A stretch of 35,484 nt of DNA, from positions 1-35,484 of the forward strand of contig PLLR01000113.1 in NCBI GenBank assembly GCA_003141335.1, written 5' to 3'. Numbering within the stretch: position 1 is the stretch's first letter; every line of letters begins with the position of its first letter. Below the pieces are notes generated by a model. It had not been told where the DNA came from, made no database searches, and was given only the letters and a program-made list of their open reading frames with translations. Made by a program: the position numbers and the translations under genes. Below, piece by piece: positions 1-35,484 of this stretch. The DNA comes from Methanoregula sp. GTDB taxonomy: Archaea; Halobacteriota; Methanomicrobia; Methanomicrobiales; Methanospirillaceae.

Positions 1-1
1 A

Positions 2-685
2 CCGTATAACGGCCCCATCGGTGCAGACAGTCCCCTGTATGGGCTGAAGCTTGCCATGGAAGATCTTGATGAGACGTTCACGTTCAATGATACCCAGCGG
101 GTGGAAAAACGTCTTGACCATGGAACACTCCGTATCGCTGAAGTTCGGCGGGAACTGCAACTCAACCGGACAGATACAGCAGAGCGGGCGCTTGAGCTGT
201 ACATGCAGAAACTGAACCTGACAGGAGGGTCCTTAACCCCCTTTGCATCCAATGCAACCGGGCTCCTGCATGCACAGGAAATGATCACTAAACACCAGGA
301 AGTTCTTGCCAGTCTTGTACTCCTGTACCCGAACAATACGGGTCTTGCCCAGGCATACAACAACAGTCAATTACTTGAACTGAAGTTTGAGAATAAGACC
401 GAGATGAGATTTACCCGTTTCATAGAAAAGAACAATAAAACGGTTCTTAAAGCGGTGAGACTGGAGATCAGGAAACAGGACCGTGTTAACGATGCCAACT
501 CCACGGCTGTCGAAACCATGGAGCAGGACAAAAATCAGAGCCGGGAAAGGATAAAAGATCAAAAGGATATGATTCCGGTTAACACCACGATCACTACCCA
601 ACCCGGGCGCAGGAATGACACACCGTCAGGAACGATATCCCCGCAGGACGACAAGGGTTCCTCACGGGATCAAGGGAAAAAATGA
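2..685 (+). CDS. DUF5667 domain protein, 5'-truncated by the window edge
   Basis: The reading frame is open from the first bases of the window, so the true start lies upstream; an internal ATG at 56 is probably not the start. The visible N-terminal part (PYNGPIGADSPLYGLK, then a charged helix with RVEKRLDH and AEVRRELQLNR) matches the DUF5667 family of archaeal and bacterial exported or membrane-linked proteins of unknown role. The segment from about residue 90 is helical and rich in N-x-S/T sequons, and the last 60 residues are polar and low in complexity (Asp, Lys, Thr, Pro), as in a cell-surface tail. No membrane segment is visible in the part present. The stop is TGA at 683-685. Family assignment is from recognised sequence pattern; function is unknown. 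Confidence 0.75.
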   Translation, partial: PYNGPIGADSPLYGLKLAMEDLDETFTFNDTQRVEKRLDHGTLRIAEVRRELQLNRTDTAERALELYMQKLNLTGGSLTPFASNATGLLHAQEMITKHQEVLASLVLLYPNNTGLAQAYNNSQLLELKFENKTEMRFTRFIEKNNKTVLKAVRLEIRKQDRVNDANSTAVETMEQDKNQSRERIKDQKDMIPVNTTITTQPGRRNDTPSGTISPQDDKGSSRDQGKK

Positions 686-770
686 CGTGACTAAAGAAGT
701 TACGCGATCATGAGTGGGGAAACTATCCCAATCAATACCACATGCATCCCGATCCATGACAGTGATACGG

Positions 771-804
771 GATAAATTTAAAATTTTTCGATAATGTTTA
801 TACC
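771..804 (+). promoter_or_regulatory. Archaeal boxA-type promoter region of the membrane HTH gene
   Basis: Two AT-rich boxes are visible, ataaatttaaaa near 772-783 and atgtttatacc near 793-804. Either would place transcription start roughly 25 bases downstream (about 803 or 826), ahead of the start codons at 831 or 843. Position is inferred from consensus only. Confidence 0.45.
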
Positions 805-842
805 CCTGCGTAATAATAATCAACAGGCTTGTGATAAATTAT

Positions 843-1754
843 ATGACCCGGTACAGCATTTTTGCCCTCACCGTACTTCTCATTTTTTGTATTCCTGGTA
901 TTGCAGGTGCGGCACCTGTTTCTCCGGATTCATCGATCACGTACACAATCACGGTCCAGGAGGATGGTACGGGGGTCTGGCATGTGGAGTACCGGACACT
1001 CCTTACATCCGATGAGGACCTGGGGGTGTTTGACAGTTATGCCAAAAACGTATCAGCCCTCTACCTTCCCCAGTTTCAGGACCTGATGCAGCGCTCTGCT
1101 GCACAGGCAGGAGCAGCCACGTCCCGGAAGATGGAAATTACTGATTTTTCCGGCGATGCAGTTATCCAGACTTCCCCTACGGGCAGGTACGGGGTTGTGT
1201 TCTATTCCTTCAGCTGGAGAGGGTTTGCAAAAACAGGAGACGAGCTTACAATCGGGGATGCATTAGCCGGCGGGCTGTACCTGGCAAAAGACCATACCCT
1301 CATCATCCGGTATCCCGCCGGGTATACTGTCAGTCTTGCAGAGCCTGCACCCGACCAGGTGCGTGACGGGCTTATCTGGTATGGCCAGCGTTCATTCGGG
1401 GCTGGAGAGCCCCGGCTGGTCTTTGAAAGATCCGGTTTTCCCTGGTTGCCAGTCCTCCTGGGTAGTTTCCTTGTCCTTATCGTGATCGCAGGGTTGTTTC
1501 TGGTCATTAAAAAAAGACGCCATAGTGAACCGGATGGTGCGGCAGTTCCGTTGTCTGAAGCGGACCTGGTCAGCCTTGAAGAAAGAATTGTCCAGCTGTT
1601 AAAAGCAGCCGGTGGGGAACAACACCAGTCCGAGATCGTCAAAAACCTTGGACTGCCCAAATCAACCGTAAGTGCCACGCTCAACGACCTCCACCGGCGT
1701 GGTGTTATCCAGAAAGTAAAAAAGGGAAGGGAAAATCTCATACGGCTGACCTGA
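843..1754 (+). CDS. Membrane-anchored winged-helix transcriptional regulator
   Basis: About 303 residues. The protein opens with a signal peptide (hydrophobic core ALTVLLIFCIPGIAGA), followed by an extracytoplasmic domain of about 165 residues, one transmembrane helix (LPVLLGSFLVLIVIAGLFLV) and a stop-transfer KKRR. The C-terminal cytoplasmic domain of about 60 residues is a winged helix of the MarR/IclR-like type (EIVKNLGLPKSTVSATLNDL, then a wing with GVIQKVKKGRENLIRL). This build is common in methanogens and haloarchaea (DUF7345/DUF7343-like proteins) and suggests a one-component surface sensor that regulates DNA directly. I prefer ATG 843 to the in-frame GTG at 831 because gtgat at 831-835 then serves as a short ribosome site. 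Ligand and targets are unknown. Confidence 0.8.
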   Translation: MTRYSIFALTVLLIFCIPGIAGAAPVSPDSSITYTITVQEDGTGVWHVEYRTLLTSDEDLGVFDSYAKNVSALYLPQFQDLMQRSAAQAGAATSRKMEITDFSGDAVIQTSPTGRYGVVFYSFSWRGFAKTGDELTIGDALAGGLYLAKDHTLIIRYPAGYTVSLAEPAPDQVRDGLIWYGQRSFGAGEPRLVFERSGFPWLPVLLGSFLVLIVIAGLFLVIKKRRHSEPDGAAVPLSEADLVSLEERIVQLLKAAGGEQHQSEIVKNLGLPKSTVSATLNDLHRRGVIQKVKKGRENLIRLT

Positions 1755-1810
1755 TTTGAGGGTATGTGCCCGCGGAGATTATCATACGGGATACTTTTTT
1801 TGAAATTTCT

Positions 1811-1967
1811 ACACCCATATCCTAAAAATATGATAAACATCGCCACCCCCAAACAGACGCCCCCGCAGCGGTTCGAGAGCATTTTTATGAGTGTGATTCT
1901 AAAAAAACAGCCTTGCCCAGCGAGGCTAAAAAACGAGGCGGCAGAGCGACCTCATCAGGGGTGGGAG
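1811..1967 (-). repeat. Diverged, inverted copy C of a dispersed intergenic repeat
   Basis: The gene-free stretch 1755-2124 lies between two convergent genes. Read on the minus strand it shares ordered blocks with the two copies near the right end: CCCCTGATG.GGTCGC (1946-1960), then GAACCGCTGC (near 1865-1875), GGCG..GTTTATCATA (near 1830-1845) and TATGGGTG (1811-1818). The order and rough spacing match copy A at 33511-33753. The match is patchy and was found by eye, so it could be an old or partial copy. Nothing else is recognised in the rest of this gap. Confidence 0.5.
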
Positions 1968-2124
1968 ACATCAGAAACGAAATTTGATACCCTATCTGAC
2001 CCACACGAAATGACGATGAGCCTTTTTTTTAAGAATCGAATCCCTAAAAAAAGTATCTTTGCAGATCTGAGATGAAAAATTTTAAAAAAATGTCGCCCGG
2101 TTTACCATTTTTCCTGTCAACGGG

Positions 2125-3636
2125 TTATGAATTATGGGGTTGATACCGCTCAATAGTTCCATGAGCAATAAGCTTGTTTCCTTCAAGGACAGACACAGCA
2201 CCATGACCACCGCAAAGAAGGCATCGCCTGCTTGTGGAGGCAAGTACGACATCAGTTTCCTGCACGAGATCCAGCAGTGCCCTGCGCTCCTTTTTCGCAA
2301 GCTCACTATCCACATTTACCGAAGTGACAAGAAATGCTGCAAGTGAATTGTAGTCAGCACGCTCTTTTGTGAGACTTGAAAAGTTGATCACGCTGTCTGC
2401 AGCGAATAACAACCCCTGTTTTTGGGAATACAGGTAGATCTGCCCGTACGTATGTCCACCAAGTCCTTCCAGTACTTCCATCTCAAGATCCCCGATAGTG
2501 ACGGTACCGAGTACCGGAAAAATTCCCCGCATCGCTACCGGGTGGTCATTAAAGCATTGAACCCGTGGCGGGGAATTGAACTTTGAGAAAAGGTTGATCA
2601 TCTTGGTGTAGAACTCTTCGAGAACCGAGTGTTCGCTACGCGAGCCGTACGCGCGATTGTTCTTTTTGATGATTGCAAGCGTGCCTTTGTGCATGAAAAC
2701 CGGGGCAGTGAAAAACCCTGCAGCACCACAATGATCCGCATCCGCATGAGTTATGATGATTCGCGATACGTGTCGCTCATCGCAAAAACCATACCGCGAA
2801 AGCATTGACATTACATCATGGTGATAAATGCCATATCCGGTATCAATCATAACATTCTCCCCGGCAGTGGTAATCAGAAAAATATTCCCACCGCAGGGCA
2901 TCTGGAAGCAAAAAAGGGTTGAGTATTCTGTAAGGGAAAATCTCTGGACCTCTGCATAGAACTTTTCCTGTGTTGTTGCCCCCATTGTCTGCCCGGTTAA
3001 GAGTATACTTTCGAATACTTTCCGGGGGTCATTCCCGCGGTCCATCAGTTCCTGCACAATGTGATTTGTATCAGCAAGGAACGAGAGTAAAAAATCCTCT
3101 TCTGATTCTCCGATGAGTTCACGGAGGGCCTGGGCATACCTGACATAAAAAACCGTGTCATCGAGATGTTTTCCGGTAGTATCATATTCAATGATTTCAA
3201 GACGGTAGCGAGACTTCAGCTGGTCTAAAAGCTGGTCAACCACCTGGCTCTGTTCGAGGTTCAGACTGACGGTAAGACGGTCAGGATGTCTCCCTTTATC
3301 ATCAAAATCGATGAATGCAATGTTTGCTCCCACCGATGTCGTAAAGTTCAGGAAGTCATAGAGCGCACCGGGCTGGTGGGGGAGATAAAGACAGAACTTT
3401 AAAAAATTTAACGGTTTCAATGAAGTCTGGAGGTACCCTATCCTCGCAAGGTCACGGGTAATTTTCCCAAATGCTTCATCAGAAGCGGTAACTTCATAAA
3501 AGACTGTTGCGGGATCAATGCGTCGATCATACTGTATCCGATTGATATTGCCTTCATATTTCTTGAGGATCTCTGCTGCCCTGTGGAGTGATCCCGGAGC
3601 ATCTGGCATATGAGCGATGAAAGAAAATCTCTTCAA
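2125..3636 (-). CDS. ACT-ACT-metallo-beta-lactamase fold protein
   Basis: 503 residues. Two ACT-like regions fill roughly residues 1-75 and 80-160 (FIAHMPDAPGSLHRAAEIL; CLYLPHQPGALYDFLNF), each with the D/Q-P-G-x-L ligand-loop signature of amino-acid-binding ACT domains. The second half, from about residue 230, is a metallo-beta-lactamase fold with the metal motif THADADHCG, the GGHTYGQ histidine, the FAADS aspartate and a terminal CGGHG histidine. The middle of the first motif reads HxDxDH where HxHxDH is usual. The start is TTG at 3634-3636: a GGGGGAT ribosome site lies just upstream, and the nearby ATG at 3640 is out of frame. A hydrolase or sensor controlled by an amino-acid-like ligand is a reasonable inference; the substrate is unknown. 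Confidence 0.8.
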   Translation of the reverse strand: MKRFSFIAHMPDAPGSLHRAAEILKKYEGNINRIQYDRRIDPATVFYEVTASDEAFGKITRDLARIGYLQTSLKPLNFLKFCLYLPHQPGALYDFLNFTTSVGANIAFIDFDDKGRHPDRLTVSLNLEQSQVVDQLLDQLKSRYRLEIIEYDTTGKHLDDTVFYVRYAQALRELIGESEEDFLLSFLADTNHIVQELMDRGNDPRKVFESILLTGQTMGATTQEKFYAEVQRFSLTEYSTLFCFQMPCGGNIFLITTAGENVMIDTGYGIYHHDVMSMLSRYGFCDERHVSRIIITHADADHCGAAGFFTAPVFMHKGTLAIIKKNNRAYGSRSEHSVLEEFYTKMINLFSKFNSPPRVQCFNDHPVAMRGIFPVLGTVTIGDLEMEVLEGLGGHTYGQIYLYSQKQGLLFAADSVINFSSLTKERADYNSLAAFLVTSVNVDSELAKKERRALLDLVQETDVVLASTSRRCLLCGGHGAVSVLEGNKLIAHGTIERYQPHNS

Positions 3637-3699
3637 ACATATCCCCCGGATGTGCTTTTACCCTTTGGTGCGGGTTCCGATATAGATAACGGTAGAAAC

Positions 3700-3716
3700 C
3701 ATACAATTTTTAAGAG
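3700..3716 (-). promoter_or_regulatory. Candidate boxA promoter for the ACT-MBL gene
   Basis: On the minus strand an AT-rich box (cttaaaaattgta) lies about 70-80 bases before the TTG start. It is downstream of a T-rich stretch (near 3762-3790) that may end transcription of the surface-protein gene. Both are consensus-based inferences. Confidence 0.35.
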
Positions 3717-3797
3717 ATTTTACCCGCTTGGCAAAAATTCACGGGAGTGTTCACCGGAAAAGAAAAAAATACTTTTTTAGAGGTTTTTTGTACGGCA

Positions 3798-4679
3798 TTA
3801 CTTCCTGTGCCCTGTTGACCATACGAGAGCAATGACTGTGGATATAAAGAGTCCGGCAATTGCGGGGAGTGGTGACAGGGGAATCGCCGGTGTCAGAGTA
3901 GCAACCGGTGTGACAGGTTGTGCAGGAGTGGGTGAAGATTCTAACGTTACGTTCTCTGGTGGAGATGAAGTCGGAATGGGATTCACCGGAGCTACAACGG
4001 TGAGAATCGTCATAAGTGTATTTTTCATGGACGGGTTGCTGACAGTGACAACATATCGCCCGGGAGGCATATCACCACGGAACCCATATTGAAAGGAACC
4101 TAAACCGCTGACGGGAGAGATAAATGAACGCAGGGTTATGCCGCTGGAATCGGTAACATCAATCTTCACGTAGGTTACCCCTCGTTCCGCAATCCCGTTC
4201 AGTTGCACATAATCTCCGGGATTTATTGGACTCAGTTGTGCATCAATATAAAATTCGGGTTTTTTCATGAGAATTGATGTTGTTGCAGTTTTTTCCGGAT
4301 TTGACAGGTTCATCGCCATGATGGTATAGCGTGCAGTCACCAGTTTTTCGATTCCTGCAGTGTTTGCACTGTACCATATAAATTTCCATGAACCATCCCG
4401 GTTCACAGCGACGGTATTTCCCGAACCGGGGATTCCATTGAGATCAGAGAGCGGAACCCCTTGGGAGGGGAGTCCGGGGCCGGTAATTTTCATTAACGTA
4501 GTATTTCCGGTAGTATCTCTTCCATCAAAGGTGATGGTATCCCCGATATAATATCCCCCCGCACCACGATAGGAGATAGCCAAAGTACCCCCATCAGCAA
4601 GCACTGGCTGGATGATGCAGATCACAGCAATGAGCATGACAAAGGAGCAATACCATTTATTTAAACGCAAAATATCCAT
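3798..4679 (-). CDS. Secreted, membrane-anchored surface protein with Ig-like domains
   Basis: About 293 residues from the ATG at 4679. A signal peptide (SFVMLIAVICIIQPVLA) is followed by two beta-rich segments of about 100 residues, a Pro/Thr/Ser-rich stalk (about residues 225-260) and a C-terminal hydrophobic helix (LPAIAGLFISTVIALVW) ending in a basic tail. This is a typical methanogen cell-envelope design. A longer frame reaches 4760, but the promoter box at 4715-4728 and a GAGAGG ribosome site support 4679, which also places the signal peptide properly. It is not a DUF3821 protein by sequence, and no specific family was recognised. It probably sits in or beneath the S-layer; function unknown. 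Confidence 0.7.
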   Translation of the reverse strand: MDILRLNKWYCSFVMLIAVICIIQPVLADGGTLAISYRGAGGYYIGDTITFDGRDTTGNTTLMKITGPGLPSQGVPLSDLNGIPGSGNTVAVNRDGSWKFIWYSANTAGIEKLVTARYTIMAMNLSNPEKTATTSILMKKPEFYIDAQLSPINPGDYVQLNGIAERGVTYVKIDVTDSSGITLRSFISPVSGLGSFQYGFRGDMPPGRYVVTVSNPSMKNTLMTILTVVAPVNPIPTSSPPENVTLESSPTPAQPVTPVATLTPAIPLSPLPAIAGLFISTVIALVWSTGHRK

Positions 4680-4714
4680 TTCTAGCCTCTCGTTAAACAG
4701 CATTTCATTATTGA

Positions 4715-4728
4715 AGATAAATATTTTT
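4715..4728 (-). promoter_or_regulatory. BoxA promoter of the surface-protein gene
   Basis: The minus-strand box aaaaatatttatct is centred about 43 bases before ATG 4679. That puts the likely transcription start near 4697, leaving a short leader with GAGAGG. It lies inside the longer frame that starts at 4760, which argues against that start. Confidence 0.5.
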
Positions 4729-4809
4729 GTTATCGCAGTATCGGTAGTATAAAGATTCAACGGTAAAAAACAGCAACCCTGGCTCTACTGGATCAAATGT
4801 ACCGGTTCC

Positions 4810-4828
4810 CGCATCGCTCAAAGATGCG
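4810..4828. other. Small perfect hairpin in a divergent intergenic region
   Basis: CGCATC and GATGCG (6 bp) enclose a 7-base loop, followed on the plus strand by ttttaa. The 370-base gap 4680-5049 contains this hairpin, the promoter of the minus-strand gene, a second inverted repeat at 4917-4937 and an AT-rich box near 4966-4978 for hxlB. No convincing coding frame was seen. The hairpin could end a short transcript or be chance. Confidence 0.3.
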
Positions 4829-4916
4829 TTTTAAGGGAAATCATGCATCATCACTGTATCTCAACTGTCAGGAGAGCAGTAACAATATTTTTATTGCATC
4901 AGGAATATCCCCCCTC

Positions 4917-4937
4917 GTTGCAGGTGACGTGTGCAAC
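4917..4937. promoter_or_regulatory. Inverted repeat, possible operator upstream of hxlB
   Basis: GTTGCA and TGCAAC form perfect 6-bp arms around a 9-base spacer. The repeat sits about 30-50 bases upstream of an AT-rich box (gaaattttaaaaa near 4966-4978) that could be the hxlB promoter. A regulator-binding role is inferred from position and symmetry only. Confidence 0.3.
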
Positions 4938-5049
4938 CACCGGCTGATCTCCCCGGATCACAGAAATTTTAAAAAAAAAGAATGTGTGACAGACCAGATA
5001 TTACGAAATTCTCATCTACTATGTGATTGCATCTTTTTATGAGAGACAC

Positions 5050-5649
5050 ATGGAAAGTCACAGGGTACAGGATATGATGCTGCTGATGGCATCGAAGATC
5101 CGGGCAATCGCCATTACAATATCAGACGAAGATGTCGGGAAATTCATAGCCGAACTGCTCAGTGCAAAGCGCATCTACGTCATGGGGGCGGGACGATCCG
5201 GACTCGTTGCAAAGGCATTTGCCATGCGACTCATGCATCTTGGGATGCAGGCATTTGTTGTCGGGGAGACGATCACCCCGGCGCTGGACACGGGGGATAT
5301 CATGGTCATCTTCTCAGGTTCGGGCCGAACCAAGACAATCGCCGATATCGCGGAAACAGCACAGGAGATTGGGGCAAAAATCTGCCTGATCACATCCAAC
5401 GCGGATTCAAGAATCGGAAAGATATCAGACTGTATTGTTATTATCGAGCACCAGCGGGACGACGTGGGAGATGAAGCCGTTGAATTTGAGATTCGGCAGA
5501 TGATGGGGGATCACAAGTCGTTCGCACCACTGGGAACTCTCTTTGAAACTACGGCCATGATCTTTGCCGATGCAGTTATCTCCCGGCTGATGGAGATCAC
5601 CAAGACCGATGAGATTGCACTAAAGAACCGTCACACAAATATCGAATAA
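5050..5649 (+). CDS. hxlB: 6-phospho-3-hexuloisomerase (SIS-domain)
   Basis: 199 residues, a usual length for the family. The SIS fold is clear: MGAGRSGLVAKAFAMRL is the first phosphosugar-binding segment, FSGSGRTKT the second, and the C-terminal EFEIRQ..DHKSFAPLGTLFE is typical of archaeal PHI. It interconverts hexulose-6-phosphate (3-keto) and fructose-6-phosphate in the reverse ribulose monophosphate route. Archaea lacking the oxidative pentose phosphate pathway use this route to make ribulose-5-phosphate. ATG 5050 follows gagaga; an in-frame GTG at 5023 would add nine residues with no visible ribosome site. An aminotransferase follows after 17 bases, so the two are probably co-transcribed. 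The partner synthase (Hps, often fused to Fae) is not in the window. Confidence 0.88.
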   Translation: MESHRVQDMMLLMASKIRAIAITISDEDVGKFIAELLSAKRIYVMGAGRSGLVAKAFAMRLMHLGMQAFVVGETITPALDTGDIMVIFSGSGRTKTIADIAETAQEIGAKICLITSNADSRIGKISDCIVIIEHQRDDVGDEAVEFEIRQMMGDHKSFAPLGTLFETTAMIFADAVISRLMEITKTDEIALKNRHTNIE

Positions 5650-5666
5650 ATGAGGAGTACGACGAT

Positions 5667-6773
5667 ATGAAATTGAAATTTGCAGAGCGGGTACAAGGTA
5701 TCGAAATATCCGGAATCAGGAAAATCTTTGAAGCTGCGGGTGCGGATTCGATCAACATGGGACTCGGGCAACCAGATTTTGATACGCCGCAGCACATCAA
5801 GGATGCAGCGATTAAAGCGATTTCTGAGGGAAAAACCGGCTATACAAATAATACCGGGATTCCTGAACTCCGGCTCGCTATCGGTAAAAAATTCAAAAAA
5901 GAGAACGGGCTTTCCTATAACCCGGATCAACTGATTGTGACAGCCGGTGCAAGTGAGGCACTTCACATCGTCATGCAGGCGCTGGTTGGTGAGGGGGATC
6001 GTGTACTCTGCCCGGACCCGGGATTTGTCTCCTATGCAGCACTTACCACCCTTGCGAACGGGCGCCCGGTTAGCATGCCGCTCACACGGAACCTTCATAT
6101 TGATGTGGAGAAAGCAAAGGCACTGATGGACGGTGCACGGATCATGGTCCTGAATTCCCCGGCAAATCCGACAGGTGCGGTTGAAAATAAAGAATCCATC
6201 AAAGCACTCGTTGAATATGCAAATGATGCAGGTGTCACGGTTGTTTCCGATGAGGTATATGAGCATTTCATCTACGGCAAAAAGCACTGGAGTGCTGCCC
6301 GGTTTGGTGAGAATGTAATTACCATCAATGCAACGAGCAAGACCTATGCGATGACCGGCTGGCGATTGGGATACCTTGCAGCTCCTGAAGAAATTGTGGC
6401 ACAGTGCGTTAAGGTTCACCAGTATTGCCAGGCATGCGCTACGTCGATTTCCCAGTATGCTGCTGTCGCAGCCTATGAAGGAGATCAGAGTCCGGTCATA
6501 ATGATGCGGGACGAATATAACGTGCGACGGGATCTCATCTGCAAAGGACTGGCAGATCTGGGATTTGTATTCCCGGTTCCTGAAGGTGCATTCTACGCTT
6601 TTGTACCAATGAAACCGGAGCTGACCCAAAAAATCATAGAAAATGGCATTATCATTGTCCCCGGCACAGCGTTTGGGGTGCATGCCCCGGAATATGCCCG
6701 TTTCAGTTATGCAACCTCGCAGGAAAACATAAACCGGGCCCTTAACAGGATACAAAAGGTAATGAGTGGTTGA
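5667..6773 (+). CDS. Class I/II PLP-dependent aminotransferase (aspartate aminotransferase family)
   Basis: 368 residues, fold type I. Visible family marks are the N-terminal GLGQPDFDTP, the substrate-side GKTGYTNNTGIPELR, the cofactor-binding TAGASEALH, the NSPANPTGA loop, SDEVYEHFIYG, the PLP lysine in SKTYAMTGWRLGY and the C-terminal ARFSYATSQENI arginine. The reaction is transfer of an amino group between an amino acid and a 2-oxo acid, most often with glutamate/2-oxoglutarate. The exact substrate (aspartate, alanine, aromatic or other) cannot be read from the sequence. A GAGG ribosome site precedes the ATG. It lies 17 bases after hxlB, and its stop abuts the M42 peptidase start, so the three form one likely operon. 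Confidence 0.88.
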   Translation: MKLKFAERVQGIEISGIRKIFEAAGADSINMGLGQPDFDTPQHIKDAAIKAISEGKTGYTNNTGIPELRLAIGKKFKKENGLSYNPDQLIVTAGASEALHIVMQALVGEGDRVLCPDPGFVSYAALTTLANGRPVSMPLTRNLHIDVEKAKALMDGARIMVLNSPANPTGAVENKESIKALVEYANDAGVTVVSDEVYEHFIYGKKHWSAARFGENVITINATSKTYAMTGWRLGYLAAPEEIVAQCVKVHQYCQACATSISQYAAVAAYEGDQSPVIMMRDEYNVRRDLICKGLADLGFVFPVPEGAFYAFVPMKPELTQKIIENGIIIVPGTAFGVHAPEYARFSYATSQENINRALNRIQKVMSG

Positions 6774-6774
6774 T

Positions 6775-7812
6775 ATGGTCAAAGAACTTTTGAAAAAATT
6801 ATCCAATGCACATGGTGTATCGGGCAGTGAAAGTGGTGTATTTGCGGTCATAAAAAAGGAGCTCAAAGGGTATGTTGACGAAATACGGGAAGACCCGATG
6901 GGCAACCTGATCGCAATTAAACGTGGCAATAAATTCAAAGTGATGCTTGCTGCGCATATGGATGAGATCGGGCTTATGGTCAAGTATGTCGATGAAAAGG
7001 GCTTTATCCGGTTTGTCGCTCTTGGAGGTTGGTACGGTCCGACGCTCTATAACCAGAGGGTTATCCTGCATGGGGCAAAAGGGAATTACCTGGGTGTCAT
7101 CGGCGGTAAACCCCCGCACATGATGGATGATGAGGAACGCAAAAAGGGCGTTAAAGTCGATGATATGTTTATCGACATCGGGGCTAAGAACCGCGAAGAG
7201 GTTGAGTATCTCGGTATCGAAGTTGGAACGCCAGTGACTGTGGACCGCGAGTTTGCCGAACTTGCCTATAACCGGGTATCGGGAAAGGCGTTTGATAACC
7301 GTGCCGGTGTTGCCATGCTGATAAAAGCCTTAAAAGAGATGGACTCCCCCCTCACGGTCTTCGGTGTTTTTACCGTCCAGGAAGAAGTCGGGCTGAAAGG
7401 TGCACGCACAAGTGCCTATTCCCTTGATCCCAACTGTGCGATCGCAACGGATGTCACGATCCCGGGGGACCATCCGGGAATTGAGATGAAGGATGCTCCT
7501 GTGGAGATGGGCAAAGGCCCGGTTATCACCATTGTGGACAGCAGCGGCCGTGGACTTATTGCCAGCCGGAAAGTGGTGAAGTGGCTCAAGGATACCGCCG
7601 ACGCCCAGGGAATTCCGGTGCAGATGGAAGTCGGTAGCGGGGGAACTACGGATGCAACAGCGATCCACCTGACCAAGGGTGGAATCCCCAGTACAACCGT
7701 CAGCATCCCTTCACGGTATATTCATTCACCCGTGGAAGTGCTTGACATCGAAGATATCGAAGCCGGGGTAAAACTGCTTGTTGCAGCGCTGAAACATAAA
7801 CCGGCACTTTAA
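6775..7812 (+). CDS. M42 family metallo-aminopeptidase
   Basis: 345 residues. Dinuclear-metal aminopeptidase features are all present: AAHMDEIGLMV (metal His and catalytic Asp), DNRAG (bridging Asp), QEEVGLKGA (catalytic Glu and metal Glu), ATDVTIPGDHP (metal Asp), GGTTDATAIH and IPSRYIHSPVE (last metal His). Members are cytoplasmic TET-type dodecameric aminopeptidases that trim peptides downstream of the proteasome. Some were originally misnamed endoglucanases. I chose ATG 6775, one base after the aminotransferase stop. A GTG at 6766 is also in frame but would add only three residues. Cleavage preference is not deducible. Confidence 0.9.
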   Translation: MVKELLKKLSNAHGVSGSESGVFAVIKKELKGYVDEIREDPMGNLIAIKRGNKFKVMLAAHMDEIGLMVKYVDEKGFIRFVALGGWYGPTLYNQRVILHGAKGNYLGVIGGKPPHMMDDEERKKGVKVDDMFIDIGAKNREEVEYLGIEVGTPVTVDREFAELAYNRVSGKAFDNRAGVAMLIKALKEMDSPLTVFGVFTVQEEVGLKGARTSAYSLDPNCAIATDVTIPGDHPGIEMKDAPVEMGKGPVITIVDSSGRGLIASRKVVKWLKDTADAQGIPVQMEVGSGGTTDATAIHLTKGGIPSTTVSIPSRYIHSPVEVLDIEDIEAGVKLLVAALKHKPAL

Positions 7813-7864
7813 CATCAATCTCTCTTTTTTGTCGAACCGCATTTGTCCTAACAAGAAAATCGTT

Positions 7865-7878
7865 AAAAAAACAAAAAA
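7865..7878 (-). terminator. T-rich transcription terminator of tRNA-Arg
   Basis: Directly after the tRNA 3' end the minus strand reads tttttt g tttttt. Two T-runs are the usual archaeal termination signal for stable RNA. The facing M42 gene ends at 7812. Confidence 0.55.
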
Positions 7879-7950
7879 CGCCCCGGCCGGGACTCGAACC
7901 CGGGTCAAAAGATCCGCAATCTTCTAGGATGTCCACTACCCCACCGGGAC
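7879..7950 (-). tRNA. tRNA-Arg (anticodon GCG)
   Basis: 72 nt. Acceptor arms GTCCCGG and CCGGGGC pair over 7 bp with one G-U. The anticodon stem GAAGA/TCTTT encloses the loop TTGCGGA, giving anticodon GCG, which reads CGC and CGU. The T arm CCGGG-TTCGAGT-CCCGG is perfect. The discriminator base is G and CCA is not encoded. The variable loop is short (4 nt). No intron is seen. Confidence 0.88.
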
Positions 7951-7970
7951 AAGGAGGTGTCTACTGCCTG

Positions 7971-7983
7971 CCTACTTAAATCG
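7971..7983 (-). promoter_or_regulatory. BoxA promoter of tRNA-Arg
   Basis: The minus strand reads cgatttaagtagg, centred about 27 bases before the mature 5' end at 7950. This is the usual boxA distance for archaeal tRNA genes. Confidence 0.5.
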
Positions 7984-8117
7984 TTTTTATCGTTTATATA
8001 ACTCACCGTTTTTTAAAAAAATAATTCCAGAACAACGAAAACGACAGGTTCGCACGGAATAAATTCAAAAGTTTGATTTATTTTAAAAATATGGTGAAAA
8101 AAAGTGTTTGGATATTA

Positions 8118-8879
8118 TTATGCTTGTGTCCAGGTGGGAGTGGGAGTTGGAGTAGGGGTAAGGTCTCCTAAACTATCCCTGGGATTAGACGCAAAATAGG
8201 CGCAGTCTGTTGTCATATTGAATTGCGTGGTATCATTGAAATTTCCCTCCGGTTTCACCCACACACTGGCAGTTGCAGTTATGTTATTACCGTAGAATTC
8301 AATCTGCATATCATCACGGTTGACGATTTTAAGGGTACGATTCAGGTACTCATTATACCCCTTCGCAGCTCCAAATCCGTCCTGAAGATAGATATCGGTC
8401 GGATTTAATTTACTTCTGACGGTGACTTCAAACCAGGAAAAGGGACTGTAGTCATCAACCAAAACGATTTGATCTCCCTGATCCGTAATTTTGGAAGTAT
8501 ATGATTTGTAATAAGTGATATTAGACGGTTTAACCGTATAATTGATGTACATCGGTGGATACTGGAGGTTAAACGCAACCGCTGTTTTATTATAGGCATA
8601 GGTATTCGTTATGGAATAAATACGGCAATATTTATTCTGAGGGATAGGGGTAGGAGGAATTGTATGATATCCACTTGTCGGCGTGACAGTTACAAAGGGG
8701 GTTACTTCCGTGACATAATTTGGTGTTTCTGTAGTCCCCGGGATGAGCGGATTACCCCCGGCAGAGTTCCCCGTTTTTGATGCGGTTGCATTTTCTTTTG
8801 GGGGTGCAATACATCCTGATGCAACAACAATAAGGATAATTGATATACAGCAAACGATACGGATAACAACCTGTTTCAT
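8118..8879 (-). CDS. Putative surface lipoprotein
   Basis: 253 residues. The N-terminus has an export signal with a lipobox-like VVASGC near residue 23, so the mature protein probably starts at a lipid-modified or anchored cysteine. A Thr/Pro/Ser-rich linker follows to about residue 80, then a globular beta-rich domain of about 150 residues with many N-x-S/T sequons, then a short (TP)n tail. No known family was recognised. It is probably exposed on the cell surface. The stop is TAA (8118-8120). A minus-strand AT-rich box at about 8904-8919 lies 25-40 bases before the ATG, so the message may be leaderless or nearly so. Confidence 0.7.
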   Translation of the reverse strand: MKQVVIRIVCCISIILIVVASGCIAPPKENATASKTGNSAGGNPLIPGTTETPNYVTEVTPFVTVTPTSGYHTIPPTPIPQNKYCRIYSITNTYAYNKTAVAFNLQYPPMYINYTVKPSNITYYKSYTSKITDQGDQIVLVDDYSPFSWFEVTVRSKLNPTDIYLQDGFGAAKGYNEYLNRTLKIVNRDDMQIEFYGNNITATASVWVKPEGNFNDTTQFNMTTDCAYFASNPRDSLGDLTPTPTPTPTWTQA

Positions 8880-9044
8880 AAATCAATAGTACAGTTTTTC
8901 ATGTAATTAAGTATTTTTAGATACATTTACCGGTTTTTAAAAAAAACATCCATGAGATCTGCAGTTACATGCCTGACGCATGAAAATTGTCAATGACGAT
9001 TTTCATAGCAAACAGATATCAAATCCCAAAAAAACCAGAAAGAA

Positions 9045-9098
9045 TGCGAGGGATGGGATTCGAACCCAAGAACTCCTGCGAGATCAGGTCCTGAACCT
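9045..9098 (-). pseudogene. 3' half of a disrupted tRNA-Leu gene (left attachment site)
   Basis: Read on the minus strand, this holds the anticodon loop and 3' anticodon-stem strand (TTCAGGA then CCTGA), the long variable arm, the T arm (TTGGG-TTCGAAT-CCCAT), CCCTCGC and discriminator A. The 5' half is missing here and lies at 13367-13406. The two share CCTGAACCT (plus strand), and the rejoined gene is 40 + 54 - 9 = 85 nt, the same length as the intact tRNA-Leu at 13216-13300. Its 5' stem partner TCAGG is in the other half, which ties the two pieces together. Over the last 38 bases it differs from the intact tRNA by one base. Confidence 0.85.
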
Positions 9099-9112
9099 TA
9101 TGCAATAGTATG

Positions 9113-9125
9113 GCGTAATATATAC
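9113..9125 (+). promoter_or_regulatory. BoxA promoter of the integrase
   Basis: The box gcgtaatatatac is centred about 28 bases before ATG 9147, so the integrase message is probably leaderless. It lies only 15 bases inside the left core site, so excision would change the upstream sequence of the gene. Confidence 0.45.
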
Positions 9126-9146
9126 TTGTCCGGCTCACTCAGGGGC

Positions 9147-10256
9147 ATGGACTATTTGGAAAGGCTGCCGCTCCTGGATGCGGTGAACAGGGAGATCCTA
9201 AAGGGTTACATCCGGCGGCAGGAACTCAAACAGCTGCAGCCGTCAAGCATCTGGGATAAAGTATGGCGGGTCTATACCCTCCTTAAATACGTCGATATGA
9301 AGCCTGCGGGGGATATCCGCAAGGAGGACCTTGAAGATTATATCATCCATCGCCATAAGACAGTGAGCCCTCGGACTCTGCAGGGGGATATGATTGAATT
9401 GCGGATCTTCTTCCGGTTCCTTGACCCGAAGAAAGAGGTCCTCTTTTTCCCGGCTGATGAGAAGATGCAGCGGCCAAAGACCACCTTCCCGGACCCGCTC
9501 ACCCGGGAAGATATCCAGAAGTTAGTCGGTGCCTGCAATAGCATCCGCGATCGCGCCCTCGTGATGTTCCTCTGGGATACCGGCTGCCGGGTGGATGAAG
9601 CACTCTCCCTGAACACTGCTGCAGTCCGGTTCGATAAGTATGGCGGCATGGTGAAGGTATCCGGCAAGACCGGGGACCGTGAGCTCTGGCTGATTGATTG
9701 CATGCCGGACCTGCAGGCATGGATCAATGTTCATCCTGGGAAAGATAAGCCGGATTTCCCGCTGTTCCTGACGTATACCCGGTACGGGTTCGGCTCGCAT
9801 CGCCTGAACGTGCGGACCGTCCAGAACCTCTGTAAGCTGCTGCAGAAACGGGCCGGGGTATCGACACGGGTGCACCCGCATGGGTTCCGGCATGCCCGGG
9901 CGACAGACCGGGCCCGGGAGGGATTCACCGAGATGGAACTCCGGATCATGTTCGGTTGGTCAAAGTCATCGAACATGCCAGCCACCTATATTCACCTTTC
10001 AGGAGCGGATGTCAAAAAGAAGATCCTGCAGAAGGCCGGGCTGGTCGAGCCGGATAAACAGGCGGGAGAAAGGCCACTGGATGCCATCCAGTGCCCGCGC
10101 TGCGAGACACTGAACGCTAATGATTCGATGTATTGCCGTCGCTGTAGCATGGCGCTGACAAAGGAGGCATTGCGGGATCTCGAAACCCTGAAGGATGAAC
10201 GGAACCGGCTCCTGGATGAAATGATTGCGGAACGGAAGAAGGGAAAGATCGATTAG
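9147..10256 (+). CDS. Tyrosine recombinase/integrase with C-terminal zinc ribbon
   Basis: 369 residues. An N-terminal SAM-like core-binding domain covers about residues 1-95, and the catalytic domain runs to about residue 295. The catalytic set is visible: Arg in DTGCRVDEAL, Lys in KVSGKTGDRE, HGFRHARAT (His-x-x-Arg), Trp in MFGWSKS (usual His/Trp site) and the nucleophilic Tyr in ATYIHLS. A C-terminal zinc ribbon (CPRCETL...MYCRRC) and a charged helix of about 35 residues follow. Such proteins cut and rejoin DNA at att sites, and this one lies about 50 bases from the tRNA-Leu core, so it is the likely enzyme that moved the element. ATG 9147 fits the promoter; a TTG at 9126 would add seven residues. 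Confidence 0.88.
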   Translation: MDYLERLPLLDAVNREILKGYIRRQELKQLQPSSIWDKVWRVYTLLKYVDMKPAGDIRKEDLEDYIIHRHKTVSPRTLQGDMIELRIFFRFLDPKKEVLFFPADEKMQRPKTTFPDPLTREDIQKLVGACNSIRDRALVMFLWDTGCRVDEALSLNTAAVRFDKYGGMVKVSGKTGDRELWLIDCMPDLQAWINVHPGKDKPDFPLFLTYTRYGFGSHRLNVRTVQNLCKLLQKRAGVSTRVHPHGFRHARATDRAREGFTEMELRIMFGWSKSSNMPATYIHLSGADVKKKILQKAGLVEPDKQAGERPLDAIQCPRCETLNANDSMYCRRCSMALTKEALRDLETLKDERNRLLDEMIAERKKGKID

Positions 10257-10333
10257 CATTTTTCACTTTCGCACTGCGCAACCTTGATCCTTAACGTCAT
10301 CTATCACTGATGCAACATTGCCGGTGTTATTCC

Positions 10334-10492
10334 ATGGATGATATATTTTTACAGGCAATAAAAGAGGTTTTGTCAGAGGATGAGTTCGGTGCTGTTATTC
10401 TTTCTTCTGCAGCTGCCGCGCCGCATAAATCTGAACAGCCTCTGCCACAAGCGCCGGCTCCTCTCGTAGGGCCTGCCGGATCTGCTCCTTAA
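10334..10492 (+). CDS. Doubtful small protein overlapping the 3' end of the RHH gene
   Basis: 52 residues from ATG 10334. The first half (MDDIFLQAIKEVLSEDEFGA) looks like an ordinary acidic helical protein, while the second half is Ala/Pro-rich and lies antisense to the ribbon-helix-helix gene at 10395-10643. It would be convergent to that gene with about 100 bases of overlap. No ribosome site is clear. It may be a real small protein with an extended tail, or the tail of an old gene overrun by its neighbour. Confidence 0.25.
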   Translation: MDDIFLQAIKEVLSEDEFGAVILSSAAAAPHKSEQPLPQAPAPLVGPAGSAP

Positions 10493-10643
10493 TAAGATCG
10501 GGATTTTTTCGTTTATCTACAAATTCGCGGCAGGCAATGACAAGGATGGATGTCCGGTTCAGATGCATCTCATCCCCGATATCATCTATCTCCTTAAGGA
10601 GATCCAACGATACCCTGAATCCAATATTCTTCTCTTCCATCAT
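10395..10643 (-). CDS. Ribbon-helix-helix (CopG-like) DNA-binding protein
   Basis: 82 residues. The N-terminal half fits a ribbon-helix-helix fold: a beta strand (NIGFRVSLDLLKEID), a helix (LKEIDDIGDEMHL), then NRTSILVIACREFVDKR as the second helix. The C-terminal half is a charged helix that could mediate oligomerisation. The ATG at 10643 is preceded by a GGGGATGG run. A perfect 7-bp inverted repeat at 10651-10671 lies immediately upstream and is the likely operator. A divergent gene starts at 10780, so this protein probably represses both directions, as in small archaeal plasmids and viruses. It is unrelated in length to the two plus-strand RHH-like proteins downstream. Confidence 0.7.
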   Translation of the reverse strand: MMEEKNIGFRVSLDLLKEIDDIGDEMHLNRTSILVIACREFVDKRKNPDLIKEQIRQALREEPALVAEAVQIYAARQLQKKE

Positions 10644-10650
10644 CCATCCC

Positions 10651-10671
10651 CATGGTACTGGTTATACCATG
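10651..10671. promoter_or_regulatory. Palindromic operator, CATGGTA-7 nt-TACCATG
   Basis: Perfect 7-bp arms with a 7-base spacer lie just before the RHH start codon. Related half-sites (ccatgtta, tatgttta) recur at about 10716-10730 and 10778-10790, up to the opposite gene. Ribbon-helix-helix repressors bind such symmetric sites as dimers of dimers. The AT-rich box ttcttttatagtt (10739-10751) is the likely promoter of the plus-strand genes. Confidence 0.5.
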
Positions 10672-10779
10672 TTTTCCGGCGTTAATAAAAGTTCTGCCCG
10701 ACTAACACAGTTAAACCATGTTAAATTAAAAAGGACAATTCTTTTATAGTTGGCACGTATAAATAAACAGTGTTCAACT

Positions 10780-11013
10780 ATGTTTAACAAAGCGCAGGTT
10801 GAGAGGGTGGAGGGCAAACCCCTCGATTCCCTTGGTGGCCGTGTGCCACTGGAATTGCAGGACGAACTCGCTCTCCTCTATGAGCGTGGATATACCCCGA
10901 CGGAAATCATCAAGGAAGGGATCCGGTGCTGCTCTGATAAGGAAGGCGTGATGGTGCGCAGGCGCGAGACCGCGTATGCCCGCCCAATGGGGGAACTGAT
11001 ACATGCCATGTAA
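10780..11013 (+). CDS. Small RHH-like protein, first of an overlapping series
   Basis: 77 residues from ATG 10780, which lies about 34 bases after the AT-rich promoter box. The middle (GGRVPLELQDELALLYERGYTPTEIIKEGIRCC) has the strand-helix-turn-helix pattern of ribbon-helix-helix proteins, with the turn GYTPTEIIKEGI. The next gene has the same turn (GYSDSEIVRQGI), so the two look like tandem paralogs. The C-terminus overlaps the next start by 11 bases. A role as a DNA-binding regulator or copy-control protein of the element is inferred. Confidence 0.6.
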   Translation: MFNKAQVERVEGKPLDSLGGRVPLELQDELALLYERGYTPTEIIKEGIRCCSDKEGVMVRRRETAYARPMGELIHAM

Positions 11014-11158
11014 AAATGATGAAAGAATGATCGCCGCGAAGGTCAGGCCCCCGCTGCTCGATACTGTGGATAAACTACACGATATCGGGTATTCTGACAG
11101 CGAGATCGTCCGGCAGGGTATCCGGCTGCTTGCCCGCAGGGAGAAAGTAGCAGCATGA
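11003..11158 (+). CDS. 51-residue RHH-like protein, paralog of the preceding gene
   Basis: ATG 11003 overlaps the end of the previous gene in another frame, and an internal ATG at 11027 would give 43 residues. The core VRPPLLDTVDKLHDIGYSDSEIVRQGIRLLARRE has the same length and pattern as the core of the 77-residue neighbour, with identical GY..SEI/TEI and GIR positions. It ends in an ATGA overlap with the next gene, implying translational coupling. The short length (no room for more than one RHH unit) suggests a dimeric DNA-binding protein or a decoy partner of the neighbour. Confidence 0.5.
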   Translation: MPCKNDERMIAAKVRPPLLDTVDKLHDIGYSDSEIVRQGIRLLARREKVAA

Positions 11159-11304
11159 CCGAGACCATCCGGTGCACCGTCAATCAGGCCGCAGTGGACT
11201 GGTATAATGCAAAATACCCCGGATCTGACGACATTGAGCGGTGGAAGGCCGCCGGTGAGATAGTAATCGTTGGAGAAAAAGAGGTCAAAGGGAATGACCG
11301 GTGA
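11155..11304 (+). CDS. 49-residue hypothetical protein
   Basis: The ATG at 11155 forms an ATGA overlap with the preceding stop, and its own stop overlaps the next GTG start (GTGA), so it is coupled on both sides. The sequence contains WYNAKYPGSDDIERWKAAGEI and a charged C-terminus. No family was recognised. Coupling on both sides is the main support for it being real. Confidence 0.5.
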   Translation: MTETIRCTVNQAAVDWYNAKYPGSDDIERWKAAGEIVIVGEKEVKGNDR

Positions 11305-11651
11305 AGAGTTCAACCACATCGTATGGCGTTTTATATACCTGTGTGCTGTACTCTGCGGCAACCGCATCCATACTGGGAGCAATAGCGGCAATGTATAGCA
11401 GTTTTGTCACTTGCCGGAACGTCATCCTGAAATCTGTAGGTACGGGATATGGTGCATATGCATTTAGCGTATCGGGCATCAATCTGATTACCACTACCGT
11501 TGTGACGGGTACCGGAACGGGGATTGTAGTACTCCAAAATGCAATTGCATTAAGGACAACCGTGAATAATCAGGCGACAACTCCTCTTAATCCGGCATCT
11601 GGTCAAAGTACTCCCGCAACATATCCGTGGAATTATTCGTATATATTGTGA
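11301..11651 (+). CDS. Small membrane protein of the element
   Basis: 116 residues from GTG 11301, coupled to the previous stop. A hydrophobic segment (YTCVLYSAATASILGAIAAM) forms a probable N-terminal transmembrane helix. The rest is Thr/Ser/Gly/Val-rich with beta character (TTTVVTGTGTGIVVLQ) and a polar Thr/Pro tail ending in aromatic residues. This is typical of an envelope or virion surface component, but no family match was recognised. The neighbouring phage-tail-like gene makes a structural role plausible. Function unknown. Confidence 0.5.
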   Translation: MKSSTTSYGVLYTCVLYSAATASILGAIAAMYSSFVTCRNVILKSVGTGYGAYAFSVSGINLITTTVVTGTGTGIVVLQNAIALRTTVNNQATTPLNPASGQSTPATYPWNYSYIL

Positions 11652-11665
11652 GGTGAGAAAAAACC

Positions 11666-12190
11666 ATGATAGTCTTTTACCCGAAAAACGACGGAACCTG
11701 TATGCTCTCAATCGACTGCACGTTATCGGACATCACAGTTACGGATAACCGGGCATATTTCAAGGATGAGGTGGTCAATAACAATATGACCATCTCCGCA
11801 TTTGCTGAAGTGCCGGGACAGTGCATATATACTGATTCGATGGATGATGAAGGATCCCCGATACGAACTCCGAAACTCTTTTCGGAACTCACTCAATACA
11901 CAACCGATGAGTTGTGGGCGACCATCCGGACGCAACGGAACGCACAACTGGCAACAACCGATTGGACACAATTATCAGATTCCCCATTATCGGATGAAGA
12001 TAAGAAATCAATGGTGGTGTACCGGCAATCGTTGCGGGACATTCCACAGAATACAGAGAAACCGGAAGATGTGGATATACTCGCAATAAAGGAGATGCCA
12101 GTGGGCATAGTGCTCTCAAAGAACCTAAAAACAAAGGATTTGAATCGCTCAATCCTAACGATACAAAAATTCGGTGAGTCGCCCCCTTGA
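11666..12190 (+). CDS. Protein with phage tail-assembly-chaperone-like segment
   Basis: 174 residues; a GAGGTGAG ribosome site precedes the ATG. Residues about 75-135 (ELWATIRTQRNAQL, TTDWTQLSDSPLSDEDK, VYRQSLRDIPQ) match the short motif of phage tail-fibre assembly and tail-assembly-chaperone proteins (the Phage_tail_APC pattern, with R-x-x-x-L, DWTQL and YRQ-LRD-P). In tailed phages these proteins act with host-recognition fibres. The N-terminal 70 residues are unrecognised, and the C-terminus is basic. This is the best evidence that the element derives from a tailed virus. Family call is from memory of the motif. Confidence 0.6.
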   Translation: MIVFYPKNDGTCMLSIDCTLSDITVTDNRAYFKDEVVNNNMTISAFAEVPGQCIYTDSMDDEGSPIRTPKLFSELTQYTTDELWATIRTQRNAQLATTDWTQLSDSPLSDEDKKSMVVYRQSLRDIPQNTEKPEDVDILAIKEMPVGIVLSKNLKTKDLNRSILTIQKFGESPP

Positions 12191-12315
12191 TATATTTGAG
12201 ATCCAGAGAGTTGACTGTCTATTATGCGGGAGATACTAATTACGATTTCTGTAAGGCGTGCCGGACGGCAAGACGGCAATTATCGCGGTATTTAACAGCC
12301 TCTAACCTTTTTTCA

Positions 12316-12360
12316 TGCGAGGAGCCGGATTTGAACCGGCGAACCCCTGCGGGAATAGAG
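12316..12360 (-). pseudogene. 3' fragment of a second, different tRNA-Leu-type gene
   Basis: On the minus strand the order is a 3' anticodon-stem strand (CTCTATT), a long variable arm (CCCGCAGGGG), a perfect T arm (GCCGG-TTCAAAT-CCGGC), acceptor TCCTCGC and discriminator A. A long variable arm with A73 points to tRNA-Leu rather than tRNA-Ser (G73 in archaea). No 5' half is present nearby. Like the left fragment, it breaks at the anticodon loop. Nothing else is recognised in 12191-12315. Confidence 0.7.
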
Positions 12361-12402
12361 TAAGGTTTTATCGACTCGGAAAATCCAATTCTTTTTTTGA
12401 TG

Positions 12403-13211
12403 ATGCATAATAAGATCCTCGTTACGGGTGCGACAGGGTTTATAGGATCCAACACAATTCCCCTCCTTAAAAAATTGAACTATGAACCTTATGGGATTTC
12501 AAGAAACGGCTGGATCCCCTGCGACATCCTGAATGACAACGATATCCGTAAAACAATGGAACGAATTAAACCCACCCACCTTCTGCACATAGCATGGGAT
12601 GTCTCGGATGGGTATATGACATCAATCAATAATTTTGATTGGTTAATCCAAAGCCAGATACTAGTAAAATCCTTTGCCGAATGCGGGGGGAAACGGCTAG
12701 TCATTGCCGGTACTGGATGCAAAAACAGTGAAGCATTTTATTGCAGCTGTAAACACCTCTTGAATGAATCCATAAAGACGTATGCGGCACGGGTAGGGCT
12801 GTCCTATGCGTACGGGAAAATATTTTATTTGTACGGCGAGAATGAGAGAGGGAACCGATTAATCCCGGGCATAATAAAATCTCTCTTAAATAAAGAACCG
12901 TTTACTCTACGGCAAAATAATGTGGGGGATTACCTCTATGTGAAAGATGTTGCCAGTGCTCTCGTTGCAATACTGGATTCGGATATTGAGGGTGATGTTG
13001 ATATTGGATCCGGTATTGCGACATCATCAAAGGCAGTCCTGAACGAGATACACGAACTGATCGGAATACCATATATGGATTCAGATGCCCCCCTGGTGTA
13101 ACGTATCTTGCCGATATAACCAGGATAAATAATGAATTGACGTGGTATCCGCGATACACATTGAAACAAGGACTTAAAGAAACGATTGATTGGTGGAAAT
13201 CCAAAAAGTGA
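12403..13211 (+). pseudogene. NAD-dependent sugar epimerase/dehydratase, frameshifted near the C-terminus
   Basis: Extended SDR family. The Rossmann NAD motif ILVTGATGFIGSNT is at the N-terminus, and HIAWDVSDGYM and GYL-like positions of the fold follow. The family Tyr is probably the one in YCSCKH (Y-x-x-x-K pattern at about residue 115). The frame stops at TAA 13099-13101 after SDAPLV. From the six-C run at 13088-13093 an extra C would give SDAPPGVTYLADITRI and continue to a normal end (WYPRYTLKQGLKETIDWWK, stop 13209-13211). This is a single-base loss, a sequencing or assembly error in a homopolymer, or a phase-variable tract. Substrates of such proteins are nucleotide sugars, so a surface glycan role is likely. 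ATG 12403 or 12400; a TTG at 12397 is weaker. No ribosome site is seen. Confidence 0.75.
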
Positions 13212-13215
13212 GAAA

Positions 13216-13300
13216 TGCGAGGGATGGGATTTGAACCCAAGAACTCCTGCGAGACTGGACCCTGAATCCAGCGCCTTTGACCGGGCTTGGCTACCCTCGC
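13216..13300 (-). tRNA. tRNA-Leu (anticodon CAG), complete, inside the element
   Basis: 85 nt. Acceptor GCGAGGG/CCCTCGC, D arm with GCC/GGC, anticodon stem CTGGA/TCCAG around loop TTCAGGG (anticodon CAG), long variable arm, T arm with loop TTCAAAT and discriminator A. It has the same length and same anticodon as the gene broken at the ends of the element, but a different anticodon stem and scattered changes. CCA is not encoded. No intron is visible. It is the only intact tRNA-Leu in the window. Confidence 0.9.
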
Positions 13301-13302
13301 CT

Positions 13303-13335
13303 TTTTATTACAATTTTATTACAATTTTATTACAA
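13303..13335 (-). repeat. Three perfect 11-bp tandem repeats at the tRNA-Leu promoter
   Basis: The plus strand reads ttttattacaa three times without change; on the minus strand each unit is ttgtaataaaa. They occupy positions -3 to -35 relative to the tRNA 5' end, where boxA normally lies. Each unit is TATA-like, so the array may be a triplicated promoter element. Confidence 0.75.
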
Positions 13336-13366
13336 TGCGCTCAGATGCCATGATCAGGCAGGAAAC

Positions 13367-13406
13367 CCTGAACCTGACGCCGTTGACCTGGCTTGGCTAC
13401 CCTCGC
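13367..13406 (-). pseudogene. 5' half of the disrupted tRNA-Leu gene (right attachment site)
   Basis: On the minus strand it reads acceptor GCGAGGG, D arm, 5' anticodon-stem strand TCAGG, then loop TTCAGG, where it meets element DNA. Its stem strand complements CCTGA in the left fragment and not the stem of the intact tRNA at 13216-13300. After the core, element sequence contains a CCTG..CCTGATC run that imitates part of the lost stem. Confidence 0.85.
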
Positions 13407-13447
13407 GCTTGTATACATTATGTATGAAATTACATAAAGATAGGGGA

Positions 13448-15310
13448 TCACACCCCCTTACCGGCGTTGTTCCCGTTCAGGGATTTCTTTATCTCCCGGT
13501 CACGGAGCTCATTTCGCTTGATCTTTCCTGATACGGTCTTGGGGAGTGTGTCCACAAACTCGATCGCCCGCGGGTATTTGTACGGTGCAGTAACATTTTT
13601 CACATGGTTCTGGATCTCACGGATAAGCCCCTCGGATGGCTTGATACCGGGGTTGAGTATTACAAACGCTTTGACGATGAGCCCCCGGATATCATCCGGT
13701 GATCCGACAACCGCCGCCTCCTGCACTGCAGGATGCTCCATCAATGCACTCTCCACCTCGAATGGTCCGATACGATAGCCCGATGCCTTGATCACGTCAT
13801 CGTCCCTGCCGATGAACCAGAAATAGCCATCCTCGTCCTTATACGCCTTGTCACCGGTGTAGTAAAAACCGTTCACAAAGGACTTCTGGTTCTCTTCTTC
13901 ATTGTTCAGGTACTCCCGGAACATGCCAACCGGACGGGGTTCAAGCCTGATGGCAATTCGTCCTTCCTCGTGCAGGCCAACCGGTTTTCCGTGGTCATCA
14001 TGCACCTCAATCTGCCAGCCCGGTGACGGTTTTCCCATAGAACCAAATTTCGGTGTCATGCCGGGGAATGTGCCGATACAGAGAACGGTCTCGGTCTGCC
14101 CATAGCCTTCGTAGATCGTAAGGCCGGTCGCATCCTTCCACGCTTTGATTACCTCAGGGTTGAGCGGTTCGCCGGCGCTCACGCAGTGGCGGAGCTCGGT
14201 AAAGTCGAACTTGTCAAGGTCAGCGAGGATCAGCATGCGGTAGATGGTCGGGGGACAACAGAACGTGGTGATGCCGTACTTCTCAATGAGAGGCAGGATC
14301 TCGGTCGGATTGAATTTACTCCGGATATCGTAGACAAAGATCGCCGCCCCCTCGATCCATTGCCCATAGAATTTTCCCCAGGCGCTTTTTGCCCAGCCGG
14401 TATCAGACAGCGTGAAGTGGACATCGTTGGTGCGCAGATCGTGCCAGAACCGGGCGGTTACGATATGCCCGAGCGGATAACTCTGGTCATGCACCACCAT
14501 CTTGGGCTCACCGGTTGTTCCGGAAGTAAAGAAGATGATGAGCGGATCGGTATTCCTGGTCTTTTTCATAACGGAAAGGTTGACAAGTTTTGCCGAAACG
14601 GGTGCAGGATAATCAAGCTCCACAGGGTAGCTGATCCATCCCGGTCGTTTACCGTCAATCATCATCCTGCAGGAAAGTGAGGGACAGTCTTTTGCGATCG
14701 CATCGATCTTATCCGCCTGCTCTTCATTTGTGATGACCATCTTGATATCAGCAATGTTAATCCGGTATTTCAGATCTTTTGGCGTGAGCATCGTGGGTGC
14801 CGGGCAGTACACGGCACCCCGCTTGATCAGCGCAAGGGTAAACGTCCACCATTCGGGAACTCTCGGCAACATGATCAGCACACGATCGCCTTTGTTGAGA
14901 CCAAACTTGATCATCATGTTTACGATCTGGTTGGAAAGGCGCATCAGGTCCCAGAAGGTGTATTTCTTTTCCTCACCTTCCTGGTTCACCCATATCATCG
15001 CAAGTTTGTTCCGGTCTTTCTTCGCCCACGCATCAACAACGTCAAAACCAAAGTTAAAATACTCGGGAACATCGATGTTAAACGAACGGTACATCGCATC
15101 ATAATCGGGCATGTTGTGATCGTTATGACCCAGCACCGGAACTGCAGATGGCAGGGAGGTTGCACCAATTGTACTGGTACCAGTACCCGGAGAGAGGTGT
15201 GTGGTGCACGCCTCATTGATCCATTCTGAGCGGGAGATTTTTCTCATTTCACATGATTTATCGATAGTAGCCGTGAGAGTATCGTCCATCGTGACAGAGT
15301 ATCGCACCAT
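13448..15310 (-). CDS. AMP-forming acyl-CoA synthetase fused to an N-terminal ribbon-helix-helix domain
   Basis: 620 residues. Residues about 67-610 are an acyl/acetyl-CoA synthetase of the medium-chain (MACS-like) branch: ATP loop FFTSGTTGEPK, GYGQTET, GRDDDVIKASGYRIGPFEVES and the acetylatable Lys in LPKTVSGKIKRNELR. It activates a carboxylic acid with ATP to acyl-AMP and then acyl-CoA. The start of the usual enzyme is at M67 (MPDYDAMYRSF). Before it lie RYSVTMDDTLTATIDK and KISRSEWINEACTTHL, a classic CopG/Arc-type ribbon-helix-helix pattern, plus a Ser/Thr/Gly-rich linker of about 25 residues. The fused frame starts at ATG 15310. If real, the enzyme could also bind DNA. A separate start at 15112 has only weak ribosome-site support. 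The acyl substrate is unknown. Confidence 0.85.
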   Translation of the reverse strand: MVRYSVTMDDTLTATIDKSCEMRKISRSEWINEACTTHLSPGTGTSTIGATSLPSAVPVLGHNDHNMPDYDAMYRSFNIDVPEYFNFGFDVVDAWAKKDRNKLAMIWVNQEGEEKKYTFWDLMRLSNQIVNMMIKFGLNKGDRVLIMLPRVPEWWTFTLALIKRGAVYCPAPTMLTPKDLKYRINIADIKMVITNEEQADKIDAIAKDCPSLSCRMMIDGKRPGWISYPVELDYPAPVSAKLVNLSVMKKTRNTDPLIIFFTSGTTGEPKMVVHDQSYPLGHIVTARFWHDLRTNDVHFTLSDTGWAKSAWGKFYGQWIEGAAIFVYDIRSKFNPTEILPLIEKYGITTFCCPPTIYRMLILADLDKFDFTELRHCVSAGEPLNPEVIKAWKDATGLTIYEGYGQTETVLCIGTFPGMTPKFGSMGKPSPGWQIEVHDDHGKPVGLHEEGRIAIRLEPRPVGMFREYLNNEEENQKSFVNGFYYTGDKAYKDEDGYFWFIGRDDDVIKASGYRIGPFEVESALMEHPAVQEAAVVGSPDDIRGLIVKAFVILNPGIKPSEGLIREIQNHVKNVTAPYKYPRAIEFVDTLPKTVSGKIKRNELRDREIKKSLNGNNAGKGV

Positions 15311-15698
15311 TCTAGATCGGTTTGTTGGTGCGCTTAATGAGTATTTCGATTATTGTGTGCACCAGCAAAAATGCATCCCGGCGTACAGGATATCTCAATC
15401 CCTCCTGCGTAATAGGATCTCATTGCCAGTCAGGCTGGCAGATAAACAATTCAAAATTGTGGTGCAGTTCTTTTTTACCCTCCCAAAAGCAGAATATTTG
15501 AGGAATATCAAGGGAAAAATCCACACAGGTCTGCTCATAGTCGGTCATGGCGTGCCCGGGCCCGGTCAAAGCAAAAAAAATCTGATCTCTGGAAGTAGTT
15601 ATACAAAAAAACTTCGTGACCGATGCTGATCTCATCTTTTCATAACACTATCTGGACACTACCTAAAAAAAACGTTAGTGACGAGATCTCCACCGACA

Positions 15699-15715
15699 GG
15701 ACATAAAGATTGTCC
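15699..15715. promoter_or_regulatory. Inverted repeat upstream of tbp
   Basis: GGACA and TGTCC flank a 7-base spacer (taaagat) about 40-55 bases before the TBP start, close to where boxA should be. A similar half-site (ggacacta) lies at about 15653-15660. A role in autoregulation or repressor binding is inferred. The divergent gap 15311-15753 (443 bases) holds only this, the acyl-CoA synthetase promoter area and AT-rich runs; no gene or known RNA was recognised. Confidence 0.3.
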
Positions 15716-15753
15716 ATTAGTATTATGATTCAGGGGAAAGTATAGTATAGTGG

Positions 15754-16308
15754 ATGGCTGATAAAAAGTACGAATCATTAAAAATTGAGAATATCGTAGC
15801 ATCTGGCATTATTGCCAATTCCATTGATCTTGCTGATGTTTCAAGTAAGATAAAAAGCTGCGAACTCAATACGAAGCGATTTCCCGGCGCGGTCTACCGC
15901 ATCGAGAACCCGAAGATTGCATCCCTGATTTTTTCATCAGGTAAGGTCGTACTCACCGGTATCCGGGACAAAAAGGCACTTACTGACGGGCTTAGAATCA
16001 TCATGAAATCCCTTAAGGAGGCTGGTGTTGATACCTTCAAGGAACCTAAAGTAGCGATAACAAATATAGTCTGTTCCTACGATATCGGCAAATACATCAA
16101 TCTCAACAAGGTGGTCATCACCCTTAACCTCGAAAACATCGAATATGAGCCGGAACAGTTCCCCGGGCTTGTATACCGGATCAAGGATCCCAAGATCGTC
16201 GCGCTTCTCTTCTCTTCGGGAAAGATCATCCTCACGGGTGGCAAGAACCTTGAAGATATCAAGAAGGGACTTGATTTTCTCGAGCAGAAACTCGAGAGTA
16301 TTATGTAA
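15754..16308 (+). CDS. tbp: TATA-box-binding protein (TBP)
   Basis: 184 residues. The saddle is built from two direct repeats of about 88 residues: IENIVASG...RFPGAVYRIENPKIASLIF and ITNIVCSY...QFPGLVYRIKDPKIVALLF, each ending in FSSGK-(V/I)-(V/I)LTG. TBP binds boxA upstream of archaeal genes and recruits TFB and RNA polymerase. Length and repeat structure are normal. The first repeat has NSIDLADVSSKI, where many archaeal TBPs read ...LDLEAI/VAL.., so it is somewhat divergent. Methanogens often have more than one TBP; whether this is the only copy cannot be seen here. It is convergent with the Lhr-type helicase. Confidence 0.95.
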   Translation: MADKKYESLKIENIVASGIIANSIDLADVSSKIKSCELNTKRFPGAVYRIENPKIASLIFSSGKVVLTGIRDKKALTDGLRIIMKSLKEAGVDTFKEPKVAITNIVCSYDIGKYINLNKVVITLNLENIEYEPEQFPGLVYRIKDPKIVALLFSSGKIILTGGKNLEDIKKGLDFLEQKLESIM

Positions 16309-16310
16309 AA

Positions 16311-16340
16311 GGGTAAAAATCACCCGTTTTCCTTTTTTTT
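16311..16340. terminator. Hairpin plus T-tract, bidirectional terminator between tbp and the helicase
   Basis: GGGT and ACCC (4 bp) surround a short A-rich loop, followed by a run of T's interrupted only by CC. On the minus strand the helicase ends at 16347, so the same sequence could serve both convergent genes. Confidence 0.5.
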
Positions 16341-16346
16341 ACGTAT

Positions 16347-19043
16347 TTATGACCAGTAGCGGTGGGTCTGGATAAAATTTCGTTCTGCTTTCATGATCTC
16401 GCGATAGAAGGCATCGCCGTCAGTCAGGGTGGCGAGAATGCGGGACGTGTTCTCCGGCCCAACACCCCGTGCCGAAAGGGCAATAACCGCCTTCTTCCCG
16501 CTGGACAGGACAATATTGGCATTTTTTAAGAGACGCTGCTCGATCGCACGCTCACTTTGTGTTTTCCGGGGTTTCCGGATAGCTGCATACAACTCATCTT
16601 CATACGGCTTGAGCGCCGCAATGAGGCGTGCGCCGCATTTCGGGCACTGCGGGTGATCGGGTACGCGGGAGACAACCGTCCGGCTCTTCCAGTCCCGGCA
16701 GTTCATGCACACGAGCAGTACATCATCCTGGTCAAGCCTGCGTTTCAGCGTGGCAAGCACTGCCTGATCGGCAGTGGGGGGAGGGATCTGATCCCGGGAT
16801 GAAAGCAATCCCCCGGCACCGATCATCGAATGGGGTCCCAGTGCAACGCAAATCTCTCCCTTTCTGACCTGACGGACAATTTCTGCTGCAGTCTCAATAT
16901 CCATATATTCCGAGAGTAGTTCCCGGTACGCTTCCTGTTGCAGAACCGTACCCTCAAAGTATTCAAGCAGACGCTGGATACTGATCTTTTCATAGTCGGC
17001 ATCCGGATCGATCGCCCCGAATTTCTTTGCGATCTGTACCAGTTTCCACTTAAAAAGTGCGGTGCGTTTCAGGGCAAGCCGGAGAATTCCCGGCAGGTGT
17101 GCGGGGTCAAGGGAGAGCAGCAGATCCCGCACATCTGCAGCCCTGATGGACGAAGGCAGGCGCAGGAGCATACGATATGCATCGAGTTCGAGCCCGACCG
17201 TTGTACCATACCGGGCTGATATGAGTATGGAAAGTACACGTCCCAGGGCTTCGTTCGTCTTGTGTCCGGCACAGACATTGCAGACTACCCCGTCATCGGT
17301 ATTTTCCAGCGTAATGAGCTGATCGGTAGGGACCAGGGACCGGTTTTTGTCCATTTCGGCCAGGAAGTGCATGGCAAAGGTGATACCCTCCCGCTCCGTG
17401 GTATACTCTGAGATATCACGCCGTCTCCGCATCGCCCCGACCTCGCGGGCGACCGGGAAGGGTACCGGGATCTGCTCGCCTTCCCATGACGGGAGTTCTC
17501 CTTGTGCTTTCTTTGCAGGTTCTACCGTGAGTTTCCCGTCAGCAATCTCAATTACACGCCAGAGCTGCCCCTTGGTGATGAAAACTACCCCGGTATGCAC
17601 CCACCCGACGACAAACGATTCGTCAAGTGTTCCAACCATTCTCCGGGAGACCATATCAAAGATCGGCACCTTTCGCTCATCGTGGATCATGGAGAGGTTC
17701 CCGGCAAGGTAACGCCGGGCGCGTGCCGTCGTGACAATCCGGCTCCCGTCAATCCGGATTAACCGGTGCTCCTCCATCTGCCGGCAGACATCATCAAGGA
17801 GCGTGCCACCATTGGTAAAAATGCTCGTGCGTTCGAGAATCTCACGGATTTTTTCCCGTTCAATCTCACCATACTCCACGGCGATAGCAGCAACCTGGTT
17901 GGCAAGCACATCCGCAGCATTCCTGTGGGGCACCACCAGTTCGATCTCGTTCGCCTTGGCCATCTTTGCAATGACCAAGGATTCAAGCAGGTCATCAAAA
18001 CCGGTAGCCAGGATTGTCCCCCGCGAGATCGTGTTCAGCTGGTGTCCGGCACGTCCAACCCGCTGCACGAGCCGCGCGACTTCGCGGGGGGATCCAAACT
18101 GGATCACATGGTCAACCCTCCCGATATCAATACCGAGTTCCATCGATGAGGTGCAGATAAGCGTCCGGATCTCACCGCGTTTGAACCGTTCCTCGGCATC
18201 GATTCGCACCTCTTTTGAGAGTGAACCATGGTGCACTTCGACATCCCCGCGTTCGTACAGGGCATGCCCCAGCGCTTCGGCAGTCACCCGCGTGTTCACA
18301 AAGACAAGGGTCGATCCTTCCCGCTGCAGCGCTTTTGAGAGAATCGTGGTCTGATGCAGGAAATTATCGCCAACGTACTGAACGGTAATATCCAGCTGTT
18401 TTGCAACGGGAACCTGGACTACAGAAAACGGGCGTGCACCGCAGAGAAAACGCCCAATATCCTCAGGATTTCCCACGGTTGCCGACAAACCTATGCGCTG
18501 GAATTCACCGGCATACACGTGGAGCCGTTCAAGCGCAACAGCGAGCTGGGCGCCGCGTTTGCTTCCGGCGAGTTCATGGATCTCATCGATTATCACGAAC
18601 CTGACCTGCGGGAGGTGCTTCCGGAGCCGCTTTCCCATGAAAAGTGCCTGCAACGTCTCGGGAGTGGTTATCAGGAGATCGGGAGGGGACAGTGCCTGTT
18701 TACGTCGTTCACCCATCGGTGTGTCCCCGTGCCGCACACCGACCGACAACTTAAGCTCGCTGCACCACCATTGCATTCGTGCAAGAATATCACGGTTGAG
18801 TGAACGCAAGGGTGTAATGTAAAGCGCCTTAATACCTCCACCAGCGGGCATTGACATGAGGGCATTAAAGACCGGAAACATCGCGCTCTCGGTCTTTCCA
18901 GTACCGGTCGGTGCGATCAGGACGACATGGTTTCCTTTAAGGATCAGCGGGATCGCCTGCTTCTGGGCATCGGACAGCACGGAAAAACCGCGCTTTTTTA
19001 TACATGCCTGGACCTTTGGATCCAGCACTTCAATCGGTTTCAT
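16347..19043 (-). CDS. Lhr-type DEAD/DEAH superfamily 2 helicase
   Basis: 898 residues from ATG 19043. Motifs are Q-like SDAQKQAIPLIL, Walker A APTGTGKTESA, TTPETLQ, Walker B DEIHEL, SATVGN, the helicase C motif QFGSPREVARLVQRVGRAGH, and a winged-helix/Lhr middle region. Near the C-terminus a zinc-binding CMNCRDW...HPQCPKCGARL and a helix-hairpin-helix-like SARGVGPENTSRIL follow, giving an archaeal Lhr form. Members unwind DNA or RNA-DNA hybrids and act in repair. The upstream phosphoesterase overlaps by 14 bases and the RPA-associated gene lies before that, so the three are one replication/repair operon. An in-frame start at 19088 would add 15 residues of the overlapped region. Confidence 0.9.
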   Translation of the reverse strand: MKPIEVLDPKVQACIKKRGFSVLSDAQKQAIPLILKGNHVVLIAPTGTGKTESAMFPVFNALMSMPAGGGIKALYITPLRSLNRDILARMQWWCSELKLSVGVRHGDTPMGERRKQALSPPDLLITTPETLQALFMGKRLRKHLPQVRFVIIDEIHELAGSKRGAQLAVALERLHVYAGEFQRIGLSATVGNPEDIGRFLCGARPFSVVQVPVAKQLDITVQYVGDNFLHQTTILSKALQREGSTLVFVNTRVTAEALGHALYERGDVEVHHGSLSKEVRIDAEERFKRGEIRTLICTSSMELGIDIGRVDHVIQFGSPREVARLVQRVGRAGHQLNTISRGTILATGFDDLLESLVIAKMAKANEIELVVPHRNAADVLANQVAAIAVEYGEIEREKIREILERTSIFTNGGTLLDDVCRQMEEHRLIRIDGSRIVTTARARRYLAGNLSMIHDERKVPIFDMVSRRMVGTLDESFVVGWVHTGVVFITKGQLWRVIEIADGKLTVEPAKKAQGELPSWEGEQIPVPFPVAREVGAMRRRRDISEYTTEREGITFAMHFLAEMDKNRSLVPTDQLITLENTDDGVVCNVCAGHKTNEALGRVLSILISARYGTTVGLELDAYRMLLRLPSSIRAADVRDLLLSLDPAHLPGILRLALKRTALFKWKLVQIAKKFGAIDPDADYEKISIQRLLEYFEGTVLQQEAYRELLSEYMDIETAAEIVRQVRKGEICVALGPHSMIGAGGLLSSRDQIPPPTADQAVLATLKRRLDQDDVLLVCMNCRDWKSRTVVSRVPDHPQCPKCGARLIAALKPYEDELYAAIRKPRKTQSERAIEQRLLKNANIVLSSGKKAVIALSARGVGPENTSRILATLTDGDAFYREIMKAERNFIQTHRYWS

Positions 19044-19785
19044 CTGGTTGCAGCGAACTGAGGGGGCCGATATACGTCCCGTCGGCAAGGATAATCTCTG
19101 CTTCCTCTTTTTTCATGCATCGCGAAAGGGGCGAGAACGGGTTTTTGATGATTCGAAAGATATCATAGCCTGCAATCTCGTTAAAAGATGGCATGAACAG
19201 CACGCGGGTGGGCGTGATATTTTCCGGATCTGTACCCATCCCCAGCCTTTCCGTATCAAGACCGGCCCGCAGGTATGCAGGGGTCTGAAGGGCACACCCC
19301 ACCTCATCTTTAAGCGAGAGCTGGGGATGGTGGTGCCCGATCACAATCAGGTGTCCTGCAAGGAGGGGGGAGGGGTACATATGTCCATGAAGATATCCGA
19401 CACCATCAATGATAGCTCCGTCTTTTGGCTGGAGCTCGGTACCGGCGAGATATCGTTCGATACCAATGTCATGGTTGCCGGGGAATACCTTCAGGGGAAT
19501 GCGGCTGCGAATCGCATCGAGAATCCCTGGTAGTTCATTATACTCCTGCCGGGTAAGCGATGGAATGCTATGCTTGATATCGCCCAGAAGTATGAGCATC
19601 TCCGGGTCTGCCGCATCGATAATCTTTAATAAGCGTTCGAGCCGGTCAGCACTATGGCTCCTGAAATGCAGACCGTGGGCAGCGAGATCTGCCTCAATCC
19701 CGAAATGGAGATCCGCAACAACCAGCAGTCGCTGTTCACCTTCAATGACAAGTGCCGGGCCGTCACCAAAAAATTCCAGGTTCAT
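19030..19785 (-). CDS. Metallophosphoesterase, Lhr-associated
   Basis: 251 residues of the calcineurin-like fold: VADLHFGIE (D-x-H), LLGDIKHSI (GD-x-x-H/K), FPGNHDIGIE (GNHD) and VIGHHHPQ (GHxH). The metal sites are complete. Proteins of this group often sit next to Lhr helicases in both bacteria and archaea, and this gene overlaps the helicase by 14 bases and the RPA-associated gene by 4. It may hydrolyse phosphodiesters or process nucleic-acid ends with the helicase. Exact substrate unknown. Confidence 0.88.
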   Translation of the reverse strand: MNLEFFGDGPALVIEGEQRLLVVADLHFGIEADLAAHGLHFRSHSADRLERLLKIIDAADPEMLILLGDIKHSIPSLTRQEYNELPGILDAIRSRIPLKVFPGNHDIGIERYLAGTELQPKDGAIIDGVGYLHGHMYPSPLLAGHLIVIGHHHPQLSLKDEVGCALQTPAYLRAGLDTERLGMGTDPENITPTRVLFMPSFNEIAGYDIFRIIKNPFSPLSRCMKKEEAEIILADGTYIGPLSSLQPDETD

Positions 19786-20621
19786 AACGGTTTAACAAAT
19801 CCCTTCTGAGGCTGGTAGCATTCGTCATCGATGATGAGCGATTCGATCGCGGCAAGAACGGTCTCCTGCATTACACCGCGCATCGCTGCCTGGTTAATTA
19901 TCTCTTCTACGGCAATCCCCCGCAGCCCGCTTTCCGCCGTTATGAGCTCCATCACCAGCGTACGGATATCCGGCTGTGCGGGGGCTTCAGGTCCAGGGGG
20001 GCGAACAGTCTGAACTGCACCCTCGACCATCAGGGCCAGTTCCCGGAGCCGGGTTTTCGTTACCGGGTAGTGGCGAACCGCAGCAAGGATGCGTTCATCT
20101 TCACATCTGCCCTGGAGGGCGAGGTTCATCCGGTGAAGCCGTTCAAGGGTTGATTTTGCTGTTGCAAGCACCCACTGGTCACGCACCAGACGATTCACAA
20201 CAAGGATGTTATCAGGGCGCACGGACAGCACCAGTTCGCCCTTTTTGAGGTACATCTGGGCTCGCCCGGTGACCGTAACAAATGACGGCACGGGGAGTTT
20301 GCAGAATGTTTCAGCCAGTGCAGTATTCCGGCCGCCAATCACCAGATCAAATACTCCGGTCGGATCAGCAATGCGGGTATACACCATATCCCCGCGCTCT
20401 GCAACCTCGGTAAGGGCACCGGAAAGGAACATGAACCGGCACCACGCCCCTCCACAGGTCACCACCCATGCGGAGTTCCCGGGATCATCATCCTGTACTG
20501 AGAGCGTAGAACTGCAATATTCCCCGGCAAATACCCGTGCTGTCCCTTCCATATGTCGTACCAGAATTGGTCGGGTAAACCTATTCAAGATATAGTCAGC
20601 GGTATACCGGAGTTTACCCAC
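19782..20621 (-). CDS. RPA-associated OB-fold protein (Rpap-type, COG3390)
   Basis: 279 residues from GTG 20621. The N-terminal half has an OB-fold pattern (RVFAGEY...VQDDDPGNSAWVV..., VYTRIADPTGVFDLVIGG, VTVTGRAQMYLKKGELVLSV). A linker rich in Pro follows, then a winged-helix-like C-terminus with LRGIAVEEIINQA and DDECYQPQKGFVKPL. This matches the archaeal RPA-associated proteins that work with single-strand binding proteins. The gene leads the operon with the phosphoesterase and Lhr helicase, and overlaps the phosphoesterase start by 4 bases. A separate boxA-like aataatattaaaaaaa lies just upstream. Confidence 0.8.
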   Translation of the reverse strand: MGKLRYTADYILNRFTRPILVRHMEGTARVFAGEYCSSTLSVQDDDPGNSAWVVTCGGAWCRFMFLSGALTEVAERGDMVYTRIADPTGVFDLVIGGRNTALAETFCKLPVPSFVTVTGRAQMYLKKGELVLSVRPDNILVVNRLVRDQWVLATAKSTLERLHRMNLALQGRCEDERILAAVRHYPVTKTRLRELALMVEGAVQTVRPPGPEAPAQPDIRTLVMELITAESGLRGIAVEEIINQAAMRGVMQETVLAAIESLIIDDECYQPQKGFVKPL

Positions 20622-20669
20622 CCGATACGCACCTGAAGCATCCCGGGTGGTTCCACCGTTTTTTTAATA

Positions 20670-21218
20670 TTATTTCCTGCCCCGGTAAAAGAGGCCGTAG
20701 ATAAGAGAGACGAGCGCTATAGCCACCGGTGCAGTGAACCACAAAAGAGGAGATTTGGCAGGAGTCGGGGGGACGGGAACTGAACTCAGGTCCGGGGGCA
20801 CAAGGCTCTTATCAAGCTCGTAGGCTTTTGCATATGCCGTTTTTGCTTCGTCAAGCCTGCCAAGTGACCGAAGTGCATTACCCTTATTATACCAGGCGAT
20901 AGAATGGACAGATGTTAAATTTCCTTCAGTATTGAGCGCCGCATCCGCTGCCGCATTGGCTTCATAAAATCGACCGAGCATCACCAGGATCCCGGCCCTG
21001 TTGGCCTGAATAAGGGGAATCAATGAGGTCACATTCATGGCAAGAGCTTCATCTGATATTTCAAGAGCTTCTGAATATTTCCCGGCATTAGCAAGATCGA
21101 CACTTTTTGAGTAGAGGGCCCCGGCAGAGTTCAGCTGATCAGAGGTATCGGCAGCCATTACCGGCATGATCAAGCTGAAACTGATAAGAACACCCATTAA
21201 AACTCTTGTATAATTCAT
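20670..21218 (-). CDS. Exported TPR protein with C-terminal membrane anchor
   Basis: 182 residues. Signal peptide (VLMGVLISFSLIMPVMA), two to three tetratricopeptide repeats (residues about 35-135: AGKYSEALEISDEALAM, LGRFYEANAAADAALN, LGRLDEAKTAYAKAYE), a Pro-rich linker and a C-terminal hydrophobic helix (LLWFTAPVAIALVSLIYGLF) with basic RGRK. It probably sits outside the membrane as a protein-interaction scaffold. CCGGAG precedes the ATG, and an AT-rich box (ttttttatagg) lies about 35 bases upstream. Function unknown. Confidence 0.8.
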   Translation of the reverse strand: MNYTRVLMGVLISFSLIMPVMAADTSDQLNSAGALYSKSVDLANAGKYSEALEISDEALAMNVTSLIPLIQANRAGILVMLGRFYEANAAADAALNTEGNLTSVHSIAWYNKGNALRSLGRLDEAKTAYAKAYELDKSLVPPDLSSVPVPPTPAKSPLLWFTAPVAIALVSLIYGLFYRGRK

Positions 21219-21279
21219 GCGATTTCTCCGGTTCTAAGTATTGGAGTTACATCCTATAAAAAAACGGATTAAAAAATCC

Positions 21280-22320
21280 TTACCGGTTTTTGGGGATGAT
21301 GAACAAAACCGCCACAACAATACCGAGCAGCGTAATCCATTCGGGCAGGAGCGAATAGGTTGTCTTTTTTGGTACTGGTGAAGAAGTAGGTATCCCAGTT
21401 ACTACCGCAGTTTGTGATAGCGGGGGGGTGGTAACAGGCATCGTTGTCACGTCCGGCTGCGCAGATACCGGTGTGGCAACAGGTGTGTCCACCTTAACGA
21501 AAGTGACTGTTGCTGTCTGGGTAATCTTTCCTGTAATATTCGTAATATTCCTGCTCAGGTATGTTTCCTTCATGGTGTTGAGATTCTGGCTTATCGTAAA
21601 CGTATATGTCCCGACGGGATAGAGAGGTTCAGCAAACACATTCCGCGCGTTACGGTCCCAGTCTTTCCCGCTTTTCCAGTAATAGGGAGATGCAGTGATA
21701 AAGGGCCGGTTATCAAATGAAAGAATCTGCGTTTTGGCATTTCCGGCGCTTCCGGTATAGATATTGCCGATTCCCTGCCCGAGGGGATTAGTCAATGATA
21801 CGGTAAAAAATGAATCTGTCGGATTAATATCAGGACGGTTTAATGGCTTGAGCGCAGCAAACAGGTTAGTATCAATCCGGTAGGTGATGTTTGTTGAGAC
21901 CGGCACCGATTTCCCGCTCACATCCTGGTTATGATCCAGGTCCCAGACTTTAATATCAAGTTGCGGTTCCATAACTTCAAAGACCACAAAGTGAGGTTGT
22001 TTATCCTCGCAATACCACCTGCCCGTATAACCGGTAAAAATCTCCGGGCTGATAGTATACCGGAATATTTTTTCCGATACGGTTTCCGATGCGGTATTTA
22101 TTTCCAGTATGGTAATGTTTTTTCCGGGAGGCGCGCTGGTATCAGTGCCGTTTTTCCACCACGCGATTGTATGACACCCGTTCAATGCACCGGAAATATC
22201 CAGGTTACCCTCACCGATATAAACAGGAGCACCCGACGCTATCTGGGATAAACTGCCCGCCACCGGTGCAGTACACATAAAAATAACGACAAGTGCGAGT
22301 ACACAAACTTTTCCTTGCAT
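21280..22320 (-). CDS. DUF3821 family surface protein
   Basis: 346 residues from ATG 22320. Signal peptide (VLALVVIFMCTAPVAG) followed by SGAPVYIGEGNLDISGALNGCHTI, the DUF3821 opening of methanogen exported proteins; an Ig-like domain; a Thr/Pro-rich stalk of about 45 residues (about residues 265-310); and a terminal transmembrane helix (WITLLGIVVAVLFII). The frame stays open to 22512 across the start of the divergent RFC gene, but the minus-strand box tttttaatga near 22366 favours 22320. Upstream in-frame ATGs at 22365 and 22353 cannot be excluded. Likely an S-layer-associated or adhesion protein. Confidence 0.8.
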   Translation of the reverse strand: MQGKVCVLALVVIFMCTAPVAGSLSQIASGAPVYIGEGNLDISGALNGCHTIAWWKNGTDTSAPPGKNITILEINTASETVSEKIFRYTISPEIFTGYTGRWYCEDKQPHFVVFEVMEPQLDIKVWDLDHNQDVSGKSVPVSTNITYRIDTNLFAALKPLNRPDINPTDSFFTVSLTNPLGQGIGNIYTGSAGNAKTQILSFDNRPFITASPYYWKSGKDWDRNARNVFAEPLYPVGTYTFTISQNLNTMKETYLSRNITNITGKITQTATVTFVKVDTPVATPVSAQPDVTTMPVTTPPLSQTAVVTGIPTSSPVPKKTTYSLLPEWITLLGIVVAVLFIIPKNR

Positions 22321-22467
22321 GGAAAGTAATTTCAAAACCCTTATGATAAACATTATGACATTCATTAAAAAGAGCGCTTGATTTTCCCCAAGTGTTTTCT
22401 CATGAGAAAAACCAGCCATACTTCCGCTGCAGGAACTAACGGGCAATAACAAGATGAGAGGGTAACC

Positions 22468-23436
22468 ATGGAAGAGGACCATACCATCTGGATTGAAAAA
22501 TACCGGCCACAAAAACTCGATGATATCGTCGGGCAGGATGAAATTGTGGAGCGTTTGTCATCCTATGTAAAGAGCGGAAACCTCCCGCACCTTCTCTTCA
22601 CGGGAAGTGCCGGTGTCGGCAAGACTACTGCTGCCGTGGCCCTCGCACGGGAATTTTTTAAGGATTCCTGGCAGATGAATTTCCGTGAACTGAACGCTTC
22701 AGATGAACGTGGGATTGATGTAGTGCGCAACCAGATCAAGCAATTTGCCCGTACGACGCCCCTTGGCGAGGCCAGCTTTAAGATCCTCTTTTTAGACGAA
22801 GCCGATGCACTGACCACCGATGCACAGGCTGCGTTACGCCGGACCATGGAAAGCTATGCCCAGACCTGCCGGTTTATTCTTTCCTGTAATTACTCTTCCA
22901 AGATTATTGACCCGATCCAGAGCAGGTGTGCAATTTACCGGTTTAAACCTCTGGGACCGGATGCGGTGAAAGAAGAAGCGCGCCGAATCGCCGGCCGCGA
23001 GGGGCTCAGCATAACAAAGGAGGCAATGGATGCCATTGTCTATATTGCACAGGGAGATATGCGCAAAGCGATCAATGCACTGCAGGGTGCAGCGATCATC
23101 AGTTCCACGATAGACGAAAAGATGGTATATGCAATAACCTCAACCGCCCGTCCGGATGAAATTGAAGACCTCCTGAAGCGCTCCCTGGGAGGAGACTTTG
23201 ATGGCGCCGAATCGCTCCTTGCACATCTTCTCCACGAACGCGGGATCGCTCCTAATGAACTGATTAACCAGTGTTACCGTACGATCGTCAAACGGGATAT
23301 GGACCGGGGATTAAAAGTGGAGCTGATCGACCATCTCGGAGAAACCGACTTCCGGCTCTCGGAAGGGTCGAGCAGCGATATCCAGATGGAGGCACTTATC
23401 GCCCGGTTCGTACTCTCCTCACAGAAGAGCAGGTGA
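22468..23436 (+). CDS. rfcS: Replication factor C small subunit
   Basis: 322 residues. AAA+ clamp-loader subunit with [15 protein letters not shown], Walker [10 protein letters not shown], the RFC box [16 protein letters not shown], Walker [10 protein letters not shown], sensor 1 LSCNYSSKI and arginine finger SRCAIYRF, plus a C-terminal collar. It loads PCNA at primer-template junctions. GAGGG is at the usual distance before the ATG. The MCM gene follows nine bases after the stop, so replication initiation and clamp loading are co-expressed. The gene is divergent from the DUF3821 protein with a short promoter gap. A second, altered RFC-like subunit is encoded at 31773-32768. Confidence 0.95.
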
Positions 23437-23445
23437 GGTAACGAT

Positions 23446-25557
23446 ATGGATAAAAACCCGGACCAGCACGATACCGATAAGACAGACGACTGGAGCAGGT
23501 TGTTAAAAAGCAAATATAAAAAAGAGATTGGAGAGATCTCCAGGGAATATCCCCACAAACGTTCCCTTAAAATTGATTACCGGGATATCGAACGGTTTGG
23601 CAAGGTTGGTATTGCACTCGCTGACGAACTTTTGGAAAATCCCGGAAAAGTGCTCGAAGACGTATGGGATGCAATAAAAAACAGCCAGCTGATCAGGATC
23701 AAGGATGGTAAAGAGCCCAAGGGCATCAATATCAGGTTCATCAACCTCCCAAAAAAAGTAGGCATCCGCAATATCAGGTCAGATGACATCAACAAATTTC
23801 TCTCGGTTGAAGGTATCCTGCGCAAGACCACGGAAGTCAGGCCGCGTATAGTTGAAGCAGCATTCAAATGCCCTGCAGGGCATTTCACCATAAAAAAGCA
23901 GAAATACGGGAAATTCATCGAGCCGGAGGGGTGTGCAACTGACGGGTGTACATTCAAGAAACTGGAACTATTACCTAAACGATCAAAGTTTGTTGATTCG
24001 CAGAAGCTGCGGATACAGGAGTCTCCTGAGGGGCTTCGCGGGGGCGAACAACCCCAGACACTTGATGTGGATGTAACGGATGATCTCTCCGGAATAGGGA
24101 CTCCGGGGGACCGTGTCATAATAAACGGGATTCTTCGATCTCAGCAGCGGATCGTAAAAGGTGAAAAGAGTACAGTCTTTGACATTTTTTTAGAGTGCAA
24201 CTCTCTTGAATTCGCAGAAAAAGAATTTGAGGAAGTGGAAATCAACGAAAATGACGAGGATACGATCAGAACTCTGTCCATGGATCCGATGATCTACCGG
24301 AAGATTACCCATTCCATTGCCCCTACCATTTATGGCAGCGAGGATGTCAAAGAGGCGATCGCACTCCAGATTTTCGGCGGCATCGCAAAGGAGATGCCGG
24401 ACGGGAGCCACCTTCGCGGGGATATTCATATACTGCTTATCGGGGACCCGGGTATTGCCAAGAGTCAACTGCTCCGGTATGTCGTGAAACTTTCACCGCG
24501 GGCAATCTATACCAGCGGGCAGTCCTCAACCTCCGCCGGTTTAACCGCAACTGCAGTGAAAGATGAATTTGGTGACGGACGCTGGACACTGGAAGCAGGT
24601 GCGCTCGTGCTTGCCGACATGGGTATCGCAGCGGTGGATGAGATGGACAAAATGCAAAAAGAGGACCGCTCTGCCCTGCACGAAGCCATGGAACAGCAAT
24701 CTATCAGTGTCGCCAAGGCCGGGATCACAGCCACCCTCAAATCGCGCTGTGCTCTCCTCGGTGCGGCCAACCCGAAATATGGAAGGTTCGATATGTGGGG
24801 CGATATTTCCGACCAGATCAATATGCCCCCCACCCTGCTCTCCCGGTTTGACCTGATATTCATCATGACCGACCAGCCCGAACAGAAGCGTGACCTCGCC
24901 ATCGCCGAACATATCCTCAGATCACATGGTATCGGGGAACTGATTGCCCAGAACAGGAAGACACCGATCCCGGGTATTACTGAGGAATACATCAGGGAGC
25001 AGCTCAAACCGATCATGCCGGATATCGAGCCCGCACTTTTCCGCAAGTATGTCGCATACGCAAAACGATCCTGCTTTCCCGTACTGTCCACTGAGGCAAA
25101 AGACGCACTTGTCAGCTATTACCTCAAGCTCAGGGGGATTGCCGAACAAAACAAGCCGGTTCCCGTTACCGCCCGGCAACTCGAAGCACTGGTCAGGCTT
25201 GCAGAAGCGAGCGCACGTATACGGCTCTCGAATACCATCGAACAGCACGATGCTGAACGGGTGATCCATATCGTAGATGCCTGCCTTCGCCAGATTGCAT
25301 ACGATGCCAGGAGCGGCAGTTTTGATATCGATAAGATAGCAACGGGCATATCCAAAGAGAAGCGGGATATTATCCGGGTGATCAAGGATGCAATTCGTGA
25401 CATTGGCGGTGAAGGCCGGCGTGCTTCGAAGGATCAGGTTATTGACCTTGTAGTGTCAAAAGGGTTTTCGCGGGATAAAGTTGAAGCAGGAATTGACATG
25501 CTCGTACGATCGGGAGAAGCAATGGAGCCCAAACTGGGTATCCTGCAGTTGATCTGA
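23446..25557 (+). CDS. mcm: Minichromosome maintenance replicative helicase
   Basis: 703 residues. N-terminal OB/zinc region with FKCPAGH...CATDGC, AAA+ core with Walker A GDPGIAKSQ, Walker B AAVDEMDKM, presensor hairpin KAGITATLKSRC, arginine finger LLSRFDLIF and a C-terminal winged helix (IRDIGGEGRRASKDQVIDLV). It forms the hexameric helicase that unwinds DNA at origins. The zinc motif reads C-x3-H...C-x4-C, not the CxxC...CxxC of many archaeal MCMs, so metal binding may use His. A GAGGT ribosome site lies before the ATG. It follows rfcS directly and is followed after 12 bases by mptD. Confidence 0.95.
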   Translation: MDKNPDQHDTDKTDDWSRLLKSKYKKEIGEISREYPHKRSLKIDYRDIERFGKVGIALADELLENPGKVLEDVWDAIKNSQLIRIKDGKEPKGINIRFINLPKKVGIRNIRSDDINKFLSVEGILRKTTEVRPRIVEAAFKCPAGHFTIKKQKYGKFIEPEGCATDGCTFKKLELLPKRSKFVDSQKLRIQESPEGLRGGEQPQTLDVDVTDDLSGIGTPGDRVIINGILRSQQRIVKGEKSTVFDIFLECNSLEFAEKEFEEVEINENDEDTIRTLSMDPMIYRKITHSIAPTIYGSEDVKEAIALQIFGGIAKEMPDGSHLRGDIHILLIGDPGIAKSQLLRYVVKLSPRAIYTSGQSSTSAGLTATAVKDEFGDGRWTLEAGALVLADMGIAAVDEMDKMQKEDRSALHEAMEQQSISVAKAGITATLKSRCALLGAANPKYGRFDMWGDISDQINMPPTLLSRFDLIFIMTDQPEQKRDLAIAEHILRSHGIGELIAQNRKTPIPGITEEYIREQLKPIMPDIEPALFRKYVAYAKRSCFPVLSTEAKDALVSYYLKLRGIAEQNKPVPVTARQLEALVRLAEASARIRLSNTIEQHDAERVIHIVDACLRQIAYDARSGSFDIDKIATGISKEKRDIIRVIKDAIRDIGGEGRRASKDQVIDLVVSKGFSRDKVEAGIDMLVRSGEAMEPKLGILQLI

Positions 25558-25569
25558 GAGGAAGAGAGA

Positions 25570-25923
25570 ATGATAACTGACCGGGATCATGCAGTGTTTG
25601 AGGCAGGGATAAAGCTGGGGGCACTCTACCACCAGTGGGTTGGTACCCCCATTTCACGGAATTCCGCTGCAAGTGTTGAGAAGGCTATTGAACAGGCAGT
25701 GATCCTCCAGCCATTCGTAGAAGAGATCACGGTCAGGCTTGATCATACCCTGATGACACCGAACGCCTTCGGTTATAGCGAACTGTCCGGGCTCATGTTT
25801 GATGTTGATATCGTAACGCGGGTCGGGTTTACTTATTGCAGGGCACGGCTTGCTCCTAAAGACGGTTACCCACTCATGCAGATTGCGGAGTGCAATGAAA
25901 TCCCCGGCCTTTCCCATCACTGA
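25570..25923 (+). CDS. mptD: Dihydroneopterin aldolase, MptD family
   Basis: 117 residues, the usual size. The sequence (FEAGIKLGALYHQWVGTPIS, QPFVEEITVRLD, YSELSGLMFDVDI, ARLAPKDGYPLMQI) matches archaeal MptD proteins, which convert 7,8-dihydroneopterin to 6-hydroxymethyl-7,8-dihydropterin in tetrahydromethanopterin synthesis. It is unrelated in sequence to bacterial FolB. A GAGAGGAAGAGAG run precedes the ATG. It overlaps the start of the TatD-related gene by 29 bases. Confidence 0.85.
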   Translation: MITDRDHAVFEAGIKLGALYHQWVGTPISRNSAASVEKAIEQAVILQPFVEEITVRLDHTLMTPNAFGYSELSGLMFDVDIVTRVGFTYCRARLAPKDGYPLMQIAECNEIPGLSHH

Positions 25924-26722
25924 CGATCATATCCATATTGACCCGGTAAACGGGCGGGGGATAGAGGCAGCAAAAGACTTTCTGCGATCTGGCGGGACCC
26001 ACCTCTTTTTAGTCTCAAAACCTTCATGGTCACTCTCCGTCTACCCTTCCCGTGGTACGGACTATGCAGCAGTTTTTGATGAAACCCTCCGCGTTGCAAG
26101 GATGATTGAAGAGATCGGTGTGGTAGTATTTCCGGTTCTCGGGATACATCCCGCTGAAATCAGCAGGCTTTCAGAACGCATGCCATTACCGGAAGCTACT
26201 GAGGTCATGAAAGCCGGGATTGATTGTGCGGCAGCATATGTAGAGGAAGGAAAAGCAGTTGCCCTGAAAAGCGGGAGACCTCATTACGACGTGAGCCCGG
26301 AAGTCTGGACGGCATCCAACGAGGTTCTTACCCATGCCCTGAACCGGGCAGCCGGATGCAGGTGCGCGCTGCAGGTCCATGCTGAAAGCGGCCCGTGCAC
26401 AGATATTGCAGATATGGCACGGAATGCCGGCTTCCCGGTCGAACGTGTGGTCAAACACTACGGTTCGCCCGATACCCCGCTGCATCCCTCGCTTATCGCA
26501 AAACATGAAGCAATACCGCAGCTGACACGCGAACGACGGGTGTTTACTATGGAGAGTGATTACATGGATGAAAACTCACGACCGGGTGCGGTGATCGGCC
26601 CGAAATCAGTACCCCGGTACACCAACCAGCTGCTTCGCGACGAACTGATTACCCAGGAGGACTGCTTCAGGATCCATGCCGAAACCATTGGAAAAGTATA
26701 CGGTGTGGTAATCACGCTCTGA
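25895..26722 (+). CDS. TatD-related metal-dependent hydrolase (archaeal COG1831 type)
   Basis: 275 residues from ATG 25895, which has GGAG four bases upstream. TIM-barrel hydrolase with the N-terminal metal motif DDHIHID, GIHPAEIS, QVHAES and late METDY-like MESDYMDEN, all positions of TatD/amidohydrolase metal ligands. Archaeal members are of unknown substrate but probably act on phosphodiester or cyclic amide bonds. A longer start at 25850 would put 15 extra residues inside mptD. Confidence 0.8.
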   Translation: MKSPAFPITDDHIHIDPVNGRGIEAAKDFLRSGGTHLFLVSKPSWSLSVYPSRGTDYAAVFDETLRVARMIEEIGVVVFPVLGIHPAEISRLSERMPLPEATEVMKAGIDCAAAYVEEGKAVALKSGRPHYDVSPEVWTASNEVLTHALNRAAGCRCALQVHAESGPCTDIADMARNAGFPVERVVKHYGSPDTPLHPSLIAKHEAIPQLTRERRVFTMESDYMDENSRPGAVIGPKSVPRYTNQLLRDELITQEDCFRIHAETIGKVYGVVITL

Positions 26723-26771
26723 AACGTATTCCAACTCACCTTTTTTATTCCACCCCGCCAATAGGTATTCA

Positions 26772-27065
26772 ATGTTTTTGAAGGTTCATCATTCACCGGG
26801 TACAGGTGATATCGTGGCGGTGTGCGATCGGGAATTGCTGAACACAACAATACGCCATGGCGAGCTTTCCATCCAGGTCAGCGAATGGTTCTATGGTAAT
26901 TGTCCTGCCAGTGAAGAGCTCGTGGCAGAGGCACTTAAAAAGGCAGGAAACATCAACCTGATAGGCAATCGTGCCGTGCGTCTTGCCATTGAACTGGGGC
27001 TCGTCACTCAATCAGGCTGTATAATGATCGGGGAAATCCCCCATGCACAGGTCTACTCGCTATGA
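26772..27065 (+). CDS. DUF424 family protein
   Basis: 97 residues. The pattern DIVAVCDRELLNTTIR, VSEWFYGN, NLIGNRAVRLAIELG and IMIGEIPHAQVY is that of DUF424 proteins, which are conserved across archaea and often sit beside NMD3 or translation genes. An AT-rich box (ttttttattcc) about 30 bases upstream may start a new transcript. Its stop overlaps the NMD3 start (ATGA). Function not established. Confidence 0.85.
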   Translation: MFLKVHHSPGTGDIVAVCDRELLNTTIRHGELSIQVSEWFYGNCPASEELVAEALKKAGNINLIGNRAVRLAIELGLVTQSGCIMIGEIPHAQVYSL

Positions 27066-28102
27066 GTATCACGGATTGTTTCTGCCCGAAATGTGGTAAA
27101 ACCTTGGAACAAGAGGGGCTCTGCAACCACTGCAGGATCGGCAATACCCCGTGGTTTGAATGTGATCACCGCGTAAAGAGCACCCATTGCCCGAGCTGCG
27201 GTGCAATAAAACAGGTAAACACGTGGACAGACACTGACCGGGAACGTGCCGTTCTGGCACCTGAGCTCGCAAAGACCGCAGTCCATTTCCACCCCGATGT
27301 CCGGAAACCATCCATGGTGGTAAAGGTACAGGACAATACCCTGAACCGCTCAACGGCAACTATCGCACTGAAGGGATTGCTGTACAACACACCCGTTGAA
27401 GGCACATGCACCGTTGAACTCATCTGGCATAAGGAACAGTGCGACCGGTGTAACCGGATCAGCGGAAGTTATTATGAGGGAAACGTGCAGGTCCGCGCTG
27501 ATGGGCGACTCCCCAGTACCTATGAACTTCAGCAGTCAGCAGGAATTGCCCAAGCCGTGGAAGACTCCCTGCAGGACGGGGGGGAACGCCTGTCATTTAT
27601 TGTTGACATGAACCAGACCCGTGAAGGACTGGACATCACGATTGGCTCCCAGCATATCGGGACACTTATATCCCAGGGCATTATCGCTCAACTCGGGGGC
27701 AGGTTCACTACCCATCCAAAACTGGTAGGTGAGAAAAAGGGGCGACAACTTTACCGTATTACCTACTCGGTCCGGCTCCCCCGGTACCAGAAACAGGATA
27801 TTGTGCTGACCCGTGGGCGGTATGTTGAGGTAATACGTGTTGAATCCAGTCATCTCAAGGTTCTCGATCTTACGGAGGGTATACAAAGATCCGTGCGCGA
27901 AGATGACGTTGAACGCCTTATTGGCAATGTGCGGGATGCAGAATCGGCATTGGTGGTGTTTGCTGATGACCACAGTATTGGCATCCTCGATCCTGAGACC
28001 TGCCAGACAAAGGAGTTCAGGAAGCTGAAGTGGCAGGATACCAAAGCCGGCCAACACGTGCTTATCCTTCGTGATGGCGATCAACTCGTCGTGGTCGGGT
28101 AA
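27062..28102 (+). CDS. nmd3: Archaeal NMD3-like ribosome-maturation protein
   Basis: 346 residues. The N-terminal zinc region has two CxxC pairs (CPKCGKTL, CNHC) plus CPSCG, and a further pair CDRCNR lies in the middle. The middle and C-terminal domains follow the archaeal NMD3 order (LSFIVDMNQTREGLDI, YSVRLPRYQKQDIVL, a final OB-like RDGDQLVVVG). Eukaryotic NMD3 binds the 60S subunit for export; the archaeal protein is thought to act in large-subunit maturation. It is translationally coupled to DUF424, and Taw2 begins three bases after its stop. Confidence 0.85.
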   Translation: MSITDCFCPKCGKTLEQEGLCNHCRIGNTPWFECDHRVKSTHCPSCGAIKQVNTWTDTDRERAVLAPELAKTAVHFHPDVRKPSMVVKVQDNTLNRSTATIALKGLLYNTPVEGTCTVELIWHKEQCDRCNRISGSYYEGNVQVRADGRLPSTYELQQSAGIAQAVEDSLQDGGERLSFIVDMNQTREGLDITIGSQHIGTLISQGIIAQLGGRFTTHPKLVGEKKGRQLYRITYSVRLPRYQKQDIVLTRGRYVEVIRVESSHLKVLDLTEGIQRSVREDDVERLIGNVRDAESALVVFADDHSIGILDPETCQTKEFRKLKWQDTKAGQHVLILRDGDQLVVVG

Positions 28103-28105
28103 CCA

Positions 28106-28984
28106 ATGCGGGTAAGGGCAGTACCAAAAGACAAGCTCAGAGAGATCGCCAGCGAGGCCTGGATTGACCACGCCCGGAGACCGTATACAGAAGGGGACAT
28201 TGCATGGGTTCCTGTCAGGGACGATGAACCCTGCGAACGCGAGATCCCTCCACGAATCCGGTACAGGGGAAAAGGTTTTTTTATGATTGGTGACGTTGCT
28301 GTTATCCATGGTAAAAAACCCGGCCGGGAAGAAGTTGAAGAGATCGTTAAGTTTCGTCACCCAAGGGGTGTACTCTGGATTGAATCCCTTCATGATGCAA
28401 CACGAATACCATGCACGGAACTCCTGTGGGGGGATGACGGGGAGGTGCGACACCACGAAAACGGGTATACGTATATTCTCGATCCCGGCAAAGTGATGTT
28501 TGCACAGGGAAACCGGAAAGAAAAGATGCGGATCGCACAGATGGTGTGCAGCAATGCTCCTGATGAAAGAGTAGCTGACATGTTTGCCGGCATTGGTTAC
28601 TTCACCATCCCAGCGGCTGGCAGTGGTGCCTGTGTTCATGCAATGGAGTTAAATCCGGTTGCATTCGGATACCTGAACCGGAACATAGTCGAAAATGGCC
28701 TTTCCGGCCGGGTCGAGACCTCGCTGGGAGATTGCAGGGATCTTCTCACGGGCATCTATGACCGGATTGTGATGGGACATTTTGATGCGATCTTCATGCT
28801 TCCGTCAGCCCTTTTACATGTGCATGAGGGCAGCATCATTCATCTCCATAGTATCGGAACGGTAGAAGCTACTATCAAAGATCTGGCAGATAGGGCAGGT
28901 TTTTCTGCAACCATTCACGTACATAAAGTCAAGAAATACCGCCCCCATGCATGGCACATGGTGCAGGACGTGACCATTTCATGA
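28106..28984 (+). CDS. taw2: Taw2/Trm5-type class I SAM-dependent tRNA-modifying enzyme, probably Taw2
   Basis: 292 residues. Class I SAM fold with VADMFAGIGYFTIPAA (SAM loop), AMELNPVAFGYL, and MGHFDAIFMLPSAL in place of the NPPK-like catalytic box of Trm5. The IHLHSI and HAWHMVQDV ends also fit Taw2. Taw2 transfers the 3-amino-3-carboxypropyl group of SAM onto 4-demethylwyosine at position 37 of tRNA-Phe. Trm5, the methyltransferase alternative, has a different motif and is less likely. The ATG of coaBC overlaps the stop (ATGA). Confidence 0.75.
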   Translation: MRVRAVPKDKLREIASEAWIDHARRPYTEGDIAWVPVRDDEPCEREIPPRIRYRGKGFFMIGDVAVIHGKKPGREEVEEIVKFRHPRGVLWIESLHDATRIPCTELLWGDDGEVRHHENGYTYILDPGKVMFAQGNRKEKMRIAQMVCSNAPDERVADMFAGIGYFTIPAAGSGACVHAMELNPVAFGYLNRNIVENGLSGRVETSLGDCRDLLTGIYDRIVMGHFDAIFMLPSALLHVHEGSIIHLHSIGTVEATIKDLADRAGFSATIHVHKVKKYRPHAWHMVQDVTIS

Positions 28985-30123
28985 CCCTGGTACAAACACT
29001 TGCAGGAAAACAGATCGTTGTCGCGGTCACCGGGAGTATCGCTGCTATCGAAGTGGTGAAACTGATTCATTCCCTCCGCAGGCGCGGGGCGGTGGTGCAA
29101 CCAGTGATGAGCCAGGCAGCAGCAGGAATTATCCATCCGGACGCGCTGACCTATGCCAGTGGAAGGGAGACCATCACCCGTTTGTCCGGCCGGGTCGAGC
29201 ACATACTGTATTGTGGGGACGGGGGGAGTGCTGATCTTTTACTGGTTGCTCCCTGTACCGCAAACAGTATCAGTAAAATAGCGTGCGGTATTGACGATAC
29301 ACCGGTTACCACATTTGCCACAACAGCTGTTGGCAGCAAAAAACCCGTCATCATCGTACCTGCAATGCACCACAGCATGTACCGACACCCTGCAGTTACC
29401 GGCAACATCGCAAAACTAAAAACATGGGGTGTAGAGGTTGTCGATCCCAGGATTGAAGAAGGGAAAGCCAAAATTGCTGACAGCGAAGAGATTGTCCTGA
29501 GGTGTGAGCGTGCCGTTCTGGGAAAACCTCTCCGGGGAAAAAAGGTACTCATCACCAGCGGACCCTGCCGGGAACCGGTCGACGATATCCGCATACTGAC
29601 AACGCGGTCAGGAGGGCAGATGGGCAGGGCCCTTGCACTGCAGGCGTTCCGGCTCGGTGCCGATGTAACCGTTGTCCACCGGGATTCCTTTCCCTGCGTG
29701 AACAATGTTTTTGTGGAAACTGCAGACGATATGCGGGCTGCGGTGCACCGCTGCCTTTCAAAAGAGGGAGCTGACATCTACATCAGTGCTGCGGCAATTT
29801 CTGATTTTGCGCCAAAAAGAGTACCGGGGAAAATCCCAAGCGGCAAACCGGTAAATCTTGTACTTGAGCCTCTCAAAAAATTACTTACTGAAGTGATACA
29901 GGATTATGGTCCCCTGACTATCGCGTTCAAACTCGGCTATACTCCGGAAAAGATGGCAAAAGCGATGATTGCACAAGGTGCTGCAATGGTGCTGATGAAC
30001 ACACCCGAGAGCATGGGAAGCTCCCGTGGCGAATATGTGCTGCTGACAAAAAGCGGGAAGAAGCCGTTGAGCGGAACAAAAGATGAGATCTCCGCAGCGA
30101 TCTGGAAGGCTGTAATCCAGTAA
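28981..30123 (+). CDS. coaBC: CoaBC: phosphopantothenoylcysteine decarboxylase and synthetase
   Basis: 380 residues from ATG 28981. The N-terminal flavoprotein half (VAVTGSIAAIEVVKLI, APCTANSISKIACGI, PAMHHSMYRHPAV) decarboxylates 4'-phosphopantothenoylcysteine. The C-terminal half (LITSGPCREPVDDIRILT, RSGGQMGRALA, SAAAISDFAPK) joins cysteine to phosphopantothenate. The bacterial PAMN motif reads PAMHH, as seen in archaeal proteins. It begins the CoA set completed by the next two genes. Confidence 0.92.
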   Translation: MTLVQTLAGKQIVVAVTGSIAAIEVVKLIHSLRRRGAVVQPVMSQAAAGIIHPDALTYASGRETITRLSGRVEHILYCGDGGSADLLLVAPCTANSISKIACGIDDTPVTTFATTAVGSKKPVIIVPAMHHSMYRHPAVTGNIAKLKTWGVEVVDPRIEEGKAKIADSEEIVLRCERAVLGKPLRGKKVLITSGPCREPVDDIRILTTRSGGQMGRALALQAFRLGADVTVVHRDSFPCVNNVFVETADDMRAAVHRCLSKEGADIYISAAAISDFAPKRVPGKIPSGKPVNLVLEPLKKLLTEVIQDYGPLTIAFKLGYTPEKMAKAMIAQGAAMVLMNTPESMGSSRGEYVLLTKSGKKPLSGTKDEISAAIWKAVIQ

Positions 30124-30191
30124 ATTATGTACACCGGGATTCTTTAAAGAGGAAAAACGCCCTATCTTTTACTACACTCGTGCACCAATCC

Positions 30192-31058
30192 ATGAAGCCT
30201 TCTGCCGTCGCCGCTTTCTGTCCGGGGCATATCTCCGGCTATTTCAAGAAAATTTCAGGAGATACTATTGCATCCACCGGAAGTATCGGTGCCGGAATTG
30301 TCATCAGTGAAGGGGTCACGGCAACCGTCAGACCCTCGGATACAACATCCATCAGCATACGACAAAGAAGTTCGATGGGTACATCCTTTGAAGTGGCTTC
30401 CGGTTCGCCTATCCTGACCCATGTCATGGAACAGCTTGGAGTGACCGCGTCTGTTATTACCGAATGCATGCTGCCGATTGGTGCCGGTTTCGGGCTCTCT
30501 GCTGCTGCACTGCTCGCCACCCTTACTGCCATGAACCACCTTTTTGATCGGGGAATGAGTGCGGAGGAGATCGCACAGTATGCCCACGCGGCAGAGGTTA
30601 CCCACCGGACCGGGCTTGGCGACGTAGCAGCCTGCCAGGGAGGGGGGAGGGTCATCAGGTCCGGGCCGGGGATCCATGGACTGATTGAACGGCGATTTGA
30701 TATGCCTGAACCATTGTATGCAGTAAGTTTCGGGCCGATCCCCACCCCTGCAGTCCTGGGTTCACCTGTCCGGATGGACCGCATATCCTCCGCGTTTCCC
30801 AAAACAACACCGGAAAATGTTGAGGATTTTTTCCGGTTCTCGCGCCTGTTCAGCGAGCGCAGCGGGCTTATTACACGGGAAGTGAAAACGATAACCCGGC
30901 TCTGTGATGCTGCAGGAGTACCCTCAAGTATGACGATGCTGGGCAATGGTGTTTTTGCCTATGGCAGGAAAGCACATGATCTGCTGATGCCCTTTGGTCA
31001 TGTCTATGAATTTCACGTGGCAGCTACCGGCGCTCATGTAGTGGAGGGCCTCGCATGA
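30192..31058 (+). CDS. Pantoate kinase (GHMP family)
   Basis: 288 residues from ATG 30192; a GTG at 30180 is possible. GHMP-kinase signs are the N-terminal AFCPGHISGYF, the ATP loop LPIGAGFGLSAAALLA, and the C-terminal MTMLGNGVFAYG. Archaeal pantoate kinase phosphorylates pantoate to 4-phosphopantoate, replacing bacterial pantothenate kinase order. The gene is followed by the ligase that uses its product (ATGA overlap). Confidence 0.85.
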   Translation: MKPSAVAAFCPGHISGYFKKISGDTIASTGSIGAGIVISEGVTATVRPSDTTSISIRQRSSMGTSFEVASGSPILTHVMEQLGVTASVITECMLPIGAGFGLSAAALLATLTAMNHLFDRGMSAEEIAQYAHAAEVTHRTGLGDVAACQGGGRVIRSGPGIHGLIERRFDMPEPLYAVSFGPIPTPAVLGSPVRMDRISSAFPKTTPENVEDFFRFSRLFSERSGLITREVKTITRLCDAAGVPSSMTMLGNGVFAYGRKAHDLLMPFGHVYEFHVAATGAHVVEGLA

Positions 31059-31786
31059 TACCCGCTGATCACCCCCGCTATCGCTCGCTCTTGACCCGTG
31101 AACGCCTTGCAGAATGTGCAAAAAAGGGAATTGTAGCATGGGAGGGACTCACCGCCCATGGACGCGGTGAAGCATTTGATTATCTGATTGGAGAGAGGAC
31201 GACCGAAAGTGCCCTGCTTGCCGAGAGAACCGCAGCTGCGATGCTCCTGACTGCCCGCCACCCGGTCATCTCGGTGAACGGTAACACTGCAGCACTTGCA
31301 GCAGGTAGGATTGCTGCATTGCAAAAGGCATGCGGGGCCTGTGTTGAAGTGAACCTTTTCCACCGGACAGAAGCACGTATCGGGATGATAGAAAATCTGC
31401 TTATTGACGCAGGAGTAGACATATTCTCCGGTGAGGCAGAGCGGTTACTCCCCCTGTCCCATGACCGTGCCTGGTGCAGGCGCGGGGGAATCTTCTCTGC
31501 TGATGTTGTGCTCGTACCTCTTGAGGATGGGGACCGTTGTGCAGCGCTCGTGGACATGGGAAAGACGGTGATCGCCATTGATCTCAACCCCCTCTCACGC
31601 ACTGCCCGATCAGCCACCCTTACCATTGTCGACGAACTAACCCGGGCACTTCCCCGGATTACCGAAGCCTGTCGTGAGATTTCTGATACTGAAAAAGAGC
31701 GTCTCATTCATTCAGTTAACAATCATTATCTTTTGTCAGAGGCAATACGTGAGATGACAGCGAGGCTTTCCCATGCTCTGGATTGA
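31055..31786 (+). CDS. 4-phosphopantoate-beta-alanine ligase (phosphopantothenate synthetase)
   Basis: 243 residues. The opening HPRYRSLLTRERLAECAKKGI, the ISVNGNTAALAAG region and LFHRTEARIGMIE match archaeal phosphopantothenate synthetase. ATP joins 4-phosphopantoate and beta-alanine to 4'-phosphopantothenate, which CoaBC then uses. The start is an ATGA overlap with pantoate kinase, and the gene overlaps the next AAA gene by 14 bases. Confidence 0.88.
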   Translation: MIPADHPRYRSLLTRERLAECAKKGIVAWEGLTAHGRGEAFDYLIGERTTESALLAERTAAAMLLTARHPVISVNGNTAALAAGRIAALQKACGACVEVNLFHRTEARIGMIENLLIDAGVDIFSGEAERLLPLSHDRAWCRRGGIFSADVVLVPLEDGDRCAALVDMGKTVIAIDLNPLSRTARSATLTIVDELTRALPRITEACREISDTEKERLIHSVNNHYLLSEAIREMTARLSHALD

Positions 31787-32768
31787 GAAATACCGCCCGG
31801 AAAAACTTATTGACATCATAGGACAGGATCCGGTCGTCCGCCACCTCTCATCCTTTGCAGCATCCAAAACCGTCCCCCACCTGATCCTCACCGGGCCGCA
31901 CGGTACCGGGAAAAGTGCGGCAATTGAATGCTTCGCAAAGGCGCTGTACCAGGAAAACTGGGAGTTAAATACCTCGGTTTTCCAGACTGCCGACCTCTTT
32001 TTGCAGGGAAAAGCCTACCTTGAACAGGATGACCGGTATGCCCATCTCTATGAAAAAAACCAGTCCCTGATCACGAATTTTAAATATATTATCAAGTGGT
32101 ACGCTTCCCTGCGCCCTCTTGATGCTGAATTCAAACTTATGGTTTTTGAAGATGCCCATACCCTCACAAGGGATGCCCAGCAGGCACTGCGAAGGATTAT
32201 GGAGCGTGCAAGCACTACATGCCGGTTTGTCTTTACCACAACGAACCAGAGTGCACTCATCCCTCCTCTCACTTCCCGCTGCCTGCCACTATTCTTTTCA
32301 CCGCTCAACCAGGATATCATGCTTCGCCACCTCCGTACCATCAGGGAACAGGAAAATTCCGGCAGGCACTCCTGTTCAGATGATGATCTTGAACTGATTG
32401 CACATGCAGCCCAGGGCGACATGCGCAGGGCAATCCTGCTCCTCCAGGCAGCTCTTGAAGCGGGACTATGCCAGGATCTCTTTACGATCGCCCAGTCAGA
32501 AACAGCAAACATAGCTGCTTCTGCGATTGATGCATTAAAAAATGGCGATGTGCACAACGCGATCCGCCGCTTCGAATCCCTGATGATTGACTACGGGCTT
32601 TCCGGCAGCGAAGTGTTCTTAGAAATCCGTACTATTGCGCAGCGCGAGTATAACGATCCCTCCCTCGCAATTGCGCTTGCCGACGCTGAGTACCGTATAC
32701 ACCACGGAAACAACGAATTTGTCCAGATGGGGGCATTTGCCTCCGGAATCCGTGAGGTCTTCCTATGA
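31773..32768 (+). CDS. Second RFC-like AAA+ protein with altered Walker B
   Basis: 331 residues. The N-terminus is almost the same as in rfcS (WIEKYRPEKLIDIIGQD), with an intact Walker A GPHGTGKSAA. However, Walker B reads VFEDAHTL where clamp loaders have LDEADAL, so the catalytic Glu region is changed. The arginine finger TSRCLPLFF and the collar domain are kept. Such a subunit could complete the ring and use ATP held by its neighbour, or serve as a structural partner. Some methanogens have more than one RFC small-type subunit. The start overlaps the ligase by 14 bases and the stop overlaps the methyltransferase start (ATGA). Confidence 0.85.
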   Translation: MLWIEKYRPEKLIDIIGQDPVVRHLSSFAASKTVPHLILTGPHGTGKSAAIECFAKALYQENWELNTSVFQTADLFLQGKAYLEQDDRYAHLYEKNQSLITNFKYIIKWYASLRPLDAEFKLMVFEDAHTLTRDAQQALRRIMERASTTCRFVFTTTNQSALIPPLTSRCLPLFFSPLNQDIMLRHLRTIREQENSGRHSCSDDDLELIAHAAQGDMRRAILLLQAALEAGLCQDLFTIAQSETANIAASAIDALKNGDVHNAIRRFESLMIDYGLSGSEVFLEIRTIAQREYNDPSLAIALADAEYRIHHGNNEFVQMGAFASGIREVFL

Positions 32769-33496
32769 GTGCTGTCAAGCAGAAGAAAATCCAGGAGCAC
32801 TATGATACCATTGCTGATATCTATGATCTCCATTACGACCAGCGCCGGGGACGATGCTATCATACCCACATAAGCACCCATATCATGGATGTTCTGCCAA
32901 AAGGGGGAAAACTCCTTGATATTGGATGCGGAACGGGTCTTTTTGTAAAGAGATATATCGATGAGGGCGGCAGTGCCATCGGACTCGACATCAGCAGAAA
33001 AATGATCGAACGGGCTCAACGCAGGTGCACAACATGCGATTATATGGTCGGGACCGGGGAGAAAATTCCTTTTTGTGACAATTCATTTGATGCGGTTTCG
33101 AGTCTGCTTGTGTTCAGTTACATAAAAGATCCGGAATCTATGCTGAGGGAAGCATACCGGGTTTTAAAACCCGGGGGTGCAATTGCAGTCTGCACGCTGG
33201 GAAAAAAACTCATCACCCGGGGAATACCGGTGATCTACCAGATCAGTGAAAAAATCAATGTGAAACATCTCGTTATGAAGGATTTTGGAGAGCGCTACTA
33301 TGACAAGGAGGAGATGTCTGACCTTTTTACCCGTGCTGGATTTTCAGATGTCAGGATTAAATGGTGTTCCTTTGCCCATATCAACATGATCGGTCCCCTC
33401 TTCCTTCTTGCCCAGAAGATTGAACCATTCGTTGAAAAGAGCGTCCCGCAACTTGCCTATAACATCTGTGTGAGCGGAAAAAAACCACGAAAATAA
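32765..33496 (+). CDS. Class I SAM-dependent methyltransferase (UbiE/Methyltransf_11 type)
   Basis: 243 residues. SAM-binding loop LLDIGCGTGLFVKRY, the acidic residue after beta-2 in AIGLDISRKMI, FDAVSSLLVFSYIKDP and YRVLKPGGAIAVCTLG are all standard. The substrate (small molecule, lipid or quinone-like) cannot be read. It is the last gene of the long plus-strand run and overlaps the RFC-like stop by 4 bases. Confidence 0.85.
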   Translation: MSAVKQKKIQEHYDTIADIYDLHYDQRRGRCYHTHISTHIMDVLPKGGKLLDIGCGTGLFVKRYIDEGGSAIGLDISRKMIERAQRRCTTCDYMVGTGEKIPFCDNSFDAVSSLLVFSYIKDPESMLREAYRVLKPGGAIAVCTLGKKLITRGIPVIYQISEKINVKHLVMKDFGERYYDKEEMSDLFTRAGFSDVRIKWCSFAHINMIGPLFLLAQKIEPFVEKSVPQLAYNICVSGKKPRK

Positions 33497-33510
33497 AAAA
33501 AAGGTGATTC

Positions 33511-33753
33511 ATCGTTAAGGAATGCAAACGGATTATCGTCAAGCAATGTACTTATGAGATTTCTCTCCCCCTGATGGGGTCGCCGCTGGGCAGGACGGTT
33601 TATCCCGATCACTTTTTAGTTCATGGATGGTTGAAATAAAGCCGTTTGATCGATTATATTGCCCCATACTCTGAACCGACTGAACCGCTGCACAAAGAAT
33701 CCCCTTCGGCGGCGGCGTTTATCATACAGGGGTATGGGGGTATCACCCCCCAT
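33511..33753 (+). repeat. Dispersed repeat, copy A
   Basis: Parallels copy B at 35330-35470. The first about 80 bases (from atcgttaagg to the CCTGATGGGG hairpin) are nearly identical to B, then a longer variable middle, and an end block GTTTATCATACAGG-GGTATGGGGG finishing in a hairpin (ATGGGGG at 33734-33740, CCCCCAT at 33747-33753). The intergenic stretch 33497-33897 also has an unexplained AT-rich part with two gtgt..taact segments near 33815-33860. No gene was recognised. Confidence 0.75.
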
Positions 33754-33897
33754 TAATGAAAATTTGGATGAATCATGATTATCCACCCATTTTTGATGAA
33801 AAGCCAAAAAAATGTGTAACTGGTCCCGGTTCTAACAAATTCAGGTGTCTAACTCAACTGGTTTATGGTGGTCTTTATTGAGTAAACACCAAAAAAG

Positions 33898-35232
33898 TTA
33901 TGGGGATTTTCTCTTCCCGGCCAGATTCTTCAAAACCCGCTGTTTTTTCTGAATTGCAGAGTCTGCAGCCCGCATAACTCCCTTGCTCATCTCCTCAAAA
34001 TCGCGCATACCTGTATCGACAACCTTTTTCACCGGTGTATATGCCGATTCCCGGAACCGTGGAGAGAAATCGCATTCCTTGCCGTCAACCATAAGAACTG
34101 ATTCGGGCTTTCCCTTTTCAACGTACCCGATTTCATGCATCGCCACTCCCGCAGATTTCACTACCCGGCAGAGCTCTGCTGATACTTCAGGAGGCGCGAC
34201 AATGAGAAGGGCATCAAGGGATACGCCAAGATAATCGATCTGCAATGCTTCAAGCATGTCCTGGACATGGGGTTCGACTAAACTCCCTATCGCATGTTCA
34301 TCAATGACGATACGGCAACCGGCTGTCTCTGCCATCTCAAATGCATCGCCCCTCAACCCGCCATTCGTAACATCGGTCATCGCGTGGACCCGCAGGAAGA
34401 CATCGCTCTTCATCAGGGTTTCACAGGCAACAAGGAAATTAAGATTGATGGTCTGATCCACAACTTCGGGAAATCCTGAATAGATTGCCGCAGTCGCAAT
34501 GGTTCCTCCACCAGCTCCCTCGGTCATCAGCAGTACATCCCCGGGTTGCGTGGCTTTCCGGGCAGTGAGATGTTCGGCGACACCCACTGCCCCAACGCAT
34601 CCGGTAAGCCGGCTCCCAAGAACCATGTCGCCACCAATACGGAGAGTGGAACCGGTGACAAGCGGCACATCCATCGCCTCTCCAACGGTCGTGATACCGG
34701 CAGTGTAATCAAAAATCTTTGCCACATCTCCATCATCGGCTACATGGATATCTGAAAAGAGCATAATCGGTTTTGCTCCCATAACATAGACATCGCGGAG
34801 CGTCGCGCGCGTTACATGGAATCCTGCAAGGAAGGGATAATCGGAAAGCCGGGAATGCATGCCGTCAACAGTACAGATGATGTACTTACCCCCGGCACAT
34901 ACTGCTCCGGCATCATCCATTTCATCTACACCAACCGATGCCGAAGTTTTCCCGATGATGCGTGCGATCTGGCGATGGGCAAAAAAATCCCCTTTTCCCC
35001 GGGATCCCACACCGAACTCCCCCATTTTTACGCCAGCCGGATCAAGTTCAAAAAAATCACCGGTCAGACCCCGGGTGTTTTTCACTTCATCAATCACCGC
35101 GCGGGCAAAAGCGGATGCATAGGAGGGTTGTACCTTTTTAAATCCCAAAATATGATCGGTCAGGCTTTTTTGTAAGGTATCTTCGTCTGTCCCGTCCGCA
35201 ATTCTCCCGCGAACATACTCCTCAACATCCAT
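33898..35232 (-). CDS. AIR-synthase-related / HypE-like protein
   Basis: 444 residues from ATG 35232. The AIR synthase/HypE-type fold is visible: VGVDEMDDAGAV, the ATP-binding VDGMHSRLSDYPF, RDVYVMGAKPIML, LLMTEGAGGG, MTDVTNGGLRGDAFEMAE and a C-terminal domain. HypE and its relatives use ATP on a carbamoyl- or selenium-type substrate. This form resembles the COG1973 group annotated as hydrogenase-maturation-like, and could act in hydrogenase or cofactor assembly. The frame stays open to 35439, through repeat B, but the minus-strand box gctttttttatg near 35251-35262 puts a promoter just before 35232, so the message may be leaderless. Exact substrate unknown. Confidence 0.8.
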   Translation of the reverse strand: MDVEEYVRGRIADGTDEDTLQKSLTDHILGFKKVQPSYASAFARAVIDEVKNTRGLTGDFFELDPAGVKMGEFGVGSRGKGDFFAHRQIARIIGKTSASVGVDEMDDAGAVCAGGKYIICTVDGMHSRLSDYPFLAGFHVTRATLRDVYVMGAKPIMLFSDIHVADDGDVAKIFDYTAGITTVGEAMDVPLVTGSTLRIGGDMVLGSRLTGCVGAVGVAEHLTARKATQPGDVLLMTEGAGGGTIATAAIYSGFPEVVDQTINLNFLVACETLMKSDVFLRVHAMTDVTNGGLRGDAFEMAETAGCRIVIDEHAIGSLVEPHVQDMLEALQIDYLGVSLDALLIVAPPEVSAELCRVVKSAGVAMHEIGYVEKGKPESVLMVDGKECDFSPRFRESAYTPVKKVVDTGMRDFEEMSKGVMRAADSAIQKKQRVLKNLAGKRKSP

Positions 35233-35249
35233 AGGTTTCTGTACGTGCG

Positions 35250-35263
35250 AGAGACATAAAAAA
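35250..35263 (-). promoter_or_regulatory. Promoter box of the AIR-synthase-like gene
   Basis: The minus-strand box gctttttttatgtc is centred about 25 bases before ATG 35232. It is an AT-rich match only. Confidence 0.4.
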
Positions 35264-35329
35264 GCGGGGGATAATGCAGAATAACGGGGAGTACTATTGC
35301 ATTGAGATAACGAAAATGGGAAACATCGT

Positions 35330-35470
35330 ATCATTAAGGGATGCAAACGGATTATCGTCAGAAGCAATGTACTTATGAGGTTTCCCCCCGCCTGATGGGG
35401 TTGCGGGGGCGTCCCGTCGGGTGCAGCGGCGTTCATCATCTTCTGGGGTATGGGGGCATGTTGCCCCCAT
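35330..35470 (+). repeat. Dispersed repeat, copy B
   Basis: The first about 80 bases match copy A closely, with small gaps (atgcaaacggattatcgtc and agcaatgtacttatgag are shared). The copy ends in CATC-TTCTGGGGTATGGGGG and a perfect hairpin, ATGGGGGCA-TGT-TGCCCCCAT (35450-35470). The same blocks in the same order define copies A and C. The right window edge is close, so the copy may continue slightly beyond. Confidence 0.8.
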
Positions 35471-35484
35471 CTTTGTAATCCTCT

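What the first reader, a model, noticed from the sequence alone, without database searches (positions are those of the whole stretch)
13216..13300. The element carries a full tRNA-Leu(CAG) that can replace the one it breaks
The intact tRNA-Leu lies inside the element limits, has the same anticodon CAG as the interrupted gene, and is a distinct sequence (different anticodon stem). Archaea usually have one gene per Leu isoacceptor. If no other CAG gene exists in the genome, loss of the element without precise repair would be lethal, so the tRNA would bind the host to the element. This looks like tRNA-based addiction or rescue and may not have been described in this form.
Basis: inference. Interest (0 to 1): 0.85.

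Follow-up and report, generated by a model that had tools for sequence, protein, structure and literature searches.

The report
Provirus breaks host tRNA, brings replacement
A decayed virus inserted in a methane-producing archaeon cuts the host's only gene for one leucine transfer RNA in two and supplies an intact substitute of its own; the same trick recurs in related viruses across this archaeal order and had, as far as I could find, only been reported in bacterial viruses.

Summary
Confirmed and extended. The window (a Methanoregula MAG) holds a 4.28-kb provirus remnant. It splits the host tRNA-Leu(CAG) gene in the anticodon loop (3' part 9045-9098, 5' part 13367-13406, shared 9-bp core). 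It carries a tyrosine integrase and an intact, diverged tRNA-Leu(CAG) at 13216-13300, the only intact CAG gene found in the assembly (90% complete). A close relative, G035, has the empty site: one intact gene made of the same two halves. In 15 of 15 fully delimited elements of this integrase family, across four families of the order, the layout is the same. Carried and broken anticodons agree in 14; the fifteenth agrees once an ambiguous junction is resolved. An anticodon-blind search of 232 genomes found 28 broken+intact pairs in 25 genomes, all matching and covering all five Leu isoacceptors. Three virus genomes carry tRNA-Leu next to the integrase. The mechanism matches tRNA-dependent lysogeny, shown in mycobacteriophages in 2024; I found no archaeal report. 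New features: the tRNA's fixed place and orientation behind the host promoter, and anticodon-stem divergence suggesting escape from its own integrase. 'Rescue' is well supported. 'Addiction' is overstated, because excision should restore the host gene. Essentiality and expression are inferred.

The parts
9045..9098 (-). attL: 3' part of the host tRNA-Leu(CAG), cut in the anticodon loop; core 9090-9098
   Evidence: blast match to tRNA-Leu positions 33-87; 98% to the 3' part of the intact G035 gene; joined with the 5' part it is an ARAGORN tRNA-Leu(cag)
9147..10256 (+). tyrosine integrase, 369 aa, intact frame; candidate catalytic R148, H245, R248, Y281
   Evidence: PF00589 E=7e-20; motif positions; relatives in 121 of 232 genomes of the order at E<=1e-20
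10395..10643 (-). small ORF inside the element, function not assigned
   Evidence: ORF; no Pfam match
10750..11013 (+). small ORF inside the element, function not assigned
   Evidence: ORF; no Pfam match
11301..11651 (+). ORF inside the element, function not assigned
   Evidence: ORF; no Pfam match
11666..12190 (+). phage tail assembly chaperone-like protein; residue of a tailed virus
   Evidence: Pfam PF16778 Phage_tail_APC E=3e-15
12316..12358 (-). 3' fragment of an older carried tRNA-Leu of the UBA247-element type, broken
   Evidence: 95% over 43 nt to the tRNA carried by the UBA247 element (L119:15602-15686), only 77% to the intact tRNA at 13216
12397..13101 (+). NAD-dependent epimerase-like gene; C-terminal part looks frameshifted
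   Evidence: PF01370 E=2.7e-24; reading of 13082-13209 by eye
13216..13300 (-). carried, intact replacement tRNA-Leu(CAG)
   Evidence: ARAGORN, Rfam RF00005 49.4 bits; only intact CAG gene found in the assembly
13301..13366 (.). element right end: attP right arm and leader between the broken 5' part and the carried tRNA
   Evidence: no tRNA 3' part here, so the gene is not rebuilt
13367..13406 (-). attR: 5' part of the host tRNA-Leu(CAG); core 13367-13375
   Evidence: 100% identical to the 5' part in UBA247 and in the intact G035 gene
13407..13447 (-). host tRNA promoter region (CTTTATGTAAT about 36 nt upstream of the broken 5' part), proposed to drive the carried tRNA as well
   Evidence: same upstream pattern in L119, G033 and G035; promoter function inferred

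Best explanation
This is archaeal tRNA-dependent lysogeny, seen here in a decayed provirus. The virus integrase recombines a short attP core with the anticodon loop of a host tRNA-Leu gene. attP does not hold the missing tRNA half, so the host gene stays broken [shown]. The virus carries a complete tRNA-Leu of the same anticodon beside attP [shown]. Integration places it 70-160 bp behind the 5' stump, in the same direction, so it probably shares the host tRNA promoter where the gap is short; some elements seem to bring their own promoter [inferred]. It takes over as the cell's only gene for that isoacceptor [gene content shown, function inferred]. Its outer anticodon stem has diverged from the target, probably so that the integrase does not attack it [inferred]. 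Once integrated, the virus can decay but its tRNA must stay, which would explain why only 4.3 kb is left here [inferred].
For: Empty site in G035 with the same neighbours (aminotransferase, M42 peptidase, tRNA-Arg(GCG), ORF8118, TBP) and one intact gene. 15/15 delimited elements share the layout; native and carried anticodons agree in 14 and in G033 after resolving an ambiguous junction. In those genomes the carried tRNA is the only intact gene of its anticodon found. The anticodon-blind pair pattern gave 28 pairs in 25 of 232 genomes, reversed-pattern control 0, 28/28 same anticodon, first copy never and second copy always called a tRNA. Virus contigs L117, L118 and the circular vir524 (BK063669.1) hold tRNA-Leu beside the integrase, and L117/L118 share their attP right arm with the G009 provirus. 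Outer anticodon-stem positions differ in 55/60 native-carried comparisons, 15% elsewhere in the tRNA; native-native control 48% outer, 13% elsewhere. The same mechanism was proven by deletion in mycobacteriophages.
Against: No expression, charging or viability data. CAG and CAA tRNAs may be dispensable if U34 isoacceptors read CUG/UUG. Most genomes are MAGs. The window element lacks virion genes except one tail-type protein, so its own viral origin rests partly on relatives. In L119 the carried tRNA keeps the full AGGTTCAGGG core, so escape from the integrase cannot rest on the core alone. G033 has a second, GAG, pair with identical 5' anticodon stems and no integrase or 3' part found within 30 kb. 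Comparisons are not fully independent: the integrase tree needs only 5 target changes.
Confidence: 0.9

Rival explanations
1. The copy at 13216 is the ancestral host gene and the two halves are old duplicates or pseudogenes unrelated to an insertion.
For: The intact tRNA is close to the native CAG genes of other genera in the family (98% to G052).
Against: G035 has a single intact gene whose 5' and 3' parts are 100% and 98% identical to the window halves, at the orthologous locus; its tRNA is only 74/85 identical to the copy at 13216.
Confidence: 0.02
2. Classic tDNA integration: the target tRNA is rebuilt at one junction from a matching half in attP.
For: Tyrosine integrase and a tRNA target, as in most archaeal elements (PMC8371274).
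Against: Cores are short (mostly 9-15 bp) and neither junction gives a tRNA; the intact tRNA is a separate gene outside the junction, with a different sequence.
Confidence: 0.01
3. Split tRNA: the two halves are transcribed separately and trans-spliced, as in Nanoarchaeum-type split tRNAs, so the host gene still works and the carried tRNA is surplus.
For: Both halves are kept nearly intact; in G095/G175a the flanks can pair, but these look like inverted integrase arm sites.
Against: No significant pairing between the flanks of the halves in the window and most others. Halves show decay in places: a 1-nt deletion in the G149a attL and the decayed stumps in L077/L078.
Confidence: 0.03
4. The carried tRNA serves mainly lytic growth (codon supply, or escape from tRNA-cutting defences), and its match to the broken gene is secondary.
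For: Common proposals for virus tRNAs, mentioned in PMC10865867.
Against: In each delimited element it is a tRNA-Leu beside attP whose anticodon follows the integration target as the target changes, 28/28 order-wide. Codon supply would not predict that.
Confidence: 0.04

Closest known systems
tRNA-dependent lysogeny of actinobacteriophages (Fionnbharth, cluster L, Gaia and others; Guerrero-Bustamante & Hatfull 2024, PMC10865867)
   Different: Archaeal hosts; every target seen is tRNA-Leu, all five isoacceptors; carried tRNA always beside attP and co-directional with the stump, whereas Fionnbharth's overlaps the 3' end of gene 37 and has its own proven promoter; anticodon-stem divergence of the carried copy.
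Lactobacillus johnsonii prophage Lj965 (as cited in PMC10865867)
   Same: tRNA not rebuilt on integration; prophage codes for a cognate tRNA.
   Different: Bacterial, a single case, not an integrase family spread over an order.
Caldiarchaeum tRNA-Thr(GGU) disruption locus (Sugahara 2012, PMC3293823)
   Same: Archaeal tRNA fragment near a full tRNA, linked to a recombinase-coding insert.
   Different: Interpreted as intron gain and scattering of a tRNA fragment, not as rescue; [quoted passage not shown]
Archaeal tDNA-targeting elements (SSV, pNOB8, pTN3 types; review PMC8371274)
   Same: Tyrosine recombinases that target tRNA genes, anticodon loop included.
   Different: They restore an uninterrupted tRNA at a junction; here the tRNA stays broken and a separate gene replaces it.

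Membership tests
tRNA-dependent lysogeny | Element-coded tyrosine integrase | tested here: met
   PF00589 E=7e-20; candidate R/HxxR/Y residues present
tRNA-dependent lysogeny | attB overlaps a host tRNA gene with only a short common core | tested here: met
   9-bp core in the window, mostly 9-15 bp in relatives; empty site in G035
tRNA-dependent lysogeny | No functional tRNA rebuilt at either junction | tested here: met
   Broken copy never called a tRNA in 28 pairs; window junction sequences
[quoted passage not shown]
   28/28 same anticodon; window CAG/CAG
tRNA-dependent lysogeny | Broken host tRNA is essential and has no other copy | tested here: inconclusive
   No other intact copy found; essentiality not testable here
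tRNA-dependent lysogeny | Carried tRNA is required for stable lysogeny | not testable with these tools
   Needs genetics in a host/virus pair
tRNA-dependent lysogeny | Element is a temperate virus | tested here: inconclusive
   Window element is a remnant with one tail-type protein; related integrase plus tRNA-Leu in virus genomes L117 (tail genes), L118 and vir524
Classic tRNA-restoring integration (Islander/SSV type) | Intact target tRNA regenerated at one junction | tested here: not met
   Neither junction contains a full tRNA
Split (trans-spliced) tRNA | Complementary flanks that join the halves | tested here: not met
   No significant pairing in the window and in 12 of 15 elements; splicing motif itself not modelled
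Toxin-antitoxin-like addiction | Loss of the element harms the cell | tested here: inconclusive
   Excision should rebuild the native gene (cores and halves kept); other losses would remove the only copy found

The most novel reading that the evidence does not exclude
The rescue tRNA is made immune to its own integrase: selection changed the two outer anticodon-stem pairs, the presumed integrase contact, while loop and inner stem stayed. Successive proviruses thereby swap host tRNA-Leu genes for foreign ones, leaving viral tRNAs as permanent host genes once the element decays.
Probability: 0.5. Interest if true: 0.8.

Novelty: new variant of a known kind. Interest (0 to 1): 0.7.

Why it matters
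It would be, as far as I could find, the first archaeal case of tRNA-dependent lysogeny, and it is widespread in an order of methanogens (broken+intact pairs in 25 of 232 genomes by a strict pattern). It gives a concrete reason why archaeal viruses carry a single tRNA beside attP, shows how single-copy tRNA genes can be replaced by viral ones, and explains why provirus remnants persist. The stem-divergence result makes a direct biochemical prediction about how an integrase tells its target from the rescue gene.

Tried and rejected
First reading with the fragment at 12316 as the other half: rejected, because it belongs to a different tRNA type (95% to the UBA247 carried tRNA) and the true 3' half is at 9045. 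I considered a second integration into that older carried tRNA; the breakpoint lacks the TTCAGGG core, so a clean site-specific event is not supported. Split-tRNA pairing test negative for the window; the strong pairing in G095/G175a is put down to inverted arm sites. My automatic core finder misjoined G033 (reads GAG at attL, CAG at attR); resolved as CAG because separate GAG genes exist, but marked ambiguous. The G149a join lacks one base in attL and is not called Leu by ARAGORN; its anticodon was read from the stump. Pfam for the L119 cargo gave nothing. One PADLOC call failed on wrong coordinates and was repeated correctly. 'Immunity by core change' was rejected since L119 keeps the core.

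Full report
WHAT IS THERE. The window is G000:C69:1-35484 of a 2.0-Mb, 125-contig MAG (90% complete). Its nearest titled relative by the integrase is Methanoregula sp. UBA247. ARAGORN finds two intact tRNAs, Arg(GCG) 7878-7951 and Leu(CAG) 13216-13300. Rfam agrees on the Leu (49.4 bits). A blast of the Leu against the assembly finds two partial copies around it: 9045-9083 (97%, positions 47-85) and 13365-13406 (86%, positions 1-42). Joined at the shared core AGGTTCAGG (window 9090-9098 and 13367-13375) they make a second tRNA-Leu(CAG) with a different anticodon stem. Between them lie an intact tyrosine integrase (9147-10256), a tail-assembly-chaperone-like ORF (11666-12190), an epimerase-like gene (12397-13101), a 3' fragment of a third tRNA-Leu type (12316-12358) and the intact tRNA. 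The element is about 4.28 kb.

EMPTY SITE. G035, the closest relative by the M42 peptidase (96%), has the same neighbours (aminotransferase, M42, tRNA-Arg(GCG), ORF8118 on one side; an acyl-CoA synthetase remnant and TBP on the other) and one intact tRNA-Leu(CAG) whose 5' part is 100% and 3' part 98% identical to the window halves. The two window flanks overlap there by 10 bp and no other element sequence is present. The halves are therefore the host gene and the copy at 13216 came with the element. UBA247 has an element in the same site, with an 81%-identical integrase and a differently typed carried tRNA-Leu(CAG).

THE FAMILY. 121 of 232 genomes of the order have integrase relatives at E<=1e-20. 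For the closest ones with the upstream DNA in hand, a tRNA-Leu 3' part cut in the anticodon loop lies directly upstream of the integrase. I fetched downstream DNA. In all 15 elements with both ends in hand the order is: tRNA-Leu 3' part, integrase, cargo (4-45 kb), intact tRNA-Leu in the opposite direction, 5' part. Reconstructed targets were CAG (window, UBA247, G067, G156, G162, G175b), TAA (G095, G175a, G157, G152, G149a), TAG (G093) and CAA (G059, G065); G033 is ambiguous at one junction but CAG by elimination. The carried anticodon is the same each time. In the G149a attL one base is missing, which fits decay of the disused half.

ORDER-WIDE TEST. A pattern for a tRNA-Leu left half followed within about 65-160 bp by another, blind to anticodon among Leu types, hit 28 places in 25 of 232 genomes. 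The reversed-pattern control hit none. In all 28 the first copy is not a complete tRNA, the second is, and the anticodons agree, covering CAG, GAG, TAG, TAA and CAA. In the genomes checked no other intact gene of the affected anticodon was found, including the near-complete G093, G095, G067, G033, G157 and G152. Two genomes, G149 and G175, hold two such elements each.

VIRUS FORM. IMG/VR contigs L117 (36 kb) and L118 (38 kb) and the circular GenBank virus vir524 (BK063669.1, host Methanomicrobiales) carry tRNA-Leu immediately beside the integrase. In L117 and L118 it is a tRNA-Leu(CAG) with the attP core in between. L117 has tail genes. The attP right arm of L117/L118 matches that of a G009 provirus that interrupts the same locus. 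Other elements carry different cargo, for example a complete Hma defence set in G157.

HOW IT MOST LIKELY WORKS. Shown by sequence: insertion in the anticodon loop, failure to rebuild the gene, presence of a cognate intact tRNA, absence of another intact gene. Inferred: the carried tRNA is expressed and sustains decoding. Its position 70-160 bp behind the 5' stump, same direction, suggests it can use the host promoter. In G156 only 28 bp separate core and carried tRNA, with no TATA-like motif by eye. In G157/G149a the carried gene has an upstream stretch resembling the native one, so it may have its own promoter. Excision should rebuild the native gene, so 'addiction' applies only to other losses. 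In this window CUG is a common Leu codon (143 CTG of 507 Leu codons in 12 ORFs), but a U34 tRNA might also read it, so lethality is not proven for CAG or CAA. It is more likely for GAG, TAG and TAA (general decoding rules, from my own knowledge).

ANTICODON STEM. Across 15 native-carried comparisons the two outer stem pairs differ at 55 of 60 positions, the inner three pairs at 10 of 90, the rest of the tRNA at 150 of 1019. Between native genes of different hosts the figures are 125/260, 100/390 and 580/4418. At least 3 of 4 outer positions differ in 12 of 14 unique native-carried pairs against 17 of 62 native-native pairs (Fisher p=9e-5, not corrected for relatedness). In the order-wide set 26 of 28 differ in the outer 5' stem. 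For this comparison G033 was joined by hand and the missing base of G149a filled in. The simplest reading is that the integrase needs the outer stem of its target and the rescue gene has escaped it. Types are also exchanged: the tRNA carried in G033 is 83/85 identical to the native UBA247 gene, and the tRNA carried in UBA247 is 80/85 identical to the native G033 gene.

COMPARISON AND NOVELTY. The mechanism is tRNA-dependent lysogeny as defined and tested in mycobacteriophages (PMC10865867). A text search of that paper finds no mention of archaea, and it asks how widespread the phenomenon is. The review of archaeal tyrosine recombinases states that integration restores an uninterrupted tRNA (PMC8371274). 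[quoted passage not shown]), and a Sinorhizobium study reports its absence in one prophage group (PMC12429752). Searches for an archaeal case found none; the library lacks most subscription papers. I therefore file it as a new variant of a known kind: new domain, single amino-acid family with all isoacceptors, fixed placement, and apparent integrase escape.

Noticed in passing
12316-12358: Broken 3' piece of a second carried-type tRNA-Leu (95% to the UBA247 element's tRNA), so the element probably held a different rescue tRNA before or alongside the present one.
   Followed up: partly
12397-13209: Epimerase-like gene apparently frameshifted near its C-terminus; unusual cargo next to the rescue tRNA.
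   Followed up: no
L077:4610-4793 and L078:8001-8179: Intact tRNA-Leu(GAG) preceded by a decayed tRNA-Leu 5' stump in two Methanoregula genomes: possible fossils in which a viral tRNA became the host gene.
   Followed up: partly
L272:9956-10145 (G033:C1, about 1979 kb): Second broken+intact pair (GAG) in a complete genome, with identical 5' anticodon stems and no integrase or 3' part found within 30 kb of fetched sequence.
   Followed up: partly
L131-L133 (G157:C2, 45-kb element): Element of the same integrase family carries HmaA, HmaB and HmaC defence genes plus other defence-like proteins.
   Followed up: partly
L279 (BK063669.1, vir524): Published circular virus genome of Methanomicrobiales has a tRNA-Leu annotated beside its integrase, without explanation in the record.
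   Followed up: yes
13301-13340: Three tandem copies of TTTTATTACAA between attR and the carried tRNA; function unknown, perhaps promoter-like.
   Followed up: no

What the first reader, a model, noticed from the sequence alone, without database searches (positions are those of the whole stretch)
33511..35470. Direct repeat pair flanking the AIR-synthase gene, with a third inverted copy at 1811-1967
Copies A and B share about 80 near-identical bases, then a variable middle and a conserved hairpin end. The ordered blocks also occur, inverted and diverged, in the 1755-2124 gap. The mix of strong conservation at the ends and variation in the middle suggests a non-coding mobile repeat or a structured RNA family. 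Recombination between A and B would delete the AIR-synthase gene.
Basis: seen in the sequence. Interest (0 to 1): 0.6.

Follow-up and report, generated by a model that had tools for sequence, protein, structure and literature searches.

The report
Jumping non-coding repeats beside methanogen gene
Three short non-coding DNA repeats in this methane-making archaeon are copies of a small mobile element that inserted separately, two of them on either side of one gene; the element's hairpin-rich core is shared by many relatives, which is more unusual than the copies themselves.

Summary
The repeats are real. A, B and C belong to a dispersed non-coding family: 28 matches in the 2.0 Mb own assembly, genus-wide in Methanoregula, and confined to one family in an order-wide sample. 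A and B are separate insertions: the closest relative and four others have both sites empty; C is absent from the closest relative. Intact family members are 184-296 bp with GGCTCTTCG-type inverted ends; 11 of 23 hand-picked two-ended copies have an exact 8-bp target duplication (shuffled mean 0.75). A 1286-bp ISL3 element with matching ends and a full ISL3 transposase exists in a sister genus. So this is a MITE family, most likely moved by ISL3 transposases, none of which was found in the own assembly. The core hairpins covary, but nothing shows RNA function. Unexplained: genome G006 carries many copies of the same core, six near-identical, without ISL3 ends or visible target duplications. 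The window copies themselves are damaged or have other ends.

The parts
33504..33890 (+). Copy A: whole inserted unit (about 387 bp), ends GTGATTC.../...GTAAACACC, flanked by AAAAAAG on both sides (33497-33503 and 33891-33897, low complexity)
   Evidence: Absent from the orthologous site in G022, G025, G004, G005, G012; boundaries read by eye from the alignment to the G022 empty site
33671..33758 (+). Copy A: two-hairpin 3' core (HP1 + HP2)
   Evidence: Covariance model R1, E = 1.0e-7
35285..35484 (+). Copy B: inserted unit, left end truncated; continues to about contig base 35509, where the ISL3-type end GGCTCTTTGCTG lies, across a 2-N assembly gap just past the window
   Evidence: Site empty in five relatives; right end in L170
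35386..35475 (+). Copy B: two-hairpin 3' core
   Evidence: Covariance model R1, E = 5.2e-10
1805..2022 (-). Copy C: type-2 copy, far end lost; the boundary near 1805 is uncertain by about 10 bases
   Evidence: Model hit 1779-1885, E = 8e-5; G022 continues with native DNA instead
1996..2022 (-). Copy C: surviving ISL3-type terminal inverted repeat GGCTCATCGTCATTTCGTGTGGGTCAG
   Evidence: L185 right end
33898..35232 (-). AIR synthase-related gene lying between A and B (not part of the element)
   Evidence: PF02769 2.7e-17, PF00586 1.6e-10

Best explanation
A, B and C are old or damaged copies of one non-autonomous mobile repeat family (a MITE: short, no transposase gene, inverted ends). Inferred mechanism: an ISL3-type transposase supplied in trans recognises the GGCTCTTCG...GTGGGTAAG ends, moves the element, and inserts it into AT-rich intergenic DNA with an 8-bp target duplication. 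Shown: the insertions (empty sites), the paired ends and 8-bp duplications of intact members, and an ISL3 element with matching ends in a sister genus. Inferred: that this transposase class moved the own-genome copies, and that it was since lost from, or missed in, this draft assembly. The hairpin core between the ends keeps its base pairing; why is not shown.
For: 28 core matches in the own assembly at E <= 0.1. Both A and B sites empty in 5 of 5 relatives read at the junctions; C absent from G022. Exact 8-bp duplications in 11 of 23 hand-picked two-ended copies, 9 of them not homopolymers, against a shuffled mean of 0.75 and maximum of 5 in 5000. Eight of 28 own copies have both ends recognisable. 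G190 holds a 1286-bp element with the same ends (own ends match it at up to 22 of 27 positions; best of 1000 random 27-mers 14), duplication AGATAATC, and a 405-aa protein with all three ISL3 domains (PF01610 E = 2e-74, PF14690, PF13542); G176 holds another of 1286 bp with duplication TCCAGATT and a 405-aa frame. Element-bearing gaps are convergent in 33 of 79, other gaps of at least 100 bp in 53 of 248; divergent in 11 of 79 against 75 of 248.
Against: No ISL3 transposase in the own assembly and in only 3 of 39 genus genomes. A has other ends (GTGATTC / GGTGTTTAC), B has one ISL3-type end and no visible duplication, C has one end: none of the three window copies is intact. 12 of the 23 two-ended copies lack an exact duplication. 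Some own ends match the IS end at only 14-18 of 27 positions. Only 7 of 27 own, 4 of 89 other Methanoregula and 0 of 39 G006 core copies have both ends in an automatic test (random positions 19 of 2000).
Confidence: 0.82

Rival explanations
1. The core is a structured RNA: it is transcribed, folds into the 5' hairpin, HP1 and HP2, and does a job for the cell or for the element's spread; the MITE ends are only one of its vehicles.
For: 9 of 16 core pairs have two-sided compensatory changes, 52 cells against 11.7 in shuffles, falling to 2-7 cells when partners are slid; the 5' hairpin gives 5 of 12 pairs, 20 cells against 5.4; conserved unpaired linker and UUCG/GUCG loops; the core is shared by copies with different ends.
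Against: G-U 48 against A-C 25, with 19 of the G-U from one pair, so no clear strand; mixed orientation to neighbours (++ 18, -- 27); copy A folds like shuffles; alignment A2 is fitted to the model and its sources were hand-picked; paired arms can also be kept in step by template switching in DNA (recalled).
Confidence: 0.15
2. It is a REP or PATE-type element moved by a single-strand (Y1, IS200/IS605 or RAYT) transposase acting on the hairpins.
For: Hairpin-rich, and the recent G006 form shows no inverted ends of the ISL3 type and no duplications.
Against: Y1_Tnp (PF01797) in 5 of 39 genus genomes and in none of G000, G003, G006, G009, G034; intact own-type copies have inverted ends and 8-bp duplications; no conserved tetranucleotide seen by eye next to the six recent G006 copies.
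Confidence: 0.04
3. A and B arose by a local duplication of sequence around the AIR synthase gene, not by transposition.
For: They are direct repeats close together.
Against: Many further copies elsewhere; A and B have different extents and neither is present in five relatives that keep the gene.
Confidence: 0.01

Closest known systems
ISL3-family MITE of Methanosarcina acetivorans (partner ISMac21; PMC3852290, Table 4, section 16 read)
   Same: Short gene-less repeat in a methanogen with inverted ends of an ISL3 element (22 bp) and direct repeats (7 bp), in several copies
   Different: 179 bp, 6 copies, one species; here 184-296 bp, genus- to family-wide, with a conserved, covarying two-hairpin core. 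That paper's main text does not mention Methanoregula
ISL3-family transposon Tn7546 (PMC9782665, passages read)
   Same: Ends GGGTCTTCGGA and 8-bp target duplication
   Different: Carries a transposase and mercury genes; the present repeats are too short to carry one
ERIC, BOX, RUP and Correia-type repeats of bacteria (recalled)
   Same: Dispersed, intergenic, structured, modular short repeats
   Different: Other hosts, sequences and ends; not compared here by any tool
REP / RAYT and PATE elements (recalled)
   Same: Small, hairpin-rich, intergenic, many copies
   Different: No Y1 transposase in the core-rich genomes; ISL3-type ends and 8-bp duplications in the intact own-type copies

Membership tests
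MITE (family as a whole) | Short, no transposase gene | tested here: met
   184-296 bp between ends, too short for a transposase; mechanically called frames do overlap some copies (1764-2075 over C; 28 of 139)
MITE (family as a whole) | Terminal inverted repeats | tested here: met
   GGCTCTTCG...GTGGGTAA at both ends of intact members in several genomes; a minority of all core copies
MITE (family as a whole) | Target-site duplication | tested here: met
   11 of 23 exact 8-bp, shuffled mean 0.75
MITE (family as a whole) | Insertion polymorphism between relatives | tested here: met
   A and B sites empty in five relatives, C absent in G022
MITE (family as a whole) | Autonomous partner with the same ends | tested here: met
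   L307 and L319 in genus g12 of the same family; L307 protein is ISL3; none in own assembly
MITE (window copies A, B, C singly) | Both ISL3-type ends and an 8-bp duplication | tested here: not met
   A other ends, B and C one end each
ISL3-mobilised | Movement by the transposase | not testable with these tools
   Needs a transposition or binding assay
REP/RAYT or IS200/IS605-derived (PATE) | Y1 transposase in the genomes that carry many copies | tested here: not met
   PF01797 in 5 of 39; absent from G000, G003, G006, G009, G034
Known RNA family | Match to an Rfam model at its gathering score | tested here: not met
   Only tRNAs in the window and in 18 loci with copies
Structured RNA | Base pairs kept by compensatory change | tested here: met
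   would be met by a DNA-level constraint too
Structured RNA | Transcribed strand favoured (G-U over A-C) | tested here: inconclusive
   48 against 25, 19 from one pair
Structured RNA | Transcript | not testable with these tools
   No expression data held

The most novel reading that the evidence does not exclude
The hairpin core is a cargo or engine that several kinds of mobile ends share: in Methanoregula it rides ISL3-type MITEs in some lineages, and in others (G006, with 42 copies in the 190 kb fetched around known hits) it has multiplied, recently and to 97-99% identity, with ends that have neither inverted repeats of that type nor visible target duplications. That would mean a structured RNA or DNA domain that drives or protects its own spread by a mechanism not yet described.
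Probability: 0.15. Interest if true: 0.75.

Novelty: new variant of a known kind. Interest (0 to 1): 0.45.

Why it matters
A family-wide repeat that fills spacers in a widespread methanogen genus, and that our limited literature searches did not find described (open PubMed Central papers only). It gives markers of recent insertion and offers a test case for whether the inside of a MITE can be under selection for structure. The G006 form poses an open question on how it spreads.

Tried and rejected
Local duplication of the gene region: rejected by empty sites. Known RNA family: no Rfam match. REP/RAYT or IS200/IS605 origin: Y1 transposase absent from the core-rich genomes. Integron-like cassette (a gene between two direct repeats): considered, not tested by a tool; dispersed single copies and empty sites speak against it. 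Viral or plasmid spread: no exact HP2 match in viral contigs and no match of the 73-nt core in plasmids. A TSD scan of 36 G006 copies over many offsets gave a best z of 3.8 among roughly a thousand combinations, taken as nothing. A 33.6-kb concatenation of own flanks for a mass empty-site search was written to scratch and not used, being too long to paste. Rows dropped before counts: model alignment A1 used 60 of 98 candidates; A3 used 53 of 62; the 100 sources were hand-picked and left out most loci with insertions in HP1; one search left out L082 and L108 (and L150-L161 were not given to it); one search left out 11 of 139 hits and 1 of 28 own hits near sequence ends; the 23 elements were hand-picked from the 79 pairings (most of them chance) and. 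Own-genome copy number is a lower bound (150 of 610 candidates scored).

Full report
What is in the window. A and B are direct repeats (A finds B at E = 4e-20) flanking a minus-strand gene with both AIR synthase domains. C is an inverted, diverged relative. A covariance model of the shared 3' module (two hairpins, here HP1 and HP2; 91 positions, 16 pairs; built from 60 of 98 candidate sequences) finds all three again: A 33671-33758 (1e-7), B 35386-35475 (5e-10), C 1779-1885 minus (8e-5).

Copies elsewhere. The own assembly (2.02 Mb, 125 contigs) has 28 matches at E <= 0.1, 27 of them below 1e-3; 150 of 610 candidates were scored, so this is a floor. All 39 genus genomes, own included, match the own consensus by BLAST, G025 and G032 with a single weak match each. 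In 199 genomes drawn from the order, 43 match the model at 1e-6, all in the same family and in 9 of 38 genera. An exact search for HP2 in named genomes returned 92 stretches; the 80 rows listed are Methanoregula or Methanomicrobiales/Methanoregulaceae assemblies, save one labelled Methanomethylophilaceae, perhaps mis-binned. No exact HP2 match in viral contigs, none of the core in plasmids.

Insertions, not duplications. The region 32765-35484 has matches in all 39 genus genomes, its AIR synthase part in 38 (not G015). In G022, the nearest relative (92% identity), and in G025, G004, G005 and G012, the DNA runs straight through both sites. A is thus an insertion of about 387 bp with AAAAAAG on both sides; that match is low-complexity. 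B is an insertion of about 225 bp whose last 25 bases lie past the window across a 2-N gap; the flanks joined there are neighbours in all five relatives, so the join is sound. C is absent from G022, where native DNA continues; the genes on either side of C lie on different contigs in all five relatives searched, so its far flank could not be compared.

Ends and target duplications. Own copies fall into two related types by eye. Intact members, 184-296 bp in the cases listed, begin and end with GGCTCTTCG...GTGGGTAA. Of 23 hand-picked two-ended members from several genomes, 11 have an exact 8-bp duplication, 9 of those not homopolymers; shuffling the right flanks gives a mean of 0.75, maximum 5 in 5000. 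In the own genome 8 of 28 copies have both ends. The window copies are poor examples: A has other ends, B and C one end each.

The likely mover. Searching 108 genomes of the family for the end pattern turned up facing pairs 1286 and 2428 bp apart in G190. The 1286-bp one has an 8-bp duplication (AGATAATC) and encodes 405 aa with DDE_Tnp_ISL3, Zn_ribbon_ISL3 and HTH_Tnp_ISL3; G176 has a second of 1286 bp with TCCAGATT and a 405-aa frame. The 2428-bp one lacks a duplication. Own-genome ends match the IS end at up to 22 of 27 positions, against a best of 14 in 1000 random sequences; some own ends match at only 14-18. ISL3 transposase was not found in the own assembly and in 3 of 39 genus genomes. 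A published archaeal case with an ISL3 partner is a 179-bp, 6-copy MITE in M. acetivorans (PMC3852290, section 16 read); an 8-bp duplication and GGGTCTTCGGA ends are reported for an ISL3 transposon (PMC9782665, passages read).

Structure. On 133 matches the core keeps 97.3% of cells paired; 9 of 16 pairs change on both sides, 52 cells against 11.7 in shuffles and 2-7 when partners are slid. The alignment is fitted to the model and the sources hand-picked, so this leans towards the structure. The 5' hairpin, on 53 of 62 sequences aligned without a model, has 5 of 12 pairs and 20 cells against 5.4. G-U outnumber A-C mismatches 48 to 25, but 19 G-U come from one pair: no verdict on RNA against DNA. 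A whole copy A folds no better than shuffles. No Rfam match.

Where copies sit. Of 139 matches in 98 loci, 28 lie inside called frames (mostly short, probably spurious) and 13 at sequence edges; the rest are ++ 18, +- 36, -+ 17, -- 27 relative to the element. Element-bearing gaps are convergent in 33 of 79 and divergent in 11 of 79; other gaps of 100 bp or more, 53 and 75 of 248. My gene calls were simple longest frames.

What does not fit. In G006 the fetched 190 kb (20 regions chosen around known hits) hold 42 copies, none of 39 testable with both ISL3-type ends. Six are 97-99% identical over about 250 bp in unrelated flanks, with ends TGCTCTGTAG... and ...CATGGGAAATC, a subterminal inverted repeat (CCATGAAAATCG/CGATTTTCATGG), and no visible target duplication (a scan of 36 copies found none). 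One spacer between two conserved genes measures, from match coordinates, about 80 bp in G025, 341 in G000, 414 in G035, 1067 in G006, 2013 in G009 and 2600 in G003. So the core seems to spread by more than one route, and the second is unknown.

Verdict. It is a MITE family with, most likely, ISL3-driven movement (0.82), unusual for a conserved, covarying core that also travels with other ends. I found no description of it in the open papers searched, which is a narrow library.

Noticed in passing
window 1754-2125 (copy C): The genes on either side of C lie on different contigs in all five relatives searched, so C sits at a possible break in gene order.
   Followed up: partly
window 35484 (contig 35485-35486): The window ends at a 2-N scaffold gap inside copy B; the join is supported by the same neighbours in five relatives.
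   Followed up: yes
L067 1340-1500, L068 1140-1290: Non-coding parts of two genus ISL3 elements hold hairpins (such as GCGCAAAAG...CTTTTGCGC) that look, by eye, like 5' modules of some repeats (L061, L093).
   Followed up: no
L077, L085, L094, L097, L105, L119, L136: In some Methanoregula copies HP1 is extended by nested stems capped by C-ATCA-G loops; why these loops recur is unknown.
   Followed up: no
L226 and L220 (G006): Tandem copies share a GAAA-like junction, the second copy lacking the usual TGCTCTGTAGAAA start.
   Followed up: partly
window 33860-33890; L003 left end: A second kind of end, GTGWTTACTCAATAAAGACC, occurs on copy A and on one other own copy; its partner is unknown.
   Followed up: partly
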